Shown: positions 1 through 35,422 of the stretch, piece by piece
How positions within the stretch are numbered: the first letter of the stretch is position 1
How the letters are laid out: each line of letters opens with the position of its first letter
Assembly (NCBI GenBank): GCA_020722065.1
Contig: DYLK01000022.1
Coordinates: 1 to 35,422, forward strand
Length of the DNA stretch: 35,422 bases
Source: Melioribacter roseus
Lineage (GTDB): Bacteria > Bacteroidota > Ignavibacteria > Ignavibacteriales > Melioribacteraceae
Direction: 5' to 3'
Program-made: the position numbers and the translations under genes
The notes under the pieces: model-generated
What the model saw: the letters and a program-made list of their open reading frames with translations, nothing else
The model's database searches: none
Told to the model about the DNA's origin: nothing

Positions 1-73
1 CTTACGGCATATACTTTCATCCGTTACCGGCAATTTAAACGAAAGACAATTTTATAAAGATAACTATGAATAA
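1..73 (+). pseudogene. Possible 3' end of a T9SS-tailed protein, frame-broken
   Basis: No single frame is convincing. Frame 3 opens with YGIYF, the classic penultimate strand of a type-A T9SS sorting domain, and then stops. Frame 2 continues as SVTGNLNERQFYK, which resembles the usual final strand and basic end of the same domain, and stops at 71-73 just inside the next gene. Joined by one frame change near position 17 they would make a normal sorting-domain terminus. This is seen over only about 20 residues at the window edge, so a chance match or a sequencing error are both possible. Confidence 0.3.
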
Positions 74-2135
74 AAGAATGAAAATCAAGTTATTAGTAGG
101 AATAATTATTGTTTTATTCCACTTTACAGCACAAGCTCAATACACAACTGATTATCCTTTCGATTCGGCTTGGGTTGTTGCCTTCAATGGTCCTGTTTTT
201 AATATTGTAGATTTGGGAGCGATCCCCGACGACGAAATTAACGACAGCCCATATTTCAGAATGGCGGCCGATTCTATTCAACAATACGGAACAGGCAAGT
301 TGATAATTCCCGCAGGTTTGTATATTGTAGGCGAGCAAAATATCAACCAAAACCCAGATACAAGCGAGCAATACTATCAAAATACTGAGATTTTTAATAT
401 TGCAGGAGTAAATAATATTATTATCGAAGGCGAAACTGGTGCAATCATTAGAATAGCTGACGGCTTGCATTATGGCTCATTCGACCCGCTTACAGGAGAA
501 GTTTACAATAATTATCCTGATACGGTCGATTTTGTAAAACCTAATTATGTAGCCCAAGTCGGTGACATTTTTTTTATCGAAAATTCTACAAATATTCTAA
601 TCGATAATATTGAATTAGACGGGAATCTTCAAAATCTTATTGTAGGCGGTTATTGGGGCGATATTGGCATTCAATTGGAAGCATCTGGGATAAAATTATT
701 AGGAAGTTCAAATATATTGATAAGAAATATCCACACGCATCATCACGGTTTAGACGGATTAGAGGTTGGATTTTATGACTTGACACCCTCGTCAAACCCA
801 ACCGTTACCGTTATTGAAAACACAATAAGCGAATATAACGGCAGACAAGGTTTATCTTGGGTAGGTGGTATTGGATTAACAGCATATAATTGCAAGTTTA
901 ATCATACAGGAAAAGCTAATATAAGCTCACCTCCTGGCGGTGGATTAGATATTGAAGCCGAAACTTCAGTATGCAGAGGCGGTAAATTTATAGATTGTGA
1001 ATTTATTAATAACTCAGGCGAAGGGATGGTTTCACATTCTGGAGATGGTGGTTTCTCTACGTTTGAGAATTGCACCTTTTGGGGAACAACAAATTATCCG
1101 ATTTGGGCAAATAGACCAGGATTAATATTCAACAATTGTAATATTTACGGAACTTTTCTTGTGGCTTTTGGAGATGTTGACCCCGAGATGGCAACCAAAT
1201 TCAATAATTGCAATTTCGAAGATTTACTTCATCCCGAATTTGGTGTTTACGTTGACCCCGAACTTCCTTTTTTAATACACCTTTGGGAACCTGGCAATAA
1301 TATATCTTTTTCAGATTGTCAGTTTATTGCAAATAATTGCAAATCGGTAAAAGTTACATTAGGCAATTTTTATTTCGACAATTGCACTTTCACACATCGT
1401 TACACTGAACTTGATGAGGCAGAACCTATTTGTGTTTTAGAAACTACGACAATTACAAACTCTTCATTTATTGACGATTTTCCGCAAGGATTTAACAAAA
1501 CATATTGGGTGCAAACCGATAACACAAAGGTTGGAGAATGTGTGTTTATGACTGGCGAACACGTGAAATGGGAAGGTGTTAGCACCAATTATAATTGGAT
1601 TTTCCCAGGGAATTATCCACGAACTAATGATATTGAAATAATTTCGCCCTCCATAAGCGACAGTTTAACGCCCGGAAATACTATAGAAATTGTTTGGACT
1701 TCTCAAAATTCAAGTGAATATGTAGGAATAGAACTTTACTACGAATGCGGATTTCATTCAAATATAATTGCCCAAACCGAAAATGACGGAAACTATCAAT
1801 GGCTTGTTCCCGAAAATTTAGAAAACTCAAATCAATATCGCATAAAGGTCTTCGATTTAGCTTCTCTAAATAATTTTTGTTACTCTGACAGCTTGGTAAT
1901 ATTATCAGCTAATGAAATTCCAATTGGTACTAACAAAAACTTTTCTCTTTATCCAAACCCGACTACCCAAAACATAAATTTTAATATTGAAGACGATTAT
2001 ACATTTTATAATTCATTAGGTGAGAAAGTATCCTTTTTGAAAAAAATAAAATTGGTTGATGTGTCAAAATTCCCCGTTGGTGTATATTATGTTGTAAATT
2101 CAAAAGGGGAAACATTAAAGTTCATTAAGTTGTGA
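66..2135 (+). CDS. Secreted right-handed beta-helix (pectate-lyase-like) protein with T9SS sorting tail
   Basis: The 689-residue protein begins with a signal peptide (basic start, hydrophobic core at about 8-20, cleavage near AQAQ at 22-25). Residues ~45-100 (NIVDLGAIPDDEIND, then GKLIIPAGLYIVG) match the N-terminal signature of Pectate_lyase_3 / GH28-like parallel beta-helices, where the first turn is built from a DG..DD-type segment and a P.G.Y strand. Residues ~115-500 are rich in short N- and C-containing turns (for example FIDCEFINNSGEG, FENCTFWG, FNNCNIYG) typical of beta-helix rungs. Residues ~525-610 resemble the Ser-Thr-rich/Kre9-like Ig domain (SPSISDSLTPGNTIEIVW, YQWLVPENL). The last ~75 residues, from SLYPNPTT, form a type-A T9SS sorting domain. 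Catalytic residues for a lyase or hydrolase cannot be assigned, so the role may be polysaccharide cleavage or only surface binding. Confidence 0.8.
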   Translation: MNKRMKIKLLVGIIIVLFHFTAQAQYTTDYPFDSAWVVAFNGPVFNIVDLGAIPDDEINDSPYFRMAADSIQQYGTGKLIIPAGLYIVGEQNINQNPDTSEQYYQNTEIFNIAGVNNIIIEGETGAIIRIADGLHYGSFDPLTGEVYNNYPDTVDFVKPNYVAQVGDIFFIENSTNILIDNIELDGNLQNLIVGGYWGDIGIQLEASGIKLLGSSNILIRNIHTHHHGLDGLEVGFYDLTPSSNPTVTVIENTISEYNGRQGLSWVGGIGLTAYNCKFNHTGKANISSPPGGGLDIEAETSVCRGGKFIDCEFINNSGEGMVSHSGDGGFSTFENCTFWGTTNYPIWANRPGLIFNNCNIYGTFLVAFGDVDPEMATKFNNCNFEDLLHPEFGVYVDPELPFLIHLWEPGNNISFSDCQFIANNCKSVKVTLGNFYFDNCTFTHRYTELDEAEPICVLETTTITNSSFIDDFPQGFNKTYWVQTDNTKVGECVFMTGEHVKWEGVSTNYNWIFPGNYPRTNDIEIISPSISDSLTPGNTIEIVWTSQNSSEYVGIELYYECGFHSNIIAQTENDGNYQWLVPENLENSNQYRIKVFDLASLNNFCYSDSLVILSANEIPIGTNKNFSLYPNPTTQNINFNIEDDYTFYNSLGEKVSFLKKIKLVDVSKFPVGVYYVVNSKGETLKFIKL

Positions 2136-2338
2136 GAAAAAAACTATTTTTTATGTATTGTTGACCATAATAATTTTACAAAAAATGTAAATGATTATTT
2201 ATCTGACATTAATCCCCGACATGAAATGTGAAAATTAGTAATGAAAATTGAAAATTTTCTCGCAGTTCAGATAACAATTTGATAGTAACAAATAACTTAA
2301 TCTACAACTATTACTTTTTGCCTTAAGTAAAAGGAGAA

Positions 2339-2359
2339 ATGAAAACTACAGATGAATGA
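2339..2359 (+). promoter_or_regulatory. Six-codon leader ORF with strong Shine-Dalgarno overlapping the next start
   Basis: The only good Shine-Dalgarno here (AAGGAG, 2331-2336) is correctly spaced for ATG 2339, which encodes MKTTDE and stops at 2357-2359. The real gene's ATG at 2352 lies inside this mini-frame in another frame and is about 15 nt from the Shine-Dalgarno, which is too far for direct use. Two readings fit: a translationally coupled leader peptide, or a recent small indel in the A-run at 2359-2366 that separated the original start from the gene. Confidence 0.4.
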
Positions 2360-3443
2360 AAAAAAACATTATCTTTTTTCGTATGGAACTTTACAATTAG
2401 AAAAAGTTCAGATTGAAAACTATGGTCGCCTCTTAATAGGGCAAAAAGATACATTATTTGGGTATAAACTTGATAAACTTAAAATTACTGACATAGAAGT
2501 CTTGAAAATAAGCGATAAAGAATTTCATCCAATAGCTGTAAAAACATATAGTCCAAATGATGTAGTAGAAGGAACTATTTTTGAAATTACCGAAGAAGAA
2601 CTAATCGAGACAGATAAATATGAAGTAAGTGATTACAAACGAGTGCTAGAAACATTTGCATCAGGCAAAAAAGCATGGGTTTATGTCGCTAAATTAGATA
2701 AATCTTTTTCAACCATTGCAAACAATATTAAACAAGTACATAATAGAATAAATAATGCTTGCTTGAAAAGTGGGAGAAATAAAAATGAGATAAAATTGTT
2801 ACTTGCAACAAAAACTGTAGGTTGTGATAGAATAAAAGAAGCGTTTGTAAGTGGAGAAACATTGATCGCCGAAAATAAAGTTCAAGAAATAAAGCAAAAA
2901 TTTGATTGTTTACAAGAGTTTAATCACGAACAGCATTTCATTGGGCATTTACAAACAAATAAGGTTAAAGAAATTCTAAAATATAACATCAATTGTATTC
3001 AATCACTTGACCGTATGAGTTTAGCAGAAAAATTGCACAACCAACTACGTTTAGAAAATAGAACAATAGATATTTTTATTCAAGTAAACACCTCTAACGA
3101 AGAAAGTAAATTTGGTATTGCACCAGAAGAAGCGGTGAATTTTACAAAACAAGTTGCAAAGTTTAATACCTTAAAAATAAAAGGACTTATGACAATAGGT
3201 TTATTTAGTTCAGACGGTGATAAAGTTAGGCAATGTTTTAAAAGATTGAAAAGTATCCAAAAAGAAATTATTGCAGCTCAAATACCAAATGTAGAGATGA
3301 AAGAACTTTCAATGGGAATGAGCGGTGATTTAGAAATTGCTATTGAAGAAGGAGCAACAATTATTAGAATTGGAACAGCAATTTTTGGGGAAAGACAATA
3401 TCCTGATAGTTATTATTGGAACGAAAATCGCACTATTGATTAG
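2352..3443 (+). CDS. Fusion: gamma-glutamylcyclotransferase-like (AIG2/GGCT) domain + YggS/PLPBP PLP-homeostasis domain
   Basis: Residues 7-114 form a GGCT/AIG2-like fold: the glycine-loop motif YGTL at 11-14, a VEGTIFEIT strand at 72-80, and a KYEV..Y.R segment in which E91 sits where the catalytic Glu of this family lies. Residues ~118-355 are a full-length YggS/PLPBP (alanine-racemase-N-like barrel). LLLATKT places the PLP lysine at K154, ENKVQE follows, then FIGHLQTNKVK, IQVNTSNEESKFGI, GLMTIG, LSMGMSGDLEIAI and IRIGTAIFGER. YggS proteins bind PLP and buffer vitamin B6; GGCT enzymes release 5-oxoproline from gamma-glutamyl compounds. YggS is normally a stand-alone protein of ~230 residues, so the fused N-terminal domain is the unusual part. 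Whether the GGCT half is catalytic is unknown. Confidence 0.85.
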   Translation: MNEKKHYLFSYGTLQLEKVQIENYGRLLIGQKDTLFGYKLDKLKITDIEVLKISDKEFHPIAVKTYSPNDVVEGTIFEITEEELIETDKYEVSDYKRVLETFASGKKAWVYVAKLDKSFSTIANNIKQVHNRINNACLKSGRNKNEIKLLLATKTVGCDRIKEAFVSGETLIAENKVQEIKQKFDCLQEFNHEQHFIGHLQTNKVKEILKYNINCIQSLDRMSLAEKLHNQLRLENRTIDIFIQVNTSNEESKFGIAPEEAVNFTKQVAKFNTLKIKGLMTIGLFSSDGDKVRQCFKRLKSIQKEIIAAQIPNVEMKELSMGMSGDLEIAIEEGATIIRIGTAIFGERQYPDSYYWNENRTID

Positions 3444-3473
3444 AAGATTTTTAGTAAATAGAGATTTTACAAC

Positions 3474-3506
3474 AAAAAGCATTTATAGTAGCTAGTTGAG
3501 CTTTTT
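3474..3506 (+). terminator. Weak hairpin after the GGCT-YggS gene
   Basis: AAAAAGC at 3474-3480 pairs with GCTTTTT at 3500-3506, followed by ATTTTG. It begins 30 bp after the stop codon. The stem is AT-rich, so this is a weak intrinsic-terminator candidate. Confidence 0.35.
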
Positions 3507-3635
3507 ATTTTGTATCAAAGTTTATATAACTTGACACAAAACTACTTTGAATCGCTATACAGCACCATATACAAAACTATTATCTATACTTAAAACCGAT
3601 AGTACAAAACTTAACTTAAATAAGTAGTGAGACAC

Positions 3636-4826
3636 ATGTTAAAATATATTACAAAAACAATTTGGATTTTATCAGTAGTTAGTTTACTTACAGATATGGC
3701 AAGCGAAATGCTCTATCCTATTATACCGATTTATCTTAAAACAATTGGTTTTTCAATTTTGCTAATCGGGATACTTGAAGGTTTTGCCGAAGCAACAGCG
3801 GGATTGAGTAAAGGTTATTTTGGTAAACTTTCGGACACATCGGCAAAACGAGTTCCATTTGTGCAAATTGGATATACTTTTAGTGCTATTTCTAAACCAA
3901 TGATGGCAATTTTTACATTCCCACTATGGATATTCTTTGCACGAACTCTTGACCGTTTTGGAAAAGGTATTCGTACTGGTGCAAGAGACGCAATTCTTTC
4001 AGATGAAGCAACTCCACAAACAAAAGGACAAGTTTTTGGTTTCCACCGCTCAATGGATACTTTAGGAGCAGTAATTGGTCCCACATTAGCTTTACTTTAT
4101 CTGTATTACTATCCGCAAGATTATAAGACACTTTTTTTTATCGCACTAATTCCAGGTTTATTTGCGGTCTTATCTACTTTATTCTTAAAAGAAAAAAAAT
4201 TAGTGAAACAAAAAACACAAAGTTCAACGCCTTTTTTTTCATTCCTAAAATATTGGAAGGGGAGCCCAGCAGAATATAAAAAAGTGGTAATCGGACTTTT
4301 AATTTTTACACTTTTTAATAGTTCAGATGTTTTTCTTTTACTTAAAGCAAAACAAGCAGGATTTGATGATAAAATAATTATCGGAGTTTATATCTTTTAC
4401 AATCTTATTTATGCTTTGTTTGCTTTTCCTATTGGTATAATTGCTGATAAAGTAGGACTAAAAACAATTTTTATTATCGGACTTTCTTTATTTGCGACTG
4501 TATATTTTGGTATTTCAGTAAATACAAATCTTTACTTTTTTTGGGGATTATTTTTTCTTTACGGAATTTATGCTTCTGCTACAGAAGGAATTTCAAAAGC
4601 ATGGATTTCAAATATAACCGATAAAAAAGATACTGCAACAGCAATCGGTACTTTTGCGGGACTTCAAAGCATCTGCTCAATGTTGGCAAGTTCACTTACT
4701 GGATTGCTTTGGTTTCAGTTCAGTTCGACAGTTGCATTATTAACAACTGCGATAGTAACTTTGTTCGTAATGTTTTATTTTCTGAGAATTCCTAACCCAA
4801 GAATAATTAACACAAACACAAAATAA
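3636..4826 (+). CDS. Major facilitator superfamily (MFS) transporter
   Basis: This is a polytopic inner-membrane protein of about 396 residues with roughly twelve hydrophobic helices in two halves separated by a basic, polar loop near residues 185-205 (KEKKLVKQKTQSS). The loop between helices 2 and 3 reads GYFGKLSDTSAKR, the MFS motif A pattern (G...SD....R). The stretch DRFGKGIRTGARDAILSDE around residue 110 is conserved in a subfamily of bacterial MFS permeases of unknown substrate that begins with a TD.[AS]SEM.YP helix, also present here. The start was placed at ATG 3636 (MLKYITK); a GTG three codons upstream is an alternative. No clear Shine-Dalgarno is visible at either. The substrate cannot be predicted. 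Confidence 0.85.
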   Translation: MLKYITKTIWILSVVSLLTDMASEMLYPIIPIYLKTIGFSILLIGILEGFAEATAGLSKGYFGKLSDTSAKRVPFVQIGYTFSAISKPMMAIFTFPLWIFFARTLDRFGKGIRTGARDAILSDEATPQTKGQVFGFHRSMDTLGAVIGPTLALLYLYYYPQDYKTLFFIALIPGLFAVLSTLFLKEKKLVKQKTQSSTPFFSFLKYWKGSPAEYKKVVIGLLIFTLFNSSDVFLLLKAKQAGFDDKIIIGVYIFYNLIYALFAFPIGIIADKVGLKTIFIIGLSLFATVYFGISVNTNLYFFWGLFFLYGIYASATEGISKAWISNITDKKDTATAIGTFAGLQSICSMLASSLTGLLWFQFSSTVALLTTAIVTLFVMFYFLRIPNPRIINTNTK

Positions 4827-4920
4827 TCATAACAACAAAAGTTTATGCAGATAATACTAAGATAAAACTAATTAAACAGACGAGTTTAAGACAATCTCTT
4901 TACCGAAAAAGGGAATTATA

Positions 4921-4962
4921 AAATTCCTAAATGTTTTTATTTTAGAATAGTTTTAGGAATTT
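4921..4962. repeat. Perfect 11-bp inverted repeat downstream of the MFS gene
   Basis: AAATTCCTAAA at 4921-4931 is exactly complementary to TTTAGGAATTT at 4952-4962, with a 20-nt T-rich loop, followed by CTTTATTATT. It could be a terminator for the MFS gene, 95 bp after its stop, or the edge of whatever inserted with the ATPase remnant. Confidence 0.45.
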
Positions 4963-4982
4963 CTTTATTATTACTTTCTGAA

Positions 4983-5416
4983 AACTATACACGTAAACGA
5001 TATTTAGATACACTTAGATAAAAATTAAATTAGGGTTGCCACAGGAGTTCGTCGTTGTGAAAAATCAACTTTAATGGCACAATTTCAAGACTTGCTGCGT
5101 AAAGAAAACGGAAAAGTTTCCATTATTTCAATCAATTTGGATATACCCAAATCCCGTTTTTAGCAGAAAAAATTGGGAAGAGATTTACGATTACATAATA
5201 AAGTATCTCAAAAAGAACGCAACAAATTATGTGTTTATTGATGAAGTACAAAACGTTCCCGAATTTGAAAAAACCTTGGAAGGCTTGTACATACATTTAA
5301 GTATAGATTTGTACATTACAGGTTTAGACGGTTTTCATTCACAGACGGGAACGTCTGTGCTACCTAATAATGAAAGTAGAAAATCACAGACATCAACGTC
5401 TGAGAATGAACTTTAA
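4983..5416 (+). pseudogene. Decayed AAA_14/DUF4143-type ATPase fragment
   Basis: Three frames together spell the N-terminal part of the common AAA_14-DUF4143 ATPases. Frame 3 (4983-5018) gives TRKRYLDTLR and then stops. Frame 1 (5035-5160) gives GVRRCEKSTLMAQFQDLLRKE and then SIISINLD before TAG at 5161. Frame 2 (5162 on) gives NWEEIYDYIIKYLKK, then YVFIDEVQNVPEFEKTLEGL (Walker B) and LYITG. The Walker A glycine before Lys is Glu (CEKST where CGKST is normal), a one-base change that would abolish ATP binding. After LYITG the family similarity ends abruptly; the rest is REP-like hairpin sequence that supplies the stop at 5414-5416. The DUF4143 half is absent. This is a dead remnant. Confidence 0.8.
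5340..5402. repeat. Pair of REP-like hairpins (CACAGACG/CGTCTGTG)
   Basis: CACAGACG (5340-5347), loop GGAA and CGTCTGTG (5352-5359) form a perfect 8-bp stem. A second, imperfect copy lies at 5385-5402 (CAGAC at 5387-5391, GTCTG at 5398-5402). Between them is GCTACCTAATAATGAAAG. The layout of two short related palindromes ~45 nt apart is that of REP/RAYT-type elements. They are GC-richer than the surrounding sequence and directly truncate the ATPase remnant. Confidence 0.65.
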
Positions 5417-5444
5417 CTAAAAATTAGCAAACTCAAATTTCGAT

Positions 5445-7331
5445 TTAATACTCTATTATATTGTTTTTTCGGTTCACATCTGGAATTTCTGAGCTGCCAA
5501 GTTCAATTTTTGCAACTTCGCCAAGTTTTTCAAATTTGAAAATTGATAAGTTTTTGTCTTTCCATTCAAGACTTGAAAATTCCTTTGTTTGTATTTTCTC
5601 GTTCTTGTAAGTTATTGTAATTTCAATTCTTGTTGGTAAATTTCCATCTTTTTTAATAGCCACAAAAATTTCATTTCCTTCAATTTTTACTTTATCAATT
5701 GACAAATCTGTTGTCCCAAATTCATAAAACCAAGGTTTCCAAAACCAAGATAAATCTTGTCCAAATGTTTTTTCAAAACTTGCGAAAAAGTCAGTTGGAA
5801 TGGGATGTTTTCCTTGCCAAGTGTTCATATAATCAAAAATTGCTTTATGGAAAAGTTCTTTCCCAAATAGATGTTGCAATTCCATATAAGCCATTGCTGG
5901 TCGATGATAAAAATTCATTCGCGGATAACCACCTTTAACTGAAAAAGACGGCGTAACTAACGGAATATCCATCGAATTTCCCGATTCATACTCGAAACTT
6001 TTCACTATTCTTTCCCAATATTTCAATTTTGCATCTTTTTGATATTCTTCGATAATTTCTTTTGGGAAAAGTGTAGCCCAACCTTCGTCCATCCAAGAAA
6101 ATCTGCGTTCATTTGTCCCCATAAAAAATGGGAAATATGTGTGCGAAATTTCGTGGAAAAGCAAACCAACAAAGCTGGAATACTCTTTTGGTGCTCCGTC
6201 ATTTGCCATCATCGGAGTTTCCATTCCGCCATCAGAATCGCCATTTGTAACCGAAGTCATTGATGGATAAGGATATGGAAAACCTGGCAAAATTTCAGAC
6301 ATATATTTTATTGATTTTGCTGAAATTTCGGCAGCATCTTCCCAAAAAGGTGAACCTTCTCGATAAACTGCTTGAACAAATACATTTGGATTTTTTGGAC
6401 TGTTATTTTTCAGATTTCTGCCGTCCCACAAATAATTATCAGAAATTGCGAATGAAAAATCGGGGACATTTTCTGCAATTACGTGCCAAATCAGATTTTC
6501 GCTATCTTTTGTGATATTTCCTTCTTTTCTATCTTCAGAAGTAATAATTCTGACAACTTCTTCGGAATTTTTAGCATTTTCGTACTTTTTTAGGATTTTA
6601 TCAGAAAATAATTCTTTTGGATTTTGCAAAATTCCAGTTGACCACATCACAAAATTTTTGGGAAGTTTTAGTTTTACGTCAAAATTATTGATGTCGTTGT
6701 AAAACTCAACATTTCCTTGATAATCAATATTATCCCAGCCAAAAACATCGTCGTAAACTGCAATTTGTGGATACCAATAAGCAACAAACATTTCACCGCC
6801 ACCAAAATTGCCCATTCTAATTTTTCGTTCACTTGGGACTACCATTTCCCATGAAATTTCGATTTCATTTTTACTTTTTGGAAGAATATAATTTTTAAGA
6901 TTTACGAAAAGGTTTGTTGAACCGCGATTGATTTCCTTGCTTGTATCCGAAACATCAATTTTATGATTATTGATAACGATGTTTTTTATTAATGTTTCAT
7001 CTAAAAATTTCCCATTTCCCCAAAAATTATCGCGAGTGGCTCCAGGTTTTTGAATGTCGTTTAAAAGTCGAATTACCAATCTTTTTAACGTATCTGGCGA
7101 TTCATTGTGATAAACAATTTTTTCAGTTCCGATAATTGTCGAGTTAGAAAAATTGATTTCTGCTTCAATTTTGTAATCTGCATGATTTATCCAAAATTTT
7201 TCGCCTGGAATTCCGTTCAAAGTGCGAGTTTGCTTTTCAACGGCTTTTTTAATCTCATTTGGAATAAAAATTCCTTGTGCAAAAATGTTAATACTAAAAA
7301 CTAAAACTGCAAAAGTTATAATTATGTTCAT
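5445..7331 (-). CDS. M1-family zinc metallopeptidase, exported
   Basis: The start was placed at ATG 7331, giving 628 residues: it has a Shine-Dalgarno (AGGAA) and begins with a signal peptide (MNIIITFAVLVFSINIFAQ), whereas the longer open frame overlaps the upstream gene. The zinc site is complete: HEISH with ligands H393 and H397, catalytic E394, and the third ligand E416 in MDEGWA, matching the HEXXH-18-E spacing of family M1. The exopeptidase GAMEN-like strand is replaced by GGMETPMM about 25 residues before HEISH, as in the Bacteroidota/Ignavibacteriota branch. The N-terminal ~200 residues form the M1 beta-domain. No T9SS tail is visible, so a periplasmic location is likely. The gene starts one base after the stop of the small exported protein upstream, implying translational coupling. 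Likely role is periplasmic peptide degradation. Confidence 0.9.
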   Translation of the reverse strand: MNIIITFAVLVFSINIFAQGIFIPNEIKKAVEKQTRTLNGIPGEKFWINHADYKIEAEINFSNSTIIGTEKIVYHNESPDTLKRLVIRLLNDIQKPGATRDNFWGNGKFLDETLIKNIVINNHKIDVSDTSKEINRGSTNLFVNLKNYILPKSKNEIEISWEMVVPSERKIRMGNFGGGEMFVAYWYPQIAVYDDVFGWDNIDYQGNVEFYNDINNFDVKLKLPKNFVMWSTGILQNPKELFSDKILKKYENAKNSEEVVRIITSEDRKEGNITKDSENLIWHVIAENVPDFSFAISDNYLWDGRNLKNNSPKNPNVFVQAVYREGSPFWEDAAEISAKSIKYMSEILPGFPYPYPSMTSVTNGDSDGGMETPMMANDGAPKEYSSFVGLLFHEISHTYFPFFMGTNERRFSWMDEGWATLFPKEIIEEYQKDAKLKYWERIVKSFEYESGNSMDIPLVTPSFSVKGGYPRMNFYHRPAMAYMELQHLFGKELFHKAIFDYMNTWQGKHPIPTDFFASFEKTFGQDLSWFWKPWFYEFGTTDLSIDKVKIEGNEIFVAIKKDGNLPTRIEITITYKNEKIQTKEFSSLEWKDKNLSIFKFEKLGEVAKIELGSSEIPDVNRKNNIIEY

Positions 7332-7332
7332 T

Positions 7333-7713
7333 TTATTTCCTTTTTTTACTTGATAATTCATATTCGTCAGAATATTTATAAATATGATAACCCGCCAAAC
7401 CAACTGCCGCAGAAGTAGAAATCATTCCTAAAACTTTTTGGAATGATGAAAATTCTTTGTTAATTGATTTTTGATAGAAATCTCCGAATAAATTTTGTGT
7501 TTGAGTGGCTGAATATTTGGCTTGGAATTCCAAACTTGGTTCATAAAAAGAAGGTGAAAATGTTCCAGAATAAAGTTCGAAGTTGTTTTCGGGTAAATTC
7601 TGAAATTGTAAATTATATCTATTTTCAATTGAAAAGAAAATATTGCTTGGTTTTTCTTGCGGGTAAATTGCAAGGAAACTAACAAAAAATACTATTAACT
7701 CTTTAATTTTCAA
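7333..7713 (-). CDS. Small exported or membrane protein of unknown function
   Basis: This 126-residue protein is not recognised. It starts at a TTG immediately after the TAG of the 5'-nucleotidase gene (no intervening base) and ends one base before the M1 peptidase ATG, so it is wedged between two exported enzymes and probably translated by coupling. Residues 1-19 (MKIKELIVFFVSFLAIYPQ) look like a signal peptide. The middle is polar and aromatic-rich (NRYNLQFQNLPENNFELYSG). A second hydrophobic stretch near residues 95-110 (VLGMISTSAAVGLAGYHIYK) precedes a basic end (SSKKRK), consistent with a C-terminal membrane anchor. Codon use resembles its neighbours, supporting a real gene despite the rare start. 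Confidence 0.6.
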   Translation of the reverse strand: MKIKELIVFFVSFLAIYPQEKPSNIFFSIENRYNLQFQNLPENNFELYSGTFSPSFYEPSLEFQAKYSATQTQNLFGDFYQKSINKEFSSFQKVLGMISTSAAVGLAGYHIYKYSDEYELSSKKRK

Positions 7714-9453
7714 CTATTTATCAAACATTAATTTTTTATCATTTTCAGCAGCCTTTCTGACGAATTCCGTTGGAACAAGTTTCCAATTCCCAAATAAAGT
7801 TGGCTGAACAACTTTTTTCTCGATAATCCAATTCATCATCAAAAATCGCAAATCTCTATCAGTTGAAGACAAAATCCGCTTTGAAAGTTCTTCTTTTGGG
7901 ATTTTTGCCCCGAAAGTCAAATGTCCGCCGCCACCATTTCCCCGATATGAATTTACTGCAACTTTGTAAATTTTGGTGAAATCAAACAATTCGCCATTTG
8001 CAAGTGATGTAATTTTAACTTTTTCCCATTTTGGTTTTGTTACGTCAATTACGTAATTGATTCCAGCCGCACTTTCGAAATTGTAAAACAAACCAGATAG
8101 TTTTGGCGAATTTGTCCTTTCAGAAAATATCAACTTTCCGTTTTCATCTTTTTCAAATTTTAGAAGATTGTCATTTTCATCTTTCATTAGGTTGAACCAT
8201 TTTTCAGCAGAATATTCGAGAATATCTTTAATTTCCTTGCCAGAAAGTTGCATTGTGTAAAGGAAATTTTCGTAGTGATAGAGTTTGAATAAATCACGAA
8301 TGTAAATTTTCCCAGAATCAATTGATGTATTCATATTCAACGGAGCAGCAAAAGAAATATCTGCATTTGTTAAATCAAGCTGAATTTTTTGAATTAAATC
8401 AACAAATTCCGATTCGCCAAACAAAGCATCTTGCGAGTTAATTTGCTTTGTAAATTCTCCGATTGGTTGATTTACCCATTTTTTAATTTCATCAAATTGC
8501 GGAGAAAATTTTTCCATAAATTCTTTATCTGCAACAAATTGCGAAGCATCAACCAAATTCCCTTTCAGATTTTTGATTGAAAAGGAATTCCCGTTTTTTT
8601 CTAATAAAATATCAACTGTTGCGAATGTGCGAGCCGAACTTGTTCCGCCAATCACCAAAACCGAATCGCCAAAATCATTTTGTATTTTGAAATTCCAACC
8701 GTGATGATCGTGTCCAACAAATACGACATCAAATCCTTTAACTTTTTGTGCTACAATATTCGAGGCATTTTCTTCGCCATAATTTGAATTCCCATTTTCA
8801 TTTACGCCCGAATGGAAAAGTCCGATTAACAAATCTGGATTTTCCTTTTCTTCGATAATTTTTGTCCATTTTTCGGCAGTTGAAACCATATCGTCAAAAA
8901 ACATATTTTCCCAAAGAATTTTTGGTAACCAATTTGGAATTGCTGGAGTAATCATTCCCAAAACGGCGATTTTCACATTTTCTTTTTCGAAGATTGTATA
9001 AGGTTGAAAATAAGGTTCGTTTGTTGTTTCGTTTATCGCATTTGCTGCAAGCCAAGGAAAATTAATTTGGTTTCGAAATCTATCATAAACAGAATGCCCT
9101 GTTTCGATATCGTGATTTCCAACACTTCCGACATCATATTTCATAAAATTCATAACTTCTGCAAAAAGATGAGGCGAAGTTGTGTTTACAAAATTGTAAA
9201 AATAAACATCGGGAGTTCCTTGTAAAATATCGCCATTATTTAGCAAAAGTACATTCTGATTATGATTTTCCCGTTCAGATTTTACATAAGAATAAACTTG
9301 AGCGAGCGAAAATTTGCTTGGTTGGTTATCTCGAAAACTAAATGGATAAATTGCTCCGTGACAATCAGTCGTTTCAATTAACTTAATATTTACATTTTGA
9401 CCGAAAAGTGAAATTGCGGAAATTACAAGAAAAACGAGGAATTTTGATTTCAT
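7714..9453 (-). CDS. 5'-nucleotidase / 2',3'-cyclic-nucleotide phosphodiesterase family, exported
   Basis: A 579-residue protein with a signal peptide (MKSKFLVFLVISAISLFGQ). The calcineurin-like metallophosphoesterase domain (about 21-300) carries its metal motifs: TTDCHG (D30, H32), NNGDILQG near 72, GNHDIETGH near 115, FHSGVNENG near 216, and GHDHHGW (H248, H250). The first motif is TTDCHG where TNDxHG is common. A 5'-nucleotidase C-terminal domain follows (~320-530), with IRDLFKLYHYENFLYTMQLSGKEIKDILEYS and the substrate-binding NSYRGNGGGGHLTFG loop. Family members hydrolyse nucleotides or nucleotide diesters in the periplasm to salvage nucleosides and phosphate. First gene of a three-gene minus-strand unit with the small exported protein and M1 peptidase, suggesting a nutrient-scavenging set. 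No T9SS tail is seen. Confidence 0.9.
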   Translation of the reverse strand: MKSKFLVFLVISAISLFGQNVNIKLIETTDCHGAIYPFSFRDNQPSKFSLAQVYSYVKSERENHNQNVLLLNNGDILQGTPDVYFYNFVNTTSPHLFAEVMNFMKYDVGSVGNHDIETGHSVYDRFRNQINFPWLAANAINETTNEPYFQPYTIFEKENVKIAVLGMITPAIPNWLPKILWENMFFDDMVSTAEKWTKIIEEKENPDLLIGLFHSGVNENGNSNYGEENASNIVAQKVKGFDVVFVGHDHHGWNFKIQNDFGDSVLVIGGTSSARTFATVDILLEKNGNSFSIKNLKGNLVDASQFVADKEFMEKFSPQFDEIKKWVNQPIGEFTKQINSQDALFGESEFVDLIQKIQLDLTNADISFAAPLNMNTSIDSGKIYIRDLFKLYHYENFLYTMQLSGKEIKDILEYSAEKWFNLMKDENDNLLKFEKDENGKLIFSERTNSPKLSGLFYNFESAAGINYVIDVTKPKWEKVKITSLANGELFDFTKIYKVAVNSYRGNGGGGHLTFGAKIPKEELSKRILSSTDRDLRFLMMNWIIEKKVVQPTLFGNWKLVPTEFVRKAAENDKKLMFDK

Positions 9454-9528
9454 TTGTACTTTCTAATTATGATTTGTTATCCAAAATTAATGAAAATTGG
9501 GAAAGCTTGTATTTCTTTAAAATTAAAG

Positions 9529-9560
9529 AATCCGAACTAAACTTTCGCTCAATTCGGATT
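9529..9560 (-). terminator. Intrinsic terminator after glnA
   Basis: AATCCGAA at 9529-9536 pairs with TTCGGATT at 9553-9560 around a 16-nt loop. On the minus strand the stem is followed by CTTTAATTTT, 28 bp after the glnA stop. On the plus strand it is followed by TTTATT. It lies between the glnA and 5'-nucleotidase transcription units. Confidence 0.6.
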
Positions 9561-9587
9561 TTTATTGTTAAACAAGAAAATTAATTG

Positions 9588-11012
9588 TTAAACATCGTAA
9601 TACATTGTAAACTCATAAGGATGAGGTTTTTGGGCAATTCCTTTAACTTCTTTTTCCATTTTGTAGTTTATCCAAGTTTCAATTACATCTTCTGTAAAGA
9701 CATTGCCGCGGAGTAAATAATCGTGGTCAACTTCCAAAGCATGCAAAGCTGCAGCAAGCGATTCGGGAGTTGAAGGAACATTTTGCAATTCTTCGGCAGG
9801 CAAATCGTAAATATCTTTATCAAGCGGTTCACCTGGATTTATTTTATTTATCACGCCATCTAAACCAGCCATCAAAATTGCAGAAAATGCAAGATATGGA
9901 TTTGATGATGGATCTGGGCAGCGGAATTCCACTCTTTTTGCTTTTGGACTTGAAGAATACATTGGAATACGAACAGCAGCACTTCTATTTCTTTGTGAAT
10001 AAGCTAAATTAACTGGAGCTTCAAATCCTGGGACTAATCTTTTGTATGAATTTGTTGTTGGATTTGTAATTGCAAGCAAAGAAGATGTGTGTTTGAGAAT
10101 TCCACCGATAAAGTGCAACGCCATTTCACTTAAACCTGCGTAACCGTTTCCCGCAAAAAGTGGATTTCCATCTTTCCACAATGAAACGTGAACGTGCATT
10201 CCGCTTCCGTTATCGCCTGAAATTGGTTTCGGCATAAAAGTTACAGTTTTGTTGTTTTGAAATGCAGTATTTTTAACAACATATTTAAACATCAAAAGTT
10301 GGTCAGCAGATTTCAAAAGTGGTTGAAATCTTATGTCAATTTCACATTGTCCGCCGCTTGCAACTTCGTGATGCTGAGCTTCAACTGGAACGCCAACTGA
10401 GAGCAAGTTCATAACCATTTCACTTCGCAAATCGATTAGCGAATCAACTGGCGGAACTGGAAAATATCCTTCTTTATAACGTGGTTTATTTGCGAGATTT
10501 GGATTTTCGATTCTGCCTGAATTCCACGCACCTTCTTTTGAATCAATATAAAAATAGGATGAATTTCCAGTTGTGTCATATCGAACATCATCAAACACAA
10601 AAAATTCTGCTTCTGGTCCAAAAAAAGCTGTATCTGCAATTCCTGTCGATTTTAGGAAATTAATCGCTTTTTCAGCAATATTTCTTGGACAACGTGAATA
10701 TTTTTCTTTTGTTGCTGGTTCGTAAACATCGCAAATAAAACTAATTGTTGGGATTTTTATAAATGGATCAATAAACATTGTTGATGGATCTGGAATAATT
10801 AACATATCACTTTCGTTAATTTTTTTCCAACCACGAATTGAAGAGCCGTCGAATCCAAAGCCATTTTCGAACGAACTTTCATCAAACACATCAACTGGAA
10901 CTGTTGTATGTTGCCACTGACCTGGAAAATCCATAAACTTTAGGTCAACAAATTTGATATCTTTCTCTTTAATCAGAGCAAAAGCATCGGCAATAAGTTT
11001 TTTGTTATTCAT
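9588..11012 (-). CDS. glnA: Glutamine synthetase, type I
   Basis: A 474-residue GS, the normal length for GSI, making glutamine from glutamate, ammonia and ATP. Visible signatures: the N-terminal Asp loop [12 protein letters not shown] near residue 55, metal-binding FGPEAEFF near 130, [11 protein letters not shown] (AQHHEVA) near 220, the ATP motif [14 protein letters not shown] near 265, the glutamate-binding NRSAAVRIP near 345, and the end segment [13 protein letters not shown]. Tyr402 in DIYDLPAEE corresponds to the adenylylated Tyr of GSI-beta enzymes, so adenylylation by GlnE is possible; no glnE is in the window. The start ATG 11012 is preceded by AAGGAT. It overlaps the stop of the Lrp-type regulator by 4 bp (ATGA), so the two are co-translated. 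Confidence 0.97.
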
Positions 11013-11470
11013 AATTTATCCTTTATTTTGATTTTAGTTGTTTCTTTTATTGTAGATAAAACGTAGCTTGTAATTGTTCTTACAACACCAGGCCAAGACT
11101 GAATTGTTGCAAGTAATTTTTCTAATTCGGATGTGTTTTTTACAACAATTTTTAAAATGTGCGAGCCTTCACCAAGAATTGCGTGACATTCTAATATTTC
11201 GGGCGTTGTGAGAGCTTTTTCTCTCAAATTTGCGTATTCTTTTGACGAATCCATAACTACATTTACGAATGCCATTATATCATATTGAAAAAATTGTCGA
11301 TTAATTTTGGCGGAATATCCAATTATTATCCCATTTTCTTCTAATTTTTTCATCCTTTCGCTTAGTGAAGGTAAAGAAAGTCCAACTTTTTCAGCAAGTG
11401 AATTTCTTTTTATTCTTCCTTCATTTTGAAGAATTTCAATTATTTCTTTGTCAATATCATCAAGTTGCAT
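11009..11470 (-). CDS. Lrp/AsnC-family transcriptional regulator
   Basis: A 153-residue protein with the two-domain Lrp/AsnC layout: N-terminal winged helix-turn-helix (residues ~3-60: [17 protein letters not shown], then [25 protein letters not shown]), and C-terminal RAM/ACT-like effector domain (residues ~65-140, with [22 protein letters not shown] and the final strand [10 protein letters not shown]). Family members form octamers and sense amino acids. It lies directly upstream of glnA with a 4-bp overlap, so it most likely controls this operon in response to glutamine or another amino acid; that ligand is an inference. The region upstream (11471-11721) is extremely AT-rich, as expected for Lrp-type autoregulatory binding. 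Confidence 0.93.
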
Positions 11471-11620
11471 AATAAATTAATTTGTTTTATAAATTTTTAC
11501 TTAAAAAATAAGGCATTTTTATAAAAAAGCAAAAAAAATTTTTATTTTTTGTTAAATTTAATATAGAATTTTTTCACTAAATTTATTTGTCAATATTTAA
11601 TAATAATTAATACTACTTGC

Positions 11621-11647
11621 AGGAGCTTTTTTAAAGCTCCTTTTTTT
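11621..11647 (+). terminator. Strong orphan intrinsic terminator in a divergent intergenic region
   Basis: AGGAGCTTT (11621-11629), loop TTT and AAAGCTCCT (11633-11641) form a perfect 9-bp stem running into seven T residues (11641-11647). It functions only on the plus strand, yet no plus-strand gene lies upstream: the flanking genes diverge. It sits 75 bp before the TPR-gene start, so it either ends a short unannotated RNA starting after 11471 or acts as a leader attenuator for the TPR-aroE operon. Confidence 0.8.
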
Positions 11648-11721
11648 AATGAAAATTTATTATTGAAAATTTGTTTTTCTCAAATCAGTATTTTAGTTTT
11701 AAAAAAACTAATGGAGTTTAA

Positions 11722-13122
11722 ATGGAATATTCGAGTAGTAACCTTAATTTCGATGAAAATGATAATTATGATGAATATGACGAAATTGAAATTTTGCAAC
11801 AACTTGAAGCTGCCGTTGAACTTGTAAATAACGGTGAAATTCTTTTTAATATAAATCAACTTGAAGAAGCTGTTTTGTTAGCTCTTGAAAATGAATATCC
11901 TAATCAAGGTTTAATAATTGTAAATGCAGTTCTTGAAGTTGCTGGCTATAATTCAGATTTCTGGCAATATAAAGGCAAATTTCTAAATATGATTGGAGAA
12001 TACGAAGATTCGTATTTTGCATTCGAAAAATCACTTGAATTAAATCCTTTCGATTCTGAAACATTATATAGTTTTTCCTCAACACTTGAGTTACTTGGGT
12101 TTGAAGATCAAGCTTTTGAAACACTTCAGAAAGCATACAATTTGGACAATACAAATATCGAAATTCTACTTTCGCTCGGAGCGTATTATCAGAAAATTGA
12201 AGATTGGGAAAAGGCAACTGTATTTTATGAAAAAGTACTTTCCTTAGATAATGATGTTCCCGAAGCTTGGTATGAATTGGGATTTTCATACGAAATTTTA
12301 GATAAATTAGAAAAATCACTTGAATGTTACGAAAAATTCTTAGAATTAGAACCAGATAATTATTTCGGTTGGTATAATAGCGGAATTGTTCAAATTCGTT
12401 TGGGAAATTTTTCCAAAGCTATTGAGCATTTTGAATTTTCAATTTTGTTAAATGATGATTTCCCAAGTGCTTATTTTAATTTGGGAATTGCTCAATTATC
12501 AAATGAAGATTATAAAGATGCAATTGAATCATTCAAATTTGTTCTAAAAGGTGGCGATAAAGACGAGGCTGCAGAGTATTATATTGGTAAGGCATATTTT
12601 TATATGAATAAATTTCGAAAAGCAATTACTCACTTTTCAAGAGCAATAAAAATTGATGATAGTTATTTCGAAGCATATATTTCGCGTGGGAAAGCGTATG
12701 AAAAACTTGGTAAATTAACAGAAGCGTTGGAAGATTTTAATAAAGCTTTGATAGTATCTATTACGGAAACTTACAACTTTACTGAAGAAGAACAAGTATT
12801 ACTTACTAAATTACCATTAAAATTAGAGCAAATTGATTATCAGACAATAATTGAGAATATTGATACATTAATTAATGCAGAAGATTTTACATCAGCATTA
12901 ACTGATATAAATTTTGCCGAACAATTTTTCCCAGATAGTGTTCAACTTTTGCTAAGAAAATCGCTTGTTCATATCGAAAAAGGGAATTTTGACGAAGGTT
13001 TATTGTCGTTTAAGAAAGCATTGACTCTCGACACAAAATTAAGCCAAAAAATTAATTATGCTTTTGCAGAACTTGAAGAATCAACAATTTTCAAGCAAAT
13101 TTTTGAAGATAATAAGCAATGA
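11722..13122 (+). CDS. Tetratricopeptide-repeat (TPR) protein, cytoplasmic
   Basis: A 466-residue protein without signal peptide or membrane segment. After an acidic, Asn-rich head (residues 1-25) it consists of about ten 34-residue TPR units, for example YKGKFLNMIGEYEDSYFAFE, LGAYYQKIEDWEKATVFYEK, WYELGFSYEILDKLEKSLEC, GIVQIRLGNFSKAIEHFEFS, YIGKAYFYMNKFRKAITHFS and YISRGKAYEKLGKLTEALED, each with the W/Y-G-Y-A-P-type positions. TPR solenoids are protein-binding scaffolds; the partner is unknown. Shine-Dalgarno GGAG lies ahead of ATG 11722. It is the first gene of a long plus-strand run and overlaps aroE by 4 bp, so it is a stable part of this operon rather than an isolated gene. Confidence 0.9.
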   Translation: MEYSSSNLNFDENDNYDEYDEIEILQQLEAAVELVNNGEILFNINQLEEAVLLALENEYPNQGLIIVNAVLEVAGYNSDFWQYKGKFLNMIGEYEDSYFAFEKSLELNPFDSETLYSFSSTLELLGFEDQAFETLQKAYNLDNTNIEILLSLGAYYQKIEDWEKATVFYEKVLSLDNDVPEAWYELGFSYEILDKLEKSLECYEKFLELEPDNYFGWYNSGIVQIRLGNFSKAIEHFEFSILLNDDFPSAYFNLGIAQLSNEDYKDAIESFKFVLKGGDKDEAAEYYIGKAYFYMNKFRKAITHFSRAIKIDDSYFEAYISRGKAYEKLGKLTEALEDFNKALIVSITETYNFTEEEQVLLTKLPLKLEQIDYQTIIENIDTLINAEDFTSALTDINFAEQFFPDSVQLLLRKSLVHIEKGNFDEGLLSFKKALTLDTKLSQKINYAFAELEESTIFKQIFEDNKQ

Positions 13123-14009
13123 ACAACTTCAATGAAATAAAATCAAATATTGTCGGCGTTTTTGGTTATCCACTACAACATTCCCTTTCGCCATTTATGC
13201 ACAATAATGCATTTCAATTGGCAAATTTGAATTTCATTTATACTTCGTTTGAAATTCCGATTATCAATCTAAAAAGTGCCGTTGTCGGTGTTAAAGCTTT
13301 AGGAATTAAAGGATTTAATGTTACAATTCCATACAAAGAAAAGATTATTGATTTTATTGACAATCTTTCTGAAGAATCTTCAATAATTGGAGCTGTTAAT
13401 ACAGTTGTGAACGAAAACGGAATTTTACACGGTTACAACACCGACACAAATGGCATTTTTGAGACACTTTTTCCTTTAAAGGAATATATTGATAATTCCG
13501 AAGTTACAATTATCGGAAGTGGTGGGGCTGCAAGATCTGCCATTTTTACACTGATTAGAAAATTCAAAATCAATAAAATCAACATAATTAATCGTTCGAA
13601 AGATAGAGCCGCAACTTTGGCTGATTATTTTGCAGCGAAAATGAATTATAATTCATTTGAAATTTACGAGCTTTTCCCACCAGAAATTGTAAATCCGATA
13701 AGAGATTCAGCTTTAGTTATTAACGCAACACCACTCGGACTTTACCCAGAAATTGAAGATTCGCCAACAGAAATTGTCGATTCTTTTCATAAAGGACAGG
13801 TTGTCTTTGATTTTGTTTACAATCCGCTTCAAACAAAATTTTTACAAATTGCCGAAAGAAATGGCGCAAAAAAAATTAATGGGTTGAAAATGTTTGTTGA
13901 ACAAGGAGCAAAATCGTTTGAATTATGGACAAATCAAACAATGCCAAAATCTAAAATTTATCAACTTGTAGAAGAAAAATTAAAAACTGATTTAGAGAAA
14001 GTTGATTAA
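13119..14009 (+). CDS. aroE: Shikimate 5-dehydrogenase
   Basis: A 296-residue enzyme catalysing NADPH-dependent reduction of 3-dehydroshikimate to shikimate in chorismate synthesis. The N-terminal substrate domain has GYPLQHSLSPFMHN (SxS at 22-24), NVTIPYKEKI with catalytic Lys73, and GAVNTVVNENG followed by HGYNTDTNG with catalytic Asp109. The Rossmann domain starts with GSGGAARSAIF near residue 128, followed by the NADP-selective NRSKDR near 149. INATPLGLYP and GLKMFVEQGAKSFELW complete the family pattern. It is slightly longer than the usual ~270-280 residues, with the extra length mostly between NRSKDR and INATPLG. It overlaps the TPR gene stop by 4 bp and is followed 21 bp later by the amidase. 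Confidence 0.95.
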   Translation: MNNFNEIKSNIVGVFGYPLQHSLSPFMHNNAFQLANLNFIYTSFEIPIINLKSAVVGVKALGIKGFNVTIPYKEKIIDFIDNLSEESSIIGAVNTVVNENGILHGYNTDTNGIFETLFPLKEYIDNSEVTIIGSGGAARSAIFTLIRKFKINKINIINRSKDRAATLADYFAAKMNYNSFEIYELFPPEIVNPIRDSALVINATPLGLYPEIEDSPTEIVDSFHKGQVVFDFVYNPLQTKFLQIAERNGAKKINGLKMFVEQGAKSFELWTNQTMPKSKIYQLVEEKLKTDLEKVD

Positions 14010-14030
14010 TTCTTGCAAAATCAAAATAAA

Positions 14031-15590
14031 ATGTTCAAAAGTCTGATATTCAGTTTTATTTTCCTTTTTTCAAATCTTCTTGCTCAAGGAAATTTTGAAT
14101 TACTTGACATTTCCATAAATAATTCGACTAAGCAAATAACAAGCTATAAATCTGGCGAAATGCATTTCGTCTCAGTTCGGGAATTTTCAAAACTCTTAAA
14201 CAAAAACTATTTTTTTAATTCTGACACTAAAAAAGCTGAAATTAAATTCGAAAAATTCAATCTAATTATTACAGCGTGGAATCAATTTATTATTATTAAT
14301 TCCCGAAGTTCAGATTTGCAAAAAGTATTTCAACTTCCTATTTCCCCAAAATTAATTGATAACGACATTTATTTCCCGTTTTCGTATTCAGCCAAATATT
14401 TTGAAATGGCTTCAGATTATACAATCGAAATAAATCAAAATGAAAATAAAATAGAGATTACAAGCAATTCCATTTCTAATCAAGCAGAAAATCAGAAATC
14501 AAAAACATCGCCAAATCTTACAAAAGAAGAATACGACATTCAGTCAATTGAAATTGAGGAAAAAAGTAACGGAACTTTAATAAAATTGAAAACAAATTCG
14601 ACGATTAAAAACATTCGACACTCGCTGCTTGAAGAAAAGTTAATTCTTTTCTTACAGAATAAAATAAGAGTTAACCCAAAAATAACGGAAGTTAAACCCG
14701 AAGGACTTGTTAAAGAAGTGAAATTAAAAAAAGTTTCTGGGAATTACCAAGTTGAATTTGAACTTCACGAAGGTTTCACAAGTTATGATGTCTTTACAGA
14801 CGAGGAAACGGGCGAAATTATAGTTTCTATTCAGAACGATAAATTTAATGCGACCACAAATGAATTTGGTTCGCAGAAAAAGGAATTTAAGTTAGATGTA
14901 ATTGTAATTGATCCTGGACACGGAGGGAAAGATGCTGGAGCAATTGGCGTAACTTCTGTCCGCGAAAAAGATGTAAATCTTGCAATTGCAAAAAAATTAA
15001 AATGGTTAATTAAAGAAAATCTCCCAGAAATTGATGTGGTTTTAACTCGAGAAAATGATACTTTTATTGAACTTTATAAACGCGGGAAAATTGCCAATGA
15101 GGCAAATGGCGATTTGTTTATTTCCATACACTGCAACTCAACTCCCAAAAAACCAAGCAATGCAAGCGGTTTTGAAGTATATTTACTTCGTCCTGGGAAA
15201 ACTGAAGATGCAATTGCAATTGCAGAATTTGAAAATAGCGTTATAAATATGGAAAATCATCCTGAACAATACGAAGAATTGACGGAAGAGAACTTTATCC
15301 TTGTAACAATGGCTCAAGCTGCGAATATGCGATTTTCAGAGAAAATATCAGAAATACTTACTTCACGATGGAAAAGCGAGCAACCAACAGCTTCACGTGG
15401 AATTAAACAAGCTGGTTTGTTAGTTTTGGTTGGAGCATCGATGCCCGCAATTTTGATTGAAACGGGTTTTCTTTCCAATTATAATGATGAAAAATATCTT
15501 AATTCTCAAATTGGGCAACAAAAAATTGCTCAAACTATTTTGAACTCAATAATTGAATACAAAAAATATTACAACGAACTTAATAAATGA
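14031..15590 (+). CDS. N-acetylmuramoyl-L-alanine amidase (Amidase_3), exported
   Basis: Start chosen at ATG 14031 because it gives a clean signal peptide (MFKSLIFSFIFLFSNLLAQ); a TTG six codons upstream is possible. Residues ~25-140 resemble a copper-amine-oxidase-N/stalk-like domain (MHFVSVREFSKLLNKNYFF and IDNDIYFPFSYSAKYF). Residues ~165-275 look like an AMIN-type beta domain, which binds peptidoglycan or the divisome. The C-terminal Amidase_3 catalytic domain has all zinc and catalytic positions: H297 in DPGHGG, E312 in REKDVN, H367 in SIHCN and E477 in IETGFLSN. It cleaves the lactyl-amide bond between MurNAc and the stem peptide, acting in daughter-cell separation in the periplasm. The insert from about 385 to 410 before LVTMAQAAN may be the regulatory helix seen in AmiB/AmiC-type enzymes. 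Confidence 0.92.
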   Translation: MFKSLIFSFIFLFSNLLAQGNFELLDISINNSTKQITSYKSGEMHFVSVREFSKLLNKNYFFNSDTKKAEIKFEKFNLIITAWNQFIIINSRSSDLQKVFQLPISPKLIDNDIYFPFSYSAKYFEMASDYTIEINQNENKIEITSNSISNQAENQKSKTSPNLTKEEYDIQSIEIEEKSNGTLIKLKTNSTIKNIRHSLLEEKLILFLQNKIRVNPKITEVKPEGLVKEVKLKKVSGNYQVEFELHEGFTSYDVFTDEETGEIIVSIQNDKFNATTNEFGSQKKEFKLDVIVIDPGHGGKDAGAIGVTSVREKDVNLAIAKKLKWLIKENLPEIDVVLTRENDTFIELYKRGKIANEANGDLFISIHCNSTPKKPSNASGFEVYLLRPGKTEDAIAIAEFENSVINMENHPEQYEELTEENFILVTMAQAANMRFSEKISEILTSRWKSEQPTASRGIKQAGLLVLVGASMPAILIETGFLSNYNDEKYLNSQIGQQKIAQTILNSIIEYKKYYNELNK

Positions 15591-15634
15591 AAATATAAAA
15601 TCAATTATATTAGTATGACTAATTCGGAGAAAAT

Positions 15635-16045
15635 ATGTCAAATGCTCAGAAATGGGTAGCAGTGGTTTTGGCTTCGTTTCTTATTTTGTTGTTTGTTGGT
15701 TATCTAACAAACTCCGAAGAAGAAAATTATCTAAATAATTTCAGCCAAAACCAATCTCAACAAATTGACGGAAAATCAGCTCAACAAATTTATATAGATG
15801 CAGATTGTGTTGCTTGCCACGGCGCGAATCAAGAAGGAACGGAAAACGGTCCGAGTTTAAAAAATCTATCTGCAAAATGGACGAAACAGGAAATTATTTC
15901 GTATTTGAGAAATCCAGATGATTTCAAGAATGATGACAGAATAATAGCGTTAAATTTAAAATATCCAGATTCATTTATGCCAAATTATAATAATATGGAT
16001 ATAAAAGATTTAGGAAAATTAGCAGAATTTTTACTCCAAAAATGA
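15635..16045 (+). CDS. Membrane-anchored monoheme c-type cytochrome
   Basis: A 136-residue protein with an N-terminal uncleaved-type anchor (residues 8-25) and a periplasmic class I cytochrome c domain. The heme-binding CVACH is at residues 58-62, followed by GANQEGTENGPSLKNL, and the likely axial Met is M115 in DSFMPNYNNM. The C-terminal helix ends in LGKLAEFLLQK. It resembles small cbb3-oxidase subunit-III-like cytochromes and would carry electrons to a terminal oxidase or reductase not encoded here. A GGAG Shine-Dalgarno precedes ATG 15635. The stop overlaps the sigma-54 activator start by 4 bp. Confidence 0.88.
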   Translation: MSNAQKWVAVVLASFLILLFVGYLTNSEEENYLNNFSQNQSQQIDGKSAQQIYIDADCVACHGANQEGTENGPSLKNLSAKWTKQEIISYLRNPDDFKNDDRIIALNLKYPDSFMPNYNNMDIKDLGKLAEFLLQK

Positions 16046-17154
16046 CACGAAAACAATTACAAGAAAAAGTTGGAATTATCGGAAAATCCAAGGCAATTAG
16101 CGATTTACTTGACATTGTTTTGCAAGTTGCAAATTCGGATGTAACCGTTTTAATTCAAGGAGAAAGCGGAGTTGGCAAAGAAGTGTTTGCCAAAGCAATT
16201 CATTTTGCAAGTTCAAGAAATACCGAAAAATTAGTGAATGTTAATTGCGGAGCAATTCCCGAAGGAATTCTGGAAAGCGAATTATTCGGTCACATAAAAG
16301 GTTCTTATACAGGAGCAATTAACGACAGAAAAGGATATTTTGAAATAGCCGACAACGGAACATTATTTCTTGATGAAATTGCCGAAATGCCTTTAACAAC
16401 TCAAGTAAAACTTTTACGTGTTTTAGAAACAAAAGAATTTATGCGAATCGGCTCAGAAAAAGTAACTCAAGTAAATGTTAGAATAATTGCAGCAGCTAAT
16501 AAGGATTTGAAATCGGAAGTTGATTCCAAAAGATTTAGAAGCGATTTGTACTTTCGGTTAAAAGCCGTAACATTACAAATTCCACCACTGCGAGAAAGAA
16601 AAGAAGATATTATTCCGCTTGCTGAGTTTTTTCTCGAACAAAATAACCGCAAAAATTTGGGAAGAGAAATTTTTCTCTCGAAATCTGGCGAAGAAGCATT
16701 GCTAAATTACCACTATCCTGGAAATATTCGGGAATTAAGGAATATCATTGAATCGGCTGTTGCTTTAAATACAACAGGTATTTTGACGGATTCTGATTTT
16801 ATTCCTCATTTTCAAAAAGATTTACATCGCGACTCAAATCCCAATCTGCCAATTTATATGAATAGAACAAGTGAAGATTTAGATAGGGAAATGGTTTATC
16901 GAGCTTTAATCGAAATAAAACGAGATTTGGAAGAATTGAAATTTTTGGCAAAAGCACAAATGGGAACTAACAATTTTCATCAGATTGAGCCAAAATCCAA
17001 AACAAACACCGAAATCGTACCAATAGACGAAATGGAAAAGCAAGCAATTTTGAATGCTTTAGAAAAGACAAAATGGAACAAAAGAAAAGCCGCAAAACTG
17101 CTTAAAATTAACGAACGAACATTTTATCGAAAATTAAGTGATTATGATTTATAA
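16042..17154 (+). CDS. Sigma-54-dependent transcriptional activator lacking an N-terminal sensor domain
   Basis: A 370-residue protein: AAA+ domain from about residue 10 to 250 followed by a Fis-type helix-turn-helix (AILNALEKTKWNKRKAAKLL at ~337-356). Walker A is GESGVGKE (40-47), the sigma-54-contacting loop is GSYTGA (87-92; GAFTGA in most members), and Walker B is GTLFLDEI (106-113). RFRSDLYFRLKAVTLQIPPL and the YHYPGNIRELRN signature are intact. There is no receiver, GAF or PAS domain, so activity must be set by expression level or a partner, as with PspF. A linker at ~275-330 is variable. It is embedded between cytochrome c (4-bp overlap) and lptE (17-bp overlap), so it may govern envelope functions, but its target promoters are unknown. 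Confidence 0.93.
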   Translation: MTRKQLQEKVGIIGKSKAISDLLDIVLQVANSDVTVLIQGESGVGKEVFAKAIHFASSRNTEKLVNVNCGAIPEGILESELFGHIKGSYTGAINDRKGYFEIADNGTLFLDEIAEMPLTTQVKLLRVLETKEFMRIGSEKVTQVNVRIIAAANKDLKSEVDSKRFRSDLYFRLKAVTLQIPPLRERKEDIIPLAEFFLEQNNRKNLGREIFLSKSGEEALLNYHYPGNIRELRNIIESAVALNTTGILTDSDFIPHFQKDLHRDSNPNLPIYMNRTSEDLDREMVYRALIEIKRDLEELKFLAKAQMGTNNFHQIEPKSKTNTEIVPIDEMEKQAILNALEKTKWNKRKAAKLLKINERTFYRKLSDYDL

Positions 17155-17656
17155 AAACGTAAAAATATCATTATTTTTGTTAGCTATTTTTTTTGGTTTA
17201 AGTGCTTGTAGTTATTCATTTTCTGGAGCTTCTGTTCCGCAACATCTTAAAACAATTTCAATAGAAACTTTTATTGATAATTCACGAAGTGCCGAAGCTA
17301 ATCTTTCGGAAACTTTAACAAATAATCTTGTTCAAAAATTTATTGATGATAATAATTTGCAAGTCTCAAATCAAGGAAATGCAGATTCACGTTTGAGTGG
17401 GAAAATAATTCTTCTCAAAGATGAAACTGAAACAATTTCTGGTAGCGAAATAACACAGAAAAGAATCTCAATAAAAGTAAAAGCATCGTATTACGACATT
17501 ATTAAAAACAAAAAAGTATTTGAAAAAGAATTTACATCATATAGCAATTATAATAGTAACGCAAGCGATGTTACAGCCGTTAGAACCGAAGCAATTAATC
17601 TTGTTTTGGAACAAATAGCCGAAGACATTCTACTCGCGGTAGTTGCTAGATGGTAA
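17138..17656 (+). CDS. lptE: LptE-family LPS-assembly lipoprotein
   Basis: A 172-residue outer-membrane lipoprotein: a hydrophobic signal with lipobox LSAC (Cys24) followed by SYSFSGASVPQHLKTISIETF, the characteristic start of Bacteroidota-type LptE, and two C-terminal helices and strands (VTAVRTEAINLVLEQIAEDI). LptE plugs the LptD beta-barrel that inserts LPS in the outer membrane; its presence implies a lipopolysaccharide-bearing diderm. Two adjacent ATG codons (17138 and 17144) can serve as the start; both overlap the end of the sigma-54 activator gene. It precedes the glycosyltransferase by 13 bp. Confidence 0.85.
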   Translation: MIMIYKNVKISLFLLAIFFGLSACSYSFSGASVPQHLKTISIETFIDNSRSAEANLSETLTNNLVQKFIDDNNLQVSNQGNADSRLSGKIILLKDETETISGSEITQKRISIKVKASYYDIIKNKKVFEKEFTSYSNYNSNASDVTAVRTEAINLVLEQIAEDILLAVVARW

Positions 17657-17669
17657 AAAAAGGATGAAT

Positions 17670-19136
17670 ATGGAAAATTTAATTCTAGTTACAAACATTA
17701 TTTTTCTCACAGTACTGTTCTTCTATTCGATGAACAGTGCATATTTGCTTTATTATTTCAAGAAAAAGAAAAATCAAGCACCACCAAAGCAACATCAGTA
17801 CGAAGAAGAAAGCGTAACAATTCAGCTTCCTATTTTTAACGAAATGTATGTTGCCGAAAGATTAATTGACGCAGTGTGTCAAATTGATTATCCAAGGGAT
17901 TTGCTCGAAATTCAAGTTCTTGATGATTCCAATGACGAAACTGTTGAAATTATTAACAAAGCCGTTCTTCAAAAACAAGAAGAAGGTTACGATATTAAAG
18001 TTATAAGAAGACCAAATAGAAAAGGTTATAAAGCTGGGGCATTAAAATATGGTTTAGAAACAGCGAAAGGAAATTTTATTGCAGTTTTTGATGCCGATTT
18101 TATCCCAAAACCAGATTTTCTTTATAAAACTTTACCACATTTTATATCTAAAAAAATTGGAATGGTACAAACTCGTTGGGGACATTTGAACGAAGATTAT
18201 TCAGTTCTTACAAAATTACAAGCAATGGCTTTGAACGGACATTTTGTTATTGAACAAACTGTAAGAAACAAACGTGGATTTTTTATCAATTTTAACGGAA
18301 CAGGCGGTGTTTGGAGAAAAGAATGTATTCTTGATGCCGGAAATTGGCACGAAGATACAGTTGCCGAAGACGCTGATTTAAGTTACCGCGCACAATTAAA
18401 AGGTTGGAAATTCCTTTACTTAAATCAATATACAACCGAAGCAGAACTTCCTGTGGAAATGAACGCACTTAAAACTCAACAATACCGTTGGGCAAAAGGT
18501 ACTGTTCAAGTTGCAAAAAAAATATTACCAAAACTTTGGAGAAGCAATGCAAGTTTGGGAATTAAATTGGAAGGAACTTTTCACTTAACTGGACATTTTG
18601 TTTTCCCAATTATTTTGCTTTTAGCTCTTTTAACAATCCCAATGACTTTCCTAAAATCAACTTATACTTACGAAGTTTATTTTAATTTCATGATGTTTTT
18701 TATGATAAGTCTTTTGGCATCATTCCTTTTCTATCTTTATGCACAAAAAGACATTAGCTCAAATTGGAAAGACAGAATTAAACTTTTCCCTTTTTTCCTT
18801 ACTGGAAGTATGGGACTTGCAATTAATAACACAAAAGCAGTTTTTGAAGGCTTGACTAGTTCAGATAATAATTTTGTAAGAACCCCAAAATTCAGTAATA
18901 CACAAGATAACTTAGCAGCAAATAAATATATGAAAACGTTAAAACTCCCTTCAACAATTTATTTCGAAATATTTTTAACACTTTATACATTTACTTCAAT
19001 AGTTCTTGGAATTGCATTAGAAGTTTATTCAACAATTTTTGTCAATACAATGTTTTTTGTTGGATTTGCTTCAGTAACATATTACTCGCTTCGAACTGTA
19101 ATTATTCAGCGACTTAGAGTAAAAAATGCAAAATAA
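17670..19136 (+). CDS. Membrane glycosyltransferase family 2, cellulose-synthase-like
   Basis: Start chosen at ATG 17670, which has AAGGAT at the right distance; upstream ATG 17664 is too close and TTG 17643 lacks a site. The 488-residue protein has one N-terminal transmembrane helix, a cytosolic GT-A domain and about four C-terminal helices (from ~300). Processive-GT2 motifs in order: IQLPIFNE, LDDSNDET, the DxD DADF, GTGGVWRKECI, EDADLSYR (catalytic Asp) and QQYRWAKG (Q..RW). This is the CesA/glucomannan-synthase-like group producing beta-linked polymers, although short-chain glycolipid products are also known. No BcsB or PilZ partner is nearby, so the product is unknown. The 3' end overlaps the TPR gene by 11 bp. 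Confidence 0.9.
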   Translation: MENLILVTNIIFLTVLFFYSMNSAYLLYYFKKKKNQAPPKQHQYEEESVTIQLPIFNEMYVAERLIDAVCQIDYPRDLLEIQVLDDSNDETVEIINKAVLQKQEEGYDIKVIRRPNRKGYKAGALKYGLETAKGNFIAVFDADFIPKPDFLYKTLPHFISKKIGMVQTRWGHLNEDYSVLTKLQAMALNGHFVIEQTVRNKRGFFINFNGTGGVWRKECILDAGNWHEDTVAEDADLSYRAQLKGWKFLYLNQYTTEAELPVEMNALKTQQYRWAKGTVQVAKKILPKLWRSNASLGIKLEGTFHLTGHFVFPIILLLALLTIPMTFLKSTYTYEVYFNFMMFFMISLLASFLFYLYAQKDISSNWKDRIKLFPFFLTGSMGLAINNTKAVFEGLTSSDNNFVRTPKFSNTQDNLAANKYMKTLKLPSTIYFEIFLTLYTFTSIVLGIALEVYSTIFVNTMFFVGFASVTYYSLRTVIIQRLRVKNAK

Positions 19137-19674
19137 TAAGTTTTACGAAAAAGCATCTTTGTTTTATGGCGAAGATGCTTTTTCGCCTCTTTTTACTGTT
19201 GTTGCCCACAAATATATCAAATCAAATAATCCCACAAAAGCAATTGAAATTCTTGAAAACGGAATAAAAAACACACCAAATTACCAAACAGCTTATTTAT
19301 TACTTTTTTCTGCTTATCAAATGTTAAATTCTTCAGAAAAATCTTTAAAAATTTTAGAAAATTATAGAGACACTTTTGGCGAATCAAATTCCTTTTTATT
19401 GATGAAATCCCTCTTTGAAGAATCGAAATCACTTCTTATTAAAGAAGATGAAATTTTACGTGAATTAAATGAGGAAATTCTCCCAGAATTTGAAGAAAAT
19501 GAAGAAGAGGAATTTTATTCAGAATCACTTGCAAATATCTATGAAGCACAAAATGCTTACGTGGAAGCAATTGAAGTTCTCGAAAAAATGATAATTCAAG
19601 AACCCGAAAGGGCAGATTACTTTTTAGAAAGAATTGAAAAAATTAAACTAAAAATAACCAAGAATGGAAATTGA
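19126..19674 (+). CDS. Small TPR-like protein
   Basis: A 182-residue soluble protein with a few TPR-type helical pairs: VVAHKYIKSNNPTKAIEILE (~25-44), then AYLLLFSAYQMLNSSEKSLK and, near the end, LANIYEAQNAYVEAIEVLEK. The middle (~110-135) is strongly acidic (EENEEEEFYSE). No catalytic motif. It overlaps the glycosyltransferase stop and the glycosylase start by 11 bp each, so translation of all three is linked. Probable scaffold; partner unknown, perhaps the upstream membrane glycosyltransferase. Confidence 0.8.
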   Translation: MQNNKFYEKASLFYGEDAFSPLFTVVAHKYIKSNNPTKAIEILENGIKNTPNYQTAYLLLFSAYQMLNSSEKSLKILENYRDTFGESNSFLLMKSLFEESKSLLIKEDEILRELNEEILPEFEENEEEEFYSESLANIYEAQNAYVEAIEVLEKMIIQEPERADYFLERIEKIKLKITKNGN

Positions 19675-20272
19675 TTTTTCCAAAAAACTCCCAATCTCAT
19701 TTTATCAGCAAGATACAATTTCTGTCGCAAATCAATTAATTGGTAAAATTATTGTAAAAATTGACGAGAAAAATTCAATTTTAGCTGGGAAAATAGTTGA
19801 AGTAGAAGCCTACACACAATACAAAGATGAAGCTTCGCATAGTTTTGTTGGAATGACAAAACGGAATAAAGCAATGTTCGAAATTGGCGGAATTTTATAT
19901 GTGTATTTTATTTATGGTATGTATTTTTGTGCAAATATCGTAACTAATAAAAAAGATATTGGAGACGCTGTATTGATAAGAGCCGTTGAGCCAATATTCA
20001 ACTTGGAACAAATCTCAATAAATCGATATGGCAGAAAAGATATTACAAATAAACAAAAACTTAATCTGACAAACGGTCCCGGGAAATTTTGTGCTGGCTT
20101 TGGAATAAACACAACTCACAATTTTGTCGATTTAACTTCGAATTCCATATTTATTTTAGATGGGAATGAAGAAAAAATTGAAATTGGAGTTTCAGAAAGA
20201 ATTGGAATAAATAAATCAAAAGAATTACAAAGAAGATTCTACTTAAAAGGCAGTCAATTTTTATCTCGTTAA
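19664..20272 (+). CDS. mpg: 3-methyladenine (alkyladenine) DNA glycosylase, AAG/MPG family
   Basis: A 202-residue protein matching the AAG fold: LIGKIIVKI, then IVEVEAYTQYKDEASHSFVG with the water-activating Glu48 and the base-contacting Tyr50 and His59 (equivalents of human AAG E125, Y127 and H136), the intercalating-loop region MTKRNKAMFEIGG, the YVYFIYGMYFCANIV strand-helix, and LTNGPGKFCAGFGI. It excises alkylated and deaminated purines in base-excision repair. It is the last gene of the run starting at 11722; its start lies inside the end of the TPR gene. Confidence 0.93.
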   Translation: MEIDFSKKLPISFYQQDTISVANQLIGKIIVKIDEKNSILAGKIVEVEAYTQYKDEASHSFVGMTKRNKAMFEIGGILYVYFIYGMYFCANIVTNKKDIGDAVLIRAVEPIFNLEQISINRYGRKDITNKQKLNLTNGPGKFCAGFGINTTHNFVDLTSNSIFILDGNEEKIEIGVSERIGINKSKELQRRFYLKGSQFLSR

Positions 20273-20344
20273 GATTGTAGATATTTTGTACAGATTGTTT
20301 ATTTTTATTCAAAAATTACAATTCTTAAAGTAATTAAATAAAGA

Positions 20345-20366
20345 AATGCCATATTTTTTTGGCATT
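20345..20366 (+). terminator. Hairpin at end of the nine-gene run
   Basis: AATGCCA (20345-20351) pairs with TGGCATT (20360-20366) around a T-rich loop; CATTTTG follows. It lies 73 bp after the glycosylase stop and 36 bp before the next ATG. The T tract after the stem is weak, so it may only partly end transcription. Confidence 0.4.
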
Positions 20367-20401
20367 CATTTTGAAATATTAGACAGAAAAAAGAAAATAC
20401 T

Positions 20402-21166
20402 ATGAAAAATCTATTATTAATATTCTTTATTCTCACAATTTCGGTTTCTGCTCAAGCAAAATTGAGAACAATCCCAAACAATTCCTTCAAAACAGGCGAA
20501 TACCTCAAATTTAATGTCGATTACGGATTTATTACAGTTGGCGAGGCGGAAATAGATATTCCAAATACCAAAACATTTTTTGATAGAAAAGCTCATCGCG
20601 TTCGTTTTCGTGTTAAATCGAAACCATTTTTCGACACATTTTTCAAAGTACGCGATCGTTACGAAACTTTTATCGATTCAGCTGGAATTTTCCCTTGGAG
20701 ATTTGAACAACACGTTCGCGAAGGAAAATATTCAAAAGATTATAGTGCCTTTTTTAATCAAAATAAGGGAATTGCTGTAAGTCCAAAAGGAGAATTTAAG
20801 ATAAAACAATACACACATGATATTGTTTCCGCTTTTTTCTTCATTCGAGCTTCAGACTTTTCAAAAGCGAAAAAGGGAAGTAAAATTCATTTGGAAAACT
20901 TCTTCGCCGATAAAACATTTCCCCTTGATGTTGTCTATCATGGGAAAGAGCGTGTAAAAGTTAAAGCTGGAACTTTTGATTGCATCATTGTTGAACCACT
21001 TGTTACAGATGGCGGACTTTTCAAAAGTGAAGGGAGAATTCTTATTTGGTTAACTGACGACCAAGCTCACATGCCTGTAAAAGTGAACACCGAAATTCTA
21101 ATCGGCTCAATTGACGCTGAATTAGTTTATTATAAAAATGTTAAAAATCTGAAAGCAAAACGATAG
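20402..21166 (+). CDS. DUF3108-family exported protein
   Basis: A 254-residue protein with a signal peptide (MKNLLLIFFILTISVSAQA). It follows the DUF3108 pattern: F.TGEYLKFNVDYGFITVGEAEIDI at ~30-55, the KPFFDTFFKVRDRYETFID strand pair near 80-100, P..F.QHVREGKYSKDY, DIVSAFFFIR near 140, VKAGTFDCIIVEPL near 190, and ILIWLTDDQAHMPVKV near 215. Such proteins are predicted lipocalin-like beta-barrels in the periplasm; their ligand is not established. It is separated by 129 bp from the preceding glycosylase gene, so it probably has its own promoter. Confidence 0.85.
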   Translation: MKNLLLIFFILTISVSAQAKLRTIPNNSFKTGEYLKFNVDYGFITVGEAEIDIPNTKTFFDRKAHRVRFRVKSKPFFDTFFKVRDRYETFIDSAGIFPWRFEQHVREGKYSKDYSAFFNQNKGIAVSPKGEFKIKQYTHDIVSAFFFIRASDFSKAKKGSKIHLENFFADKTFPLDVVYHGKERVKVKAGTFDCIIVEPLVTDGGLFKSEGRILIWLTDDQAHMPVKVNTEILIGSIDAELVYYKNVKNLKAKR

Positions 21167-21342
21167 CCGATTAACGAATTATTATTAGAAACCAGTTGAA
21201 AATCCAATAAAATTAGTTGAGAATATCTATAAAATTTACTCTAAAATACATCAAATAGATTGTTGATTTTACTGATATTTACAGAAGTTCATCCTAAATT
21301 TTGTTGTTTAACACATTATATAAAAATAAAATACAGAGAGTA

Positions 21343-21368
21343 AATAGAGATGAGGGAATTTCTCTATT
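21343..21368. terminator. Bidirectional hairpin between convergent genes
   Basis: AATAGAGA (21343-21350) pairs with TCTCTATT (21361-21368). It lies six bases beyond the stop of the minus-strand epimerase and at the end of the 207-bp gap after the DUF3108 gene, the position expected of a shared terminator. Flanking T or A tracts are modest. Confidence 0.45.
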
Positions 21369-21373
21369 ATTCA

Positions 21374-22420
21374 CTACATTTTTTGCAAAATCAATTCAAT
21401 TATTTTTTCACCCGCTTTTCCATCGCCGAAATGTGATTTTTGTTCTGAGAAGTGATTGTTTTTTAGCTTTTCAACTATTTTTTCGGTGTCTGTGCCAACC
21501 ACGAAATTCCAATTTCCTTGCAATGTTTCTACCCATTCAGTTTCATCACGTAAAGTGATACATGGTTTTTTCATAAAAAATGCTTCTTTTTGTAATCCAC
21601 CAGAATCTGTAAGAATTTTATTTGAATTTTTGATCAGATTTATCATTTCTAAATAACCAACTGGCTCAATAATTTTAACATTTTCATTGAAATTTATTCC
21701 TTCGAGCAATTTTTGTGTACGCGGATGAAGTGGCAATATTACTTTTTTATCTGCTTGTGAAAATGCATCAAATATCGCTTGCAATCGTTGTTTGTCGTCT
21801 GTGTTTTCTGCTCGATGAACTGTTGCCAAATAGTAATCTTCGTTTATAATTTTACTTATATCTTGTCCTTTTCCGGCAATTGAGGAATAATGTAATATCG
21901 AATCGAACATAACGTCCCCAGTAAAAAAGGCATTTTCTGAATGATTTTCCAATTTTAGCAAATTCAGTGCGTTTTGTGTTGGAGCAAAAAGCATGTCGGA
22001 AATCGAATCGGTTACAATTCTATTAATTTCTTCTGGCATTTTTTTGTTGAAGGAACGCAAACCAGCTTCAACGTGAGCAACTTTTATGTGAAGTTTTGTT
22101 GCTGCTAAAGCTCCAGCAATTGTGGAATTTGTATCGCCATAAACAAGCAATAAATCTGGCTTTTCTGAAATTAGAACGTTTTCAATTCTTTCGAGCATTG
22201 TTGCGGTTTGTTTGCCGTGCAAACCCGAACCAACTTCCAAATTGTAATTCGGTTTCGGAATTTCGAGTTCATCAAAAAAGATTTTCGACATATTCTCATC
22301 ATAATGCTGTCCAGTGTGAATTAGTATTTCTTCTATTCCATTTGTGCGATTTATTACTCGATTAATTACTGCCGCCTTAATAAATTGAGGTCGGGCGCCA
22401 ACAACTGTTGCTATTTTCAT
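21374..22420 (-). CDS. wecB: Non-hydrolysing UDP-N-acetylhexosamine 2-epimerase (WecB/WbpI family)
   Basis: A 348-residue cytosolic enzyme interconverting UDP-GlcNAc-type and UDP-ManNAc-type sugars. Motifs: GARPQFIKAAVI at the N-terminus, HTGQHYDENMS, YGDTNSTIAGALAA, HVEAGLRSFNKKMPEEINR, VHRAENTDD, PLHPRTQK, LTDSGGLQKEA and RDETEWVET. The QFIKA start and the SFN.KMPEEINR block are closer to WbpI (UDP-2,3-diacetamido-glucuronic acid 2-epimerase) than to classical WecB, which usually has TRPEAIK, so the substrate may be a diacetamido uronic acid. The residue pattern is seen; the substrate is inference. Last gene of a four-gene minus-strand polysaccharide operon, overlapping the upstream GT4 stop by 4 bp. 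Confidence 0.92.
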   Translation of the reverse strand: MKIATVVGARPQFIKAAVINRVINRTNGIEEILIHTGQHYDENMSKIFFDELEIPKPNYNLEVGSGLHGKQTATMLERIENVLISEKPDLLLVYGDTNSTIAGALAATKLHIKVAHVEAGLRSFNKKMPEEINRIVTDSISDMLFAPTQNALNLLKLENHSENAFFTGDVMFDSILHYSSIAGKGQDISKIINEDYYLATVHRAENTDDKQRLQAIFDAFSQADKKVILPLHPRTQKLLEGINFNENVKIIEPVGYLEMINLIKNSNKILTDSGGLQKEAFFMKKPCITLRDETEWVETLQGNWNFVVGTDTEKIVEKLKNNHFSEQKSHFGDGKAGEKIIELILQKM

Positions 22421-23709
22421 TTTAATAATTCCATAAATATTTGTGATAATTCAGCCGTTTTATTCTTTCTTGAATGATAATTTGAATCGAAAGTAAACGG
22501 ATTTTTCCCTTCTTTCCAATTTGAGTAAAATTCTGATAGCAAATTGAATGTCCCTTCTTCACCCAAATAATCAATTGATTTGCCACTATTTGTTTCAGTT
22601 AATATTTTGTTTGCATCGCCGTTTGGCGGAGCAATTGCCAAAATCGGCTTTTTTGCTGCAAGATATTCATACATTTTCCCAGTTACAATTCCCAAATTGT
22701 TTTGCACATTATTAATGACAAGTAAAAGTGCATCGCTATTTTTTAGAATTTTTATTGATTCTTGATGAGTTACAAAATTTTGAATTTCAAACAAATAACT
22801 GATTTTTAGCCGATTTAGTTCATCTAAGAATTCGGAACAAAATTTTCCAGCAAAAACAAATCTAATTTGTGGGGAAATCTCATCAACAAAGCGAGGTAGA
22901 ATTTTAAGAAGAGTAAACGGAATTCTATCGACTGACATTCCGCCAGTATAAGCAATTGTAAAATATTCATTTTTATGATTTTCATTAGATGTAGAAAGCA
23001 CAAAATCACTTTCATCAAACCCATTTTCGATAACTTTTACAACTTTTGCACCTTTTTCAAGTAAAAGCGACTTAATATCTTCGCTTACCGTAGTAACAAA
23101 ATCAGCTTGTTTTAAAACTGATTTTTCAAGATGTTTATCAATCGCCAAAGTAATCCGATTTCTTTTTACATGTTGATAATAAACAATTTCCAACCACGGG
23201 TCGCGGAAATCTACAACCCATTTTTTCCTTGTAATTTTAGCTAATTTCTTTGCAATTAATGCCGTTGTGTGTGGCGGTCCTGAACTGAAAATAATATCAA
23301 TTTGTTCTTTTTGAATAATCTTCAATCCATATTTTACCGCACTAAAATACCAGCCAATTTTTGCATCGGGAATAAAAACATTAAAACGAATCCAACTTGC
23401 TAATTTCTCTTTTATCGATTTACTTGATTTCTGAAGAATATCGGCGGGAATCTTTTCGTCAATTTTCTTCCCTGTGAATTTTTTATAAAGAGAAAATGGC
23501 TCAAAACCACTTATTTTGTAAACTTTTGCTTCGGGAGGAATATCTTTCTGCAAAGTTTCGTCATCTACAGGTGAATCTGGTTTTGGAACAGTTAAAATTA
23601 TTGGTCGAAAGCCAAATTCTGGCAAATATTTTGCAAATTTTAGAACTCGTTGAACACCAGCCCCGCCAGCTGGAGGCCAATAATATGTGATTATCAAAAC
23701 ATTTTTCAA
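22417..23709 (-). CDS. Glycosyltransferase family 4-like
   Basis: A 430-residue GT-B protein. The N-terminal domain opens with VLIITYYWPPAGGAGVQRVLKFAKYL, the acceptor-side glycine-rich loop of GT4 enzymes that build surface polysaccharides. DIIFSSGPPHTTALIAKKLA and WVVDFRDPW follow, the latter typical of this subgroup. The C-terminal nucleotide-sugar domain contains FTIAYTGGMSVDR, ILKNSDALLLVIN and GIVTGKMYEYLAAKKPILAI, which carries the conserved Glu of the E-x7-E region. It overlaps both neighbours by 4 bp. Donor sugar cannot be assigned. Confidence 0.9.
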   Translation of the reverse strand: MKNVLIITYYWPPAGGAGVQRVLKFAKYLPEFGFRPIILTVPKPDSPVDDETLQKDIPPEAKVYKISGFEPFSLYKKFTGKKIDEKIPADILQKSSKSIKEKLASWIRFNVFIPDAKIGWYFSAVKYGLKIIQKEQIDIIFSSGPPHTTALIAKKLAKITRKKWVVDFRDPWLEIVYYQHVKRNRITLAIDKHLEKSVLKQADFVTTVSEDIKSLLLEKGAKVVKVIENGFDESDFVLSTSNENHKNEYFTIAYTGGMSVDRIPFTLLKILPRFVDEISPQIRFVFAGKFCSEFLDELNRLKISYLFEIQNFVTHQESIKILKNSDALLLVINNVQNNLGIVTGKMYEYLAAKKPILAIAPPNGDANKILTETNSGKSIDYLGEEGTFNLLSEFYSNWKEGKNPFTFDSNYHSRKNKTAELSQIFMELLK

Positions 23710-24839
23710 TTTGAGGCTCGCAAAAGTGAATTAATTTCATCTTCAAACTGAGTTGTAAAACTTTCCCACGAATATTTTTGTAATTCATTTTTAATATTAT
23801 CTCGGAATTCCGTCTCTTTTTCTTCGATATAGAATTTTCGAATTGCCTCTGCAAGTTGTGTCGGATTTTCACTTTCGACAATAAAACCAGTTTTGCCGTG
23901 CTGAATAGTTTCTGATAAGCCACCAACATTTGTGGCAATAATTGGTTTTAGAAAGTTATTTGCGATTTGTGCAATTCCACTTTGTGTTGCCGATTTGTAA
24001 GGCAAAATCACCAAATCTGAAGCAGAAAAGTAGAATTTTACTTCGTCTGTGGGAATGAAATCACTTCGGAATACAATGTTTTCAATTTTTTCAGAAGAAA
24101 TTAAATTTTGGTAAAATGTCGAATCTGTGTAAAATTCACCAGCAACTAACAACGTAATTTTCAAATCAGTTAGGAATTTCATGGATTTAATCAAAATATC
24201 CAACCCTTTGTATTCTCGAATAAAGCCAAAAAATAAAATTATTCTTTCGCTTTGTAAGTTGATTTTAGTTTTAGCTACGTTTTTATCAATTATTTCTCCA
24301 AAATTTGTATAAATTGGATGAAATAATAATTTTGAATTGACATTTGGGCAGATAGAAAGTGAATCGGTTTGAACTGCTTTTGACATCACAACAATTTCAT
24401 CAGCAATAGAAAAAAGTTTTTTTGTAAGATACTTTTCAAAAAATCGGCTTTCGTGCGAAATTACATTATGAGCCAAAATGATGATTTTTGTTTTATTTTT
24501 TTTTCGAGTTTTCTTAGCAATAAAATAAAAACTTAGGGCAAAAAACCACATAAAATAGCTAATTATAATGACTTCTGGCTTTTCATCAGAAATATGCTTC
24601 GCTAATTTTATCCAATTAATTGGATTTATCGAATCAATTAGTAGCTTTGTAGGAATTTTGTCGGTTGTATTAAAATCTATTTGAGATTTGCCTGGGAAAA
24701 GAAATTTTGGATACTGCCGTTTATATGTAATTACAGAAACATCATTTTTCCTCGAAAGTTGATGATAAAAAAGTGAGGTGAAATTTGAAATTCCACCTCG
24801 GAAAGGAAAAGCAGTAGAAAGAAAAATGATTTTTGACAT
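23706..24839 (-). CDS. Glycosyltransferase family 4
   Basis: A 377-residue GT-B enzyme: N-terminal FLSTAFPFRGGISNFTSLFY (glycine loop), central AHNVISHESRFFE and DEIVVMSKAV, then the C-terminal donor domain with ILFFGFIREYKGLDILIKSM, the FIPTDEVKFYFSASDLVILP segment, QSGIAQIANNFLKPIIAT and NVGGLSETIQHGKTGFIV (second Glu of the E-x7-E motif). A hydrophobic segment near 100-115 (VIIISYFMWFFALSFYFIA) may associate it with the inner membrane. Probably adds one sugar in O-antigen or exopolysaccharide synthesis. Starts 4 bp after the GT2 gene and overlaps the next GT4. Confidence 0.92.
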   Translation of the reverse strand: MSKIIFLSTAFPFRGGISNFTSLFYHQLSRKNDVSVITYKRQYPKFLFPGKSQIDFNTTDKIPTKLLIDSINPINWIKLAKHISDEKPEVIIISYFMWFFALSFYFIAKKTRKKNKTKIIILAHNVISHESRFFEKYLTKKLFSIADEIVVMSKAVQTDSLSICPNVNSKLLFHPIYTNFGEIIDKNVAKTKINLQSERIILFFGFIREYKGLDILIKSMKFLTDLKITLLVAGEFYTDSTFYQNLISSEKIENIVFRSDFIPTDEVKFYFSASDLVILPYKSATQSGIAQIANNFLKPIIATNVGGLSETIQHGKTGFIVESENPTQLAEAIRKFYIEEKETEFRDNIKNELQKYSWESFTTQFEDEINSLLRASN

Positions 24840-24843
24840 TTCT

Positions 24844-25923
24844 CTATTTTTGTTCTTTAATTTCTACAATGTGTTGATTTCCAAATTTGTGGACAAATAG
24901 TTCGCCAAGCAATCCAATTGCAAATAATTGAACTCCAACAATCATCAACAGCAAACCGAGCAATAAAAGCGGACGATTACTGAGCGACATATTTTCAAAA
25001 AGCCAATGCCAAGCAAGAATTGCGTCAATTCCAAAGCCAATAATGAATGAAATACTTCCTATCATTCCGAAAAGATGCAGTGGACGAGAAGCGTATTTTG
25101 TAATCATTTGAATTGTTAATAAATCAACAAATCCGTAAAAGAATCGCGAAATTCCAAATTTGGTTTTTCCGTATCTTCTGGCTTGATGTCTAACAATAAT
25201 TTCTGATACTTTAAAACCTTTTTCGCCTGCCAAAACTGGAATGTAACGGTGCAATTCTCCATGAATATAAAGACTTTTAACAACTTCCTTTTTATAAGCT
25301 TTTAATCCGCAATTAAAGTCGTGAATTTTCACATTCGATGTTAATCGAGTTATATAATTAAAAAATTTTGATGATTGTCTTTTTATTAGCGGATCAAATC
25401 GCTTTTTCTTCCAGCCTGAAACTAAGTCCCAACCTTCATTCAGTTTTGCAACTAAATTTGGTATTTCGTTTGGGTCATCTTGCAAGTCAGCATCCATAGT
25501 AATAACTGCATCGCCTTCGCAATTTTCAAAACCTACGTTAAGTGCAGCTGATTTTCCATAATTCTTCCTGAAACTGAAATATTTAATTCGCGGGTCAAGT
25601 TTGGCTAATCGTTTTATTTCATTTAATGAATTGTCAGTACTTCCATCATCAACAAAAATTATTTCGTAGGTGCATGCAAGTTTTGCTAAACTTTTTTTTA
25701 TCTCAAAATACAATGGATTCAATGATTCCTCTTCATTGAATAAAGGAACAATTACTGAAATTTTTTTAAGCCAGTTGAAAGATAATTTTGCTTCGTAACT
25801 TGTGTTTTCTATTCTATTTTCTTTTTTCTGTGGAGTGTCAACTCTTCGGCGTGGACGATAATACCTTTTTTTATCTTTTTGGAAAGAATTTCCGTCCGTT
25901 TTAGGTGTTTGGTTTTCTGTCAT
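24844..25923 (-). CDS. Membrane-anchored glycosyltransferase family 2 (DPM1/GtrB/ArnC-like)
   Basis: A 359-residue protein. The GT-A domain starts near residue 53 (ISVIVPLFNEEESL) with FVDDGSTDNS, the metal-binding DADLQDDP and the acceptor region FNCGLKAYKKEVV. Two C-terminal transmembrane helices (~275-300 and ~315-340) match polyprenyl-phosphate sugar transferases of the DPM1/GtrB type, so the likely product is an undecaprenyl-phosphate-linked sugar. The first ~50 residues are an unusual extension: polar, strongly basic and arginine-rich (KDKKRYYRPRRRVDTPQKK), with no alternative Met before the catalytic domain, so the start at 25923 seems forced. First gene of the polysaccharide operon. 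Confidence 0.9.
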   Translation of the reverse strand: MTENQTPKTDGNSFQKDKKRYYRPRRRVDTPQKKENRIENTSYEAKLSFNWLKKISVIVPLFNEEESLNPLYFEIKKSLAKLACTYEIIFVDDGSTDNSLNEIKRLAKLDPRIKYFSFRKNYGKSAALNVGFENCEGDAVITMDADLQDDPNEIPNLVAKLNEGWDLVSGWKKKRFDPLIKRQSSKFFNYITRLTSNVKIHDFNCGLKAYKKEVVKSLYIHGELHRYIPVLAGEKGFKVSEIIVRHQARRYGKTKFGISRFFYGFVDLLTIQMITKYASRPLHLFGMIGSISFIIGFGIDAILAWHWLFENMSLSNRPLLLLGLLLMIVGVQLFAIGLLGELFVHKFGNQHIVEIKEQK

Positions 25924-26000
25924 TTTTTATCTATAAATTTTTGTGCACAAATTTACATTAATTTACATTTATATGCTTCCAAAAACAATAAAAGTAAAAG

Positions 26001-26030
26001 TTTACACAAAGTTTCAGTTTTCTTGATAAT
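26001..26030 (+). promoter_or_regulatory. Candidate sigma-70-like promoter for the terC-family gene
   Basis: TTTACA (26001-26006) and GATAAT (26025-26030) are 18 bp apart and lie ~60 bp ahead of the ATG in the divergent 165-bp gap. In DNA this AT-rich such matches occur by chance and this lineage may use other promoter elements, so this is weak. Confidence 0.25.
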
Positions 26031-26088
26031 ATCCAAAAAAAAATAAATATTGCTCAGCAAAAAAATCATTTATAAATAAGGAAAAATA

Positions 26089-26823
26089 ATGGCGTTTGAT
26101 GTTCAAATTATAGTCTCACTTTTAACTTTAGTTCTACTTGAAATTGTACTTGGAATAGATAATATTGTATTTATTTCGATATTAACGGGTAAATTGCCAA
26201 AACAACAACAAGAAAGGGCAAGAATTACAGGTTTATCAATGGCAATGTTAACTAGAATTTTATTGTTACTTTCGTTAACTTGGTTGATGAAGCTAACTTT
26301 TCCATTGTTTACAATTATTGGAAATGAGATTTCAGGAAAAGATTTGATACTAATTTTAGGTGGAATTTTTCTTTTAACAAAAAGTACTCGCGAAATACAC
26401 GAAAAGTTAGAAGGGGAAGAAGGCGAAGCTAATTACAAAATAAAAAATTCATTTGCTTCAGTAATTGTTCAAATAACTTTACTTGATATTGTCTTTTCAC
26501 TCGATTCAGTAATTACCGCAATTGGTATGGCAAATCAACTTTGGGTAATGATAATTGCTGTAATTATTGCTGTTGTGTTTATGCTTTTTCTTTCTGGAAA
26601 AATCAGCGACTTTGTAAATCAACATCCAACGGTTAAAATGTTAGCATTAAGTTTTTTGCTGCTAATCGGAATTACATTAATTGCCGAAGGTTTTGACCAA
26701 CATATTCCAAAAGGTTATATATACTTTTCGATGGCATTTTCTTTATTCGTTGAAATGTTGAATTTGCGTGAAAAAGGGAAGAAATCTAAACCAGTTGTAT
26801 TACGAAATCCTTTAAGCGATTAA
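26089..26823 (+). CDS. TerC-family integral membrane protein
   Basis: A 244-residue inner-membrane protein with about seven helices. Signature acidic motifs inside helices are present: LLEIVLGIDNIVFISILTGK (helix 1, E and DN), and LLDIVFSLDSVITAIGMA (helix 4), plus FLLLIGITLIAEGF near the end. Family members are linked to manganese export, metal loading of exported proteins and tellurite tolerance. Good Shine-Dalgarno (AAGGA) ahead of ATG 26089. It converges with the response regulator with only 16 bp between stops. Confidence 0.92.
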   Translation: MAFDVQIIVSLLTLVLLEIVLGIDNIVFISILTGKLPKQQQERARITGLSMAMLTRILLLLSLTWLMKLTFPLFTIIGNEISGKDLILILGGIFLLTKSTREIHEKLEGEEGEANYKIKNSFASVIVQITLLDIVFSLDSVITAIGMANQLWVMIIAVIIAVVFMLFLSGKISDFVNQHPTVKMLALSFLLLIGITLIAEGFDQHIPKGYIYFSMAFSLFVEMLNLREKGKKSKPVVLRNPLSD

Positions 26824-26839
26824 TAAATATACTAATTAA

Positions 26840-27475
26840 CTAGATCAACCCTTTTTTGTAAGCAATTGCAATTGCTTCGGATTGAGAGTGAGCGTGCAGT
26901 TTGTCGTAAATGTTTTTTATGTGATATCGAACTGTATGAACGCTAATAAATAATTCATCTGAAACTGTTTTATAGGTTTTTCCATCAGCAAGACTTTCGA
27001 GAATTAGCTTTTCTTTTGAAGATAATTGAATTTCATCTTGATTTTCAGATTTTACTTGCATTCGTAGTAATTGAATAACTTTTCCAGCAATTTCTGAATT
27101 CATTGGCGACCCACCATCGTAAACTTCTTTTACGGCTTCAATAATTTTTGTCGGTGATGATTTTTTTGATAAATACCCACTTGCTCCAGAAATTAAAGCA
27201 TCAAAAATTCGCTTGTCGTCTTCGTAAACTGTAAGCATAACAATTTTTAATTCTGGTAGGATTTTTCTTACTTCACGAACGCCTTCAATTCCCGAAATTC
27301 CTGGCAAATTGATATCGCTTATCAAAACATCGGGTTTTAATTCAGCAATTTCTGGAAGTAGCGATTCGTATTTATCGAATGTTTTCAAACACTTAAAACC
27401 GTCAGTTCCGTTCAAAAATGCTGCAATTCCTTCTCTGAAAATAGTATTATCTTCAACTATCACAATTTTTATCAT
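26840..27475 (-). CDS. NarL/FixJ-type response regulator
   Basis: A 211-residue protein. The receiver domain (1-~120) has acidic pair E8/D9, phospho-acceptor Asp54 (DVLISDINLPG), switch Thr82 and Lys104, all intact. The C-terminal LuxR-type helix-turn-helix (~145-211: LSSKEKLILESLADGKTYK and LFISVHTVRYHIKNIYDKL) binds DNA. The ATG follows the kinase stop codon directly, with no base between, so the pair is translationally coupled and the kinase is its cognate partner. Palindromic repeats upstream of the kinase are candidate binding sites. Confidence 0.96.
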   Translation of the reverse strand: MIKIVIVEDNTIFREGIAAFLNGTDGFKCLKTFDKYESLLPEIAELKPDVLISDINLPGISGIEGVREVRKILPELKIVMLTVYEDDKRIFDALISGASGYLSKKSSPTKIIEAVKEVYDGGSPMNSEIAGKVIQLLRMQVKSENQDEIQLSSKEKLILESLADGKTYKTVSDELFISVHTVRYHIKNIYDKLHAHSQSEAIAIAYKKGLI

Positions 27476-30349
27476 CTATTTTTTCCCAAATTTTCTTTTT
27501 AGTGGAATTTTAACTCTAATTTTAGTTCCTTTTTGATTTTCAGAAATAATCTCCAAAACTCCTTTTGCATGTTCAGCTCTCTTTTTCATATTGTATAAGC
27601 CATTCCCTTTTTCATATTCCGAATCAGAAATTCCTTTTCCATTGTCTGCAACTTCAATAATAAGATTATTAACATCAGCTTGAATCATAATTTCAATTTT
27701 GTTGCAATCGCAATATTTAATTGCATTATTAACTGCTTCTTTTACAATAAGATAGATGTGTTGGCGTTCTTCAAGTTGAAGTGTAATATTTTCAAGAAGT
27801 TGAAGTTGCGAAATTTTCAAATCAATTGAGGTATTTATCAAAAGTTCGTGATATGAATCTTTAATTCTCAAAATTAAATCTTTCAGAGTATCTTTTCTTG
27901 GGTTTACGAGCCAAATTATATCACTAAGTCTCTCGATAATTGTTCGAGTTTTTTCTGCAATTTCAGATAGACTTTTCTTGGTTTTGTCATCAGTTGTATT
28001 GTATTTAAGTATTTCACTCAAAATTGATATTTCGGAAAGTCCCGAACCGATTTCATCGTGCAAATCGGCTGAAATTGCTGTTCTAATTCGTTCAATTTTT
28101 AGCAAATTGATAATTCTTAAATAAACTATCGAAGAAATTATTGAACTGAGCAATAAGAAAATTATAAAATAGAACCACCACGAAAGCCAAAATGGTTGTG
28201 TGATTGAAAATTGAAAAGTTGCAGATTCTGACCATTCTCCCCATTCGTTTGCTGCTTTTACTTCAAAAACAAAATCACCACTTGGAAGATTTACATACTG
28301 CGAAAAATTATCTTTTGATTCAAACCATTTGTCCGACAAGCCGACAAGTCGATATTTATACTTTGTGTGAGTTGGTTCAAAATAATTAATGCCAGCAAAT
28401 TCTATTCTGATTGAATTTTGATTGTAAGCAAATTTATTAATATCTTTTTTGAAAGGCTCAATTTCGTAATCGTGAATACGAACAGAAGAAATAATTACGT
28501 TCATCTTATTGTGCGATTTGACAAACAAATCTGGATTAATTTTTGTAACACCCGCAATAGTTCCAACCCAAATATTTCCATTTTTGTCTTTGTAAATCGC
28601 ACCTTGATTGCATTCATTATTAGCTAAACCACTAATTTTGAACACTTTACGAATATTATAACTTCCATCTTCTTTTTGATTTATGATATTCAATCCGTTA
28701 TCGGTTATTGCATAAATATTACCTTTTCCGTCCTCTTCAAAACCGACAACTATATTATTTGATAAACCTTGTTTAATGCCTATTGTGTCGCGTTTTGTTT
28801 CTGAATAGCATTTGATAATTCCATATTCGTTTGTCCCAACATAGAGAATATTTTTACTCGATTCAAACATCGACCAGATTTTGCATTTTTCCATTCCTTT
28901 TTGAAACGGACGGAATTTCCCATCAACAAGTTGATAAACACCAGCGTTTTCAAAACTTATCAAAATCGTTCCATCTTTTCGTTTGAATGCTGATATAATA
29001 TTTTTTGATGGCAAGCCTACTTTTTCATCTAAAACACTAATAATCTTTTTGTTCTGAAAAACTACAATTCCACTTTTGTGCGTTACGAAAAACATTTTCC
29101 CATCATTTCCTTCAAGAATATACCAAACAGATTTGTTGGGGAAATTATTCACGATTTGCTTTTCGCCATTTGGATAAAAAATTGTTACTCCGTTATTGTG
29201 TGTGCCGTAATAAATTGTTCCATCTTCAGATTGATAAAGTGAAATTATCAGATTGTCGCTCAAATCTTTATTGGAGGTAGTTTTTATAAATTTGTTGTTT
29301 TTTAGTCTCGAAAGTCCTTCATCTGTCGTAAAAAGCATTTCACCATTTTTTAGTTCTTGAATTACCCAAACTGCATTATTTATTAAACCAGATTCTTCGT
29401 TGTACGTAACAATTACATCTGGGCGGTAAAAGAAAATTCCATCACCTTCGCTTAAAAATAGAATAAAATCGGCTTTCGGCTTAAATATTTTGGTAATAAA
29501 CTCATTTCGTAAGCCACTTTTTCTGTCCAAAACTTTAAATACTTCGTAATTTTTGATTATTGCAACGCCATCTCGAGTGGCAATATAAATTTTATCTTCA
29601 ATTTCAAGAATATCATTCACATAATTACTAGGAAGATTTTCATTTTCTGTGAGATAAATTTTTTCGCCATTCTTTTTTTGAATAACAATTCCAAAATTCT
29701 GCAAAGCGAAAATAATATCTCCATTTTCAGATTGATAAATATCAGTAATTGGTAGATTTTTTAGTTTTGGAGCGATTAAATATTCAGAAATTTTACCATT
29801 TTTTAGCTTAAAACATCCATCTTTCTGAGTTCCCAAAAAGTAAGTCCCTTCATCAATTTCTACAATCGAAATAAATTCTTTGTGCGAAATTTTAACTGGA
29901 ATTGCAAAAATTGAATTCTCGAACTTCCAAAGTCCATTTTCGCTTAAAATAAATAAATCATTATCTGATAAAGAAAAAACACGCATAAAACCAGATCTTA
30001 ATTCAATTGGAATATTATTTGGGACGAAGAATTTTTTTCTATCGAAGAGGATAATTCCGTTGTCGGTGCCAAAAACTAAATTATTCTTCGATTCAGCAAT
30101 TGAAGTAATAAAAAGCGAAGGCAACCCATCCGACCTAAAATAATTTTTAATTTTAACACTATTCCATTCCGAAAGTCCAGAAGCCGTTCCAAACCAAAAA
30201 ATTCCTTTGCTATCTTCAAAAGCAGTAATAACTTGCGAATAAGCAAGACCATCGTCAACGCTAATTTGTCGGCTAATTTCAATTTGAGAAAAAAGCAAAG
30301 AAGGAAGCATTATTGCAAAAAGAAGATAAACGGCAGATATTTTTTTCAT
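27476..30349 (-). CDS. Two-component-regulator-propeller sensor histidine kinase (HisKA_3)
   Basis: A 957-residue hybrid of a large periplasmic sensor and a NarX-type kinase. Start set at ATG 30349 (signal peptide MKKISAVYLLFAIMLPSLLFSQ); a TTG three codons upstream is less likely. Residues ~25-620 are beta-propeller repeats (DGLAYSQVITAFEDSKGIFWFG, and recurring DGTIYYGTHNNGV, DGKMFFVTHKSG and NGNIWVGTIAG), usually two seven-bladed propellers. A Y_Y_Y domain follows (~640-710, HTKYKYRLVGLSDKWFES), then a transmembrane helix (~715-740) and the HisKA_3 box ADLHDEIGSGLSE with phospho-acceptor His764. HATPase_c motifs are NNAIKYC (N box), DNGKGI and GNGLYNM. Such sensors detect glycans or other extracellular ligands; the ligand here is unknown. 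Divergent from the pseudo-receiver and GLUG genes. Confidence 0.95.
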   Translation of the reverse strand: MKKISAVYLLFAIMLPSLLFSQIEISRQISVDDGLAYSQVITAFEDSKGIFWFGTASGLSEWNSVKIKNYFRSDGLPSLFITSIAESKNNLVFGTDNGIILFDRKKFFVPNNIPIELRSGFMRVFSLSDNDLFILSENGLWKFENSIFAIPVKISHKEFISIVEIDEGTYFLGTQKDGCFKLKNGKISEYLIAPKLKNLPITDIYQSENGDIIFALQNFGIVIQKKNGEKIYLTENENLPSNYVNDILEIEDKIYIATRDGVAIIKNYEVFKVLDRKSGLRNEFITKIFKPKADFILFLSEGDGIFFYRPDVIVTYNEESGLINNAVWVIQELKNGEMLFTTDEGLSRLKNNKFIKTTSNKDLSDNLIISLYQSEDGTIYYGTHNNGVTIFYPNGEKQIVNNFPNKSVWYILEGNDGKMFFVTHKSGIVVFQNKKIISVLDEKVGLPSKNIISAFKRKDGTILISFENAGVYQLVDGKFRPFQKGMEKCKIWSMFESSKNILYVGTNEYGIIKCYSETKRDTIGIKQGLSNNIVVGFEEDGKGNIYAITDNGLNIINQKEDGSYNIRKVFKISGLANNECNQGAIYKDKNGNIWVGTIAGVTKINPDLFVKSHNKMNVIISSVRIHDYEIEPFKKDINKFAYNQNSIRIEFAGINYFEPTHTKYKYRLVGLSDKWFESKDNFSQYVNLPSGDFVFEVKAANEWGEWSESATFQFSITQPFWLSWWFYFIIFLLLSSIISSIVYLRIINLLKIERIRTAISADLHDEIGSGLSEISILSEILKYNTTDDKTKKSLSEIAEKTRTIIERLSDIIWLVNPRKDTLKDLILRIKDSYHELLINTSIDLKISQLQLLENITLQLEERQHIYLIVKEAVNNAIKYCDCNKIEIMIQADVNNLIIEVADNGKGISDSEYEKGNGLYNMKKRAEHAKGVLEIISENQKGTKIRVKIPLKRKFGKK

Positions 30350-30395
30350 TACCAACAAAATAAATTTTCAAATTACTTTGATAAAATAGCAAATC

Positions 30396-30525
30396 CACAA
30401 TTAATAGTTGTGATAATAAAATGAGTTAAAAACTATCACAATAGGTAGTTTTTTCAATCAGAATATGAAAGAACTACCACAATCGTTAGTTGATTGGCTG
30501 TGATGTACAAGATAGATTTACATCA
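30396..30525. promoter_or_regulatory. Cluster of operator-like palindromes between kinase and pseudo-receiver
   Basis: Two copies of a 20-bp imperfect palindrome, AACTATCACAATAGGTAGTT (30431-30450) and AACTACCACAATCGTTAGTT (30472-30491), match at 17 of 20 positions and start 41 bp apart, about four helical turns. Arms AACTA/TAGTT are perfect in both. A further palindrome, CACAATTAATAGTTGTG, lies at 30396-30412, and TGATGTA (30501-30507) pairs with TACATCA (30519-30525) closer to the plus-strand start. The first copy extends to AAAAACTA/TAGTTTTT, so a weak terminator is an alternative for that copy alone. Likely binding sites for the neighbouring regulator. Confidence 0.6.
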
Positions 30526-30539
30526 AAAAATTAAAAATT

Positions 30540-31010
30540 ATGACCATAATAATAATTGAACGAAAAATCACTTACTCGCAGGCATTAAAAGAATTGCTTT
30601 TAGTGTCTTTCCCAAAAGCAGAAATAGAATTGTATCGCGATTTTTCACAATTCAATTCCTTAGAAAAACTGACAAACGAAGTAGTAATTTTTGAGGCAAC
30701 TGAAGAAAACTCAACTATTTTGGCGGAATTTTTACATAAAAAAGCAAATCACAATCTAACTTTTATAGCTCTAACAGATACAGTTCTCGAACGATTTTCG
30801 CTCGAAACAATTTTAATGGGCGTTTCATCTATTTTAAGGAAATCGCAACCAATAGAAAATCTCTGCGAGGAAGTGAAGTTAATTTTACGAGGAAGCGAAG
30901 TTATTCCCAAAAATTTATTTAACGAAATCAAAGCAGAAATCAAAAAAACGAAATCTGAAAAAGAATCGCGTTTTTCAACTTTTTTAAAAAATATACTAAT
31001 CAAAAACTAA
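30540..31010 (+). CDS. Stand-alone pseudo-receiver protein (Glu at the phospho-Asp position)
   Basis: A 156-residue protein whose first ~125 residues follow the receiver-domain pattern of NarL-type regulators: TIIIIERK for beta1, TNEVVIFEATEEN for beta3, LTFIALTDT for beta4 and GVSSILRKSQPIENLCEEVK for beta5/alpha5. Aligned with the neighbouring regulator, its phospho-acceptor Asp54 becomes Glu52, while switch Thr (T79) and Lys (K101) remain at equivalent spacing; the acidic pair is E7/R8. No helix-turn-helix follows, only a basic tail (KAEIKKTKSEKESR). No phosphorylation is expected; Glu may mimic the phosphorylated state. It starts the plus-strand unit and ends 12 bp before the GLUG protein gene. 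Family assignment rests on pattern matching, not a search. Confidence 0.7.
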   Translation: MTIIIIERKITYSQALKELLLVSFPKAEIELYRDFSQFNSLEKLTNEVVIFEATEENSTILAEFLHKKANHNLTFIALTDTVLERFSLETILMGVSSILRKSQPIENLCEEVKLILRGSEVIPKNLFNEIKAEIKKTKSEKESRFSTFLKNILIKN

Positions 31011-31022
31011 TAGGAGTTCAAA

Positions 31023-34000
31023 ATGAAGAAAAATACAATTTTTTCATTTTTTTTAATCTCGATAATTTTATCCTCGAGTTCAATTTTTGCACAAACTGCA
31101 ACCCCACCGGCTGGAAGTGGAACAAGTGGCGATCCATATCAAATTACAAGTCTTGATAACTTGTATTGGATGAGCCAAAATACAGCAAGTTCTGCAGGAA
31201 AATATTACACACAAATAAACGATATCGATGCTTCGGCAACTTCTGGTTGGTTTAGCGGAGCAGGTTTTGTACCGATTGGTACTTCATCTTCTAATTTTAA
31301 CGGCTATTATGATGGACAAGGGTATGAAATTTCAAATCTTTACATCAACAGAGTTTCCACTGATAACGTAGGTTTGTTTGGTTACACAAATTCAAGTACT
31401 TATTGGTTAAAAAATATTAAATTAACTAATGCTGATATTAGCGGGCGAAATTCTGTTGGTGGAATTATTGGATATGACGGTTATGGTTTAATTGATGGTT
31501 GCTCAGTTACTGGTCAAATTATTGGAGCAGTTAATTATGTTGGTGGAATAGTTGGAAGAAGTGTTAGTGGCTCAATTACAAATAGCTTTTCAACAGCAAC
31601 AATTTCTGGGAATGATTATGTTGGTGGAATTGCTGGTTCGATATATGCCGCAACAACAGCGCCAATTATAGAAAAATGCTATTATGCAGGAACAAGTATT
31701 GCCTCAACAAACGAAATGGCGGGTGGTATTTGTGGAGCTAATTCTGGAGGAATTGTTCGTCAATCTTTTGTCGCTTCAGGCACAATTACTAGTGACCATG
31801 GATATGCTGGTGGATTAGTTGGAACAAATTCAGGAAGTGCTTCAAAAATTGAAAATTGTTATTCTAAAGCTAATGTGGTAGAAACTTCAGAAAGTACCAG
31901 CCCAACGAATTATGGAGCCTTTGTCGGCTATAATAATTCTGGAAGAATTGAGTATTGCTATTCAACTGGTTCAGTAACTTTTTCAAGTTCAACAACGGCT
32001 GATGCTGGATTTATTGGGTTAGACTATACCGGAACATTAACAAGTAATTTTTGGGATAATGATGTTTCCAATCAATCAACAGCAGTTGGTGCAACAAGTG
32101 CAACTACTGCGGAAATGAAAAACTCGGCTACTTTTATATCTGCTGGTTGGGATTTTGTAACCGAAACAACAAACGGCACAAATAATTATTGGGATGATGA
32201 TGTAACGGAATCAGTAAACGGCGGTTATATGCCACTTGCTTGGCAAGCCGGAACAGACGGCGTTTTGTATGGAACACCAAGTGGAACTGGAACAAGCGGT
32301 GACCCATATTTAATAGCAACTCTCGATAATTTAATTTGGATTACACAAAACTCAGAAAGATGGGACAAATATTTTAAGCAAACTACAAGTATTAATGCTT
32401 CTTCAACTTCAACGTTAAATAGTAATGCTGGACTTGTCCCAATTGGAAACTCAACAACTCCATTTACAGGTTTTTATAATGGACAAAATTATTCAATTAC
32501 AGGTCTCACAATTAATCGTCCCGCAACAGATTATGTTGGTTTGTTCGGCTATACAAGTTTAGTTGCCGAAATATCAAATGTAAACTTAGTAGCAGTCTCA
32601 ATTACAGGACATGATTTTGTTGGTGGTTTAGTTGGTTCTGCTAATGGTAATTTAGTTACAAATTCTAGAGTTTTTGGTGGAACAGGAATTACAGGAAATA
32701 ATTACACTGGTGGTTTGATAGGGGCAAATTCAGATAATACTGTTACAAATTCATATTCACAGATTGCTGCAACTGGTGTCCTTTATGTTGGTGGATTAAT
32801 AGGTTGGGAATTTGATTCAATAATTCGTGCAAATTATGCAACTGGTAGTGTTTCTTCTTCTTCAAATGATGCTGGTGGTTTAATTGGATATGCAGAATCA
32901 AGTATAATTTCAAATTGCTATTCAAAAGGTAATGTTACAAGAAGTACGGGAAGTTCAACAAATTTTGGTGCTTTTATCGGGGAAGTAACTTCTGCTACTG
33001 CTATTTCAAATTCATATTCAATCGGTTCGGTTTTTTATACTGGAATAGGTGCTCCAGCAGACAAAGGCTTTGTGGGATATGATAATACTACTGACGGAGT
33101 AAATACTTACACAAATAATTTTTGGGATAATGATGCATCATCTCAATCAACTGCAACCGGTGCAACAAGCAAAACAACGGCGGAAATGAAAGATTATAGA
33201 ACTTACACTGCTGCCGGCTGGGATTTTAACTACGAAACAGCAAACGGCTCAAATGATTATTGGGATGATGACCAACTTGGAACAGCAAATAGTTATTATC
33301 CAATTCTTTATTGGGAAACTGGTGCAAATGATGAAACATTCGGACAACCAAGTTCGGGTGATGGAACCTCGGGAACTCCATATCAAATATCAACATTGGA
33401 TAATCTTTATTGGCTTTCAAAAAATACAAGCGTTTGGAATAAATATTTTGTACAAACACAAAATATTGACGCCACAACTTCATCAACTTGGCACAATGGT
33501 TTGGGTATCGAACCAATTGGGAATGCAACGACTGCATTTTCTGGAAATTGGACTGGATTATCTGATGAAGTCTATATTATTTCTGGACTTGATATAAACA
33601 GACCAAATGAAGATAATGTGGGTCTTTTCGGTAAAACTAACGGTGCTACAATTAAATATTTAGAAATAAGTCATTCCGATATTATAGGAGATGAGTTTGT
33701 TGGTTCATTGGTTGGAAACGCATATACTTCAACAAATATTCAATATTGTTTTTCCACCGATGGAACCGTTAACGGAAATCTTTCAACGGGAGGGTTAGTA
33801 GGAGCAAATTATAATGTGAATATACTTAATTCAAAAAATACTTCGAATGTTACGGGCAATAATCAAGAAACTGGAGGTTTAGTTGGATATTTTTCAGGAG
33901 CTTCAACAAGTTATAAAATTTCAGAATGTAGTAATACTGGTACGGTTTCAGGAACTTCCTATGTAGGTGGTTTGGCCGGACGAAATGGTGGCTCAGCAAT

Positions 34001-35048
34001 TGAAAAATCCTACTCTACTGGAAATGTTTCTGGAAGTCTTTTCTTAGTTGGAGGTTTAGTTGGAGATAACAACTCTGCAATAACCAATTGCTATTCAAAA
34101 GGAAATGTTACTCGCGGTTCGGGAGCAACTGACGATAGATATGGTAGCTTTGCTGGAGTAGCTCGTAATGGTTCTAGTTTTAGTTACTGCTATTCAACAG
34201 GAAGTGTAACATATACAGATGCTGCAAATCCAACAACCAAAGGCTTTGCAGGTAAAGATGAAGGTGGAACTTTTACTGCAAACTTTTTTGATACTGGAAC
34301 ATCATTGCAATCAACAGGAACAGGAGCAACTGCAAAAACCACAGCAGAAATGAAAACAAACTCAACTTATGCAGATTGGGATGTAAATATTTGGAATAGG
34401 GATGACGCATTTAATAGTGGTTATCCATATTTAGATTGGCAAAATTCTGATGGAACACCACTTCCAGTTGAACTAACCTCATTTACCGCTGCTTCGACAG
34501 GCTCAGCAGCCGTTGTGCTAAATTGGGAAACCGCAACAGAAGTAAATAACTACGGATTTGAAATAGAACGGGCGGTTACTTCGACAAGCTCAGTAACCGA
34601 ATGGGAAAAAGTAGGTTTTGTTGAAGGACACGGAAATAGCAATTCACCTAAAAATTATACTTTTACCGACAATTCGACTCCCCTCAATGTAAGTACAGTT
34701 TCATATAGACTTAAACAAATAGACATAGATGGAAATTACAAATATTCAGATGTTGTTGAAATAAACATTGAAAATGAATTACCAACTAAATTCGAGTTAT
34801 TCCAAAACTATCCAAATCCGTTTAATCCAAGTACAACAATCTCGTTTGCTTTACCAAAATCTGGATTTGTAACGCTAAAAGTATATAATGCTATTGGAGA
34901 AGAAATTGAAGAATTGGTGAACAGAGAAATGAATGCTGGTATTCAAAATATAAATTTTGATGCAACAAATTTAAGCTCAGGAATTTATTTCTTCAAATTG
35001 CAAAGTGGCAGTTTTTCTGAAACAAAGAAAATGATTTTGATTAAATAA
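31023..35048 (+). CDS. Giant three-module GLUG-repeat surface protein with T9SS sorting tail
   Basis: A 1341-residue exported protein with a signal peptide (KNTIFSFFLISIILSSSSIFAQ without the first residues) and AGGAG ahead of ATG 31023. Three homologous modules start at about residues 31, 421 and 779, each opening G.GTSG.PYQI..LDNLYW, followed by a VPIGTSSSNFNGYYDGQG-type segment, then a string of GLUG-like units (VGGIIG, VGGIVG, YAGGLVG, VGGLAG) with N.YS.G.V rungs, and closing with FWDND.S.QST..GAT and TTAEMK. GLUG units form beta-solenoids found in adhesins and cell-surface proteins. From residue ~1146 (PLPVELTSFTA) comes the FN3-like stalk common in this phylum, then the type-A sorting domain from ~1258 (QNYPNPFNPSTTISFALP to KKMILIK). 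Cell-surface attachment by T9SS is expected. Probably co-transcribed with the pseudo-receiver. Confidence 0.93.
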   Translation: MKKNTIFSFFLISIILSSSSIFAQTATPPAGSGTSGDPYQITSLDNLYWMSQNTASSAGKYYTQINDIDASATSGWFSGAGFVPIGTSSSNFNGYYDGQGYEISNLYINRVSTDNVGLFGYTNSSTYWLKNIKLTNADISGRNSVGGIIGYDGYGLIDGCSVTGQIIGAVNYVGGIVGRSVSGSITNSFSTATISGNDYVGGIAGSIYAATTAPIIEKCYYAGTSIASTNEMAGGICGANSGGIVRQSFVASGTITSDHGYAGGLVGTNSGSASKIENCYSKANVVETSESTSPTNYGAFVGYNNSGRIEYCYSTGSVTFSSSTTADAGFIGLDYTGTLTSNFWDNDVSNQSTAVGATSATTAEMKNSATFISAGWDFVTETTNGTNNYWDDDVTESVNGGYMPLAWQAGTDGVLYGTPSGTGTSGDPYLIATLDNLIWITQNSERWDKYFKQTTSINASSTSTLNSNAGLVPIGNSTTPFTGFYNGQNYSITGLTINRPATDYVGLFGYTSLVAEISNVNLVAVSITGHDFVGGLVGSANGNLVTNSRVFGGTGITGNNYTGGLIGANSDNTVTNSYSQIAATGVLYVGGLIGWEFDSIIRANYATGSVSSSSNDAGGLIGYAESSIISNCYSKGNVTRSTGSSTNFGAFIGEVTSATAISNSYSIGSVFYTGIGAPADKGFVGYDNTTDGVNTYTNNFWDNDASSQSTATGATSKTTAEMKDYRTYTAAGWDFNYETANGSNDYWDDDQLGTANSYYPILYWETGANDETFGQPSSGDGTSGTPYQISTLDNLYWLSKNTSVWNKYFVQTQNIDATTSSTWHNGLGIEPIGNATTAFSGNWTGLSDEVYIISGLDINRPNEDNVGLFGKTNGATIKYLEISHSDIIGDEFVGSLVGNAYTSTNIQYCFSTDGTVNGNLSTGGLVGANYNVNILNSKNTSNVTGNNQETGGLVGYFSGASTSYKISECSNTGTVSGTSYVGGLAGRNGGSAIEKSYSTGNVSGSLFLVGGLVGDNNSAITNCYSKGNVTRGSGATDDRYGSFAGVARNGSSFSYCYSTGSVTYTDAANPTTKGFAGKDEGGTFTANFFDTGTSLQSTGTGATAKTTAEMKTNSTYADWDVNIWNRDDAFNSGYPYLDWQNSDGTPLPVELTSFTAASTGSAAVVLNWETATEVNNYGFEIERAVTSTSSVTEWEKVGFVEGHGNSNSPKNYTFTDNSTPLNVSTVSYRLKQIDIDGNYKYSDVVEINIENELPTKFELFQNYPNPFNPSTTISFALPKSGFVTLKVYNAIGEEIEELVNREMNAGIQNINFDATNLSSGIYFFKLQSGSFSETKKMILIK
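34488..34510. repeat. Hairpin element copy A inside the GLUG gene
   Basis: GCTGCT (34488-34493), loop TCGACAGGCTC (34494-34504), AGCAGC (34505-34510). The loop differs by one base from copy B 87 bp downstream, while the stem is different but still perfectly complementary. It encodes the TAASTGSAAV segment in frame. Confidence 0.65.
34573..34599. repeat. Hairpin element copy B inside the GLUG gene
   Basis: CGGTTACT (34573-34580), loop TCGACAAGCTC (34581-34591), AGTAACCG (34592-34599): a perfect 8-bp stem. The core CTTCGACAAGCTCAG is one I recall as dispersed in Bacteroidota and Ignavibacteriota genomes. It encodes RAVTSTSSVTEW in frame between beta-strands of the stalk domain. Confidence 0.7.
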
Positions 35049-35066
35049 TTAATTATTCACAAATAA

Positions 35067-35099
35067 AAACCTCGAATAATTACAAATTCGAGGTTTTTT
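35067..35099 (+). terminator. Strong intrinsic terminator after the GLUG gene
   Basis: AAACCTCGAA (35067-35076) pairs perfectly with TTCGAGGTTT (35087-35096) around a 10-nt loop, running into TTTTTT (35094-35099). It lies 18 bp after the GLUG stop and only 15 bp before the next ATG, so the next gene is either read through or has a promoter inside this region. Confidence 0.85.
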
Positions 35100-35114
35100 A
35101 ACAAAGGAGAAACA

Positions 35115-35422
35115 ATGTTAAAAATCAAATCAACTCTTGTTATCTTATTTTTCTTATCCACAATAATTTCGATCGCTCAGCCATCAAAATCGGAAATGAC
35201 AAAGAAAATTGATAATGAATACGAAAACATCAGTATTGAACTTTTGGGAAATGGCGGAATTGACCAAGAATGGGAAAATGGAATTTATGTAGAGAATTTT
35301 TATCAACCATTTAGAATAAAACAAACCACTGAATACAAGGGTGTAAATTTACTTTATAAAGCAAGTTTGAAATATCAAAAAAGTAGTTCTGGGTGGGTTT
35401 TTAAGCAATTTACTGTTGGTTC
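35115..35422 (+). CDS. Exported protein of unknown function, 5' part only
   Basis: The reading frame is open from ATG 35115 to the window end (102 codons), so the gene is truncated by the window. AAGGAGA at an ideal distance supports the start. Residues 1-22 (MLKIKSTLVILFFLSTIISI, cleavage after AQ) form a signal peptide. The visible mature part (SKSEMTKKIDNEYENISIEL, then NGGIDQEWENGIYVENFYQP, then WVFKQFTVG) is polar with alternating aromatic residues, suggesting a small beta-rich domain. I do not recognise a family. It lies directly downstream of the GLUG gene after a strong terminator. Confidence 0.75.
   Translation, partial: MLKIKSTLVILFFLSTIISIAQPSKSEMTKKIDNEYENISIELLGNGGIDQEWENGIYVENFYQPFRIKQTTEYKGVNLLYKASLKYQKSSSGWVFKQFTVG

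Follow-up and report, generated by a model that had tools for sequence, protein, structure and literature searches.

Propeller-type sensors are known from the hybrid two-component systems (HTCS) of Bacteroides, in which kinase and regulator are fused into one protein. A 2025 review lists the way in which pseudo-receivers of bacteria are switched on and off among the major unknowns (PMC12632262). In C. difficile CmrRST, as outlined there, a two-component system and an Asp-less receiver protein are encoded at one locus, and the system is modelled to work by altering the expression of the pseudo-receiver (PMC12632262). BldM and WhiI are atypical regulators that work via heterodimers, WhiI acting at promoters together with BldM (PMC4125116). 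Two-component control is tied to the T9SS in the case of PorXY: PorX, which also contains a PglZ-type domain and has a role in regulating T9SS machinery genes, is proposed to influence the T9SS motor through its CheY-like domain, and the T9SS C-terminal-domain protein PorA is proposed to relay a surface signal to the kinase pathway (PMC10951265, PMC7712824).

The window, i.e., the whole stretch of 35,422 nucleotides analysed here (Melioribacter roseus, contig DYLK01000022.1), carries a propeller kinase and a NarL-type regulator on the minus strand, opposite a receiver-fold gene and a gene for a 1341-residue GLUG/T9SS protein on the plus strand, as the first-pass annotation had described (Table 1). 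As in CmrRST, a two-component system and an Asp-less receiver share one locus; CmrR and CmrT are assigned to the OmpR family (PMC12632262), whereas here the regulator is NarL-type and the pseudo-receiver lacks an output domain and has a T9SS surface protein as its partner. Unlike in BldM-WhiI, the atypical partner has no HTH and a kinase gene is adjacent (PMC4125116). Unlike with PorX, one cargo operon is the proposed target and no PglZ domain is present (PMC10951265, PMC7712824). No published description of a kinase-regulator-pseudo-receiver-T9SS cargo arrangement was found in the literature search.

Table 1. Features of the locus and their positions in the window.
Feature	Position	Strand	Basis and remarks
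NarL/LuxR-type response regulator, 211 aa	26840..27475	-	Pfam Response_reg and GerE; D54 kept (alignment)
Propeller histidine kinase, 960 aa from TTG	27476..30358	-	Pfam; H-box ISADLHDEIGSGLSEISIL (alignment)
Third, imperfect palindrome CCACAATTAATAGTTGTGA, kinase side	30395..30413	.	Read from sequence
Palindromic site 1 ACTATCACAATAGGTAGT, proposed regulator operator	30432..30449	+	Conserved in G045 and G002
Palindromic site 2 ACTACCACAATCGTTAGT, proposed regulator operator	30473..30490	+	41 bp from site 1; conserved in G045 and G002
-7-like element TAGATTTA	30513..30520	+	Consensus; 31 bp from site 2 centre
Pseudo-receiver, 156 aa, no output domain/HTH	30540..31010	+	E52 at phosphoacceptor place, K101 kept (alignments)
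Shine-Dalgarno-like AGGAG	31012..31016	+	Between pseudo-receiver stop and GLUG start; read from sequence
T9SS cargo, 1341 aa, three GLUG modules and C-terminal sorting domain	31023..35048	+	Pfam, Glug 8e-40
GLUG module 1	31092..32252	+	Modelled, mean pLDDT 91
GLUG modules 2 and 3	about 32274-33323 and 33345-34442	+	Approximate limits
Por_Secre_tail, T9SS sorting domain	34809..35036	+	Pfam 1.8e-11

The kinase has the composition of propeller histidine kinases, i.e., Reg_prop repeats, Y_Y_Y, HisKA_3 with its His, and HATPase_c (Pfam, alignment); an in-frame ATG at 30349 is an alternative start. Its stop codon immediately precedes the start codon of the regulator, judged by the ORF coordinates. 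The regulator is of the NarL/FixJ type, with PF00072 retaining the Asp and a PF00196 LuxR-type HTH, and is the sole GerE (LuxR-type HTH) match in a search of the genome. Kinase and regulator are separate genes, in distinction from the Bacteroides hybrid systems, and the system is proposed to target a T9SS protein and not a polysaccharide locus.

The name pseudo-receiver, given in the first-pass annotation, proved apt. A profile of the four homologues hits full-length regulators (best 2.5e-10), the AlphaFold2 model (mean pLDDT 75) resembles receivers, with RcsB as best PDB match (E 1.7e-5) and the CsgD receiver at rank 5, and in all four aligned proteins the phosphorylated Asp is replaced by Glu. 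Since Glu occupies the Asp place, the protein should not accept phosphate. The Lys is kept, and so is a Thr or Ser close to its conserved position (alignment). Neither PF00072 nor any other Pfam family matched any of the four (window at E 0.001, the other three at 0.01), and the protein is therefore regarded as a divergent case, recognised by profile and fold; its 156 residues include no PglZ domain of the kind that follows the receiver in PorX. The idea that such proteins are common in the class was rejected, as 4 of 391 genomes scored above 200 bits and the next best among the matches listed reached 42 bits; the weaker profile matches, among those listed, mostly had reading frames upwards of some 200 aa and resemble full regulators. 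The pseudo-receivers are only 25-32% identical to that of the window, and yet twin palindromes are shared by the window, G045 and G002 (see below). Such fast evolution would equally be expected of a protein under weak constraint, and was counted against the best explanation given below.

The cargo gene is the only one in the genome with GLUG matches. It ends in the sorting domain typical of T9SS cargo; Por_Secre_tail has 48 matches across the genome, 46 of them above cut-off. The fold of the GLUG module matches PDB 3n6z (Foldseek E 3.8e-8) and is like that of the GLUG region of IgA1 proteases. No metalloprotease domain was found in the protein by Pfam, and its identification as a protease (IgA1 protease, M26) was rejected, the only M26_N match being below cut-off and within the GLUG part. 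The protein is probably an adhesin or matrix protein, predicted to be a three-module beta-solenoid exported by the T9SS. Its N-terminus was judged by eye to be signal-peptide-like.

Of the 79 genomes of the family, four have a strong match to the pseudo-receiver, and all four, which represent three genera (g1, g18, g19), show the order kinase, regulator, pseudo-receiver, large secreted protein. This count omits the three weak ones (G069, G079 and G066, locus L007) of the seven matched genomes, own genome included; what matched in G069 and G079 was a full regulator in each case (L025, L026). In 3/3 other genomes with a strong match, pseudo-receiver and large secreted-protein gene thus adjoin such a kinase pair, as the first-pass annotation had led one to expect. 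The pseudo-receiver and cargo frames are 12 bp apart in the window, 4 bp in G045 and 14 bp in G002, and overlap by 4 bp in G021. The cargo T9SS domain is seen whole only in the window and in G021; the G045 contig ends before the domain, and that of G002 is cut. In genome G410, kinase and regulator are kept without an adjoining pseudo-receiver or T9SS gene, a point counted against the best explanation; no pseudo-receiver above 28 bits was found elsewhere in G410, and its single exact palindromic site lies 8.4 kb away, 182 bp upstream of the start of another gene.

The gap had been called palindrome-rich, which stands in one sense and is weakened in another. It holds two exact matches to an 18-bp pattern, a pair that did not arise in any of 100 shuffled versions of the window; the pattern itself was derived from these sites and their relatives. 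Judged by plain inverted repeats, the gap stands out less: the best one, which spans both sites, was reached in 3 of 300 shuffles, and the same test is uneven among the other loci (G045 52, G002 9, G021 126, G023 22, L244 7, L247 16, L248 2, L255 0, L222 21, L252 41 and L089 48 of 300), the best repeat in the gaps of the window and of G021 not being a named site. The twin palindromes lie upstream of the pseudo-receiver gene at a spacing of 41 bp in the window, 40 bp in G045 and 41 bp in G002; that they are mere terminators was rejected on account of this fixed spacing before a start codon. Alignment with the gaps of G045 and G002 shows no conservation of the third palindrome. The -7-like element was recognised by the Bacteroidetes consensus TAnnTTTG; it occurs at equal distance in G002, and G045 has no match at that distance (2 of 3 genomes).

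In its strict form the pattern has seven exact matches in 24 genomes, six of them at the three cassettes, and in the own genome both exact matches (2/2) are in this gap. With one mismatch allowed it is not enriched (23 matches in the 24 genomes versus 28 for a reversed control), and the own genome has four matches, two of them outside the gap. A looser pattern spanning both site types is not enriched either, with 17 matches in 79 genomes versus 41 for the reversed control; these totals are sums over the search tables, and both results count against the best explanation. Regulators with the recognition helix VRYHIKNIY (window, G002, G045, G410) accompany ACTAYC-N6-GRTAGT-like sites. Those of G021 and G023 have VRYYIKRIY, i.e., the changes H185Y and N188R relative to the window, and the two genomes have in common the 18-mer palindrome CCTACTCAAAGTGATAGG, directly past the regulator gene at an aligned place; a site of the other type, with one mismatch, is also present in G021 but falls within another reading frame. 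From this footprint and the agreement of helix and site, the twin palindromes are proposed to be operators of the regulator.

The best explanation, with a probability of roughly one half, is that a dedicated two-component system drives an operon of pseudo-receiver and surface protein, with the pseudo-receiver as a feedback element. Going by what is known of the family, the propeller kinase would sense a signal outside the cytoplasm and phosphorylate the regulator. A regulator dimer would then bind the two palindromes, about four helical turns apart, and activate the two-gene operon; provided that the -7-like element of the window and G002 is correct, the sites would be centred around -42 and -83. 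That the regulator controls this operon is very likely. The pseudo-receiver, expected to be produced together with the cargo, would feed back on its own kinase or regulator via receiver-receiver or kinase contacts and so set the amount of cargo. Feedback is ranked as its most likely role and coupling to the T9SS second; for action on its own two-component system the odds appear even, and a negative rather than a positive sign is considered less likely than not. The dedicated control of a large surface protein, as first proposed, is supported by the adjacency, by twin palindromes conserved in three genomes and by a site that varies with the recognition helix. The single LuxR-type HTH match and single GLUG gene of the genome, the close spacing of the pseudo-receiver and cargo frames and the six further loci described below also speak for it. 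Two points of the first proposal are amended: only this genome has the face-to-face layout, all genes being co-directional in the three others, and GLUG as constant partner had to be rejected because the cargo of G021 carries FG-GAP repeats.

Alternatively, the pseudo-receiver might couple production of the cargo to its secretion by binding the T9SS motor or another part of the envelope, in the fashion of the PorX CheY-like domain, and so adjust export. PorX reportedly binds PorL. The CheY domain of F. johnsoniae PorX interacts with GldL (PMC10951265). The receiver gene directly precedes the cargo gene in all four cassettes, both lie downstream of the proposed operator in the window, G045 and G002, and hand-picked tail stretches of the pseudo-receivers are positively charged in 4/4. 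The protein has, however, neither a PglZ domain nor another Pfam match, and many T9SS genes are without a receiver neighbour (0 of 19 within 3 kb in stretches of G047). This coupling is considered rather improbable.

Less probable still is a phosphorylation-independent heterodimer, as of WhiI with BldM, that strengthens or retargets the regulator by positive feedback or coincidence detection. The retained Lys and Thr or Ser are in keeping with it. Glu in place of Asp can partly mimic phosphorylation in many regulators, though this is disproved in some pseudo-receivers, and receiver-pseudo-receiver heterodimers have been proposed for CmrRST (PMC12632262, PMC4125116). The pseudo-receiver has no DNA-binding domain, however; the heterodimer would carry one HTH only, which favours inhibition over retargeting. 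Very unlikely is a neighbourhood by inherited linkage without joint function, the kinase pair controlling other genes and the pseudo-receiver being what is left of a tandem regulator in decay. The family does include tandem regulators whose second HTH is weaker (L218, L219, L220), and the G410 pair stands without the two output genes, but order, open frame, Glu and Lys are retained in four genomes of three genera, and the twin sites in three, with a site that differs along with the recognition helix.

With the dedicated system and its feedback element as the preferred reading, the cassette offers a small test system of one kinase, one regulator, one pseudo-receiver, one cargo and two candidate operators, which includes related loci with an Asp-keeping small receiver and a naturally occurring variant of the helix with which the regulator reads DNA. 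Should the link prove true, T9SS control would here be specific to a single cargo and not to the machinery. A wider design of one cargo, one circuit in Melioribacteraceae is somewhat doubtful: individual T9SS surface proteins would each be served by a separate kinase and NarL-type regulator, a private palindromic operator and a co-made single-domain receiver, the latter reporting or limiting export, by phosphate in lineages that keep the Asp and without phosphate here, where it is changed to Glu. In six further loci of the family, a regulator gene is followed in series by one for a small receiver that retains the Asp and by a T9SS or GLUG gene. A regulator is near 8 of 28 GLUG genes (6 of 25 minus the three cassette loci) versus 0 of 19 T9SS genes taken from stretches of one genome, G047, which makes for a weak comparison. 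Small standalone receivers also occur outside such a series, at L221, L252 and L223.

The window corresponds to contig C66 in a genome of 2.38 Mb. The first-pass annotation had described a minus-strand kinase and regulator facing a plus-strand pseudo-receiver and T9SS GLUG gene, and this layout is borne out by the gene coordinates and domains. The four genes are summarized in the table, together with two proposed operators of the regulator. One gene with GLUG matches is present in the genome, and its single LuxR-type HTH match is the cassette regulator. The T9SS C-terminal domain gives 48 matches across the genome, and three reading frames are similar to the kinase along its propeller part.

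Features of the cassette and its proposed operators
Feature	Coordinates	Strand	Remarks
NarL-type regulator	26840-27475	minus	adjoins kinase gene directly downstream
Propeller kinase	27476-30358	minus	
Proposed operator, site 1	30432-30449		
Proposed operator, site 2	30473-30490		
Pseudo-receiver	30540-31010	plus	156 aa
GLUG protein	31023-35048	plus	1341 aa, with T9SS C-terminal domain; starts 12 bp past pseudo-receiver gene

BLAST with the pseudo-receiver gave matches in 7 of 97 genomes, counting the genome of the window itself. Frames of about the same length occur in three of the other matched genomes (G021, G045 and G002), and all three (3/3) carry a one-strand series of kinase, regulator, small protein and large secreted protein. 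The gene order is kept in 4/4 genomes. Genes facing each other are seen only in the window; G021, G045 and G002, the last from the same genus as the window, have all four on one strand. The conserved adjacency expected from the window was found for the pair, the receiver and a large secreted gene; GLUG is not constant, G021 having FG-GAP in its place. A profile made from the alignment of the four small proteins was run against 391 genomes of the class; among the matches listed, only the four cassette genomes exceeded 200 bits, and the runners-up, G015 and G061, reached 42 bits each. Against a set of 19 genomes (15 new) the profile gave no match above 31 bits. The pseudo-receiver is present in 4 of 79 family genomes, as covered by BLAST and two profile searches combined, some genomes by single-sequence BLAST alone. 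Identity to the window is 65-71% for the regulator, 44-46% for the kinase and 26-32% for the pseudo-receiver. Regulators of the cassette kind (at least 65%) occur in two additional genomes among the 79: G023, where the contig stops 124 bp past the gene, and G410, where neither a pseudo-receiver nor a T9SS gene adjoins the kinase/regulator pair.

The GLUG protein of the window consists of three modules. The model of GLUG module 1 (mean pLDDT 91) contains many short strands; its best PDB match is 3n6z, a GLUG-type protein from Bacteroides ovatus, followed by IgA1 proteases, and judged by these matches the module is a predicted beta-solenoid. The G045 cargo is 70% identical to that of the window over 1291 aligned positions, the G002 cargo is a shorter GLUG protein, and the G021 cargo is an FG-GAP protein with similarity confined to the final 225 positions. 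The T9SS domain is complete in the window and G021, and cut by the contig in G002 (42 bits by custom profile, no Pfam match); the G045 contig stops upstream of where it would come. Because the G045 and G002 cargoes are GLUG proteins but that of G021 is FG-GAP, the circuit appears to be tied to T9SS cargo and not to GLUG as such.

None of the four small proteins matched a Pfam family; their profile picks up full-length regulators. The AlphaFold2 model is a receiver (mean pLDDT 75), with RcsB as top match and the CsgD receiver within the top five. The phosphoacceptor Asp is replaced by Glu in 4/4 small proteins, while the Lys is retained and the first acidic pair is only partly retained. There is no output domain, and the variable tail is modeled with low confidence.

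Upstream of the pseudo-receiver gene of the window lie ACTATCACAATAGGTAGT and ACTACCACAATCGTTAGT, spaced 41 bp apart; the corresponding spacings are 40 bp in G045 and 41 bp in G002. Two matches were obtained in 0 of 100 window shuffles. The strict pattern, searched exactly in 24 genomes, matched seven times, six at three cassettes and once in G410; with one mismatch allowed, 23 matches were not above the 28 of the reversed control. A TAnnTTTA element, read here against an assumed promoter consensus, lies 31 bp from the centre of site 2 in the window and G002 (not in G045), which would place the sites near -42 and -83 of a presumed start. G021 and G023 share CCTACTCAAAGTGATAGG instead of the twin-site type, immediately past the regulator gene and aligned with site 1 of the other cassettes. 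Compared with the window, G002, G045 and G410, their regulators carry, among other differences, His to Tyr at 185 and Asn to Arg at 188 in the recognition helix, which by analogy with NarL presumably reads DNA. Such a joint change of helix and site across six genomes would be expected of a real operator, and G021 and G023 may share their variant by descent. G021 and G023 also have two paralogous regulators with the His/Asn helix, whose genes are followed by palindromes that fit the first type more loosely, with 2-3 mismatches.

At the kinase end of the gap, an imperfect palindrome (30395-30413) could serve a divergent kinase promoter. G410, which lacks the pseudo-receiver, has a lone exact site (L090:1396-1413) at a distance of 8.4 kb from its cassette-type regulator and 182 bp upstream of a frame (L090:1-1213) that we take, by eye, to be malic enzyme-like; with 24 genomes scanned this site could be chance. 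Away from the G045 cassette, contig C73 holds three similar ACTATC-N6-GATAGT palindromes in 88 bp (21736-21823).

In the proposed circuit, the kinase would pass phosphate to the regulator, which would bind the twin sites and activate; the cargo would be exported and probably adhesive. For the pseudo-receiver, feedback on its own two-component system is put first, because its gene stands behind the proposed operator and because it resembles partner-binding models described in a pseudo-receiver review (PMC12632262). The same review has a plainer model, in which the system merely alters how much of a constitutively active pseudo-receiver is made. Coupling of cargo production to the T9SS by the pseudo-receiver is ranked second, on the grounds that the receiver accompanies the cargo and that the CheY-like domain of PorX is reported to interact with GldL (PMC10951265). 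The cassette parts are of known kinds; searches of open-access papers, a part of the literature, turned up none that describes such an arrangement.

For the wider pattern, 26 other GLUG loci (16 of the 79 genomes) were fetched, with some loci picked by receiver matches. A regulator followed by a small receiver and then by a T9SS or GLUG gene occurs at L244, L247 and L248 (G418), L255 (G014), L089 (G015) and L222 (G048); L089 and L222 were fetched for their receiver matches, so the set is not free of selection. The L222 contig has no kinase, L244 has one extra frame between receiver and T9SS gene, and L255 has a short GLUG frame without T9SS domain. The phosphoacceptor Asp is retained in the small receivers of all six loci. 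At L252 a kinase, a regulator and a small receiver occur together, with no T9SS gene downstream within the fetched stretch; L221, with a standalone small receiver, is not of the kind. A NarL-type regulator lies within 3 kb of 8/28 GLUG genes vs 0/19 T9SS genes (20 stretches of G047); this lends weak support to a wider pattern, since removal of the three cassette loci leaves 6/25. Several gaps upstream of the receivers in these series contain palindromes of varied sequence, with uneven support from shuffling.

G418 has three separate kinase-regulator-small receiver-T9SS series (L244, L247, L248), with a distinct palindrome in each gap. Tandem regulators stand behind a propeller kinase at L218:8862-10260, L219:7166-8588 and L220:6785-8210, the second scoring weaker against the regulator profile; they are a possible route to a pseudo-receiver. 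On contig C3 of the window's own genome, a propeller and Y_Y_Y sensor is fused to an adenylate/guanylate cyclase domain (L027:4343-7342), beside a small protein (L027:3343-4254) with a T9SS-domain-like C-terminal part; this may be a similar design that works through a cyclic nucleotide.
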